A DNA stretch of 64,000 nucleotides, taken from positions 8,741,001 to 8,805,000 of the forward strand of contig NC_092570.1 of NCBI RefSeq assembly GCF_037975245.1, in the 5' to 3' direction. This stretch comes from Apostichopus japonicus. Its lineage: Eukaryota; Echinodermata; Holothuroidea; Aspidochirotida; Stichopodidae. The notes beneath the pieces are model-generated. The model was not told the DNA's origin. It did not search any database and saw only the letters and a list, made by a program, of their open reading frames with translations. This document shows, in pieces, positions 1 through 64,000 of the stretch. The translations under genes were made by a program, and so were the position numbers. Each line of letters begins with the position of its first letter. The stretch's first letter is position 1.

Positions 1-778
1 TCGGTGTAGTGGAACATACCTGGAGGTGGTAGGGAAATATTTGCTGAGAATGCGTGACCATTACTTCACGGCATAATTGGGGACAATACTGATGACCCTT
101 AACAGTAAATTGATTAACTTACAAAGCCAGACTGAAAGCCAGACATGTAAAACTGCAAACCTAAACTTATCCAAATAGATCAATTAAATACAAAGCTTGA
201 TTGCACCAAAACAGCAATTAAATATCATATAATGCTTGAATGAGGATTTCAACAAAGAATATTTCATTTAAGCTGCCAATCAAATGATGCAATAATGACA
301 ATATGTATGCAAAATGTTATCAACTTAGTACAGCATATATAATATTAAGTCTCCCAATGCCTGTTTATACTGTAAGTATACATAAGAGCTACATAACTTA
401 CATGAGTAGTTTATCCCTTTACAACACTAAAATCAAAGAATGCTCCGTTGCCCACTCTGTCATCATAACTCAAATAAGCCTATACTGTCTGACACAATTA
501 ATGTTCCAAAAATACCCTTAATGAGCTCAGACCTGTCCTTTGTCAATCGTGAATGCCAAATGGACTATATACTGTACAACACTGATCACAATACAGTAGT
601 ATATACTGTACTGTAGGTTGGAACTGGCAGCTGCAGATTTCTCTGTGTATATCACCATGGTATTGCTCTAAAACAACAATCTTTAACTTGTGAAAACATT
701 GATTTTAGCCACCTGGCAATAACTGACAACAACATTTACTCTCTGAAACTGTTATTTCAGTTAAGGTTTGTTCTGAGC

Positions 779-907
779 AATGTTTATATGCTTAATTTTC
801 AAACATGAAATTTTTAGTTTGACTTGTGGGACCACAAACTAGAAAGGTGAACTTCCTACTAAAGTTTAATATGTCTGGAAGTTTCCTATTTGATTACAAC
901 CTTCTCA
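779..907. repeat. Direct duplication, left copy
   Basis: About 130 bases here recur at 2782-2925 with only scattered differences. Both copies share the stretch around tgtttatatgctt and the motif accacaaactagaaaggtg. Between them lies the hAT-like element at 1142-2773. Without that element the copies would be about 360 bases apart, so this looks like an older local duplication into which the element later inserted. No coding potential is seen. Confidence 0.8.
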
Positions 908-1141
908 AAACAAAACAAAAAAACCCAAGTATTTTATCATAAAGTAATATTTAAGTAATGATGTTGCTTTAATTGTATAAGTCCAACATTATTATTATTA
1001 GTCATTAAATTTGTCATTGTAATAACTAATATTGGTATTTTGTTTAATTGATGCAAGATCTTGCATCGTACGGGCGTAAACGCCCTAGTATTCCGAAAAT
1101 TCAGCGGACCCAAAATTGTCCCAGTGGTTAGCGGTGACAAT

Positions 1142-2773
1142 TAGGGCTGTGAGTTTTCGTTTAAAGACCTAAACGTTTAAACGGCCGATTTTTCGTTCGT
1201 TTAAACGTTTAAACGTTCGCGAATATCGCGAGAAAACGCCGAGTATAAAGGCGTGGGGTCCAGGGGACCGCCCTAGGGCCCTGGTGGGGCGAAGACCCTG
1301 GAAAAGGAAAAGGAATTTTTTGCGTGTCTGGCGATAAAAAAATTCGCAGTTGAGGATGCAAAATACTGACAACTTTTGAATTTAAATTGTCACAAAGCTG
1401 ATGAAAAATTTTAAATGACAAGTTAGAGTAGCTGTATTATGTTATAAAATGAAAAGAGATTTAATCTGTTTTACAATCTTTAAAAGTTTAACTTACAGAA
1501 CCTCCGATATTATGAAACAAAAAACGTTCGGCAAAGCCCCATTTCTAGAATGCCTAACAATGAATAGCGTGCACTAAACGTACATCAGTTTACAACTGCA
1601 GTACGGTTTAACCTAACTTAAATACTACGGTAGGATACTGTATATGTGCTCAGAATTTTCCCAGGTATCTTGCCAAACAACTGCGCACTCATCCCCTGTC
1701 TAACACCTGTTTGTTAACATTTTTGGCACGTTTCCAAGAAACTTTTCATAGAGTATTCCGAATGATACACGAGGCACAGTTCATACACGCAGCACAAGAT
1801 ATCAAGCTATGGTCATCTTTATTAAAGTAAACCTTGTAATAAAATATGTTTTAGGCCACACGGCATGATTAACTAATGCTTAACATTATTTCCATGTTCT
1901 TGTAGAAAACGTCAAGTTCGCAAAATACAATTGGTTGTTTTTGTAGTTACGTGAGATCCGTAACAGACGAGGTGGTTAGGCTATTTGCTATACACTTAAC
2001 TGTGGTAGGACATTATTTTTTCCGTATTTTTGGAAATTCTAGAAAATACTTTCTTTCCCCCCCGCTTAACACCAGATGTGGTCTTACCGTTTATTCATAA
2101 ATGGGTGTACTAGAGCCTTGTATACATGACATTAGTTGCATTTAGCACGATTTGCCAGTTTCGCGTGAATTTGTCGAAAGTGTTTTGCTGGATCTTTCGT
2201 AAAATTTGAAAGGTGTACCAACTTACTTTTCGTACACAATTGGTAATTTCTCTACTGATTTTCAGAGTTTTTTTTTACGATCTCCAATCGATACATTTCC
2301 TTTGATCATGTATTTGAACAACTATTACCAAGTTGAGTATTCGACCCGGTATTGTCTGGTCGGAGAGTTCAAAGTGATGGACAGGGATTGTAATCATTTC
2401 GATCGAACATGCATTGACTGGATTATCTGCGCCGCCGCTGTCGGCTCGATATAAAGTACACTTGTGCCGCGAATCAGGAAGTTTTCACAAAAGGATAACA
2501 GCGTTCAAGTTTAAGCCATTCATATCGCCGGATACATCGGGGGGGGGGAGAAAAGTAGGATTACGTTCGCGGTTTATGATTCGACTGATCGTAAGTTGTT
2601 TTGTTATTTCGGCATTAGACAAAATAAACACGGGAATTGATACGCGATTTTTGCCAATAATTTAATTTTCAGTTGATATCTTAGTTTCGTTTAAACGTTC
2701 ATAAGGTTTTATTAAACGTTTAAACGATGTTTCGTTCGTTTACACGTTTAAACGTGTAAACGGCACAGCACTA
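1142..2773. mobile_element. hAT-like DNA transposon, non-autonomous (1.6 kb)
   Basis: The ends are TAGGGCTGTG at 1142-1151 and CACAGCACTA at 2764-2773, which are inverted copies with one mismatch. Both sides are flanked by the same 8 bases, GTGACAAT (1134-1141 and 2774-2781). A perfect 8-base target duplication and TAGNGCTGTG ends are typical of the hAT superfamily. Near both ends are clustered copies of the palindromic motif GTTTAAAC, which could act as subterminal transposase sites. Reading frames inside are short (under about 85 codons) and do not resemble a transposase, so it probably moved with help from a full-length relative. The intact duplication suggests a fairly recent insertion. 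Confidence 0.88.
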
Positions 2774-2781
2774 GTGACAAT

Positions 2782-2925
2782 GTTTATATGCTTTCAAACG
2801 TTCAAACAATTTTCAAACATGAAATTTTTAGTTTGACTTGTGAGACCACAAACTAGAAAGGTGAACTTCCTACTAAAGTTTAATGGTCTGGAAGTTTCCT
2901 GTTTGATTACAACCTTCTCAGTGTC
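2782..2925. repeat. Direct duplication, right copy
   Basis: Second copy of the 779-907 segment. It starts directly after the right target duplication of the hAT-like element and carries a small insertion of about 15 bases near its start relative to the left copy. No gene is visible in it. Confidence 0.8.
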
Positions 2926-5900
2926 AAACTGTCTACAAAACAACAACATAAAAGAAACGGAAACGAAGATAAGAAAAAATGTTCTTATAAATGCATTACT
3001 CAAAACTACAGTGCAAAACCTATGAGAAGCTCTGCTTCACAAGCTAAGAGAATCGGTAAGTGCTTTGGTTCCGATTTCTGCACAATTCTCAGGAATATCG
3101 TTCTATACCAACACACACACACAGGCAGCATACAACATTCATTCATTTATTTTCAAGAGAGGCTGTGCAAAAGGAATGACATACTGTAAATCAATTGTAA
3201 TAGTAATTAAAGAGGGAATAGTTCAGTTTTGTGCAACACCAAATTTTAGAGTTTACACAATGCCATTGAATGTTGCTGTCCATGTGGCACATGTACACAA
3301 TCATGCAGGAAGATGGCTTATTTGGTGATGCCAGCACATTTAGGGTAATCATCTCTGCAAAGAAGTAAATATCCATTCTTATGATATAACCTCCATGACA
3401 CAGTGTTACTAGTACGACGGAAACAGACAACCTCAATTTACCGCCTGTGCCTGATACGTACAGGTACATATAAAATGATATGCTTCTATGGAGTGGTATA
3501 GCAACCGTATGGTCGATTACTACCAACAGTGTAGCAACCATGAACCACAAGTAGAAATACAAACTGGTTCCTATGGCATGACAAAAACATCCATACCCAT
3601 TAGAGTACCTTGGAATTGATAAAATTACTGATGATAGGTGGCTGACAGTCTGTGCAAGTTTGCCCTCGGGTTCTATGGTTAGCTCAGGGAGTAAGGATGA
3701 AGGCATGTGAAGAATGTAATAACTGAGGCTAAAGCACAATCATCATCATCATCTCTGCCTCTGTGTCTCCATCTCTACATAGTGCACTGCTCATCGTTAA
3801 CACACATGACATTGTTAGTTGTAAGTACTGAAGACACGGTTTAATATATATATATATAAATTGATATATATAAATATAATTGAAATCGTAACATTTATTT
3901 ATATATATATAGTTGAAATTGTAGATATATATGATCATTCTTGACTCTCACATGTAGACATGTTACAAGGATAATATATACTTGTGTGCGAGAATCTAAC
4001 AGATTTTTGAGGTTTGAGCAGTCAGTTGCCTGGATTTTTTTTTTACCACTTACAAAGTATTGCTTCAACACTCAGATTCACACTAAACATCCTCATGAAC
4101 ACTACTTACAAAGTTAACAACCATCAAATTTAATTTTAGAAACTTTAATCGCTATGTAAAGTTTAGTACATGTGAAAGCTTATTTAAATACTACACTGCA
4201 CTTTGCCTTGATACTAGTTAACAACAGTGAACCGGACTGATTTGGGATGTTTTCAGGTATACAGACCTCTGATTATGCATTCTATTTGAAGAATTTTCTA
4301 ATGAGTACTGTTGAATAATTAGCAATATTATTTTTGGGAAAGGGCAAGGGGCTATCAGGGAGAGAAAACTGGTATGGGAAGAGGGGACAGGAAATCTGTG
4401 CTTAAGACGGAACACCTTTGTCGATAGTTTACTGCACTGGAACTGTGAGGATATTAATTGCTATTACCCAAAACACAACATTCATGAAACAGCAAATGTT
4501 GCCTGTTTCACCTTTACTGTTTTTTATTGAACTTTGAACAACCATTACGTACTGTATTCATTTATCGTTTCAACATTGCAATCCTATCCAGGGCGTTGAA
4601 TGGCAGCACCAAGGGAGGAGTTACAAATACAGGTTCATCTACTGTATCCAGAGTTGCACACACTTTAACAGTATATTTATGAATTAGTTCAGAAGAGATT
4701 AAACCATGTACTGAATGTAGTTCTAAATCTTCAGTGAGAGTTGGTGAGTTGGACTTACCAATGACTGTCAGCCAAACCTGCTGACTCAGCCAAATTGGAC
4801 AGCATTCAGTATGTACATGTATGTACAGTATGTGATCAAGCTGAGGTATTGAGTCTTTACAAGAAGAACTCAAAGCCTATCTGGCCAACGTCCAACTCCT
4901 TTGGGATACCAGATTGTTGTTACAAGAAATATGATAAAGACAGAGTTTATTTTCTAATCAACATCAATCACTTCGTGAAAGGAAATCCTTACTATCATGT
5001 CTCTTTTTTACTGGCAAAAACACAAACTCTAAATGAACTTCACAGCTTTCAGACTACAACGCAGTTTGGCAAGAGTGGACTCTGAATGAGAAGGCAAACA
5101 CTTGTCATTCTGTCATTGGAATGTAGCATAATGTTGTAACATGAGATGCTACTTAGAATAAACAGTAACAAGGAACATCTATCTTCTGAGTTGGGTTTAT
5201 TGTTGCCGAAATGAATTGGTTACTTCATATACAAGTATGACAATTTACACAGGGCTGTAAGTTTATAATCATCAGATTTGGGTCACCAAACAGCCTCTTC
5301 AAGTACAACTCTAGCCTCTCTCGAAACCTGAACAACAACTTGCTTGTCTAGGCCCACAGTTCATTTGATTATGAATGATGATACTGTACAAAAAGTATCA
5401 ACATGGATGGGTCCATTTTATCTAAAGGTACTGTGAAACTTCTACTAGAAATATTGCAAGGCCTTGACTTTTTCCTTATTTATTTTTATGTTAAGAAAAC
5501 ATTGGAGATGCTTGATTAAATCAAAGTTTTGTTTGAATAAATTTTTTAATTATTTTAATTTTGATGTAGATTACTGACTTAACTTTACATACATTTGTTC
5601 TATGGTACTTATGGTACTGTATTGTACATGTAGTATGTTAGATAAAGGACAGTAACACCATGCACAAAAGTGTTCCCTCTCCCCTCTCCCACTCCCCTCT
5701 CCCACTCCCCTTCCTGCACTTATAGTCAAATAACTTCCATTGTATCAAGGAATTGGTACTTCTACTTAGAAATGAACTTTCACAAAATACCTCAAACTTT
5801 TAACAAAGCACTGGTTGTATGTCATAATAACAATTACATGGCGCTATTTCACTCACCATTCACTGAAGAAACTACAGAAGTCCTAAGAACATTCCAGTAT

Positions 5901-7086
5901 ACAGCAATCAATGCTACCATGAGCATATCTATATAAGTTTATGGTAGGCCTGGCCTAGATGCTCCATGCTGAAGTTGATTATCTGTAGTAAAACGTAACT
6001 GACTCTTTCAAGTTACAAAACAGAAGTTATTAGATTACTGCAATAACCTTATAATATTAACACTTTGTGCTCATGTGTCTTTTGAGACACTACATCCAAA
6101 GCATAACTATTGGTGTTCAGTTTTGAGTTCCAAGGACAAAGACCTGGTACTCACTGCCAATGTACTTAGTTGGTTGCTAAATATATAGGCAATATATTTA
6201 AGCTATTGTACCTTTCTTTACTTGTCTCCGTATGTAATACAAAAACAGGACTAAGTCCCACTCACCACTTGTTGGCAACTAGGAAGTGCCTGTGTTGAGG
6301 GTTTGGGACAGAACTGGGATCAAGCATTAAATTTAGGAACTCTTAAATCCAGAAGACAAAAATACCAAAAGTACCAACAGGCAACATTAAGAACTTGATC
6401 ATCACAAAAAAAAAAAATTGGATGTAAATCAATTATTGTGATGGAAAAATTTCTTTTCAATCAAAATTTAAATCAAAGTTTACCATCAATAATCATTCCA
6501 GACAAAAACATGCAGTGCAGATAATAATAAACCTAACACCATCTGGTGTAGAGGGAGTAACCTAAATCCAAGGATTAAAGACATGACAGTGCATTGTTTA
6601 AGGGGTGGTAAATAACGTCTGTACTTAAGTTACAGTACAGCCAAGTGTGCTGCTAACTAGTAACTTGCCCATTTCCCATCAATATACAGTATGTGTAATA
6701 TTAGGCTTACAGTTCGGGGATGGGTATACAGCAAAACAAATAGGAACACTGCCAAAAAATATTGAGACACAATGCCAATCAGGGATTGAGCTGTGGTTGG
6801 CAGTAAATTCAACATATTTTCTGAAATATGCGTCTCTTTATCTTGCCGTCAGTGAAAGAAATGGAAAGACCAAACATGAGGTATCTTGTGGGAATAAATT
6901 GGCCTGATTGTACACACAAAACAATTAGTGGCAATTGGATTGCCACGGTCAACTTGACAAAAATTGTTGAAAGGCTTAAAATTGATATATTTATAGCCAA
7001 AGTGGTATTTCATTCAACAAAATTGAACATTTTATTGTTCAGTTTTGACAAGGATATTAAAAGAGGTACATGTGATTGTTTTCTAG
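2926..7086. other. Gene-poor stretch
   Basis: No exon with a recognisable protein is seen. It contains an AT microsatellite at about 3842-3930, a short ATC run near 3740, and a pyrimidine-rich CTCTCCC tandem run near 5673-5710. A 182-codon open frame lies on the minus strand at 3191-3739; it is hydrophobic and unassigned (see findings). If the FMR1/FXR call at 9771-9821 is right, this region is inside the first intron of that gene. Confidence 0.5.
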
Positions 7087-8514
7087 TAGTGTTGCGCCAA
7101 TAATTATTGTCATATCAGTATCACAATATTGCAATATCGGCGGCATATCATTATTGGTAAAATTTACCCTTATCACCTATAATGGCAAACCGATATTGAA
7201 CATTTTTCTTTTCACAAAGCCACTTCTTGATATGTGCGGTGATTTATTAATATGTTCTAAAAAAAAACATTTCTTTAGCCTCAGTTTTGATTGCGATTAA
7301 TAGCCAGTGGTCAATATACTGATCAGCAGGTCAAAGAAACCTGATGTAAGTTCGAAAAATATTTACCAATAAGTATCTGTAAACATACCTGTCAGGTCAC
7401 TTAACGTTACGTACATAGCAATCTTTTTCAAGCTAAATTACACCAGTCTGGCCTCTGTACTATACCAGCCAACACATTATAATTAAAACTGAACATACCC
7501 GCTGACACCTATTTAACCCCTGCAAATATTCCTGGCAAGAATCCAAGAAACATTACAGTTGTAAATGTGGCAAATTCTGACCTACGAGGCTACGAGCAAT
7601 GCAAATATGGTCAAACACAATGTAAAAGGTAACTTATGTGACGTTGAAAAACATTTGATAAACTACAGTATGTGAATATCTATAGTAGAAAGTACAGTAG
7701 CCTATCACACTAACTTGCACAGTGCTTCTGAGGCTTCAGTGAGAATAAAGTTATAACTAGTCTACTGAATCATCCACAAATTGTGTCTTTTAAAATGCTG
7801 CAAAGAGTATCATGGATGCAGTTTATTAAAACATCAATGACTGACAAAAAGATTGTATTTGCATATCACAATATGTTGCCGGTTGTTTACTATATATTTC
7901 AGAAACAAAGCACTTGCTCATTTGGCTAGGCTTAGTTTAGCTGGCTAGTGGTAGGGTGTAATTTTTTTCCAGAAATGTAAAAATTGAAGAAAATATTTTC
8001 CTTTTGGTTCTGGTAAACACAAGGGGCAGTGAAAGTTCTTAGCCAGGGTACGTTAATCTCTTTTCTGCATGAAATCATGTTTATTCATCGCACAATGTCA
8101 TCATTTCACATTTTGCTAAGATATTTGTAGCTCCATTTGAGGAGTTTGTAGAAGACTTACGACCTAAGTTGAACACAGGTGGTCAAACAGAGTAACGAAT
8201 CATACAACAGTAGTAACAGGAAGGATAGGTTTGTGTTTTACCAAAAAAATGCTATTCATGTCAACTTGGTGGGGAATATGATCATTCACTAAAAAAGAGG
8301 TTAGGACTAGTGTTATAGAATATATATGATTCCACACATATATGATTCCACACATAAGAGTGATACAAGTGGTTATTATTTGTGAGTTGTGCAAACAATT
8401 ATAACTTACGACAGCCGATTATAATTTTGATAATTCATGTATCAATGCATGACTTAAAGTGTGATTTAACCTTCATTTTGGCTGTTCAAAAATATCGCTA
8501 TCGGCACAACACTA
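7087..8514. mobile_element. hAT-like element, second family (1.4 kb)
   Basis: The left end TAGTGTTGCGCC (7087-7098) and right end GGCACAACACTA (8503-8514) are inverted copies with one mismatch, and similarity continues a few bases inward. The flanking 8-mers are TTTTCTAG on the left and TTTTTGAG on the right (6 of 8 the same), which fits an aged 8-base target duplication. The two ends also share ATCGG/CGAT-rich subterminal sequence. No transposase-like frame is seen inside, so it is a non-autonomous relic, apparently older than the copies at 1142 and 26230. Confidence 0.72.
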
Positions 8515-8886
8515 TTTTTGAGGTTGTTGACCAAATGTGCCACACTACATCGTGCTGACTAGTGGTATTATATATCTTGTTGCTGATTCAATAATCCCGC
8601 AGAATTTCTTCATTTTAATTCTTACTTTAAACTTTTGGAGAATTTAATCATTGGCAGTTGAATTCATTATTGTGATACAAAACCAAAGACTTGAGCAGTT
8701 TACTATAGGCCTTAGATCATAAGTTCTTTACTTTAACTTACGGTCTAAAGCTAATTTAATGAAGTTAAGTTTTGTATTGTGCCTGGTTTAGGGAGTCAAC
8801 AGAACTTCATTTGAAACCCTATCAATGTGATCATAATGGTTGAACACCGGCCTTAACCAAGCCTTCTCTTTTCCATGTCTGTTTAG

Positions 8887-9172
8887 AGCGTTTGAAGGCA
8901 TGTCTGTAACTGTCGCACCCATTCCTGCTCCTGGGACCTCTAGTTTATTCCATCATCTGATGGACAAGAGTATACCAAAGCACATCTGAATGCTCTCTCT
9001 CTCAAGTACAGTGGGAGGTGATGGCAACGCATTTCATCTTTACTGTAGTGCAGCTATGGTGAACAAAGTTGTTTTGAAACCATTGAAAGTACAGAAGCAA
9101 ACCCCAGTTCCCAAACCAGAAATACCAAATCCATTGAAGATTGTTCAAAACACTACAAAGCAGCACACTTGA
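8887..9172 (+). pseudogene. Unassigned candidate terminal exon or gene remnant
   Basis: A strong pyrimidine tract and TTTAG acceptor precede 8887. From 8888 a frame reads 33 codons (starting AFEGMSVTVAPIPAPG, ending MDKSIPKHI) to a TGA at 987-989 of that kilobase, then continues in the same frame for 60 more codons (8990-9172), rich in Lys, Pro and Gln. The first part looks protein-like in composition. I do not recognise the family. It could be the last coding exon of a plus-strand gene (ending at the first TGA), a retrocopy fragment, or chance. It would lie within the first intron of the FMR1/FXR gene on the other strand. Confidence 0.25.
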
Positions 9173-9770
9173 ATAGGTCACAAGAATATGGCTCCTGGTG
9201 AGGATTTGAGCTGGGAAACTTATGATTGTTGGGCAGACACTCCAGCCTAGTGATTTCTTATTCTCTTGCCTGATTTTGACTGAATTTTCAGCGAAAAGGT
9301 TATATAAAAATATGTATCTTTTTGATTTGATATTTTAACCAAAACTGAAATGAATGCCTAGACAAAGTTTAGCCTTCCAATTTTGTTATCTATCCTTTTT
9401 ACTCTAGCTAAGCTTTAAATGTGATATTGTGTAAGCTTAACTTAAGTCCTAAGACTATATGGCACAAACTTTCCTGAATAGGCTTGCCTACAGAACGTAG
9501 ATTTTCAATTTAGAAAATTTCATGAAGGTTGAGTTGTCCCTACTATAACTTAATCTAGGCTGGTTCCTAAACGATAATCTAATGACGTAGATCATGTGGG
9601 TTACACACCAATATTCATTTAACAAAATAAGTTCCATGCTTTAGGCGAAGTCGCTAGGCCTATCTAGCCTAACGTGCTTTAACAAATGACGTTAACCCCT
9701 TGGTCCTGTTCGGAATTTTTGACAAGTTGGTGAGTGTATTATGTTCTTGTCACTATACACACTGCTTTAC

Positions 9771-9821
9771 CTTATAATAAGCTCCGTTTGCATCTCTAAC
9801 TTCCACGAAAAAGTCGTTCAT
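9771..9821 (-). CDS. FMR1: FMR1/FXR family protein, first coding exon only
   Basis: The minus strand encodes MNDFFVEVRDANGAYYK, exactly 17 codons, followed directly by a GTAAAG splice donor. FMRP/FXR proteins begin with an Agenet/Tudor domain whose start reads VEVR-x-x-NGA-(F/Y)-YK, and, as I recall, the vertebrate first coding exon ends after the same Lys. The family binds RNA and controls translation of target mRNAs; the Tudor pair binds methylated lysine. I did not find exon 2 downstream on the minus strand, so intron 1 appears to run at least 9.7 kb and leave the window at its left edge, or exon 2 is too diverged for me to see. Which paralogue it is cannot be told; invertebrates usually have one. 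The match is short but both sequence and exon boundary agree. Confidence 0.68.
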
Positions 9822-10775
9822 TTTTGCAAATAATCGAAGTGGAACTGGAAGGGGTGGAATATCCTTGTTGGATGTGACGGTGCAGCTATGTGACTCGATG
9901 TTGGGTAATTATCTGCTTGATAACTTCGTACTCGTACTCGTAGGATATCGGTCTGATTCTGTGTGCGTGCGCGTTGAGATTATTTCAGTGATGTACGTAG
10001 AATGTTGTTGTATAGAGCTAATGTAACAGGGAAATTCGAACGCGGTTATTTTTATCCACCTTTGAAAAGGTCGTCAGCCGGGACTTGATTGGTTCATTTA
10101 CTCTCATTAAGCTGAACAGAATGAAGTATTTTAAAAATATGTGCATGGAAGACAGGATGAAACAGTGAAGGATATCAACATTTCCATTCCGATCGGTAGC
10201 AAAGGCAGCGAAGGTCCGCAGAGACCGCATAGACCAGTTTCGGAACTTCTCTTTTGTTTCGGAGGCATGCGTACATTGGCACATTAAAAATCATCAGTTT
10301 TGGCCCTTTTATGCTAGAAAATAGTGGTCACTCATGTTCCAACTTTAACAAGCATTTCACTACCACCAAGTATTTTCCTCACTGAAAAATTAATTTGTCT
10401 GATACATCATTGGCTGGAAGTAATTTGGACATGGTTAACTTTGGATATTAGGTGCTATATAATGATTTCGATTTATTGATTGGATGAGATGCAGAACCAC
10501 GAGGAATGTACTTTTTTGCAGTTTTTAGCATGTTAACAATAATTTGGGGATAATGCTCATGATTATTAATGATCTGCAACCTCCAACTTTGTCAAGTGCT
10601 ATAGATTAAGACAACTCAACTGGAGAACATTTTTCAACTAGCTGTCTTAATCACAATTAATATGACAGGTTACAACAACTGGACTGAATGGAGAACATGC
10701 CGTGCTATGCAGACTGAGACATATATCGCGATAACACGTTTATATAAGTTTCTGATCGTTTATTTGACCTATATA
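9822..10775. promoter_or_regulatory. Upstream region of the FMR1/FXR first exon
   Basis: About 950 bases between the minus-strand start codon at 9821 and the next element. It presumably holds the promoter and 5' UTR of the FMR1/FXR gene. No TATA box or CpG-rich repeat of the vertebrate FMR1 kind stands out. No other gene is seen in it. Confidence 0.35.
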
Positions 10776-11482
10776 CAGGGCCGTCGTGCGAAAATAAATT
10801 TTGGGGGGCCCGTGAGCAGGTAATGACTATCTAAGCGGAGCGCCACCACAGGTCGGCGTGCAGCGTACAAGAAAATTTGTCGTCTGGCAGACCCCTCAGA
10901 TTGCAGGAAACGGCACTTCTCGTGCCTTATGGCAGTAAGCAACACCCCTAAAATTGATAAAAATTTCCGGCAAATTTTTATTTTGGGAAATATTCTCGAA
11001 GGAAGAGATCGCCATTTATTCCTCAGTTTACCAATTCCTCGTCTCCCAGAAGCGCCCAAAATTTAAGAAATCGAAACATTTTTGTGTTGGCTGATCCATG
11101 ATCGCCGCCCATGCCCGTGAGAAGTGGTGACTGGGTGAAGAAAAAGCTATGCCATTTGAAAACATGGGCAGAAAAAGCGAAAATAGCGAAACCTAAGGTA
11201 AAACATGCGATAACGAAGTGATTATTTTCCAGGTTAATTGTGACTGTATCAAACGCGAGCTTAGGACAAACATATTCAAAGGCAATGGCATTACTAATCC
11301 CGATATGTCGTCTTTGAGGTGTGTGGAAAATCCGCAACGAACATCAAAGAGCAATTGACTATTTAGTCTATTTCGAGAACACTTTTCTTTTAAATTATGA
11401 CAAACTTTTATGACACCTTTCACAAAATTTGTGGGGGCCTGTACCCCCCCCCCCCCGGGCCCCAATGGGCACGTCGCCACTG
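10776..11482. mobile_element. hAT-like element, third family (0.7 kb)
   Basis: The left end CAGGGCCGTCGTGC and the right end GCACGTCGCCACTG are inverted copies with 3 mismatches, and the element is flanked by CCTATATA (10768-10775) and CCTATGTA (11483-11490), 7 of 8 the same. CAGNGGCG ends and an 8-base duplication fit hAT. The inside has a run of 14 C followed by GGGCC near the right end. Open frames on the minus strand are short and unlike a transposase. Confidence 0.78.
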
Positions 11483-11499
11483 CCTATGTAATGTAATGG

Positions 11500-11830
11500 G
11501 CCTAAAGGTTAATTTTTGTCACATAAGTATGTACGTCATTATTAAGGCCGTTAAAGAAAAATATTCCACATGGACTGCAAGTGGAAAATCCCTTCTCAAT
11601 TTCTTGCCCCCTAACTATTTGCATAAGAAACGATTGACTGATTATAAAGAAAAACAGAAACATTTTCAGCTGAATTGCCCGGATGACATCATCCATCCTG
11701 CGGTTGCCAGATGCATTTACAAAATCTAATTAAATTTGAAAAAATCATATCTTCGCGATACATAATACTATGAACATGTGGTTTTCTCCATATATTCATA
11801 AAAATTTCAGCAACATTGCTTAGCCATCAA
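11500..11830. repeat. Dispersed repeat, copy 1
   Basis: The stretch around 11665-11820 resembles 59480-59650 in INTS4 intron 7, by eye about two thirds the same, sharing cagatgcattt and a following AT-rich segment ending in atgtggtttt. Ends were not resolved. It may be an old interspersed element; both copies are non-coding. Confidence 0.5.
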
Positions 11831-12562
11831 CTTCAGTCATCAGAAAATCTTTTTCAGATTACCATGCAATGAGCGCGTTGTGTGGCGCGTGAAGATATAC
11901 GTGTAAGGTAACCAAGGAATTCACTTTAGAAAAAAAAAGTCGCGATCACAATTGTCAATATTCAGATTTGATCGTCTGAAGAGGAATACCAAGGATACAA
12001 ATCGGTAATTTTAATTATGTGTAAGGCTGTAAGCAGGTCTTTATACGCTTCCGTACCCTACTACTATCGTTCATTCATTGTTCATAACATGCAGTACTGA
12101 ACAACACACCTCGCCATGTCAACAAACAACGATTGAAAAACGCGCAAAAGAGTGAGAATACCTACATACTTAGTATTTGAAAATTTGAACATTTTCCAGC
12201 GGTAATTGAAGTAAATTGTTGTTGGTATTAGCGTACATTATGCCGTGCTGCTAAGAAACAGTGAGTCACACATTTCTTTCTTTATGTTAATATCAATTTT
12301 TATATTGAACAATTCGTAGCCTGATGTAGCAAACATCGATATTCGTACGATATGTTACATATACCTATCTGAGTGAAGGTTAACATGTGTTCTAGTTCTG
12401 CGATAAAGTGGGAAGCGTTGGTTTGGAGCATCAGTACCAAGACATGCAGTGGGTTAAGCTTAACTTTTATTATTTTATACACTAAACTTCAACGCATGCA
12501 CAAAGTTAGGGGAATTTTCTCTGGTTCAAGCAGTTTAGTTACCGACCTTAACAAGTATAGTC

Positions 12563-12838
12563 AGTATTGCGAAGTTCGCCATACTGCGAAGTTCGGGCAC
12601 CCTAAGAAATACACGATTTTCACCATGAAAACCTACAGGAAGAGCCAAATTTCACCAAAAAGTACGAAGCTACAGTTATTTTCTCTCCAAAATGACCCGT
12701 GTGCAAGAAATTACTTACATATTTGTCAATAAAATGACGAAGATCTATGAAGTCTGTTATAATTACTGAAAGAGCAACAGCGCCACCAATTTTTACCAGC
12801 GCCACACTGTGGGTTGCGTGTCCGAACTTCGCAATACT
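12563..12838. mobile_element. MITE with 16-base perfect inverted ends
   Basis: AGTATTGCGAAGTTCG at 12563-12578 is matched by its exact inverse, CGAACTTCGCAATACT, at 12823-12838. The 276-base unit has no gene. A related unit follows at 13066-13271, and a further CGAACTTCG end lies near 13025, so this is a small cluster of the same palindromic family. Target duplications were not clear. Confidence 0.75.
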
Positions 12839-13065
12839 CTAGCAAGAAATACCAGTTCCACAATCACGAAGAATCTTCTTGGAAAACAACGTGAAAACAG
12901 TTTGCAGGAAAGAAAGTTTGGCCGTGTATCGTACTATAACAAAATTCTCCAACCATATGAAGTATATTTTCAAATGATTTATACCAGAAGATTTAGTTTT
13001 GGGGTGTTTTAAGTCTTAAGTGGCCGAACTTCGAAGTCACCATCCTACTATAATACTGTATAGTC

Positions 13066-13271
13066 AGTATTGCGAAGTTCGGACACCCCTAAGAAAAACA
13101 CGATTTCACCATGGCAACCTACAGCAAGAACCAATTTCAGTAAAAAAACCAAGCTACAGTTATTTTCTCTCCAAAATGACCCAACCATATCAAGTGTATT
13201 TTCAGGTGATTTATACCATAAGATATAGTTTTGGGGTGTTTTAAGGCTTAGGTGTCCGAACTTCGCAGTGT
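13066..13271. mobile_element. MITE, second copy of the CGAAGTTCG family
   Basis: It starts with the same 16 bases as the copy at 12563 and ends with CGAACTTCGCAGT. Inside, the segment holding ctacagttattttctctcc is shared with the first copy nearly base for base. The unit is shorter than the first copy, and the two probably arose by local duplication. It lies about 180 bases before the CEP19 start. Confidence 0.7.
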
Positions 13272-13451
13272 CCATGCTACTTTATATTTCCGGGCGGATT
13301 TAAATCACATGGTTTATGAGGAAAACACTGCCTCCAAGAAATGGAATAGAATTTGATGAAATTTGAAAGAAATGCTGCATAAGCCTCACATAATTATATT
13401 TCTGTATGTCATTATTATCATCCTCCATGTTTTTTTTCCTGATGGCAGAAC

Positions 13452-13955
13452 ATGTCGATAGAACCGTTGAAGTGTGGCATTAAAATTGAGCCGCCTGCTC
13501 TTGTGCTAACATATCTAGATGGAAAGACTGGAAAGAAGAGACAAAGAACGATGCCTTTGAGAAACTTTACTTCAAGAGTTGGAGTCACAAGAGTAGCAGA
13601 AGAGCTCAAGTCCAACCCAAGACACAGAAAGTATCTAGAGTCAGTTCCGACATTACAGATGGAGAAACTGTTTCGTATCATTCAAGAGAGGCTGAGAGGT
13701 TTGAGTCTTAACGATTCTTTGGATAAAGTCAAGGAAGAGTTAAAAGTGGATCCAGATGAAGATTTGAACAAGTTAAACGATGCCGAATTGAAAACAAAGA
13801 AACATATTATGGATGAGAGCTTTGAGAAAAATCGAAAGAAACAAGAAGATCCTGATTTTGTCTATGATGTCGAGGTAGACTTTGAGAATGTAGGTGGACC
13901 AGCAATTGAATCTAGTGGATGGGACTCGGGAAGTGATTCAGATTTAGATTTTTAG
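13452..13955 (+). CDS. CEP19: Centrosomal protein 19
   Basis: The 167-residue product aligns along its whole length with vertebrate CEP19 (about 163-167 residues). Shared landmarks are KCGI near the start, the RQRTMPLRNF segment, NPRH(K/R) near residue 56, DPDEDLNKL near residue 110, and DPDFVYDVEVDF near the C terminus, ending in an acidic tail. CEP19 sits at the mother centriole and ciliary base, where it recruits RABL2 for entry of intraflagellar transport trains. The coding part is a single exon; a TGGCAG splice acceptor just before AACATG suggests a separate 5' UTR exon. The ATG at 13452 has A at -3. It lies 2.3 kb upstream of MED4 on the same strand and seems complete. Confidence 0.95.
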   Translation: MSIEPLKCGIKIEPPALVLTYLDGKTGKKRQRTMPLRNFTSRVGVTRVAEELKSNPRHRKYLESVPTLQMEKLFRIIQERLRGLSLNDSLDKVKEELKVDPDEDLNKLNDAELKTKKHIMDESFEKNRKKQEDPDFVYDVEVDFENVGGPAIESSGWDSGSDSDLDF

Positions 13956-16274
13956 TTGAAGATTTTTGAAGAACAAGGCTTTGTAAGATATCCAACATTT
14001 TCTTGCAATGCTTGCTATTCCTTTACTTGTGTAGTGGAAAATTGATAGCATAAAACTGCTCCATATGCCAAAGAAGTAATAGTGGCCATAGTGTTTGATA
14101 AATTTGGGAGAAAGTATTTTGTATCTTCTTTTTTGTGTAAAAAGTCTCACTCTAATTAAGTTATTAACTGAATCACTCTTGATGAGCACAGATATACAAT
14201 GTCATCAATGCAATATAGTCAAATATTACTTAAAAACTGTATAATATGGCTTGACAAATTAATAAAGATGACAACAAATGATGATGAAATATTCAGGGAC
14301 TGCAAAATGACAGATGTTGACGGACGTCTGTGTACCGTGCTACAACATCTGATATCATTTTCGAATTTTAAACCTTAAACAAGAACGAATGTGTACACAG
14401 GACAACGCAACGCTGGCAGCACATAAAAAGGCCAAAATCAAACTTAACTTTGTTGTGAAAACCTAAAATGGTGTTGAAATGCAACAATAGCTGTAATATA
14501 GCAATAGTAATTGCACTAAGTGGTCTGCCGTACATTGGTAGAACAACATTGCCTAGTCATCATCCTTTTAACTGTGATGTCATGATATACGGTCACAATG
14601 TAACACAACCTGTAGCAGACCGTTCTGCCATGCTACCAACCCTACCTTATGCTTTATTACTTGTAATCATTGCTACCCTTAGTTTATTTTAGAGAATTTC
14701 AGTCTGAAAGGAAAGCAACCATGGTAGCATACTCAATGACCTAGTTGACTCGTTATACTTGATGGGTTGAGCCATGGTAGCATATTAAGAAATATTTCAG
14801 TTGACTCTTTTCATTCAATTTATCAATGCACTATGTGTGGCGTAAACCACCTTAATTTAATTTCAGCATGCCCAGAATAAATGATGAACTGTGTATGAAT
14901 TGTGTATGATTGATCCTGGACGATCCAGTATCTTATGTAATTTGAATGTAACCAGAGCAATGCCGATCCTGAGTGTCATTGCTCTGCTCAGATAAGTTCA
15001 AGATATACCATGGAAATAATCTGTTTTACCTTCATGGATATACTTACAGTATTTTATGGTGCTCTGTAAATTTGTGTACATTTACAATGAAAGTGATAAA
15101 TTTGAATACAAATATATGATTTTGTTTCGTTTTTGTATTTTTAGTTTTTCTAAATAATTGCTATTCTCAACTGCTAGTTTGCAGTTGTAATGAAGTACTA
15201 CATTTCAATGAGTCAGAATCAGTAAGTTTTCCTGACTCTGTAGGAGACATGGACTTGACTCACTCTCACATTTTTTCATGAAAAATTAAAATTTATATGT
15301 TTATTGTTTTGAGGCACTGGAAGATCATGAAATAATGTATCAGTCCCTGTTTTTGTGAAGGGCAAGAGACCCCATTCCTTGCTTGTAGGGCAACAATGAC
15401 TTCATAAGTATAGTTAAAGGTATGCTGTATGGCCCCAAATATGCTAGATATTCATATATGGCCACCTTTGGTCAAAATTCATAAACAGTTTTTATTACAA
15501 CCTTCAAGGAAATTTTCCTCACTGGGACATTCAGTCATCTTGTGTGTTCCTTAAAAATGTCTGAGAACAATTTGGAGAGTAAAGACCTCCAGAAAAGTAC
15601 TTTTTGAAAACTTCTAGCAATTAGAGCATGCTATAATTTGGGCCAATGCAGACTACCCCTAATGCCAACAAATAGAAATTGTAATTTGTTTCTTCACAAT
15701 ATAAATACAGAGAAGTTAGCTAAGTGACAAAACATATCAACAACAGGGAAAATTGTGAAAGCAAGCACTCCAAAAAATCCAGAGGGCTTGTCTAGTAGAG
15801 GGCTCCCATAAGTAAATAGAGAGAAAAATACAAGAAACTTATATCCACCCACATACCCAACCCAATACGTAATCGATAAACCATTGATGAGTACCACACC
15901 ATTTCAAATTTTAAGAGGACATTTCGTCTGAATGTTGGCCGTGATTTTGCAACCCAAGTCAAATTCAGATATGAAGGTAAAGTAACATTTTAAGAAGAAG
16001 GGAACACTTCCTGAATGAAAATGTTTTCTGGCACCTTCCAAGGATAAAAAGGGGATTACAATGCAGGCTATCAAATTGCAGATTATAAGTTTGGCATAAT
16101 ACTTATCCTTCAAGAAACGGGACTAAATTAATTTCCATACCGCAAGCGTTTATAATAACGTCAGATCACCTGACAAATGCCAGTCTATGACCTCACGTAC
16201 CGAGCGTCGAGAACATCACAGACGGTTCTTCGAGGTTTTCGTCTCCAATTATTTACGTTAGTCTAGCATTTGAA
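13956..16274. other. CEP19 3' UTR and CEP19-MED4 spacer
   Basis: The CEP19 3' UTR runs to an AATAAA signal at 14261-14266. Beyond it no exon is recognised. A perfect 10-base hairpin, CAGAGCAATG / CATTGCTCTG with a 14-base loop, lies at 14953-14986. The last 150 bases before 16275 should hold the MED4 5' UTR and promoter. Confidence 0.5.
14261..14266 (+). terminator. Poly(A) signal of CEP19
   Basis: AATAAA about 300 bases after the CEP19 stop codon, the first such hexamer on the plus strand after the gene. Confidence 0.6.
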
Positions 16275-19200
16275 ATGGCTTCTAACGAAAAATTTGCATC
16301 AAAGTCAAAGCTGCTGTCACTTGTAGAAGAAGCTGAGAAACTCACAAGGTATGTGGAAAGAATTACAGTGGCAAAGTGATTTAAATAAATGGCACAATGA
16401 GCCTACATCATTTCGTTTCGCACAACACGTACTAACGTTATGTTTGCATATGAAATAAATCGACAAAACTAACGTTCAAACAGCAAACGTATCACTCAGC
16501 TTAGGCCCTGTATAACTAATAAAGTCTTTTTTTTAAACAAATTTAAGATTCTTTCTGAGTCGTCTACACACAGCTTGATGACAGTAACAGTATCTGCACC
16601 AATTCAAATGGCACTTTGAATGAATACTGAATTTGGGCTTAATAAATCCTGTTGGCTGTTGAACATTAAAGGTTGATTATGTATGACATTTATTACGGAT
16701 ATGTTTGTTTATGTCTAATGAATGTCAAGTTCTAGCTATTCATCTGATTTTCGGGCGGTGCTCTACCTTCTTTACATGATCAAAAGGCGTTGCTCAGCTT
16801 CTGATGTTTATTTACCTGTTTGTTGGATGAACTATTGAAGCATTGGTGCCTATATTACTAGGCATAGGAGTACTGAATAAGCATGTTAGTGTACATACAT
16901 CACTGAATAGAGCAAGTCAATGTACAATACATCACTGAATAGAACATATCAGTTTACATATGCATAGAGTGTAGGTATATGTAAATGTCTATGACTAAAA
17001 TGTTTGTACTGTTACCAATTCATCAGGCTTGCTGTGCTTCCAATGGAATTATCAATAACCATGCTGCCTTTGGTTGATGTTACCAAAACTGTGATTCATA
17101 ATTTTTTGAAAGAGCAATGCGCTCAGTGATTCTTCATCTTGTATTAGTCATTTTCTCCATCATCTCATCCATCATCTCCATCCAATTACCATATCCTTCC
17201 ATACTTACCAAAGATCACAGATGATGCTAATGCCTTTGATGTTTCAATTGTTTTATTAGGGACCTTCTGGATACAACATCCACAGCAAGACAGAAGATAG
17301 TTCATCCTGATGACCCTCAGGTATTTTATCTGTGTTTGTCTCTGCTATTTAATATGATAAATTAAGTTATATTTCTAAAAATAGGTGCTTTGACTATTTC
17401 ATGCAATAGTTGTATTTGTATGTATGTATGTATTTTAGATCCTCCTGCAAGCAGGAACTCGCGAAGAAGCCATCATTGGCTTATCAAAGCCGCAAGCTGA
17501 CCAAAGTCAGTCTCTTAGATTCATATTTAATGTCCATGATTATGAATTGTCAACAACTCTGTAACTGGACAACATACATTAATCTTGGAGTTACTCGAAC
17601 TCAAACAGATCTTATGATTGAAAAGCACCGGCGTTAACCACTGAGCTAACACTCCTAAAGTTAGTTAGTTTATTGTATACAGCCTCAAGTTTATTCTCTC
17701 AGAATATCAGTGTAAATTCATGATGCATTCTTTCCAAAGAATGACTTTCATCTGATCATAAAAAAAAAATCATTTTTCAGATAATGGAAATGCTGCTCAA
17801 GAAAAATGAGGAACTTGAGGCTACCTTGAAGGAGACCGAAGTTCACCGTGAGAAGAAGAGGGAAATTGAGAGTTTGCAAGAAGAAGTTGATAAGAGGGAT
17901 GAAGACATTAAACAACTTCAAAAACAACTTAAAGAGGCAGAACATGTGCTGGTGAGGCTCTCTGTTTCATGATACCCACAGTTGTACTGTATATTATAGC
18001 GTATAGTTGAGGACCTTACACTACTTTTTTGAAATATGTTGTATGCTACGTAATGGATTTCACTCCGTGGGATCGTCAAGGCATCTTTAAAATGCTCTCC
18101 ATTTTCCATTCAATTGAGTCTTTTTCAAGCAACAAGCTGATGCACCAGTAAATTCACCATGGGTATAGACCCACCATTTTACATGATCATATTTGCACTA
18201 TTTCACTGAATTGTTCTTCACAAAGATCACTATCCTTTATCTTACAGTCGACTGCTCTCTATCAAGCCAAAGAGAAGCTGAAGGCCATAGATCGAGCAAA
18301 CAAAGGAGCATTATCTGTGGAACAGCTCATCAAATATGCGCATAGAATCAGTGCAACAAATTCTGTGGCCGCACCTCAGACATGGACTGCAGGTTGGTAG
18401 TCTAAGAACCTTGCAGAAATCAGTAGATTGTATGAAGTTATTTGCATAACTGCATCCTAACAGGTTCACTTATTAAATTAAATTTGCAGTAGCTACTATG
18501 ATTGCTATGAAACTTTATTCTTGTCAAAATGGTCTTTCCATTTAGTGAGGGTAATAAGTATATCTCTGAGAGCAAAGATAATACCAATGGTTTGATTCCC
18601 CAAAATAAATGTGTCTTGTTTTGTGATACAGTATATTGACAAAGCATTGTTTGAATCTCCAGATATTAAAAAGAAAACAGAAACCTTATACCTGATACTT
18701 AACACACTTTGTTTCTATGTATACATCTCATGACTGCACGTAGTGGATTTCATCGTTTTTGGTTCCTTGCTTTAGCAAAAGGAACCTATGTAGTCAGGTT
18801 GGCGTGTGTGTGTGTGTATGTGTGTGTGTGTGCGTCTGTGACACTTGCTTGGGTACGCTCTATCTCAATAAGGGAATGTTGGATTGAGGCCAAACTTGGA
18901 CTATAGATCCGCCATATGGAGAAGGTGTGCCCTATTGTTTTTGGTGCCCACAAAGGTCACCAAAGGTCAGTTATGGTTCAAAAACGGAAAATATTAAATC
19001 TGCAATAACTCCCAGTGCCAATTTGCGACAAGGTTGATATTTTGGGAAAAGTTGTGAACTGGTTAGAGGAACATTTTCAAATTCAATGGTCATGTGATCC
19101 GAGGTCACCAAAGGTCAATTAATGATAAAAAACTAGTATTTTTGCGCTAATTTGAGAACGAAATGTCCGTTAGGGTTGGGAGTTGCTTCAATGTTATCCA

Positions 19201-22200
19201 ATTGTTGACCCGCATCTGGGTGACCCTTGACCTCAATTTGACCTCTGGTGACCTTTACGTGTTTTTGGGGATTTTAACAGTTTTGATGCTATTTTCAGAT
19301 GTCAAAGGTACCTTCTGATCATAAATGTCGATAGGTTGACTCCGTGTGACCTTTATGTGCGAAGTTATATGGGGTCAAAGTTTTTCGGTCGGAGTTAGGA
19401 TAGTTGTTCAGACTTGTCGTTTTGTTTTTTGGAATCAAGAGATTAAACTACATCTGAAACCAAGGTCAAAATGTCAAGGGTCACATTAGAAAAAATGTGC
19501 TTATTTTGGGAGGAAACAAGCCAAAAAAGAAAATGTTTGGTTTTGATGCTAGATTTGGATATCAAAGGAACCTTCCGATCAAAAATGTCAATTGGGTTGA
19601 CACCCGTGTGACCTTCGTGTGCGAAGTTATACAAGGTCAAAGTTAATTTTCAGACATTTAATGCAACAACTCCCAGTTCCAAGGTATGACATGGTTGATA
19701 TTTTTGGACAAGTTGCAAATGGTATAGAGGAATATTTTCAAACATAACGGTCATGTGATCCGAGGTCACCAAAGGTCAATTAATGTTAAAAAACAAGTAT
19801 TTTGGGGGTAGCAAATGGACAAAGAAAAAATTTTGAATTTGTATAGTTTGATGCTTTAATTTAGGTCTCATCAATCAAAAATGTCAATAAGTTGACCCAA
19901 GGTGACCTTTGTATGTTAAGTTATATGAGGTCAAAGTTAATTTTCAGACATTTAGTGTAATAACTCCCAGTATCAAGGTGTTACACAGTTGATATTTTGA
20001 GACAAGTTGCAAATGGTATAGGGGAATATTTTCAAACTTAACGGTCATGTGATCCAAGGTCACCAAAGGTCAATTAATGATAAAAAACTAGTATTTTTGC
20101 CATAACTTGAGAACAAATTGTCCGTTAGGGTTGGCAGTTGCTTCAATGTAATCCAATTGTCGACCCCCATCTGGGTGACCCTTGACCTCAATTTGACCTC
20201 TGGTGACCTTTTCGTGTTTTGTGGATTTTTACAGTTTCGATGCTATTTTCAGATGTTAAAGGTACCTTCTGATCATAAATGTCAATGGGTTGACCCCTGT
20301 GTGACCTTCGTGTGTGAAGTTATATGAGGTCAAAGTTAATTTTCAGACATTTAATGCAATAACTCCCAGTTCCAAGGTGTGACAAGGTTGGTATTTTTGG
20401 AGTAGTTGCAAATGGTATAGGGGAATATTTTCAAACTTAACGGTCATGTGATCCAAGGTCACCAAAGGTCAATTAATGATAAAAATCTAGTATTTTTGCC
20501 ATAACTTGAGAACAAATTGTCCGTTAGGGTTGGCAGTTGCTTCAGTGTAATCCAATTGTCGACCCCCATCTGGGTGACCCTTGACCTCAATTTGACCTCT
20601 GGTGACCTTTTCGTGTTTTGTGGATTTTTACAGTTTCGATGCTATTTTCAGATGTTAAAGGTACCTTCTGATCATAAATGTCAATGGGTTGACCCCCGTG
20701 TGACCTTCGTGTGCGAAGTTATATGAGGTCAAAGTTAATTTTCACACATTAAATGCAATAACTCCCAGTGCCAAGGTGTGACAAGATTGATTTTTTTGGA
20801 CAAGTTGCAAATGGTATAGGGGAATATTTTCAAACTTAACGGTCATGTGATCCAACGTCACCAAAGGTCAGCTAATGTTAAAAAAGTAGTATTTTGGAGG
20901 GAGAAAATGGGCAAAGAAAAAATGTTTGAATTTTTACAGTCATGCTCTATTTAGGTCTCACCGATCAAAAATGTCAATTGGTTGACCTCCGGGTGACCTA
21001 TGTGTGTGAAGTTATGTATACAAGTTCAAAGTTAATTTTTTGACATTTAATGCAATTAAATCTCAATGCCAAGGTGTGACATGGTTGATATTTTGGGACA
21101 AGTTGTGAATGGGGTGGTGGAACATTTTGAAACTTAAAGGTCCTGTCATCTGAGGTCACCAATGTTATCATATCTGTTGACACGCTTGTAGGTCTCTTAT
21201 ATTTCTTACATTTTCGACGCCATATTAAGATCTCAAAAGTGCCTTTTGATCAAAAATCTGATCACATTTTGTGATCACAAAAGTGTTGGCTATAGTGTTG
21301 GTTACTTTATGGGAACATGTAGCACCACAATTACTTGGACTATTTGAGCCCAATCTTGCTTGATAATATTATGTGTATTGTCATATATACCCCAAGCAAG
21401 GAACCACAGTGCCCTTGGGCTCTTGTTCTTTGTCGTACTCCAGTAGTCCTATTTCTGAGACTGGGAAAATTATTAGGTAGAAACATAACTTATACAATTT
21501 GGATTAAAGCATCTTTAAATTGGTTCTTATGTTGTATTATGTAAGGAATGGCAGCACTGCAGATTCGCATCGCTCTTTCTCTCCCTGTCACAATGATGTT
21601 AGGTGTCCTATGCCTTTGACAATATGTAATTTACCTATTGATATGTGGTATTTTCTTTCTGGTCGTAGGAGATCCAAGAAGGCCTTACCCTACCGACCTA
21701 GAGATCCGTATGGGAATCCTCGGACGGCTAAGCAATCTACCAGTTGCCCCTGGCAGCAGTGCAGAAGGAGATCCAAGTGAGTATTATTGTTTTTTCCAAG
21801 CTAGAGGAATGAAACAAGAGTTCTGTGGAGTTCTGAGGGAGAATACGAACAGTGATTCACTGAGCTTTGTTCTTAAATAGAATCTAGTTTGAAATTGAAT
21901 TTTATGTCCTTTCTCTGATCATCCTGAGAGTTCCATTAATTCAGTTTACTGTTGCGTGAGTAATTACACCTTTTGCTACCTGCTACTGTTTTGAGTCTAT
22001 GTGTTCATAGATCTAGTTCTGGCTCTGTTCTCTTTTCACAGATTCTAGTTCTGTTGATACATGGCAACCGTCCAGTGAGCTATCAGTTAGCCTCCATCTA
22101 GCCTCAGGAATCTCAAGTAGCAACGGTAAAGGATTTGAGCTCGGTCAAAATAAAGAGAACGAAGACGTTGAAGTAATGTCCTCAGACTCGGAGAGCAGCA

Positions 22201-22220
22201 GCTCCAGTGGCAGTCCATGA
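16275..22220 (+). CDS. MED4: Mediator complex subunit 4
   Basis: Six exons: 16275-16348, 17260-17320, 17781-17951, 18248-18392, 21669-21776, 22042-22220; phases agree and give 245 residues (human about 270). MED4 is a middle-module subunit of Mediator, the nuclear bridge between activators and RNA polymerase II, and was also found as a vitamin D/thyroid receptor coactivator subunit. Residues about 46-101 form a charged coiled coil containing [10 protein letters not shown]. Then come [18 protein letters not shown] and the family signature [12 protein letters not shown]. The C terminus has the conserved [12 protein letters not shown] motif and a serine-rich acidic tail. All donors are GT. Intron 2 has a minus-strand SINE; intron 4 has a 2.6 kb AGGTCA-rich element. 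The start at 16275 is the first ATG of an open N terminus like that of the family. Confidence 0.96.
17412..17657 (-). mobile_element. tRNA-derived SINE, copy 1
   Basis: Read on the minus strand it begins near 17657 with a perfect Pol III A box, TAGCTCAGTGG (17648-17638), then a B-box-like GAGTTCGAGTAAC, a non-tRNA body, and a tail of repeated TACA at 17415-17435. The copy at 49492-49740 is the same family. It lies in MED4 intron 2 against the direction of the gene. It spreads by copying of its RNA by a partner LINE. Confidence 0.85.
18761..21405. mobile_element. TIR-flanked element filled with tandem AGGTCA repeats
   Basis: GGTTCCTTGCTT (18761-18772) and its exact inverse AAGCAAGGAACC (21394-21405) bound about 2.6 kb in MED4 intron 4. 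After a GT microsatellite (about 18803-18836) the interior is a degenerate tandem array. The best pair of units, 20115-20330 and 20514-20729, is offset by 399 bases and nearly the same; related units start near 18950, 19100, 19760 and 20850. Each holds AGGTCA-CCAA-AGGTCA on one strand and a row of TGACCT on the other. Repeated 69-codon frames inside are a by-product of the array, not genes. It looks like a DNA transposon body replaced by a minisatellite. Confidence 0.7.
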
Positions 22221-24789
22221 AGCATTATTCTGTGGTGAAAGCATGGTGCATATCTGGAAACTTTCTACTGCCCAAGGCAGTGTGTAGGGTGCAGACATGG
22301 TGCAGACCCTAGAATGACCTGTAGAATTGGTACAGTCCCTGAATGGTTGCATTTAGGGGAGAAGGAAAAGCATAGTTCCTGAATTTCTCTTTGTCATGTG
22401 AACATTCTTGATTACATGTCTGTTGTAATGACTACAGTACCTGCTAGTCTCAAAGAACTGTTTTCACATGAAAACCATCAAAGGAAATCTTGTCAATGCA
22501 AATAGTTAGAGTGCAAAATGAAATTTTAAAACTTTATTGAGACCAAATAGTGTAAACAAAACATGATAACATATGCTAGGTCAAATATGTGAATAATTGA
22601 TACTTATTTAGAGAGAGATTGGCACCCTCTGTGTCCTCCGATATCTTAAAAAGCAGCAAACTGAACTGAATTTGGCTGTTGTTTCTTCACTGTTAATCTC
22701 TAATATAAAGTGTGCTTTGCCATGCTAGGGTTTGTTTTGGGCTAGACATTTTTCATGATACTTTTGAGGAATCTTTTCCAAAATCTAATTCTTTTAAAGT
22801 TGAACAACTCTTGAAGGTTGCTCTTCTACATTTGACTGATCTAACTTGGCCGATATGATTGCCAAATTGATTAAGCTACTGCCAAAGGAATAGATGGTTA
22901 GCTTCAAAAGTGAGGCTACTTTGGAAGTATACACAACTGTGTGATAGGGAATTAGATCCTCCGATGATCATTGCACAACACAAGCATTGTAAATACATCA
23001 TGTGAATATTGTAAATATAAAGACCGTTTTATTGTCTTCTTTCGCATTTTATGTCGACAGAGACCTGTCTAACGACTTACTAACTGCGCCTGCCATCCAC
23101 CTTACATATTTTTCAGTTCAAGGAATTGCATAACAAAACATAAATGATTAAAATATTTCAACAGTAAATCTAAAGTTCTTCTTGAGCTGTGTCATGAAGC
23201 CGATAATGATCTGTTTTTTGACAAGAATTCCCTGATCAAATTGCAATGTTCAAGATACAACTCAATTTGTATCCTCTGTATGTTGAGAAACAAATACATC
23301 TTAGTAACTAGTGTCAGATTGACACCCTCTGCACCACCTGCTTGCCGGACCACCGGCACCCCTCTTTTATTAAGCTTTGCAGGCACAACCCAAAACTATA
23401 CAGTGGGTATGTCTGGTCCGGCACTGTTTACAGAGACCCTTTGACTTGCGGTCCCCCCCCCACCCCCCTTAGTTGTCATATTTAATCCAACACAGCATCC
23501 AAGTTATGAAGGTTTTCCCTATAAAACATACACAATTTGGCATCTTAAATGCATGGTGATTCCTTGAAAAGTCTGACTTGCTGTGAAAGCAAAATGGCTA
23601 TTAATATTAGTTCCAATTTCCTGCACTAACTTTATCCCCACTTGGACATCCACTTGTCTTTGGTAATTCATGAATTTCAAATTTTTATTTTGGCTTCGCA
23701 TGATTGTAAGGCACTATGGAAGTCACGCAATCCATCTTACATTAAAATTTCAAGACGACATACATAATTTGCTTCATTTCAGTCTTAAAATGACTAACAA
23801 ATGTTGCTTGTAATAATGCAAACACACCGGGCTGTTGACCATCAATTCTTCGTGCATAATCGATGGGTCAAGGTTGAAGGTCAAGCAAAACCTGGTATGA
23901 TGCAAAATAGTGACCAACTTATTACACTGTTTATTTATTCTTTCTTTGTCACTTCCTTGTTAGTATTTATATGGATATCAGTGGAAAACAAATAGGATAA
24001 ACAAAGTGGACCCATATACCTATCATTCTTTTTCTTTACTGAAGCTAGAGCCGCATAGTGATACTCTTCTCCAACTACATTGCATGTTTGTAGTAAGTTT
24101 AAAAAATGATGATAGTTGGGTGAATATAGTTGCTCCTTTAATGAATGAACACAATAGTACTATTGCAATAAGCCTACTAAGATCACTCCAAAAATGACTG
24201 TTCATTTACAAATTGACAGGGCCCAGTGGCAAAACATGGTAGGTGCGGGTGGTGCAGCCTGCACTGACAATGCAAAACAACAACAACTAACCACACATCT
24301 ATTGAAGCCAACTGCCAGGCCTCATGTGTTCTGTAGAAGCCTAAGGGTGCCTTATCAAGCTGTTTAGATGTGCCAAATATTAAACTCGTTTACCCAAGCC
24401 CAAGCCTTGGTTGGGCATGGGTGATTGTGAACTCTACTTTAGGGTCCATTTCTATTGCTGCAATGGGTCCCTGTTGTTTCTATACTAGTGATAGGACTAA
24501 CTGGACTTTGTCAAGCAAACCAGCTGTCTTGAAACAGTAAATATACTTCATCTGATCTTGACTAGATATGATCCATTTGTTGATCCACAAACTGATTTGA
24601 TCTTCTGAATCCAGTAATTGCACCTCCTTTGATCCACAAACAGTCTTGAGCAGTCTCTCCGTGGACAAAGGCCTTCTGAATCATTAAAACAATTCTGTGA
24701 GCTGCTAGTTATTTCTTAATTTGCTGGATTCTTACATCTATAAGTTGTTTCATTGTTCAATATCTCTCTGAAAGTTCATTTTTGCTCAT
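22221..24789. other. MED4 3' UTR and MED4-MIPEP convergent spacer
   Basis: MED4 and MIPEP end towards each other here. No exon is recognised. An inverted pair TGCCGGACCA / TGGTCCGGCA with a 61-base loop lies at 23343-23423, beside a run of C near 23454-23470. On the minus strand, AATAAA hexamers near 23930 could end MIPEP. The remaining sequence is plain AT-rich spacer. Confidence 0.5.
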
Positions 24790-27700
24790 CTATCTCACGA
24801 CTTCACTAATTAATGACTCCACCAGGTCATCAGTGCTGAGTTTCTTGCCGAGCATGTCTGTTAATGAGAGAGACAAATAACCATCATTTTTCAAAATGAG
24901 GTGATTTTGGAAGAGCAATGATTAGAAACACCAGCCAGAGAAAAGAACTTGTAGTCACAATTAACTGTTTATTTTGACATGTAGCTGCAAAACAGCTTAC
25001 ACTACACACACCAACTTGGGAGACACTGCTCACTGAGCTAAGATATTGGAACCTCAAAAAAGCATAAATTCTGAAATTGCTTCAAAAGCTCACATGTCGA
25101 TCTGATTGAGCCTAATTTAAAATAGTTACATTATCATTTTTGGGGTTAATTTGGTTAACTGTTGGGTAACAAAATCATGGAAAATTTTGAGAGTATGTCA
25201 TAATAAGAATAGTAATGCAGATATTAACAAAGACAGGTAGTACTTTCACAAGTAAAACCTAGGGGATTAACTTTCGTCATACAGCTTACTTTCAACGAGC
25301 AAAGATGCCTCCTTGCCACCGCCGTGAGCCAGCATTGTGTGTCGATATCTTTCTCCCATATCTCGATTTAAGGGATCCTCACGAAAGCACTGACTCCAAA
25401 TCTTGTGAGCGACCGCTCTTGAGTAAAGGTAGGAATAATATTTTGCACCATAGCCCACCAAGTGTCCAAATCGCAGATGCCATGCCTGAGGATGGCAAGG
25501 AATTTTTTACTGTTTACTGTGAACGTGTGCATGGTATGCTAGCATAGGCGTAGGAGGCTGGTGGGGCTGCAGCCCCCCTAACCAAATATTTTTGTGAAAA
25601 TTCGGGCAACATGCTGAGAACTAAGCTTGCCCGACTAATTCGCCATTACTAATGTAAAAGAGAGTTTTGACATAATTGGCCCTCCATGCTTTTTCTCCAT
25701 CTACATAAGACATTTCATTGTTTGCATTAGCATCCCGCAGTATACTGCGCAACTTTCACAGACTGTACGGTACACGATGGCATGCAATATGTAATAACTG
25801 ATGCATGCCTATATGATGTGTTCATTAAAAATACTTGAAAAATGTTGGTTATATTTTTCGGGCAAGTAGTTACAGCCCCCTAAATCAAATTAGGGTCCTT
25901 CGCCTATGTATACTAGTATGCGGTATGACGATATTCAAATTGCATGTTTTTTTTCGATGACGTCATCAAGAGCAGGCCCTGTTTTCGCCATTTTTCTACT
26001 GCTTGCTATAAATGAGGTCATACTTTATGATTGCTCTTATTTCATTGTCTGTTGGCAGACCTTCCTGAGGAAGGTCAAAAGTCTGATATCAAATTGTCCA
26101 AATATTCCAATGATATACAGCTTAGGTACCAATTCAAGTATCCTATAAACATGCTTAGACATAGGGCGAAGAAAACTGGAAAATCAATTCAAATTAATCT
26201 GTAAGGGTTTTTTATATGGGCAAAGAAATTAGTGTTTACACGGGTCCAAAAATCGGGAACCGGGTACCCGAGGGCCGTTACCCGTCGGGTATCCGGGTAC
26301 CCGGAAAAAATTTTTTACCCTCGTGTATCACGATTTTCAAGAAATTACATATTGGATGCTGTAATAAATGCATTATATTCTCTACTGACAATGTTTTCAT
26401 GTTCAAATACGTAGGTGTAAGATAAGGTATAAAATCTCCCTCAATAATTTTTATTTGCTTCTGTTTCTTTCATTAACTTGTTAATAAATTAATTATTTAA
26501 TTTTAATTAGCATTACTACTAACATCGCACTTCCGCCGCTACTTATGCTAGCTAATGCACGTCTATTGGATCAAACCATATAGATATCCAATTTAACTCT
26601 TAAACAGTTTTTAATACTACTACTATCTATTATGCAGGCCCAGGGGTCGCATTAGCCGCGAGATTGCGTGATTCGTGCAATTTGATCGCATTTGGAAAAA
26701 AACGATTAGTAAAAAGCCACTTGCGATTACTATTTTGTAGTTATCCCGTCTATAATCCATAAACGTAAAATTCCTTGTCAGCCTTTCCTTCTTTGAAATA
26801 AACGAATGAATAAATAATAATTTCTTCCACATGGTAGCCTAACACCACACTAAGTCAATGAGAAATCTAGCTAAGCCTAACCATCTGTTTATTAGCTGAA
26901 ATTGTGACGCAGTTATTAGATATCTATGGAAAGCTTTCGTTATTGCTGTTATCTTCGAACACATGGTAGCCTAACAACACACTAAGTCAATGGGAAATCA
27001 GCCTAACCATCGGTTTGCAATTTTTTTTTTTAAACAATCACACTTTGCGTATGATTCGGGTAATAAATTAGGAACCGGGTAGTATATCGCGTCGAGCGGG
27101 CCCCTTCGTTATTGCTGTTATCTTCTACCACATTGTAGCCTAACACCACACTAAGTCAATGGGAAATCTGCCTAACCGTCGGTTTGCCATTTTTTTTTTT
27201 TTTTAAATTACACTTTGCTTAGGATTCGGGTAATAAATTAGGAAACGGGTAGTATCACGTCGGGCGGGTACCCGGGTACCCGGATAACCCGTGCAAACAC
27301 TAAAAGAAATGCAGCATGTCACCGATATGAACTAAAGATTAATATTAAAATTATTTTTATTACCTTTTTTTCTTTATTTAAAATATTTAGTTAAAAGTTA
27401 AAATTATTAAAATATATATTTAAACTTAAAATTTTTAAAATATTAAAATAATGAAATTACTGTACTTACTGTATTTTGAACATATGGGATACTGGAATAA
27501 TTATTCTGAATGTCTTCATAGATCTCAGTCGTGGTCTGAAAAATGACAAAAAATCCTAATCAAAATGCAAGAAGAAATTTTATTTCTAGCCATTAAAGTG
27601 CCTTTTTGAGTTGAGGTAATTCAATTTTGGAATGCTCTGTCTTTGTTATTGGAAGAACTTGAACATGAAACAATGGGGATTTCCAGCCACGCCCCAAATC

Positions 27701-30700
27701 AGCAGAGGGAACTGTCGTATTGGTCATATTGGTCCTCTCTAGTTCCGCAAAAGTTGACAAGCTGCAGTCTCTGAAATCACTGAGAGTTCCTTTGAGGAAT
27801 CTCTGATGGACAATTCTGGCAATAGTACCTGCACAATCACTAATTTACACATAGTGTGACTCATTGGAACTAACTTACACTTTTTACCACTCATAACTAA
27901 CACATTTGAGCAACAAAAGGTTCCCATCATTTGTTTGTTTGGCAACTTTACACAGGTCTGGGCATCAACCAATGAGAAAACATCATTGAGGTATTTTTAA
28001 TCACCTGTACTAGACTGAGTTTAAGCTTTGAGCATCAGTAAAATTGTATCCAAGTCTACGAAATGGAATAAACTGGACTTATACCTGTGATTCTTCTCGT
28101 AATTACTGAAGACAAGATCTTTTTAAACATTTGTTAACAACAAGCACACGGATATTTTACAGTGCTATAAAAATCTTTGGATATATGTAAACAGGATAGA
28201 TCACACATTAGAACCCAGAGCGCTATATTCGGCACTGTTAGGACTGATATCACAGAGCCCTCTGCAGAAACCCTGAAGATTCCCATCTGAGGATATAAAT
28301 TATAAATATACTCTTTACTGACCTTTGGTAATGGATGTGGACCATGAAGAACCTGATCAAACATTGAATAGCAGATTTGAGTTTGTAAAGATTGAGCTGC
28401 AAACATCTTCTTTGATTCACAGAGTTTGCTGATCATCTCTTCTGGTAAAGTCTGAAATGAGAAAAGTAATTAATTTTTTTAATGTAAGATTTAAAGGTCC
28501 CAACCCGCATGCCGCCCTCTGAAAAAAGTTAACTTTCCGTTGCTTGCAAGTGAAAGTTTTTTCTTGTCGCTACAAAATACAGAGAGAAATAAAACGTGAT
28601 ACCTTGTTATCTTTAGCTGGACCTGAGATGTCCATCGCTGCTATGTACACTGTGTTGTGGGTATTGACCGTAGCTGCATGTATTGACTGTACACTAGTGT
28701 CTATTTACCAACAGTAGCAAGCTGTGTGTGTATTTTCTGGGATCGATGGTGGTGTCCAACACTTCTGTTACACCTCATTCGAAACTAGGTCAGATTACCG
28801 GCATGAGACGTATCTTTGTGCGCGAGTCTTCACTCCCTTTAATATAGTCTGCCAGACACAAGGCTATTACTAGACTACAATGAGAGCAGACACGACGAGC
28901 ACAGGGTAATCTAAAGAATGTTATCAATGACAGAAGGAAAGTTGATGTGGTCATGAGGGACTTACCTCTTGACTTTGATAATGTCTAGCAAACCGACTTA
29001 AAACCCTGTAATCGTTGGCGAAATATTCCATTAAAATGGATGGCACCTCGGCAAAATCTGTTGCACATCTAGTACCGGTCACATGTTGGTATCTTGTACG
29101 GGCCAACATGGCTGCCGAGGGGAAAGAGAGAGAAGAAGCTAAATGGCCTGTCATATCACACAGATATCAAAGACTTGTGACATCGGTTACATTATACATG
29201 CTCACACATCTACCAAGGAATGCTGTTAACAGAACGTGTATTAGATCCTTTGGCAGGATTGAGATATACATATTCAGTGTAAAATGTTTATTCATCAGTA
29301 TAAATTACAACGAGATGTCACCATGGTGACAAACAAAAGCAATGGTATATGCTATATGAGCATCCTCTGCCCTGTAAACAAAAAGAAACTTCTATTAATC
29401 TTCATAGCTTGCTCTTGTCAAATAAAAATCATACAAATACAGGACTGTGAAAAATTAGGTACTACACAATAATTACAAACATTGACCACCGTGAATTCAT
29501 GACTTACAGTGCATGGCATGGCCGCACTCATGGAATAAGTTCTCCATCATCTGTTAAGGAAACAAAAGTGTAAACAACATGAATATTGATAAGGAAATTG
29601 GAAGCAGGAAAGAAGGCGTACTGAAGGGTATATTTATCCCTCATATGTGTGCCATAAACTCAGAAAAATATAGATGGCAAATAAATGGTGTGGAAGTACA
29701 TTTGTCTACTGCTTTCCACTTCTCTCTAATCTGCTTCCTCCTAAAGTCATATCTAAAATAAACTTTATCTGTTGTACATTCATTTGAATAACTGTATAAG
29801 AAAATGCATAATACTAAGAGTCAATCATTCTCATGTACATCCATGTTACAATCAAAACTACCCATTCTGGGAAACAATAATTGTAATAATACTAAATAAA
29901 TATTTCTACATTCCTTAAACATAAGTTTCTAACCAGGAAACATTCTATCATGTTGTTTTTAATATTAACTTTGACTATCTATTGAGTACAACACATTGAG
30001 AATACATTGAAAATAATTTCTGATGATATTTTGATGCCCTATTGGACAATGAATGCTTAGAGCATTAGTTAATGAAGAGTTTAATGTGACTTACCCCATG
30101 GGTTAGGAGGGTGGGACAACTAGATGTTGGTGGGCTGCAGAAATTTAAAAAAAAGGAATGGTTGTTAAGATCTGGGCATTCTTAATGCTATACAGTAAAA
30201 TAGTCAGCTACATTATTTTTTTCAACATGACATAATTTCAAAGAACAGAAACAGGCCCATGTACCATATTGTTCAAGGCAAAAGGAAAACAAGAAGAAGC
30301 CCAGATATATTATGCTGCTTTGACTCATCAGATCCTGATACATAAGAGCTAACATATGTCTCCAACATTGGAAATTAGCAGTATTTATATGAATTTTTTT
30401 AGTGCAAAACACATCTAAACAATATGTAAACACAATGTATGCAAATGTAAATATACAGGCACAACAAATGCAATTATGCCATTTATTCTGACAGGCCACA
30501 CATGTGAGTCAATCAGTCTACTTTTTTCATAAATTTATCTAAGAGAAAACCTAACATGCATTTGACTAGATTTGTAACATTAGACTTGGGGGAAGTGGAA
30601 GGGAGGGGGGCCAGGTTTGTTTCTGTATGAGGCACAGAAAGTACACAAAGCAATATGAATAGTCACCAGGGTGATACATAGAATGAAAATTTGGAAGAGG

Positions 30701-33700
30701 GACAATTAAAGGGGGAACACATTAAAATTGTCTTTTTGTAAGAGATGAAATTAACAGAGAAAAATTTACTTACGAAAAACTGCAGGTTAAAACCACTTTA
30801 GGAAGCTGGTAGGTGCTGTCGTCAAGGAGACGGCCTCCTCGAATAGTGAAGTGACAATCTTGCTGTGGTTTTCCCGGATGATCAAAGAAATCGCAGTAAA
30901 TGTATCCCAGAATGCCCTCCTCCTTGTGATTCACAGCCTGAAAATGTGATACATAGTAATTATTTGTGAAATTATCGATTACGTTTGGTATGATTTGATG
31001 GTAGTCCCTGGATCTCAACTAAAGGAAAGATCTGGACGCAAATCTCTTCTACTGTTTCAAAATTCATCACATCAGCCAACCTCAAAGTTAATTAGGACAA
31101 AAAAGCCTAGTCGCATCATTTGTTCAATATCCTGAATAATCATTTTATTGTCTTCTTATGTGTCTTGTATCTTTATTTACATATCAAAATGAATATTCAT
31201 ATCATGTTATGCTTCCACTCAAGCAAGATTGAGAGTTGACATATACAGTCATCATTCCAGATATATGTACACCTGTGCTGTCTGTGATATCTATAATTTT
31301 TTTCAAAAACATTAGCTATGTCTTATTTCTCATGACATATTATTTTCTGCCTACTACCAGTCAGAATTGAGTACTGTCTCAAAGACTCAACACTGACCCT
31401 TTTACAAACTCTTTATGCTGGGCATCTCTTGATTCTTACCAATTTTTGGACATCAGATGACCAGAGCTCCCCATTCTTTGGTTCGACAGGCTCTAAGGAG
31501 ACTCCATAGAGTCGTTGAAAGATCATATCGAGCCCCTCCATACAAGCACCGAGAGAAAAATATGGCATGAAATCCGAAGAGTTAACCTTATACCTGGAAA
31601 AAATATTGATATAGTGGGATGTCATGTTGTCATTTAATATGAGCTTTATAATAGGCTCTAAATGCAGCCATTGCTAGGCAACCAAAACCATTGATGTTAT
31701 CATCAATTACAGAAGGGTTACCAGGTTGGTTAAGCTTGACATTTGATTGGAGCACAACAAGCAATAGCAAACCATTATACACCTGTACATACAGTCTGTT
31801 TGGCATGAAAGGGTTTTAATTCCAGTGAAAATCATTCAAACATTGAAATAACATGCTTTAAATCAGCTGAACACTGTAGCAGAAGCTACGTTAAAGTGGA
31901 TGTTAGAGAATGTCAACAATACCAAGTTGTGCGACTGAAGTGGACAGTGTATGGCACACTGAGAAATTAAAAAGTTGTGGAATTAAACTTACTTTTCGTT
32001 TCTTATATGTTGAATAAGAAAATGTGTATCCCAAGCATGTAGGTTCTGTAAGCAGATGAAATAAATAAGGAAAAACCAAATCACAATACAGATTCTTACT
32101 CATTTTATGAAATAACAGTTCATCAATTATTTTAAGAGGTAGTACTATTTGGACATTTTTCTTCTATAATGAAAGCTATGGCTGACATTTAATGATTTTC
32201 CAGGTTTGCATCACCCAGCCATCCTTGAAATTGTGCTAAGTTGATTCAAGGAAAAAAAAAAAGACTAAGCAAAGCATACATTATACTACTTAACTACTTG
32301 GAAAACAAGCTTTGCTGTTTGGGCTAGCTTTTCCTACTGTCTTTGTTTCCTAGCAAAGTTTGTCTAATAGTACTGAGAGCCATACATATGTTTCATGTAT
32401 TTAACATTTAGTTGTGTCAGTTCTTCAACGGATACTGAAATCAGACGTTCATGTTCTAGAAGACTTCAAGACACACCATGTTTTAACGAAGCCTGTTATA
32501 TCAGTTGTACACAACATGATGATACAGTATATCCAAATAAAATTACTTCGTCAGTTCACATAAAGAGCCAAAATTCTTTTCTTCTGAATATTACAATAAA
32601 GGAATGGCAGGTGAGACATCTGCAAGGTACGTGAATGAGTTTGCTTTGTTTATTCAAAGTAAATAAATGTGACTTCTATGGTCTATTTGGGTGATACCTT
32701 CCCCAACACCCATCATCTGCTCCCAGCCTCCTCCCCTTCAATGTGAAAAACTCTTTCCTTACCTTAGAAGATGGGTTATGTCTAGCTTTGGCTTCCTTTA
32801 ATGATTCTAATTCATCTAGGGCACTGAAATAGAAAATAAGCAATAAGCATAAAACAGGGATGAGCCTGGGGTAAAAAAAATCACAGAACTTTGCAAAAAT
32901 TGCGGTATAGGCTCCAGTTTGTGTATGCTACAGGGTGTTAGGAAACGGTTTTTGTCCCCTGCAGGTTGGATATCCATAGGTAATGAAAAACATGCGAACG
33001 ACGGATCAAATGATGCAATGTTGTTGTTAGAAATTCACGGATATTGAGAGGTGTAAATCTCGGAGGTAGAAAAGAAATAACGGATATTCCGCGAATTCGC
33101 GGAAAAAGCTCATGCCTGATAAAACCAAAATAAACAAACATTCCATAAAAATGAACCAATTTTCCATCATGAAGAGAAACTTCTCCCCAACTTGGCTGAC
33201 TGACCAATGGCATTTAAATGTCAATCTTTAAATAACTTGTCATGCCAGTACACAGTGGTAGCTAACAATTCCTCCACTGCCTTGTCACTGTACTCACCTT
33301 GGTAAAACCATCTCAGAAGCTTTCTCAAGAAAATTAGTTACAGTTAAGGAATTCTTGGCCATAGTTCCTCGAAGTGCACGGTCAGCAAAGGTTGAAAATC
33401 CGGCCAAATTTGCCAGTTTGTGTCTGCACTCCAGGAGTTGATTTAATGCGTCACTTTGATCTTGGTTAGGATACAGGTATATCTTATAAGCCGCTTCTCT
33501 CACCTAAAGGTCAAAGGTCAGAAAAGTAAAATGTCTAATGGTTATTCTTATTTCTTTATTCCTCATCCCATTTGTTAACAAAAACTTGTTTTGGATTCTG
33601 CAACCAACTGACACATTAATTGCAATATATTTATGACAAATGTCCAAACTCATCTCAACCTTTATTGTATTACAAGAATATTCGTTTCAATATATTATCG

Positions 33701-36700
33701 CTACATTTTACGATGGTTTTGAGTAGAGTTTGACATCCAAATTTTTGGACTCTTTAAATAATAAGCAAATGTAACTAAACAAATCGAAAGGCTAAAAACT
33801 ATATAATAATGTAAAGCAAAAAATGATGATTCACCAAATCGTCTGGATTGTCAGCATGGAGAGAAGAAACTTTAATCTGACCTCCGTCTACTGTGAAGGA
33901 ATATTTAAGGTGATCGGGAAGAAGTTTCTTGTCTACGGAAACTGCCGTCTGTGTTCCTTGAAGGAATCGACTCCCTAATATCATGGCCTCTTCATTCAAC
34001 TTCACAAATTCTTTTCTCTGAAAATGAAGGAACAGAACCCTTAATCAGATATAGTTTATATGATGTTAAAGCCTAATTATGCATGATAGGATAAGACGGT
34101 ACCTGAACATTTCCTGACTCTACAATATGTTTTGGTACTATTGTATAGTAAATAATAACACCATCAGGAAGTTGTAATTTCTTGCCAAAAGTTTGACCCC
34201 TTTGCAGGGATAATGTAAATGAAACAGGAGCCCAACAGGCACTATAATTCCTTGCTTAGTGGAATATTAGAGTGTTGTATGTCATCACCCAATATCATAA
34301 TATTTATGCCCACATGTACCAGCTATTAACCAGCAATTGTTTTCCAACTTTGGATGTAATCTTATTTAAAATTGTGGAGTTTTTGCAATTTTATAATTTT
34401 GGTCCCTCCAAAAGAAATTGAGCCGATAAAAATTTCCGTATAAATGGTCCCAAAAATATTTGGCCCAGACAAAGTGGCTCAAAATATATTTACTGTCAAA
34501 AAATTGAACCCCCAAAAATGTGGGCCCAAATGGTCTAAAAATTATTGGGCCCCAGAACTTCGGACCCAAAGAATGTGTCCTAAAATGCAATTGAGGTGGA
34601 AATAAAATTTGGGCCCACACAGCCCAAAAATGGGCCTGGAATTTTTGGGACCCTGATGGCCTATATATACCACCTGTTTGATTGCAGAGTTATTGCAATG
34701 TAAAGAAAATGTGGGCCCAAATGGTCCCAAAATGCATTTGAGGTGGAAACTACAATAGCAATGCTACAGTAGCTCAACCCATCATTTGTGACAGGAAGAC
34801 CAATTCATTGGAGGGTTACCATGAGTCTATAGTACAGTGTTGTATGTATGCACCACTTAACTAAACTATGCTTTCAGCTCCATGGCCAATGTGGTAAAAG
34901 CACTGGTAACTCAACAACACAAAGGAATCAGGCTACACAGACTAGCAACTTCTGTCCTTAAAGTAGTTCTAGCAAATTACTCATGGTCACCAAGCTACTT
35001 CCTTGCTTAGTCTGAGATAAACTGGCATTAAATATCAATAAAACAGTAAATCCTGAGTACACAATAGTATAAACCCAACATATAGATTTTTAGACTATCC
35101 AGATTAAAAGCATAATCAGGTTTTAAATCAGCATGTTGGATTTTGTTGTATTTCTTTGTCCATAAAACACAGACTTGATCAAAGTATAAATACAAAATTT
35201 GTGTGTTTTTAAATGGTTGCATTATGTCACAATAGACAATCAGGGCAAATTTTTAACGGTAGTCTGGTAGTCCCAGATGACCAAATTTCTGTTCGGACAT
35301 GCACAGTCTGCTACAGTAGTTGTGGTTTTCCTGCAGACTGACCAGTTGTTGACATCAAATTCAAATTGCATTGTAACTAAATAGGGCCTACCCCCAAATG
35401 GGTAAAATGATAAATGGCAGTTTAAATCTTACAGTTTGCGATGCCCTATCTACGGCTCTGATAGTTTGCCTACAGGTTTGCCCCTCCCTTGGCAAATTCC
35501 CCGCTACATGCCTGTTACAGTGACATACTGGTCATTTTCATTGTGCTACACCTTTGCGGATAACCAAATATAACTGTTCTGACAACCAAAATGTAAGGCC
35601 TGGCTGCCTCTCAGACAACGAAAGGATATGCTTAAAAAATTTGCCCTGACTATTGACTTACACTCTTGAAATGATATATTTCAATAGAAACATCAACACT
35701 CAGCTTAACGCTAGGTCATCTTCATACCAGATGCAAAGGACTAGCATACTTTGCATATAAAAAACACGACAGACCATCAAACTGGTAGACATTAATGCCA
35801 GTGCATTACATCCATTCCAGCAAATACTGGAAATAAGTTAGTGCTCTGAACATTACCTTACATACTACAATGGTTCCTGTGCACAGAAAACTGCTTTACA
35901 TCCTTGCACTCGTATAGCAGTTAGCGATGCAACACTGGAAGAATTATTCCATATTGTAGAACTGGTTTTTGGCACACTTCAATCGTCACTTGAGTTAATC
36001 TTGTTATAAAAGTAGATACTGTTAATTCAAATAACTCTATGAAACCAGTTGCAAGTTCAAACGTATCATATCCATAATATACATGTCTACATCTGTTACA
36101 TATGTCATCATCGTGTACTGTTGTATCATTCATTGACCTATTCTTCATATAACAAGACTAACCTCTCCCTCTGGTAGGTGGATACCACTTTGTTCAAAGT
36201 CAAACATGAATAACTTTGCGACAGTTTTTGATTCTTCGTCCATGGAGTCAAATATTGTCCTGTCCTCGAGAAGTTTCTTTAAGGAGTTGTGAAGTTCAGT
36301 ATTGGTGTTCAACCTATGTGAGAATTGAACGATATTGAGGAATTACAATTAACCAAGCATGTTTAGAATAAATTACTGCAAGGACATTAAAACCTTCAAT
36401 CATACTAGTTTCCAAATCTTACATAAAGAAAACTATTTCATCACATTTGTCACACCAACTGAAAAGTAATTTTGTGATAGTAGCGATAAAAAATGTTAGA
36501 TTTAGTACGGCAATAATGTTTATGCAGTATCCTGATATTCATTGAAAGCTTATAAATTCAGGCAACTCTCAAGCAGCATGATGAGTGTCTCTGCCTAGAT
36601 AAGATTGAATCAGTTTTTACTTCCAGTATGAAAATTCTCGAACATTATATATCAAAACTCCTTGAAATTAAAGTCCCACTCTTTCAGTTTTCAAACAGTG

Positions 36701-38631
36701 TTGACTGTTAATAGTGATACAGTTGAATCATTTGTGCTACACACTCATGATGTATATGTCACCCATCATGTGTAAATGTCACCCACCTCTGAGGAGGCAT
36801 TTAACTGTTGAACTTGTACATAACTTTACAGCTTAGGTTATGACTTTACATGAGAGATCCTTACTTTTCCACTGCTGCACTGACATTCAGACACGTTTGT
36901 TCAGCTGCTTTTGAGAATTGCTTATCTGGATGAGCAACACGAATGAAATCAGCCTGAAGGAAGAAATTGCAACACTTAAAGGTGATTGAAAAAGTGATTG
37001 AACACACGATGAACAAATACTTTTGCTTTATTTAGGGTAAAAGTAATCAGGTAAAAGTTGTGGAATGTGTCCATTGTTCCATGACCACATTTTGAACCAT
37101 GAATACAAACCAGGTACAAATATTATAAAAAAAAGTTTATGCCCAGAAATTTGATTTTAGTTGGTTATTGGCCTTATTAGTTTATACTGTCAACAATACC
37201 TTCTGCCCTGATTCTAATATGCAAAGTATGCTATGCCACTCTATAAGCTGAGTGTTCATTTTCTTTTCCTTGAAATAACAAACTTTCTTAAGGTTACAGA
37301 CATCTTGTGTGAAACTGATATTAATACAAATACCTCCAGGGTCTATGTCTTAACAGCAAAATGAATGAATGAATGAATATGTGGAAATCTTACTCCACTT
37401 GAAGGTATGGTATGATAGCTTTATGACACTTGGAAACAATTCCTATACCAACTTAAGTTAAAATGTTAAATATAACATCTTACAGGTTTCATTTCAAATT
37501 TTGTGTACTTTCCTGACAGGTATTCTTTGAAAGAACTTCTGTCAAAATACTTTATCTACAGTTGAACAGTCCAGTATCTATTGACAGCGTCCTTACCAAA
37601 TCAGCAATCCTGCAGAGAGCATCAGAGAGTTTATCAAAGATAGCTACGACCTCTTGACCTGTGGGAGCTGTGATTGCTGCTGTAACTAGTTCATCTGCCT
37701 CTTCTAGAGACTGCCTCTCAGCCTCAGCAAAACCATCTGGTCGAGTCAACTCTGACACCTCAAAAAGTCCCTGGAATGAACAAAGATTAAGAAAGGTATT
37801 AACAAGTACTCAAATAAATAAACAAATTATCAAATGAAAACTGCAGAGATTCTTCAACATGTAACGGCTGCATAGTGACTTACTCTGAAAGGTCTATCTG
37901 TAAACTTACAGGTTAGGAAGGGGTGCATGATCCTTAAGAAGCTGAAAAGTCATGGGACCCAAGATGCCAGAAAGAATCTGTGGCTTCTAATGGCTAGAGG
38001 GTACCTAATTACTTTTGAATTGATGGTTTGTGATCCAATTGAGCTGAACAGATTCTGTATTAACTTCTAAGAGCTTGTAGGCATAGAGAGAGTCTGTAAC
38101 CTATAGAGAACTTTATATCTGGGAAAGTGTCATCTAACAATGTTTCAGATTTTTGTAGGCCTATTACTTGGAGGAAAACCAAGATTATTTAAAACAAAAT
38201 GCATGCAATCCTAGTATATAAAAGTGCACTAGGTAAGTTTTCAATGTATTTTTTTAAATATATATTTCAGTTGGATATAGGTACAAAGCCCATGGCTGTA
38301 ATTAAACCTTAAGTATATTAAAGATTCTATGATGTTCATGGCATACCTCGACAGCCCAATGCCATTCATTATGATGACATTCAAACATAGCATAAAATTT
38401 ATGTCTTCTTCAATGTTTTAACAAAGATTTTATAAAATAATATAGTAAACCAATTACCACATTTCTTTGAAGTGATATATATTTTCTTTTTGGCTTAGTG
38501 TTGAAAGTAGCAGCTAAGGGAGACCATGTTGTAACTGTCCGTTTGCTTTCTGAGCCGAGCATGGATCCCATCCTAGTACTGTGGCAGCTCAGCAACCTGA
38601 GCAGAGCCACCTGGCTGGGAGGATTTGCCAT
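24790..38631 (-). CDS. MIPEP: Mitochondrial intermediate peptidase
   Basis: Seventeen coding exons, in gene order: 38458-38631, 37597-37770, 36865-36953, 36163-36313, 33835-34017, 33298-33503, 32763-32823, 31993-32045, 31440-31593, 30774-30937, 30095-30134, 29508-29550, 28966-29111, 28323-28451, 27470-27535, 25290-25485, 24790-24857. All phases agree and give 698 residues (human 713). It is an M3-family zinc peptidase of the mitochondrial matrix that removes an octapeptide from imported precursors after the main processing peptidase. Residues 1-40 are Arg/Ser-rich with few acids, as in a targeting sequence. The zinc site is HECGH (490-494) in place of human HEMGH, followed by [13 protein letters not shown] with the third ligand Glu. 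[17 protein letters not shown] and HFTIRGGR are also conserved. Donors are GT, including weak GTAATT after exon 1 and GTTAGT after exon 4. Confidence 0.97.
25543..25908. mobile_element. hAT-like MITE in MIPEP intron 15
   Basis: The ends CATAGGCGTAGGA and TCCTTCGCCTATG are inverted copies with one mismatch. The flanking 8-mers are TATGCTAG (25535-25542) and TATACTAG (25909-25916), 7 of 8 the same. A second inner inverted pair, GGCTGCAGCCCCCCTAA near the left and ACAGCCCCCTAAA near the right, is in direct orientation. The left end is only 57 bases from the splice acceptor of the MIPEP exon at 25290-25485. Confidence 0.75.
26230..27302. mobile_element. hAT-like element with CGGGTACCCG ends, 1.1 kb
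   Basis: TAGTGTTTACACGGGT (26230-26245) is inverted as ACCCGTGCAAACACTA (27287-27302) with one mismatch, and both sides are flanked by a perfect AAAGAAAT (26222-26229, 27303-27310). Subterminal blocks repeat CCGGGTACCCG. Inside, a unit holding tagcctaac, cacactaagtcaatg and a T-run occurs three times (near 26830, 26960 and 27130). No transposase frame is seen. It is in MIPEP intron 15. The perfect duplication suggests recent insertion. Confidence 0.9.
27675..28284. mobile_element. 0.6 kb interspersed element (family A), copy 1
   Basis: This segment matches 48100-48665 in the same orientation, over about 600 bases with many small differences. Its ends, GGGGATTTCCAG and CTGAAGATTCCC, are roughly inverted, more clearly so in copy 2 (GGGATCTCCAG / CTGAAGATCCC), which suggests a terminal-inverted-repeat DNA element. 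It lies in MIPEP intron 14 and ends about 33 bases from the donor of exon 14 (28323-28451). Open frames in it are short and do not match anything known to me. Confidence 0.65.
28491..28842 (+). mobile_element. TTAA-flanked element (family B), copy 1
   Basis: It is bounded by TTAA at 28491-28494 and 28839-28842 with ends TTAAAGG / CCTTTAA. The same sequence, inverted and by eye around 90% the same, is at 47739-48084. TTAA target duplication is the habit of piggyBac and some Kolobok elements. It is non-coding, sits in MIPEP intron 13 about 40 bases from the exon 14 acceptor, and runs on into the sequence before exon 13. Confidence 0.75.
32855..33118. mobile_element. MITE with 18-base palindrome in MIPEP intron 6
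   Basis: The ends CAGGGATGAGC (32855-32865) and GCTCATGCCTG (33108-33118) are inverted with one mismatch, and ATAAAA directly flanks both sides (32849-32854, 33119-33124). Near the right end is the perfect palindrome TTCCGCGAATTCGCGGAA (33087-33104). The family is uncertain: the flanking repeat is 6, not 8, bases. No gene is inside. Confidence 0.65.
34370..34760. repeat. Degenerate GGGCCC-rich repeat in MIPEP intron 4
   Basis: A low-order repeat in which short units containing GGGCCCAAA or GGTCCCAAAA recur every 20-40 bases. Two longer blocks, about 34515-34600 and 34705-34750, share gtgggcccaaatggt and a following ttgaggtggaaa. The minus-strand frames over it are by-products of the repeat. 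The origin is unclear. Confidence 0.55.
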
Positions 38632-39557
38632 GTGTAACTGAAAGTAAGAAAGAAACAAAATATTAGTAATTTAATTGTTATATTTATGAATCCTGTTACT
38701 GTTGCCATGAATATTTTGCAAAATGATTAAAGTGATGTCCAATAAATATATACCTTATAAGAATTGCTACCAGTGAAATAAATGCTGTGGAATAGGAATA
38801 AATCTTGACACTGTTATATCTCAAGCTTCGCAAACATCATCGAAGTTTAGCAGACAGCGGTAATGGAAATGGTCCTAACAATTCCCCTGAAAGTTGTGCA
38901 TAGTTATGTAAATATACAGTAGTATCAGACAAATGAAGTACAGTACCAGGTATCTGATGGATGTAATTTTCACCTATTTCCGCTGCCATAACAACTAACC
39001 ATTTTAAATTGCAAATTGGTAGCATTCAAATCACCTTTCATCATTTCAGACACAAATTTTTCTTATCTCTTTTTGCTCCAGTACACCTTTATGATTTTTT
39101 TTTTGCACTACACCATGAAATGGTTATGAAGATGCCTTGCTACCATCAAATTATCAAGAAATTTGCAACCAATGAGTAAAATGACAAAAGCAAACAATTT
39201 CATATGTAAATTTATATCCGTAACATATGTGAAGCGAATGCACTCTCAATGAAGAAGCCATTGCAATCAACGTTAGTCTTAAGTTGTGACGCACTCAATA
39301 CATTATCATCATATAAATTCTATCACAGTTGCTCCAAACTTTGTCACACAGTAATAACAATCTTGTGTGGTAAACATTGGTTGGAAATCGTCTGCACGTT
39401 ATACAATACGACAAGAATGTGCTGAGCAACATAGACTAGGTCTACAACTTGCAATATAACACTACTAAGTAGATCTAAAAAACGAATAGTTATCTTAGGT
39501 AACTGACACGGTCCAGCATCTGTAACACAAAATCAGTTTAAAAACAAAGTTATATAC

Positions 39558-40547
39558 CTAATCCTCTTCGGACTGTGATGATTCCAAACAACAAGCGATC
39601 AACATATGCTACTTTTGTCGAAAAACACGACCTACATGAGGGTGAAACACAATTTTAGCGTCGGCGAAGGTTGTATACATCAGGTGACATGTCAGCTGAT
39701 TTACACCTCAGCCCTTTTAAAGGAAAAGCCAACAAGAGTATGAGTATTTAAAGAAATGCATCTTTGTCGTAAAATAACAGAATAACATTAATTAATTTAA
39801 AGGTAAAATAGCTAAAATTTGCTATTAAAGAAATAATTTTTGTCTAACGTTTCGAAAATAATTTTTATATCCTGAAGCGTTGGATTTCTTTTGGACAAGG
39901 AATCACAATAGCTTGAGCCGCGTTACCAGGGACGCAAAGTCGTTGCTACTTTGCTGTCGTTCAGGTAAGTGTTCGAGATTCCAATATTTCTTTAATTTTC
40001 ATCTGGAAACATACTGAATCTAATTATAACTGTCTTTACAGATTGTTGTTTCAATAGTTTAAATGTAACGCATGGAGTAACATTTCTGCATATTACCTGT
40101 TTCAAGCTGAGTTGTCTCACACACTTTGTGCTGTCGTTATACCAGTTGTGCGAATCCATCAAAGTTATGTGGTAACATATTCGACTAGATAAGGCAGGAT
40201 TTTGGCTGATTGTATGATATTTCTCCTTTATTATAGCGATTATCAGGATTGGACATAAGCATTTAGGTATGCAAATCTTATCACCTTGTTTGGTCTCTTT
40301 ATAGGCAACTTTCCTTGCGTTTGGCCTGATTGAAACTCGACCATCCATTGAATATTGTTAAGGTAGTAAAAATTACTACAAGTTAATTACTGTTAGGCCT
40401 AGATTGCATAGTATTCAGGATCTGTCGTAATTCTCTTTAAACTTTATTTTACAGCTAGGCCCATTTTATTATGGAATCTGAAGAGGGATGAGGCATGGAT
40501 CAAGTTTAATCCTCATTTGTGATGCCCCTCTTAACAATACTTGAGCA
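39558..40547. promoter_or_regulatory. Divergent MIPEP / CAP-Gly gene promoter region
   Basis: MIPEP (start codon 38631, minus) and the CAP-Gly gene (start codon 40548, plus) point away from each other. A possible non-coding first exon of MIPEP ends with a GTATAT donor at 39557-39552. A TTTACAG acceptor at about 40454 suggests the CAP-Gly 5' UTR is also split. The core promoters should lie between about 39650 and 39960; no TATA box is obvious. The CAP-Gly leader holds ATGs at 40471, 40495 and 40522. Confidence 0.4.
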
Positions 40548-43500
40548 ATGGTCCTTTTCGCAAACATCAATGTTGGACAGAAGGTTCAGGTCTTCTACAA
40601 TGGTGCCATTCATACTGGCATTGTCAAATACAAAGGTGGTCTCGCCAACACCAAGGGTGACTGGGTTGGTGTAGAGCTTGATAAACCTGGCAAGTAGATC
40701 GAGCTATATCCTTGTTACAAATTTAATCTTGCATTGTGTCCACGTACTCCTGAATCATTATTTCATTAGGTTTCATGTCTGAAAGTCCAAAACTCAGCAT
40801 GGGTCAGTTTCTTTAGAACTTGTCAAACTTGTTGCTGTACTGTCTTGCTGATTGAAGTATTCCCTGCATTCAGTGGTACTGTATTTCTGGTGCGGTGAAA
40901 TTTTGAAACAACTTCATTTGTGATGACTTTATACCACAGTGATACCAAAGTGCCCAGTGTTTTCACTTCCCTCAGCATCTTAAAACGGCCCCATAAGATA
41001 ATGGCACATGCAGGAATTGTTCCAAAACTTACAAATCTTCATAGACCGAATTTGTAGACTTATTGCATTATTCATTCTGTCAATAATTAGATAACTGTAT
41101 CTGTAGTATTATGTGTTATTTTTACTCTATATCTTTGAATTATTTAAGCTTTAAAGTGGAGGAGGTTGTAATCAATTGATTTATCCATATGTAGTTTTTC
41201 TTGGTACACAGTTTCATTGATATGTTTATAAGTTTACTATTCCTTTAAGTAGTTCTCAGTTTTATGTTAATTTGCACAAGTGATTTAGCAATTTGTGAAT
41301 GTAATTGTTAAATTAAGTATGTTGTATTTATTTATTTTATCTGTTTGTACATGTTTTCATTGCAGTTGGAAAGCACAGTGGTATCTACAAAGGACGGCAG
41401 TACTTTACATGCAAGACCAACCATGGTGTGTTTCTGCACCCATCCAGTATTAGGTTCAATTACCTGAAAAGATGGTAAATTGCTGCTTAATTACTTTCAA
41501 ATGCTATAAATTGTGTTTTCTATATCATACTTGATGATGATGATGATTGTTTGATAATTCTTGTCCTTTCCAAGGACCAAGAACCAAGAAAACATTCTAC
41601 TAGTAAAGCCTCAAATATGAGACTAGTAAGTTAAACATTGGTAACCCATATTCAAGCATAAACATTTTACTCAACACATTTTCAGTCCATGAGTCATTTC
41701 ATGGCCTAATTAAGCACTCCTGGAAATATTTTGGATGTTAGCAACCTACTATAAAACAGAATTTAGCATGCTATAGTTTATTAGGGACTAAAACTGTTAA
41801 CCTCAAAATTGTAGTTGTTTATACTTCTTTCATATAAACTAGAGTTGTGTGTTGAATCTGGATATATTTTTAATGTAGTTACACCACATTTCCTCAACCA
41901 AAATTGTTTGGGGTTACATCTGATAAACATTATGTATCTGGTCAACATGTATGTCAAACTCAAATCAAGTTGTTAATCATTCTCAAATTGTTGGTCTTTT
42001 TGAGCTGAGAATAGCTAAAAGGGTGTCTTTGCCACAAAAGAAAACGAAAGAAAAAACAAAACAAGACTAAACCAAAAACAACTAGTAATATCAAACACAA
42101 AGTGATTCTGCATTACTTTGTTTTCATTTGCTATATAAAAAAAATGTAATAATAAAATGGTTGTATAGTGTGTTTCTAGTTTGAACACAAAAGTTCATAT
42201 CAAAGTTATCTAATCATTGCTTAACAGAGAGGGTGCATTGTTGTCATTGTAGTCCTTGTATAGAAACCATAGTCAACAGTGTTACTTCTATTAACAACCA
42301 TATTATAATAAAACTAACAACATTTCAATCCATTTTATATTTTCTCAGGCACTTTGATACTTACCGATCAGTCAGTCCAACATCATTTGTGGATGAGACA
42401 TTGTTTCACACTCCCAGTAAGTTTATTTTCATTCTTAACCTAGAGAGGTCTAGTCTATATTCTTCCATTCAAAAAGATCACCCTCCTCTATATAGTGCTG
42501 TTACATGAGTTTGGTACATTTTAAACTTTCAGACACTTAACAGTCCCTGTGGCATTTCTCATTCCTCTAGCAAGGCTGATTACGGTGGTCTGAGAATTTA
42601 ATTTGTTGCCATTTTGTCCAAGCTAGAAGCAGGAAAGTTTTCAGGTCATGTAAATTGGCTAGTACATATTATAAAATGCAAAGGACGCCAGGCTGTGTTG
42701 TTCTCTGCTCGTGTGTATTTATCTGACCTCGTTTCTTGACCTCACCTCAGGCTCGTACATATGTTTAACAAAGTGTTCGGGATGAACACTACACATATCT
42801 CCATGGTTTCATCTTGTATGGCTTTTCTTTAGGATTAGGGGCTGACCTTGTTGGAGTGGGTCCTTTAGGGGCATGATAGGATTCTGCTTAGAATCCTATC
42901 CAAAATGAAACCTGTGCTGGTTTTATACCTTTGGCAAGAACACTTGAAGTTGGGGAGGCAGTTGCTCCACCCCAAACCTGCATCTTGGAGCTTAGTAACT
43001 GAATCAGATGAATAGAAGGATATACTTTGTCTCTCTTCAGGATCCAGATCCCCAGAACCCTCTGATCCTAAAATCATCTCTGACAGATACAGCAATCTTG
43101 CAAGGAACGGATTCAAGGGTAAGATTTCATTATCCCGAGGATATCATCTAGTCTGATTTGGAAGTGTTTTAATAGCTACTTCTGACTGTTTGCCAAGCTT
43201 TTGCTTTTGGTATGATTAGATTTTGGGGTTTCTTTTAATTCATAAGGTCAAGTCAACTGCACAAATTATCAAAAGATGCTTATATCAGTTTTTAATTTTC
43301 TTTTTTATGTAAATGTGGTTTTATGTGGTCATGGCTGATGTGAAAATTGATTCAATTCTTCCTTCTTGGATTCTTGTCTGCACCTTGGCCATATATATAG
43401 TTGACATGCCATATTTACACTCAATTTAAAAAAGTACCTACTAGCCCAAAAATATAATAATAATAATAATTTGAGAATTTGTAAAGCGCTTTTATACAGT

Positions 43501-44229
43501 TAAAAAAAACTGTTCAGAAGCGCTATATATGGCTAGTTAAACTTTCAAAACCGCAAACTGACAAGGAAGTTGTAAACAGAATTATTCTTCCTGAACCTTG
43601 GGTTACTGTCTGTCCTGAATGTAGTCTCTAGCTTCTTGCCTATCAAAACCAAAAATGATTTGATTTCTCAAATTTTTCTTTTTTAAAGTTATTAGGAGCT
43701 AAGAAAAATATTTTGATTGAAAAGGTAAATTTGAACAATTTCGAAGGATTCTTGTTACTTCTAGTCACCTATTTTACCTTCCTACTTGACAGATGTGTCC
43801 ACATCTTGGCATGCTGGTATGCAGTGCAAGTCAGCAAACGAAAGCTACCATTTAGGCCCGCCCAGTCCAACTTTTAATCGTGGTCATTCCGTTGGAAGAG
43901 CTTTCAAGCCACCAGAGAAGAAGAGAGAGAGACCAAAGACGGCGCTCGGCACGGAAACGTTCCGTTCATTGACAGGAATGACGGTCCGATCTTCAACGTA
44001 CAGATTACAACGATCTTTGGATCTTGATCCAGCTGAGAGTATTAATCGATCGTTTAGTCCAGAGGTAGGGAGCTCCACCAGGCTGATAAAGTCAGTAGGT
44101 GACAGGTCTGACATACTTTTTGCTAGTAGCCCATCTATGCCCAAAATTCATATGCCACCTGGTGCCTTATTAGTACAAAATCAAAGAGGCTGGGGAAATG
44201 CTCATAGACCCAGAGAATGGACCTTATAA
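40548..44229 (+). CDS. CAP-Gly domain protein, unnamed
   Basis: Five coding exons: 40548-40689, 41366-41474, 42349-42416, 43041-43118, 43793-44229; phases agree and give 277 residues. Intron 1 starts with GC (CTG|GCAAGT), and joining there restores the VGK reading. Residues about 9-85 are a CAP-Gly domain with VGQKVQV, GDWVGVELDKPVGK and a following YF-C-GVF pattern; these domains bind EEY/F tails of tubulin, EB proteins and CLIP-170 at microtubule ends. The signature GKNDG is GKHSG here (49-53). The rest is basic, serine-rich and probably disordered, with RSRSPEPSDPKI, RHSV-like GHSVGRAF, and a C terminus ending in REWTL. There is no coiled coil. I do not recognise a named orthologue. The start at 40548 has G at -3 and +4. 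Confidence 0.9.
43450..43600 (-). mobile_element. SINE/LINE 3' tail fragment
   Basis: On the minus strand the sequence has AGCGCT twice (about 43520 and 43485 region) followed by repeated ATT units near 43457-43470. A paired TATAGCGCTT / AAAGCGCTTTAC block followed by a simple ATT tail is a common 3' end of deuterostome SINEs and their LINE partners. Only the tail is visible. It is in intron 4 of the CAP-Gly gene. Confidence 0.45.
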
Positions 44230-47200
44230 TATACAATTTAACAACTCGTTCATTCTCGTTATGGATACCTCGAAAGACCGGAGATAATTCATGAAGGCTC
44301 TGTAAAATTGAAACAGTTGTTCAGCTTTGTATCAAAGTAATGGATGATAGAACAAAGGCAGTAATGTTTCTTGGAGGTGATCGAGGGGGGGGGGGTGGAA
44401 GGGAGTGAGAGAGGGGGGTGGGGGAATAATGTAAATGACTATGTTAAGTTGTTAACCAACATTTGGAGAATTAGCTGTGACTTGATAAAAACAGTCTTAA
44501 CAGGAATACAATGAGCTATGACCCAATTGATCATTTTACCTCTATGGGGAATGTTTCATCTGTTAAGCTCAACTGTAGAACTTACAAAGTTGGTCTATTT
44601 ATGGGACTATTTTTTTTTTTATCTGCAAATAGTCAAGCTGAGGTTTAAATTTAATTATACTTTTATTTTAGTAGAAGGTAATGATACCTTTTGTACGTTT
44701 TGAAATAATTTAGTAATGAAATTATGTACAGTGTGATGTGTCATCTTAGATATGACAGTAATTTTTGTGTATGTGTTTCTGCTAAATAAATATTTTTTTA
44801 TTGATAATGTAATCAGCTGGCATTAATGAGGAATCTATGAGCCTTATCTGAGATAACCCTCTATTCGACATACAATTTGTTTTGTACAAAATACTTTTAT
44901 ATCAAAGCTAACAAATATAAGCAAGTTATAATCATGATCGATAGAATACCATTCATAGCAATACGACATTCACCTTTCAGCCTACATTGTTGTTATTTTT
45001 TAATAAGAAAGGCTTTATATGAATATCTCAATTATTTTTCTTGTCATAAACTATTTAGTGAAGCACTCTTGCTTGTTTTATAATTACCCAAATTTGCACC
45101 AGATAACTTTTTTTGTGTACGATATGTCATCCTAACTACCAAGTTATATGAACTTCAGGTGGGTATTTTGGTCTGGTTTGCTAATGGATTCTGTCACAGT
45201 GTGACATCAATAAAGACTTAATCATGCAGTGTTAACCATGTTACAATATGCAAGTAATATATTTATTACTTTTCTTTATCGTTTTGTATTATTTGGTATT
45301 TACTAATTTGTATAGAATTTATTTTGTAATTACATCTAGCAATGCATAGTTTTTAGTTTACAATGTCTCCCATTATGGAAGATGTAAACAACTTTAAATG
45401 AAGCAACACCAATCTGAGTGATAGAAATGCTTTATGCTGTCTGTGTTTATGTTACATTAAATTCATGATGCATTAATTCTTAGAACTTTCAATGGTACAA
45501 TAATATTGAACAAAAGTTCAGAACAAGCACAAGTGTGCACAATATATGTTACCACAACACAGAAATGTTTCACTTACTCTCATAGCAACTGGCCATTGGC
45601 CAAATCAAGTCATGCATTTTAATACTAGGAAGAAAGTCAGTATTCATTGATCGAGCTGTTGATATTGTTTATGCTGTAGAAGTTTGATATAGCAATTGCT
45701 AAGTTTTGAGGCATTAAGCAGATCATGGAGCTACTTGAACATTTTTAGACATGCTACATGCAAATTAAGATCATTTGTATCAGTCTTTAAAATTTACTAT
45801 AAGATGATTTCGTAAAAGCTTCCAAAGTACTTTTCTGTGGGTTCTGAGCCTCCAATGTATCTCCAGAGGTTGTGAATGGTCAAATGTGTCAGCTAAGCAA
45901 TTGAAGAGGTTTATGTATTTTGTGGTTGATAACTCCTTTTGGCCTGTGTAGAATGTTTTATTTTTAGGGCATTAATGATTCAAAATTAGAATATAGCAAT
46001 TACTTAATAAAGTAGATGGTTGTGTAAACTAGATAGTGTGATTTGATGTGTTAAAGAGAGGTAAATTATCACTTTTATTGTATACATCCTGTTTAGTTGT
46101 CACCCTTGTATCATTCTGTTCCAATATGTATATACCTGCAAGTTAGCAACTTTTTCTTCTGGATGACTTTGGTACCTCATAAGATGTGAACAATTTTATC
46201 AGCATGGTGAATTTATCCTTTCTTTATTTCTCCTATGAATATATCTGAATATAATTTCTAATATCAAACTTACCTTTAACTTTTATTTCATGTATTATGC
46301 AGCTCCAACATCACATCAATTGCCAAACTGTGTTCCTCATTTGTGTGGAGGGAATACAATGAATTTAAAGAGGGTGTGCTAACATTTATGTGTAACTTTC
46401 CAATCCAGAAAATGATTTGGTTAAGGTATGGGTACATATTTCTTGTAGAAAAAGGAATATTGCCACCTTTCCTGGGTTAATTTAGCTATTATTACAATTT
46501 AGACTGGGTCATCGCTTCAGGTGCTGGCTTTCTCACGGTGAACATAATTTGGATCTCCGCCATACCACACACCATTGACATAACATGGTTTGTCTTCACA
46601 GATTTGGGAAATTCCCTACAATGTCTGATACCAGAAATGAATAAATTTTGAAGTTTTCTGGGAAACAAGAAAATGAATGATCAAAACAACAATAAAGGAA
46701 AACAATCAACTAATGGTGCCTTCAATAAAAAATATATTCCACAAAACCAAAAGAGCATTTTATTACCATAGCAATGGTAATAAAATGTACCAAATGAGAC
46801 ATAAACTGCGAGGGGAAGAAAAGACGAACCGGATCTAGTCCGCATTCTTCACCTTAACTTTAAAGAGGTCATGTAGAATTTAAGCATTTGAAAGCCTATA
46901 ACAGTTGACATTTTAGCAAATGAATGTGGTATAGCATACAAGAACAAAGGCAAATGATCAACCTACATGGGTTTACTTTACCATTTAATATTCAAATAAC
47001 AACTTTCACTGTATAAAGCTGATTTGATACTTTATAGTTAGCATCCGTATCAACTGAAACTGACTGATTTTCAAAGCCTGGCAAGTTGTGGACAAGAATT
47101 ATTCAAGTAATTTGTGTCACTGAGAAGAGTCCCCCTGGTTCACAAACAAGACCTTTAAAACCCTTCACCTAAAATTTAAATATTTTAGGGTCATTATTCT

Positions 47201-47719
47201 TCAAGTCAAGGCAATATTGTTACAGACTTTTTACACAAGATGAAGAGCTGTAAATGCTTCCTGCGTGCGTGACAAATTAATACCACAAACAAATTTGTGC
47301 AACAACTGCACCACTTATACACAATGCTCGTACCTGGATGGTAAAGGTTACATTGACCTGTAATATGTGCCTCATACCTAGTGTTTGTTGACACATACAA
47401 ATATGTGAAAAATCAGAATGCTTAGTAGCTGATTAAAATTCCTGAAATAAGACTGCCAACATGTATTTACTGTTGTTTTTTCCCTCTACCACCATTACAA
47501 TATAAATGCATGCACTACTAACCAATCCAAAGTGTGAATAGAACATGATTTATATAAACCCGTCCATACATATGGATTACAAATATTAAAAACTTAAACA
47601 CCTGTGACAGTTTAGGTGAACAATATACACAATGTACTTCGGATTGTAAGCTATCACTCCCGGAGTGCTGCTAGTGGTAATAACTAACTAGACAAGGTGT
47701 CATGGTTTCATAGACAATA
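44230..47719. other. CAP-Gly 3' UTR and spacer to SPCS2
   Basis: The 3' UTR has a G-rich tract at about 44386-44425 (several runs of five or more G), which could form a quadruplex in the RNA. Poly(A) signals follow at 44785-44790 and near 45210. Beyond that no exon is recognised on either strand. Confidence 0.5.
44785..44790 (+). terminator. Poly(A) signal of the CAP-Gly gene
   Basis: AATAAA about 560 bases after the stop codon, in an AT-rich context. Another AATAAA near 45210 could give a longer form. Confidence 0.55.
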
Positions 47720-48665
47720 GGGATCTCCAGTCACACCCTTAAAGGGTGAACACTCGCGCACAAAGAAACGTCTCATGCCGGTAGTCTGACCTAGTTTCAA
47801 ATGAGGTGTAACAGAAGTGTTAGACACCACCACCGATGCCAGAAAATACACACACAGCTTGCTACTGTCGGTAATTAGACACTAGTGTACAGTCAATGCA
47901 TACAGCTACGGTCAATACCCACAACAGTGTACATAGCAACGATGGACATCTCAGGTCTAGATAAAAGATAACAAGGTATCACGTTTCATTACTGTCTGCA
48001 TTTTGTAGCAACAAGAAGAAAACTTCACTTGCAAGCAACGGAAAGTTAACTTTTTCGGACTGCGGCACGGGTTTGGAGTCTTAAATGCCTTTAATCACAG
48101 AGGAGGCTGCCATATCGGATCTTTCTAGTTCCTAGAAACTTGATAAGCTGCAGTCTCAGAAATCGATGAGAGTTTCTTTGAGAAATCTCTGACGGACACT
48201 TCTGGGCAAAGTACCTGTACATTCCCTACCTCACACATAGTGTGACATAACTTACATACAGTTTTAACCACTCATAACTAGCACAGTTTAGCAATGAAAT
48301 GTTGCCCACCATTCGTTTTGGCAATTTAACACACGTCTGGTCATCAACCAATCAGAAAGCTTCTGTGAGGTATTTTCCATCACATCCGCTAGACTGAGGT
48401 TAAGCATTGACGGTCAGTAAAATTGTATCCAAGTCTCCAAAATGGAATATTCTGGACTAGGAGCTGGGATTCTCCTTGTAATTACTGAAGACTGATCTTT
48501 TTAAACATATGTTTACAACTAGCACATTGATTGAGATATGTTAAAGCACAATATCTTTGGAGATGTGTAAACAGGATAGATAGATTGTATTAGGACTGAC
48601 AGCTCTTTCTACAGCACTGTTAGGACCGATATGACAGCAACCTCTGCAGAAACGCTGAAGATCCC
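47720..48665. mobile_element. Family A element, copy 2, interrupted
   Basis: It starts GGGATCTCCAG (47720-47730) and ends CTGAAGATCCC (48655-48665), near-perfect inverted ends. The body from about 48100 matches 27690-28284. Eight bases after its start region it is interrupted by the TTAA-flanked family B element (47739-48084), so family A was here first. No gene is inside. Confidence 0.7.
47739..48084 (-). mobile_element. TTAA-flanked element (family B), copy 2
   Basis: Inverted copy of 28491-28842, bounded by TTAA at 47739-47742 and 48081-48084. It is inserted into the family A element and so is younger than it. Non-coding. Confidence 0.75.
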
Positions 48666-49167
48666 AATTCTAACTTTTCTCGATGTATTGCCTTTGTTTT
48701 GTTTTTCCCCCACAAAATGTTTAGAAACAAACAAACAATATACTATAAACAACCATTAAAGTGTATAACCAGAACTGTAACTGCGAGGTTATCCTGGGAG
48801 ACCAGATTTGGTGAATCATGATCATCCAAATATCCAGACTGGAATAGTCTGAACACACTGAACATAAAAATTGTTGTTGGAAATATCATGCAATTTCAAT
48901 GCCTAATTGCCCAATGGTTGACCCGCTATGACCAACCAATGAACAGCCATTGGAAAAAGAATAACTTACAGAGTATGAGCTGCTAACAAATTCATTCTCT
49001 GAGGATCATATGGCTCACTGACCAACACATCCTCGGATTGACTTGCTCACAGAATGACACATGATCCAAGGAAACACTTGTTTAAAAACGGACACATACG
49101 CAAAGAAAACTCAAACTACCACTATTGTCGTCACAGTGTCAATCCTGTCTGACGATACGACCAATTT

Positions 49168-52100
49168 CTATTTCTTTTTCTTTTCTGATTTTAAGCCATC
49201 ATGCAGTGCAGTGACATCCATCAAAAAGTTTTCACCGACTAATTCACCATTTTCGTCGAACCAACAGCCGACCGACTTTGTAAAGGATGACTCCTGTCTT
49301 AAATTATTCTGATTATCTTCAAATAAGAGTGAGAGTGTGTACATGTCGTCAAATCTAAAAGAAAAAGAAAGAGAGTTTGTTTATGAATGCTATCTTTCTG
49401 TGAAAGACTCGGATGAATGATGCTTAAAAGTTTGTTAACTTTCTGTTACCTAATTAGTAATGAGACCATTTCTTAATTTTATCGTAACATAGTGGAGTGT
49501 AAGCTCAGTGGTTAATGCCTGTGCCTTCCAAGCATAAGGTCCCCAGTTTGAGTCACTCCAAGATTAATGTATGTTGTCCAGTTACAGAGTTGTTGACAAT
49601 TGACAATTCATAATCATGGATGTTAAATATGAATGTAAGAGACTGACTTCGGTCAGCTTGCGACTTTGATAAGCCAATGAGGCTTCTTCCCGAGTTCCTG
49701 CTTGCAGGAGGATCTAAAATACATACATACATACATACAAATATTCTACATTACCGTAGATTCATGCATACACATAGTCATTCTGTAAGTAGTCATTCCA
49801 TTACTAAACCAATCAATTAAATAAGTAGTAAAATATCCTCTCTTCAAGGATGTTACATAATCTTCAACTATTTTTTTTTAAAGTGTTTTGTTTTACCATT
49901 TTGCTTTTACCTCCAATCTATTATCTGGCAATGCCACTGGGTCAGTTTGTTGTACACTATCCTAACATTATACATGTCATTGGTGTGTTTCAAGTAACAC
50001 AAATATTTTATTCTGACTACACTGTTTAATCTACTGGTATCATAGATTTAACTTGCTTAATGTTATGATGAGAGCAGATTTAAGATATAGATTATTAGAT
50101 TGCACTATTTAGAATGATTCATAGTTAGTTGTATACTGCAGTAATACTTGAATCATAGAAGTACTTGCAACATATTAAACATGGAAAGGTTGAACAATTA
50201 CTACATACATTTTGATGATAGCTCAAACAACCATTAAGTCTACTATTTACCTTTTCATACAAGAGTCAATAGTCCAGACTTTATCCGGGTCTACACCTGC
50301 TTGATCCTTCTGATGTACAATCAGAAAGTGGTTTCTCTCGACGTAGGTCGTATAAAGGGTGAGTACTCCCATTAATACAAAATAAGTAAGAAAACATTAA
50401 GGAAAAGTCATTCAGAGTGTAGGGTAAGAATTATAGCAGGAAAAAAAAACATAGTAAATATAGATGACAAGTCTTAGCAGGTACATAGCCATGAACTGAT
50501 AGATTAACAGGTAAGAAACCATGACTTGATAACAGTAACAGCTGAACTCGATAACAAATAAAGGGAAATACCCACAAACTGTATGTAGTACACATGACTT
50601 GATACAAATGTTTGGTTGTTAGTGTCCAAGTATTTGCTATTGCAAAAATGTGTTTGGGGAAGCTTCTGAAATTTACCTTCCCCTGGAGGTAGTTGATTTT
50701 AATCTACTACCTGGTAACTCAATGATGTTTATTATATCTTGCACATTGAATGTGGTTGTAAAACAATTCAAAGAGATAGCACGATGAATTATATTATAAT
50801 CTTTTAAAACTTGACATCAACTTTTAATAGCAAAGGATATGACACAACGCACACTAAAAGAACGAGACGTGATTCTGGAAATGGCCTGAGGAAGTCGTAG
50901 ACCAGAGCTGTAGCAGCAAACAGGCAAGCTACAGTACATATCACAAGACGCTGGTCCATCAATGTGTGATTTTCATCATACTTAAAGTGCTTGGTCATTA
51001 TCTGTGTAAGTAGAAAAGAGAACAGAAAGAAAGGAAAAATCATCTGAATAAAACAAATAACTGATCTATTTTGTATATAAGATACCACATCATTTCTAGA
51101 TGTCACACAGTGGAAAAAACCATAAAGTCTAGCTAGACCACTGAATGCACACCATTTCTTCACTTGTTGCCACAAATTCTGGAAAAAGGCTTCATTGTCC
51201 CAGAGGAAAACTTTAAATGGTTTCTTTTATTTTTAATTAATACCTTGCTCTCTTGTCCAATTGTGCAAGTTTATGATTTACAACACTTGTTTTTATACTG
51301 ACATTTATAGTCCAGATTAGGGCCAATGACATCATAAATGTCTTAGGGATGTAATCTTGTAAAACATGAAAAAAGAACATCCACTCACATTGCCACAATT
51401 TACTTTATTATTTGATATAAAAGAACATCCTGTCTTGCAGACAATAGGATCATAGAATCGGTTGTGCAAGTTAAAAAAACAACCTGGTCAGGACAATAGA
51501 TGCTTTGTTAATTTTGAGTCGTGCAAACCAAAGTGGCCTTACCATTCTAACAGCATCATCAAGAGCGTTCTTTACAGTAGTAGCATTCCACTTATCTACC
51601 TTGACTGGTTTCCCATCCTCTGACCACTAAGGAACAAAAACAAATAAAATTATGTTAATCACCATATTAATAGCATATCATGATATTTCTATGTGGTCCA
51701 TTTATGTTAGTCACCCAAGCTTTAACAGATGGAGACCATGGATGACAATATGACAGTGATGTTAGAAGACAACAATATGTTCCACACAATCTGTTGCTCT
51801 CAATTACCAAAAGGGTTTTATTGTTAGACCAAAAGCTGTTACTGGACTGACTGAGTAGGGGTCAGTGATATTGAATCTGCATATGTTTTGAACATGCTTA
51901 GTTTCCTTATTATACTTTTCTTTGAAATGAGATACACTTGGAAAGGTGTTTGCTAAAGGACTATCTTAGTATCAGTATGAAAGTTAAATGTTTAATATTG
52001 AAGATCTCTTCTTCTCCTTATGGAGTTATGGTGTTGGGGAGGTGGGTTTTATAATTTACTGCACAAAATTTACCGTAGCCCTAGATTGTTTAAAGTTATC

Positions 52101-53298
52101 CAATTCTGCCACAAACAACCCCTTCATTGATCAGTAGAAGGTATGCCTCTAGGCTATATACTGCATGAAATGTAAGTATAGCTCAGATAAACAATTTTAA
52201 GTTTTAGGCTTGTATGGCACTAGTCTGTATGATACATGCATATCCATAAACCTGTAGAACATGCAATTTTCATGGAACCTCCTTTGAAATTTACAAAAGC
52301 TAGACAATTGTCACATAACTAAACAAAGTTACATTTTTATTTCTTTCCTTTATTTCAACTGATAATTTAACCAGTTTCATGATCAGAGAATAGCAAATAG
52401 AAAACACCATTTGATTGTTCAGAAATTCAATACCATTCACTGAGGCTGTGAGTAAGAATATGGCACAGCTGTAACTACAGCCTACTGGTTTGCTGCTGGG
52501 TATTTAATTGTTCAAAGCCCTCAGCTTCGATTGTAGGAATTGTAGATTTCGTCACGTGGGTTTGTGCCTTCTTATGTGACTCATGTACGAATATAACAGT
52601 AAAGTTCGCATGCTCCAGTTACATTAACACATGCTCAGTATGAATGTAGTTGCACCCTTGAACAGATACAACGCAGTTAACTTGACTACTTCATTAAGTG
52701 GTAATTTTTAGATTGCCCTCTATTTTCCCTAATTACAAATATATACTTCTAGAATGATAATGATTGAACTGTTACCAAAACCATTCTTAGTCCCTTACAA
52801 TTTCCTAATACTTTGTAATTCATTAGTAAGTTTTTGTGTTTTTGTATACTTTTGCATTAAAATGCTTCCAAAATTAAATGTTTGTCTAAAAGAATGATAT
52901 TATGCCCATTAATTACACACTATACTATAGTCGGGAAGTACATACGTTCGATGATGATCTGGATTGAACGATGATTAAACATTTAATCTTGCTAATGTGT
53001 ACGCAAAATCTCTTCAATCGAATAACCAATATAGGTTCTTAACTCGACATAGTTATTTTCATAGTTTTACTTAGGCCTTACTGCTTACACTTTCAGGCCG
53101 TGCCCTGGACTCAGTTTGAGCCTAGTCAATGAAGACCATAGAAAGGCATGCACTGTACTGTAACTTGTAAGTGCAACTGTAGCCTAAGCCAACAGCTGGA
53201 TAAGGGCTGAAGATATCAGGCCAATCATACAAAACGTTGAATTTAAACTCTCTCAACAAAAATACCTTGAAAACGTCTTCTACTCCTTTATCAGACAT
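49168..53298 (-). CDS. SPCS2: Signal peptidase complex subunit 2
   Basis: Five exons in gene order: 53266-53298, 51543-51626, 50841-51001, 50251-50385, 49168-49354; 199 residues (human 226, the difference being the vertebrate Gly/Ser-rich N terminus). SPCS2 is an accessory subunit of the ER signal peptidase, touching the translocon and stabilising the complex. Conserved parts are [29 protein letters not shown] and KRFDDMYTL. Two membrane spans lie at about 58-76 and 85-104, with a short lumenal hairpin and cytosolic ends. A lysine-rich tail ends the protein. Intron 3 (50840-50386) is AT-AC: exon 3 ends ...VVS, then ATATCCTTT; the next exon restores [13 protein letters not shown], matching human SYFVMMGILTIYT. 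A conventional GT-AG model fails there. It shares an upstream region with INTS4. Confidence 0.96.
49492..49740 (+). mobile_element. tRNA-derived SINE, copy 2
   Basis: It starts with a tRNA-like head: A box AAGCTCAGTGG at 49501-49511 and a B-box-like AGTTTGAGTCAC at 49545-49556. The body matches the minus-strand copy at 17412-17657 over its whole length, including ctgcttgcaggaggatct, and it ends in repeated ATAC units at 49720-49738. It lies in SPCS2 intron 4, against the gene's direction. Confidence 0.88.
50386..50840 (-). other. U12-type AT-AC intron of SPCS2
   Basis: On the minus strand the intron starts ATATCCTTT (the U12 AT-AC donor consensus) and ends with TTTTCCTTAAT, then AC 11 bases after the branch adenosine (about 50397). 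This matches the U12 branch consensus TTCCTTAAC except for its last base, and the spacing is in the known minor-spliceosome range. There is no usable AG near the acceptor, and the joined protein matches the family exactly across the junction. Confidence 0.93.
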
Positions 53299-53505
53299 GG
53301 CACTGGTTACAGAGATGAGATGATTATGATGTAAATAGTCGTATTATACGATACGATTTCTGTATGGTTTGATCTAGAGAGTAGGTAAATCAACGTGTCT
53401 TCAATACAAAGCTTCAGTCCGGATTGTCTATTTTTGTCTAGCAGATATTCCTCTTGCAGGTTGGACACATTTGCCATCTATGATGTTTGCCAGTCAAAAA
53501 GAAAA
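53299..53505. promoter_or_regulatory. Shared head-to-head promoter, SPCS2 / INTS4
   Basis: Only 207 bases separate the SPCS2 start codon (53298, minus) from the INTS4 start codon (53506, plus). Both 5' UTRs and both core promoters must fit here unless leaders overlap. No TATA box stands out on either strand, as is usual for bidirectional housekeeping promoters. Confidence 0.7.
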
Positions 53506-56500
53506 ATGGCTGCATCCACGAAAAAGAGAACGGCGGAAGAAGTAACTACCAGTATTACGGTCGTGGTAAATTGAGAATTTCTCTATTTGATATAACCTTA
53601 ACATAAATTGTAATGATCCTGAAAACTTGTCTTGGATTCTAAGTGAATTTCATGACTAAACTTTGAAGTCACATTTAATGGTCGCGGTACGATCGTTGAA
53701 GAAACCTCAGAAACTACAGAGATCAGTTTTGCGAGAAAATAATGAAACAGTGTCAAACTATGTCGCACTTACTAGCCTTTAGTTCGTGTGCTGCGTAGAG
53801 GGATGCGTCATATTATTCCTCCCGGAGCTGGACGCATAAAGGTTATCTGACTGTCATTGCACGGTTTTCAGAAGGTGTCCAAGACAAAATTTCACGTCAA
53901 ACAAAAGATGAACTATCCATAACGTTTTCAGATAGTTGACAGTTTATGCATTCCACTAACAAACCGATACTTCAATCTACACACTACTGTTATAGTTATT
54001 TAGTTAAAAATCACAATCATGGCGATGTACTGTTTTGCCAAAAGTTGGCCCATGCACAGAGAACAAGCAAATTAAAAATTCAGACAATATTTAGTCCCCT
54101 GTTTGTCAACCCATGGTCAGTTCAAAATATTAATCAGGGTAGGCTACATGCGCAAGCAAATGCATTGGCTGGACCACATTTCATTGCAAAAAGAAAAAAT
54201 ATAGGCTCCACAGTGAAGGCTTATAGCTAGACTCGGAACAGTCACAGGGATTGGGATGTTAATAAAGAACTAATAACCCAAGGGTATTTGTTAAATATGT
54301 CCTTCAAACAACTTGCTGTGTTATGCAAACTTTGTTTGAGAAAGATGGCAAAAGCCAGACTTTAAACATTGCCATGGGTAATGGTGCTAGGCTTACACTT
54401 ACAGTAGTGATTGCAGAAAAGACGTACAGTAGACCAGCATACATGTACAGCCTAATTAGGCACAGTTACAAATGGAAAGGTCAATACACCTGCCCGTGCA
54501 AGCGTCTGATTAATGTTATGGATAAGCAGAGCTAATGCTTTTCTCTGCATTTTTCATTCCCTAGAACCCTGTAAATGGGCCAATATTTTGTGATACAAGT
54601 ACACATTGTCTTGATTTTGAGATTATGAACTACACAATAGTATGATAAAAAGATTGTTCAGGCTGTGTAGCTTGAATGCATTTTCATGAGGCTTCTGGTA
54701 TTATTGTTGATTCAAATGCTATCACAGGATATTTTATATATTTTTGTATGAAATTTTGCTTGGCATTCATTGCAGGATGAGGCTAAACCTCCACCTATAA
54801 AGATAAGGATTTCATCAAAACCTTCATCTGCACCAAGTTACTCAGATCTTGGAACTGTGAGTAACTCTCAGGATGCCTTGAAGCTGTTATTGGAACTTGA
54901 GAGTAAGCCTCCCTCAAAAGAAACTCAAGCAGGTAATTAAAATGTGAGAGAAAGACAGAAGAAGAGCATAAACCAAGTATGACATGTTAGATATCTAATT
55001 AGATACACTACTGACGTGTAACAGTTTATCTAGTTGATATATAAAACTTACATCTCTTCTCACTTCAAAGACTTCTGCTTCATTCAATTTACTTGCCATT
55101 CAATCAATCAACTGTAATAATCATTTCTCTCATGGTACGATCATACTGACATTACTGTAACAATTTTCCTTCTCTTATCCTGTCTTTATGTCATAAAACC
55201 ACTTTGCAATGAACTGAAATAATTGTTTTGGTTAGTGTTAGGTGATTGTAGTACACTAATTTGCATATACTCAAGGAAACACTGATCCAGTATCACATTG
55301 CAAACTGCTATACAAAATGGTTCAATTGCTACACCAGTGCAAAGATGTATATTATTGATTTAACACAGGAAGTACAGTATTATACAGTACAGACACATTC
55401 CAGAGCCTTATTGCCTGAGTACTCTCTTATTCCCTGTGTACTATCTCATTCCCTGAGTACTATCTCATTCCCTGAGTACTATCTTTTTCCCTGAGTACTA
55501 TCTTATTCCCTGAGTACTATCTATCTCATTTCTTTTAACTCCAGAGAACGTGATTCCAGCTCTGTTGGAGTATTACAGTAAAGAATCAAATTCTGCTGTC
55601 AGGGCAAAGATTGTGATGATGCTCGCAGATTTCTCTCGGACACCAGGATATGATGCACTGCCACTAGCTGAAGATGTATTAAGGTTGCTAGCACATGAAA
55701 GTAAGTTCTCTTGAACTATTTAGCATAAATCAAAAGCATGTTGAAATATATCTCATTAGAATAAGACATATCATTTAGTAAGTTTATTAGAACTATAAAT
55801 ACCCTGCATGTGCAGGTTTGAATTGTGTCATACCAGCATGGATTTTGTGCGATGAAACTCTATTTGCTATAGTTATTGATTGTGTTGGTCAGATATATTA
55901 ACTTTGACCACAATGTAAGGGTTTAGGGTAAAGGGTTTATATTTAAATGGTTAACATACAAAACTCAGCAATGTTTTTATTGAGATTCGTTCTTCTGTTA
56001 CTTCATCGTGAAGTGAAGAACCTAATATTTATTAACAAAGTTAATACACAGTAAGGAAAATATCAAGTCTTGCTGACTTACCATTCAACATCCATTTAAT
56101 GCCACCTTATCATTGTATGTATTTCATTATTTGAAGTGCATCTTTTATCCCACTTTTGGCCTTTGTCAATTCTGTGGCTAAATGATGAAGATTTGTTTTT
56201 TTCCCCTTCACTTGCAGAGTCTCACAAGGTAATGTCTGAATTAGTGAAACTGCTGAATGTGATCGGCAAAGCTCTAGCAGGATGTACAGATCTACATCAG
56301 CAACTAGTGAAAGCAGCCAAAGAGGTTTGATTCTATTTATAGTTATTTAACATTAATGGGTATACCCGGTTATACCCATTAGAGGCCCCAGAGGCCCTGA
56401 AATATAAAAACTAGAAGTAGAATAAAATTATATAATCATTATAAAAATAATATAGAATACAAACGTAAACATTAAGACGAAAATCAAAATTCAAAAAAAT

Positions 56501-59500
56501 AATAAAAACTTGATAATGGCATATAATACAACATGGAACAATCAATGGAATAAGAAATTAATCATAAGAGATATGTATCTAATGGCAAGTTAAATTCAAA
56601 TAGGTATGGGGATGTATGAAGAACTAGCTATTACTATAGAGGAGGTATAAGAAATTAAGAATGTATTTAATAATTGCTATTACAATAGAGTAGGTATGAG
56701 ACTGTATTCAGTAATAGTTATCACAATAGAGGAGGTATGATACTGTATTTAGTAATCGCTGTTAAAATAGAGGATATATGTCCATTTAAAGAGTACTTGC
56801 TGTTACAATACCTAGAGGCTGTATGAGAATGAATACAATAGTAGGCCAGTAGCCATTGCAATTGAGTAGTAACAAGAATTTGTAAAGCATTAGCCATGTC
56901 ATAAAGTTCTTTGCTGTCTGTTCCATTTGGGAATGTTTTATTCTAATCACAAGAACAGTTCCCAGTGGAGTCCATGACCATATGATATCCAAATGAAACG
57001 ATCTGGTCCTTGTCTTTCATGATCTGTATGAGCTCAACTATACTAATCTAACATGTATCGAACACATTCAGTTGAATATTTCATTAGACTGTTGGAATTT
57101 CTTCATTAGTTGCTCTATAATTAATGAAAATTGTCTGGGTTATGGTTATTGCTGTTGAGATAGGAAAAGGTATTTGGTTGTAATCTACCAAAGGGATTCA
57201 ATTTATTGTCGGTTGTTCTTATTAAAAAAGGGATTTTTAAAATTGACTTGTTTCTTCATTTCAAAAGAATCTTGACGATTCGGGTCACCTTGTTAGATGC
57301 GAGTGTCTTTGTCTCATTGGTTCTTTGGCAACATCAGAGATGAATATTCATGAAGAGACTCAAGAGGCTTCAACATCATTGGTTCTTAGTGTCCAGGATC
57401 TACTTAGTATGTATACTACAGACCAAGACCCAAGAGTCAGGACTGCTGCATTTCAAGCCATGGTAAGTGGAACTATGTTTTCCTGAGTATATTGAAGGTC
57501 ACTCAATCATGTGTGTGAAATTATTAAATTAATTATGATATGTTAATACCACGTACATGTAACTAGAAGAAAGATTATAACCAACACAAAAGTGTATTGT
57601 TTCATGTTTAAATGTGACTTTCTGCTGTTTTTTGCTTTTGTAAAGATTTTTGCAACTGTAAGGCCTGAAGACAGATAGCTCTTGCCATTGGCTTACTATG
57701 TGAGACTTAATTGTTAGAGAAATAACCTTTACAAACCTTTGTTACTATGAAACAAAAGTGCCGACATAAATGTTTTCATTCATTAATGTTTTTTATACTT
57801 TTATGTTGTTTAAGTACAAATTTTAACTAACAAGTGTCTAAAATTAGTGTCACCATTGCATTAAAATGACTAACTTTTTCTTTTTAGTTATTACTTCATC
57901 AGAGGGGTCAGAAGCTCTCCCTTTCGTTATATAAGTCAGCCTGTGCTGCCCTAAAGGATGATTATGAAGGAGTACGCATTGCTGCTCTTAAACTCATTTG
58001 GACCCTGGCTCACCTCTATCCCGAAGAAATGATCGAATTACCCAGATCCGGGGAAGAGAAGGAATCCATCCGCCTCGTTGATGATGGGTTTGCTCAGATT
58101 TGTGATATGGTATGTACCATTGGATTGATAGTGGTGAAAAATGTACTCATGTTTCTTGATGATGGGATTGCTCAGGTTTCTTGATGATGGGATTGTTCAG
58201 GTTTGTGATATGGTATCTAACATTGTAGTGATAGGGCAGAAGAATGTATTCATGTTTTTGGTCTCGGTTTGCTCAGATTCTTGATATGGTATATACCATT
58301 GAAGTGATAGGGGACAAGAATGTACTCATGTTTTTGGTGATCAGTTTGCTGAGATTCTTGATATGGTATGTACCATTGGAGTGATAGGGGACAAGAATGT
58401 AATCATGTTTTTGGTGATCAATTTGCTCAGATTCTTGATATGGTATATACCATTGAAGTGATAGGGGACAAGAATGTACATGTGTTTTTGGTGATCAGTT
58501 TGCTGAGATTCTTGATATGGTATGTACCATGGGAGTGTAAGGGGTGAAGAATGTACTCATGTATTTGGTGATCAGTTTGTTCAGATTCTTGATATGGTAT
58601 GTACCATTGGCGTGGTAGGGGTGAATAATGTTGTAGTGTATGCAAAAGGTATGAAGTTGTGCAGAAATGAAATGAGTGTTAATAGAAAGATTGATCTGAA
58701 TGGAAAGATCTGTGGGACATTTACATTTCAACTTTTGGTACAATTCCTAAAAGGTGTGATATTTTTTCCTATTTTTTCTTCTTCAAATTTCAGGTCAATG
58801 ATTTGTCAGTAAATGTCCGAGCTAAGGCTGCAGGGCTGCTTGGATCATTACATTCAGTCAGTGTAAGATTCTTGGAACAAACTCTGGATAAAAAACTTAT
58901 GTCACAGCTCAGGGTAGGTAGCACAACTACTCTTGCTGACTGTTTGCTAATGGTTTCTAGACAATCTGTGATCATCAGGAATATAAGTCTGATGTTGGCA
59001 CATGCTGTACATTTGTTTAAAGCCACAGTGTATTAACTGTGACAGAGCAGCTAGTTTAGTTCTCAGCAGTTGTTAAAAGGGATATTCCTGTCATAGCCAA
59101 TGGTGATACTTATCTTAAATAGTAAAATATTCTGCATTGTTAGTTGCAAAATCCCATATCAGTATTTAGTAGCTACCTTGAGATATATGTTTGATTGGAT
59201 GTAACCTAATTTGACTGGCTAGACCCTCCTGTATTCCATGAAGTAGAGAATACGGTTGATCTGTGATGTTTTCATAGTAGATGATCTTCATTAGCTCTAT
59301 ACTCCTGTTATTATCATGTTAATTTATCCTTGAAAAGTAATACATTTGGAATGCTTACTCTGTCAATGTTCCCTGTATTAAGAATTTCATCTAAATGCAA
59401 CTTTTGTAGAAATTATGTAGGTATATGATATTTCCTCTCTGGGTAAATAATTTAAATTTGAATAAGAAATACATAAATATTTTCAGCTCAATTGACATGA

Positions 59501-62500
59501 TGACATCATTCATTCCATTTGCAGTTACCAGATGCATTTCACCAAATCTCACCAAATTTGAAGGAAAAAAATACTCTCTTTGTGATTAAAATTTAGTGAA
59601 AATGTGGTTTTAACCTTACAGGTTCAGAAAATTCCAGCAATTTTCGAAGTAATCAATTTTCATCACCAGAATATCCCTTTAATATCTAGTTGCTTCGAAC
59701 CAAGTGCAATTAGTAAAAAAAATTGTGATTTAGATGAGATGTACCAACTAGAGAAAATGGCATTAATACAAGAAATTAAAAAACACAAATGTGAAAGATT
59801 AATCAATCGGCTTCTGTTGTATTTATTTCAGAGAAAAACAACTGCTCACGAGAGACAGAAAGAGAAGTATGCCACAGGAGAATGGTCGTCGGGGCAGAAA
59901 TGGGGCGACGATGCCCCACGGGAAGACGTAGACCCGGAAACCATTAGCTGCATAAACCAGGGGGCTTGTGGGGCATTTGTACACGGATTGGAGGATGAAT
60001 TTTATGGTAAGCTGTGAGACCTAAGGTACTCTTAGAACATGGTAATTTCTATTGTCCAGAGAGGTAATACTGTAAATTAAAATTATTTTAGTAAGACATT
60101 GAGACATATTAGTGTGTAAGAGTGTTCCAATGGGGGAGGGGAAGGGGAGGAGGGAAGGTGGAAATGGGGAGGGGGTTTTAGTTGCTATTAGAAAAAGCTT
60201 GCAAAAGCACTTCATCAACATGTACTAGAACTGCGAAATGAAACTGGGGGGGGGGAGGGTGGGTGAGGGAAGGGAGAGGAAGGGGTGGTTCTGTTTGTTT
60301 TGTTTTTTTGGTTCTCTTTTCTAATTGTAAAGTTCTGTATTTTTTCAGGGAGTGTCACTACCCGACAAGCGCTATAGGGATTTTTAGTACAAGTTTTGTT
60401 TCTTATCTCCTTCTATGTCATATGTCATACTTATGTTATGATAGAACAAAAATAAATAAATGAAATGAAAATTAATTAGTTACATTATACATAGATGAAG
60501 TGAGAGGAGTAAGATGCCATGCTCATTTCGTTTTTCTTTTCATCTCAGAGGTCAGGACAGCAGCGGTGGATTCTCTCTGTGAGCTTGCTACCCAGTCTCC
60601 TTCCTTCGCGGTTCTCTCGCTGGACTTCCTGGTCGATATGTTCAACGACGAGATCGAAGCAGTGAGACTCAACGCCATCAATAGTCTGCGTAGGATCAGT
60701 CCTCACATCGTACTGAGAGAGGACCAGTTGGAAATAGTGCTGAGTGTTTTAGATGTAAGCACCCTTGAAACTGGGTAGTATTCATTTACAACATCGAGGT
60801 GTAGTTGCTTGAAGACTGTCACTTCCAAGTTGCTGTCAGTTCATGCCGAAAATGCAACTTTAACGGAAGGAATGGAGTCTTCATAGTCTTTAAGATCTTT
60901 ATAATGTCCCACTTTTTTGGGGGCAATTATTTTGGCTGTTTTGGAGTTCTGTTATTGAATTGTATAAGTTTATTTATGTCTTTCCAGCAAATTAAGTTAA
61001 CCTTTTTTTGTACTATTACAAAGTTGATGCAACAAAAGACAGTCTATGTTGTTGACTGTGGCTATAAACCTTACCATAAACACTTGTCATTCTGGTTACG
61101 CTGATCGACAAGGTCTGATTTAACTTTTGTATTTTTTCGTCAGGACTTTTCCAAGGAAATCCGAGAGGGTCTCCATGAAGCCCTGTGTACCATCCATCTC
61201 TCGACCAAGTCATGCCTGAATCGAGCTTTGCAGTTTCTGTTGAGGAATTTGAATAAATATCCACAGGATAGATTATCGATATGGAAGTAAGACGTTAATC
61301 TTCAATACTTATATTTCTACTTCTAACAGTACAGAAATGTTATACATGTGGTGGAACATTATGAAGAAATTTCTTCGAGAATGGCCGTGGAACATAGTTA
61401 AGAAGGTTCACATATGACTGTATGTTAGTAAACAGAGATGAGGAGGGAAACGAGGAAAGGGCTTAGCTTTAATTATGGGCTTGTATCGGTCCATGTAGCA
61501 TTGACTGGCCTGATGAGGTGTGGGAGGGGAGTTAGAATGGGTGCAGCCCTGGGTCCCAAAATGAGTTGAGGTGCGGGGGGGGGGGGGGTGGGATAGGTAA
61601 AAATTGAATGACAAATATTGTATTCTTATTTCCATAATATACTGAAGGACAGATGAAGAGTACTGAAGGCCCCAGTGTAGAATTGTCCTCTGGTCATGAT
61701 CTGACTCTCAAAGCCCCTGACCACCGAATACTTGGTTAAACTTTTATGATGTTGTTCAGTTCAGTTAATATCTGTGTGAAATATTCCAATTGTTGTGTAA
61801 TAAAGAACTTTCTAAATGTTACCCCTGGCAGTAAGAATTATATATGTGTTGGACCATTACAGTCACTCCTCTGCACTAGAAATTCTATGCACCAGAAATC
61901 ATGAATGCATTTGTAAACTGTTGGTAAAATCTTCCAAGTGAATTGAGTTTTGATGGATATATTCTTTGTGTCTTTCTATCATTTTCAGCTGTTTGAAGCA
62001 CCTTGGATCTAGTCACCCTAACCTGACACATAGCTTGGTACCAGAACTCCTAGGGACACATCCATTCTTTGATACTCCTGAGCCTGATATGGATGACCCT
62101 GCTTGTATCTTTTATGGAACTCAACAACTTGAATTTGATATTATAGTGTGGGAATTCATTGCATGTAGTGAAATAGTACTGTGTATAGGCCCTTCACATT
62201 CCTACTGAGTATTAGCATCATACTGAGTATGGCATCATACTGAGTATTAGCAAGGGGTCTAAAATTGCCACAATTGACCCAATTTTTGCACCACATGTAC
62301 TTCCATTCATGCTCTTCAACATGCAAGCCCCCCAAAAAACAGATCCCAATTGAAAACAGGTAAAAGTAGATGTTCTCTTGCTGCTTTTTGGCATTTTTCC
62401 TTAAGGAGAACAACCGGGCGGATGGATATAGACCCTAATAGGAATATGCCACCAATACTGAGTATGGTCATAATATGGGTATAAATTGAGTATGACATCA

Positions 62501-63736
62501 TACTGAACACAGACATAAAAGGAAATATGAGCATAATAGTGAGTATGGATTTGTACATCAAGGTCATACTGAGTGTAGACATGACTCAGTATAGGCATAA
62601 TAGTGAGTATGAGAATAATAATGGGCTTGTTTGTAGGTATGCAGGTAATAATGAATACAGACATTAAGGGAGTATACACAACTCTTAGAAGAGTAAAGAC
62701 ATGATACTGGGTGCAAACATAATACTGACTCTAAGCATAATAATAATGATACTTATCTGCATAATACAGTAGTATGGAGGTAAATTGCATAATAATATTG
62801 TGTTGGAAGATAATACTGAATATGGACATCATTCTAAGTACGGACATGTTACTGAGAATCGGACGTGACAGTCCTAATGGACAGAATACTTACTTGAAAT
62901 GAAAAATGGCTGCTCATGATGACAAGAATGTTTTTGGTTTGTTGATATATGTATATATATATTGGATTAGCTCATTTGTGCACATCACTGAAATTTCAGT
63001 TATTAATGAATGGTAGATGGAAGGTTGTTTTGTCGATGAGTTTCTGTTCTCAACAAAACATAACATAGGACTGGTTTACAGTGAAAGGAGTATAATGTTT
63101 CAGTACAGAGTAGATATATGAGGATATTTGATCATAATCTGAAGCAAAATGTTTGTTTATTGTTTATTTCAAGTATCACATCTAACCTTTGACCTGGTTG
63201 CTATGGAGTTTCCTTAACCAACTATCAGACATTGCTGTCATGATCTTGATCTTCAATTCAACTGTGAAGAGCCCAACGATGGTGTCTTTGTTTCCAGATT
63301 ACGCCCTCCGTCACTATTCTTATCTCAGAGACAGTATCCCTGATCTTGTACCTGCTGTTACTGTAAGCAATCACCTCTTTACATCAATTATCATAGATTC
63401 AGCACATCAGTTGCTTCATTTAATCTGGTATATCAGAGACAAGACATTGAACAAACTAAAACACTCATGGTTTATTTATTGAACTTAGTTATTGTTGGAC
63501 TGATAAATCTTTAAATTATTCTAGATCTTTTACATTTTTGTCTGATTACTAGTACGACTGTTGTTTCATTTTCTGTTGCAGCACATATCACAGGCTCACT
63601 CACCAGCGAGAGGTCTGTCTGATGTCGGTGCTGACCAAGACTTGGACACTCTCCTCCAATCCATCCTCTCAAAGGTTAAGAACCTGGAACAGATGGAACC
63701 CAGATCTGCTGATGACCTGAGGCAACTAACCATATG
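53506..63736 (+). CDS. INTS4: Integrator complex subunit 4 (N-terminal two thirds)
   Basis: Thirteen exons: 53506-53565, 54776-54932, 55545-55700, 56218-56324, 57268-57462, 57888-58109, 58794-58913, 59832-60006, 60549-60754, 61144-61286, 61989-62104, 63229-63362, 63582-63736; all phases agree, giving about 648 codons of an expected 960, the rest lying past the right edge. INTS4 is a HEAT-repeat scaffold that joins INTS9 and INTS11 to form the cleavage module of Integrator, which makes snRNA 3' ends and ends paused transcription. Landmarks include [49 protein letters not shown], and [14 protein letters not shown]. Intron 11 (62105-63228) is U12-type; with it, exon 12 reads [11 protein letters not shown] as in human. 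Introns 6 and 13 hold tandem arrays of the donor site. Confidence 0.97.
55415..55535 (+). repeat. 21-base minisatellite in INTS4 intron 2
   Basis: About five copies of a unit reading ATTCCCTGAGTACTATCTC, with small differences, end just before the acceptor of exon 3 (55545). The pyrimidine-rich units may now serve as its polypyrimidine tract. Confidence 0.8.
58080..58620 (+). repeat. 77-base tandem array of the exon 6 donor, INTS4 intron 6
   Basis: The unit begins with the end of exon 6 and its donor (GATATG|GTATGT). Donor-like GT sites recur at 58110 (the real one), 58213, 58289, 58366, 58443, 58520 and 58597; the last five gaps are 76, 77, 77, 77, 77. Each unit also keeps GCTCAG upstream, so it carries a decoy 12-base micro-exon between an AG and a GT. 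Confidence 0.9.
59470..59650. repeat. Dispersed repeat, copy 2
   Basis: Resembles 11665-11820. It lies in INTS4 intron 7, with shared cagatgcattt and atgtggtttt segments. Family and ends are unknown. Confidence 0.45.
60125..60290 (+). repeat. G-rich tracts in INTS4 intron 8
   Basis: Two blocks of GGGGA/GGGAGG-type runs at about 60130-60176 and 60245-60285. They could form G-quadruplexes in the pre-mRNA. A similar G run lies near 61575-61592 in intron 10. Confidence 0.55.
62105..63228 (+). other. U12-type GT-AG intron of INTS4
   Basis: The donor is GTATCTTTT, one base from the U12 consensus GTATCCTTT. The branch region is TTTCCTTAAC at 63209-63218, a perfect match, with the AG (63227-63228) 11 bases after the branch adenosine. 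Exon phases 1/1 restore the conserved PAYIAV reading. Confidence 0.92.
62205..62880 (+). repeat. Degenerate CATACTGAGTATGG repeats in the U12 intron
   Basis: Short units built on atactgagtatg recur irregularly more than ten times, with spacers of 10-40 bases, through the first half of INTS4 intron 11. The motif is nearly its own inverse (CATACT / AGTATG), so strands could fold into small hairpins. Confidence 0.7.
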
Positions 63737-64000
63737 GTAAGTTGAGTGTTAGTAGAGGTGTGACAGCTAATGTAACACTATGCAGAAGCAAGGAATACAA
63801 CACATATGGTAGGTTGAGTATTAGTAGAGGTGTGACAGCTAATGTAACAGGAATGGTACACTATGCATACACAGGGAATACTACACATATGGTAGGTTTA
63901 GTGTTAGTAGAGGTGTGACAGCTAATGTAACAGGAATGGTACACTATGCATACACAGGGAATACTACACATATTGTAGGTTGAGTATTAGTAGAGGTGTG
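63725..64000 (+). repeat. 83-base tandem array of the exon 13 donor, INTS4 intron 13
   Basis: Units begin CATATGGTAGGT, copying the end of exon 13 and its donor (CATATG|GTAAGT). GT sites lie at 63737 (real), 63809, 63892 and 63975; the first unit lacks about 11 bases that later ones have. The array runs off the right edge. Confidence 0.88.

Follow-up and report, generated by a model that had tools for sequence, protein, structure and literature searches.

Signals of a U12-type intron in the Integrator subunit gene INTS4 of a sea cucumber

Introduction

Integrator is established to cleave the precursors of U11, U12 and U4atac, as an earlier note on the locus studied here had stated. The note proposed that an intron of the minor, U12-dependent class interrupts the gene for Integrator subunit 4 (INTS4) in a 64-kb stretch of sea cucumber DNA (below, the window, meaning this whole stretch), and that INTS4 might in this way help to make RNAs needed for its own splicing. 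The locus raises the question of whether this intron is indeed U12-type and, if it is, whether the resulting dependence amounts to a working feedback loop.

Integrator genes with minor introns have been described elsewhere. The human genes INTS4, INTS7, INTS8 and INTS10 have one minor intron each; RNU4ATAC-mutant cells contain 3'-extended snRNAs and show altered Integrator assembly, and the same paper advances the hypothesis that altered Integrator might cause the 3'-extended snRNAs (PMC9881141, 2022). That INTS4 can carry a minor intron, and that Integrator and the minor spliceosome are linked, is thus already published and not new.

Results and Discussion

Identity of the Gene and Placement of the Intron

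The gene was identified with a hand-assembled query of 490 residues from INTS4 exons 5–13. This query matched human INTS4 (PDB 7cun_D) with an E value of 3.6e-171 (query residues 1–489, chain residues 157–640, the HEAT-repeat region) and fly INTS4 (7sn8_D) with an E value of 1e-130, and the four distinct sequences listed among its matches were every one named Integrator complex subunit 4. Homology to the human and fly proteins thus bears out the earlier naming of the gene as an animal INTS4. Its 3' part extends beyond the window, inside which there are 12 complete introns (table 1).

Table 1. Features of the INTS4 locus and of neighbouring genes, with positions in the 64-kb window
Feature	Position	Strand	Basis or remark
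INTS4, first 13 coding exons	53506..63736	+	Joined exons translate without a stop; about 648 codons
INTS4 exon 11, ends GAC CCT GCT T	61989..62104	+	Upstream of the predicted U12-type intron
INTS4 intron 11, predicted U12-type, GT-AG, 1124 nt, phase 1	62105..63228	+	Signals and frame
Predicted U12-type 5' splice site GTATCTTTT, T at -1	62105..62113	+	8/9 to GTATCCTTT
Predicted U12-type branch sequence TTTCCTTAAC	63209..63218	+	Exact to TTCCTTRAC
3' splice site AG (ACTATCAG/ACATTG)	63227..63228	+	Acceptor
INTS4 exon 12, starts AC ATT GCT GTC; Tyr completed, then IAVMILIFN	63229..63362	+	Frame and homology
CEP19	13443-13955	+	Pfam
Mediator subunit 4	17745-17972	+	Pfam
Signal peptidase subunit SPC25	49168-51226	-	Pfam; upstream of INTS4, opposite strand

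Intron 11 falls within the Tyr codon of DPAY, a motif that is common to human and fly INTS4. Joining at 62104/63229 restores the frame, and the product aligns without gaps across the junction to human PDMDDPAYIAVLVLIFN (7cun_D). Over 94 residues around the junction, identity is 64/94 to human and 46/94 to fly INTS4, and among the 21 residues centred on it 17 are identical to human and 13 to fly. Because the frame is restored, the alignment is gap-free and local identity to human and fly is high, the predicted junction is firm and, fixed by frame and alignment, is in our view not in doubt. The boundaries originally proposed, 62105–63228, are exact, with the donor GT at 62105 and the acceptor AG ending at 63228.

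U12-Type Signals of Intron 11

The consensus words of U12-type introns are RTATCCTTT for the donor and TTCCTTRAC for the branch site, and the branch word is expected about 10–15 nt from the acceptor. Both words are of the same kind as those of the U12-type introns given as examples in PMC7367187 (its Table 1). The donor of intron 11, CTT/GTATCTTTT (CTT/GTATCTTTTA in its longer form), shares eight of nine positions with GTATCCTTT, the mismatch being a T at position +6 where the consensus has C. The branch word, TTCCTTAAC, is matched at nine of nine positions, and its last A (63217) precedes the final base of the intron by 11 nt, just where a perfect branch site had been reported. The phase (1) and the T at -1 are likewise in line with statistical traits of U12-type introns, which show an excess of T at -1 and a bias against phase 0 (PMC7367187).

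The other 11 complete INTS4 introns score 3–6 of 9 as U12 donors, and their best branch words reach 5–7 of 9, leaving intron 11 as the sole one with both U12-type signals among the 12 in the window. A further mark of U12-type introns is the absence of a polypyrimidine tract at the 3' end; over the last 20 nt, intron 11 has the lowest pyrimidine share of the 12 (0.60; others 0.65–0.90), a value that decides neither way. Donor, branch word, spacing, T at -1, phase 1 and frame all support the class to which 62105–63228 had been assigned, and on this sequence evidence we regard the assignment as very likely. Our preferred reading, which we hold with a probability of about 95%, is that an animal's gene for the Integrator subunit INTS4 here contains a GT-AG intron of the minor (U12-type) class, and an ordinary one.

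Chance Resemblance

Intron 11 might instead belong to the U2 type and look like a U12-type intron by chance, a reading that draws on the abundance of short U12-like words in 64 kb. The motif RTATCYTT was found 16 times against 14.7 expected, that is, at chance level, and if genes are ignored the window holds 20 donor–acceptor pairs, 50–10,000 nt apart, that score at least 8/9 at both ends, and in three of these the branch word is exact; signals alone are therefore insufficient to call a U12-type intron. Among these 20 pairs, intron 11 is the one at a frame-proven junction, and the shortest of the other 19 (32435–32236, minus strand) was checked for coding flanks, which were not evident. Two more of these 19 pairs, both ending at 29542, were rejected, that end falling within a peptidase M3 exon that starts at 29550.

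The branch sequence TTTCCTTAAC occurs twice in 64 kb against 0.23 expected, a count reached in 5 of 100 shuffles. The second copy directly abuts the acceptor AG of an intron on the minus strand (30133–29506) that has a U2 donor, GTAAGTCAC, and that lies in a peptidase M3 gene, which we take to be MIPEP. The gene was recognized from a Pfam match (PF01432) on a nearby reading frame. With its zero spacing this copy is probably a polypyrimidine-like acceptor, and a perfect word on the acceptor of a U2-donor intron is what chance resemblance would produce; as a natural control, it tells us that the branch word by itself is no proof. Over both strands of the whole window, 10 of 7,494 GT sites score at least 8/9 as U12 donors, and among 7,334 AG sites 3 are preceded, at 9–16 nt, by an exact branch word. 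The third of these AG sites, at 13717 on the minus strand, lies opposite the CEP19 reading frame and was discarded. Taken singly, neither the donor word nor the branch word is remarkable in a stretch of 64 kb.

What argues against chance is the finding of both signals, at the proper spacing, in one frame-proven intron. For a single given intron, 60 order-1 Markov sequences put the joint chance at 1.5e-7, and the T-rich composition of the 3' ends of the other 11 introns puts it at 3.3e-7 (4.0e-6 over 12 introns), figures that are valid only given an intron fixed by its reading frame. Moreover, the donor GTATCT agrees with GTAAGT at just four of six positions, against five or six in 10 of the 11 other INTS4 introns and three in intron 4 (GTTTGA).

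Pairing energies, calculated with pieces of human snRNAs by a routine that ignores the bulged branch A and the fixed register, did not separate intron 11 for U11 and U12, an outcome that fits a chance resemblance but that, given this routine, we count neither for nor against the U12-type class. For U12, the value of -9.1 is exceeded in strength by introns 3 (-9.3) and 8 (-10.1) and equalled by 2,826 of 20,000 random tails; for U11, 9,899 of 20,000 random donors are as good as intron 11 (-3.1). By the same calculation, the U6atac pairing of intron 11 (-4.5) is the strongest of the 12, the next being -4.2. Rfam at the gathering threshold gave no matches in the 64-kb window, U11, U12, U4atac and U6atac genes included. 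Weighing these points, we consider a chance resemblance highly improbable and retain the U12-type reading.

A Pyrimidine-Rich AG in Exon 12

The intron could also be part of a twintron or of an alternative splice, with the downstream acceptor at 63297 (TTTGTTTCCAG) used in some mRNAs and 69 nt dropped in frame. Rich in pyrimidines and ending in AG, this site would preserve the frame while removing 23 residues of exon 12, yet it lies inside conserved INTS4 coding sequence, the codons of which account for the pyrimidines. Neither GTRAGD nor GTATGT, the U2-like donor patterns scanned for, occurs in 61981–62400, and the in-frame status carries little weight, a third of such sites being in frame by chance. 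The AG at 63297 is probably just coding sequence, and we give its use as an acceptor hardly any credence; the single U12-type intron with its acceptor at 63228 remains our reading.

INTS4 Minor Introns in Other Animals

The human minor intron of INTS4 (PMC9881141) shares gene and class with intron 11 of the sea cucumber, the two being compared by gene and not by codon. Gene and class are also shared with mouse Ints4, two U12 introns of which are retained when Zrsr1/2 are mutated (PMC7312986), whereas of the 12 complete introns covered here a single one is U12-type, the 3' part of the gene lying outside the window. In mouse limb under minor-spliceosome inhibition, Ints4 is again among the mis-spliced minor-intron genes (PMC13192996). 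As to whether the intron is U2-type in relatives, a finding that would have spoken against the earlier note, the evidence favours the note for mammals because mammalian INTS4 holds minor introns in human and mouse, an agreement at the level of the gene and not of the codon. Viral contigs (IMG/VR) were likewise searched for INTS4 relatives, and of five pattern stretches none was confirmed by tblastn.

Loss of U12-type introns is common among invertebrates: of 267 genes that carry such an intron in vertebrates and have an invertebrate orthologue, 194 were missing it there (PMC2831892). It has also been argued that much of minor-intron evolution reflects neutral retention (PMC10639083). A single kept U12-type intron in a slowly evolving animal genome is unremarkable. 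The present case adds another animal, with clean signals, to the record of INTS4 minor introns, and offers a marker for tracing the intron across animals.

From the Intron to a Predicted Dependence on Minor Splicing

Known biology predicts that the donor GTATCTTTT is recognised first by U11 and then by U6atac, and that U12 pairs with TTTCCTTAAC so that one branch A is left unpaired; the minor spliceosome would join GCT-T to AC-ATT, giving the conserved DPAYIAV. Translation through intron 11 yields 34 extra residues past residue 552 and then a stop. With such a stop, an RNA becomes a candidate substrate of nonsense-mediated decay. INTS4 contacts INTS9 and INTS11 through its C-terminal part. Retention of intron 11 would likely leave the RNA open to decay and the protein without its C-terminal part. 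Because retention would bring a stop, likely decay and C-terminal loss, INTS4 output would rely on the minor spliceosome, while U11, U12 and U4atac are themselves matured by Integrator. This mutual dependence is real in outline, and is one of several such dependences.

Does the Dependence Close into a Loop?

A working loop would run from reduced minor splicing to reduced INTS4, to reduced processing of U11, U12 and U4atac, and from there to a further reduction of minor splicing. The anatomy fits such a loop, with a predicted U12-type intron within INTS4 itself. Minor-intron retention in Integrator genes coincides with 3'-extended snRNAs (PMC9881141), U11 and U12 are misprocessed in INTS8-mutant P19 cells (PMC5466333), and mouse Ints4 is mis-spliced in the two minor-splicing-deficient settings described above (PMC7312986, PMC13192996). 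However, in U4atac-mutant human cells INTS4 barely responds: the delta-PSI values given in PMC9881141 are 23 for INTS7, 20 for INTS10, 6 for INTS8 and 2 for INTS4, and INTS7 and INTS10 proteins are decreased, whereas INTS4 and INTS8 proteins do not change significantly. INTS7 and INTS10 are likewise Integrator genes whose minor introns place them under minor-spliceosome control and, unlike INTS4, they combine strong retention with protein loss, so that the human-cell evidence favours these two over INTS4 as the affected Integrator genes (PMC9881141).

Further points also tell against the loop. Knock-down of planarian ints3 or ints9 raises the unprocessed forms of the tested snRNAs with the exception of U11 and U12 (PMC6312358), neither U6 nor U6atac is made by Integrator (PMC7968993), and total U snRNA levels are unchanged in INTS8-patient cells, as recounted by PMC9881141. 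We consider a working loop through INTS4 unlikely. In searches of the open-licence PubMed Central literature the term "feedback" was not found applied to INTS4, and it has no occurrence in PMC9881141. The feedback idea of the earlier note stands as regards the general link between Integrator and minor splicing, which is published (PMC9881141); the step through INTS4, which the note had itself labelled as inference, is a fair one to infer, possible and probably weak.

Feedback of minor-splicing activity on its own factors or partners is known from the USSE elements in the U11-48K and U11/U12-65K genes (PMC3584512) and, likewise, from the autoregulated minor intron of Srsf10 (PMC7244321). In these genes regulatory elements have been described, whereas the case for INTS4 is built on the intron. 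An extension of the same idea would see in the minor introns of several Integrator genes, INTS4 among them, an old self-reinforcing switch for which the INTS4 intron was kept here, a proposal that we regard as very unlikely. Were it true, minor splicing falling under some level would cause failure of the Integrator cleavage module, immature U11, U12 and U4atac, and collapse of minor splicing. The wider idea of an interdependence of Integrator and the minor spliceosome matters for minor-spliceosome disease, and for human cells it has already been published.

Repeats at INTS4 Splice Donors

Two repeats in or beside INTS4, both noted by eye on the plus strand, include a splice donor. Within intron 6, at 58110–58650, there are several near-copies of a unit that contains the end of exon 6 and its donor (TTGATATGGTATGTACCATTGG), such that the splice donor is copied repeatedly within the intron. 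Near-copies of another unit (ATATGGTAGGTTGAGTATTAGTAGAGGTGTGACAGC) occupy 63737–64000, where the start corresponds to the donor of exon 13; like the repeat in intron 6, this one is tied to a splice donor, its unit starting at one.
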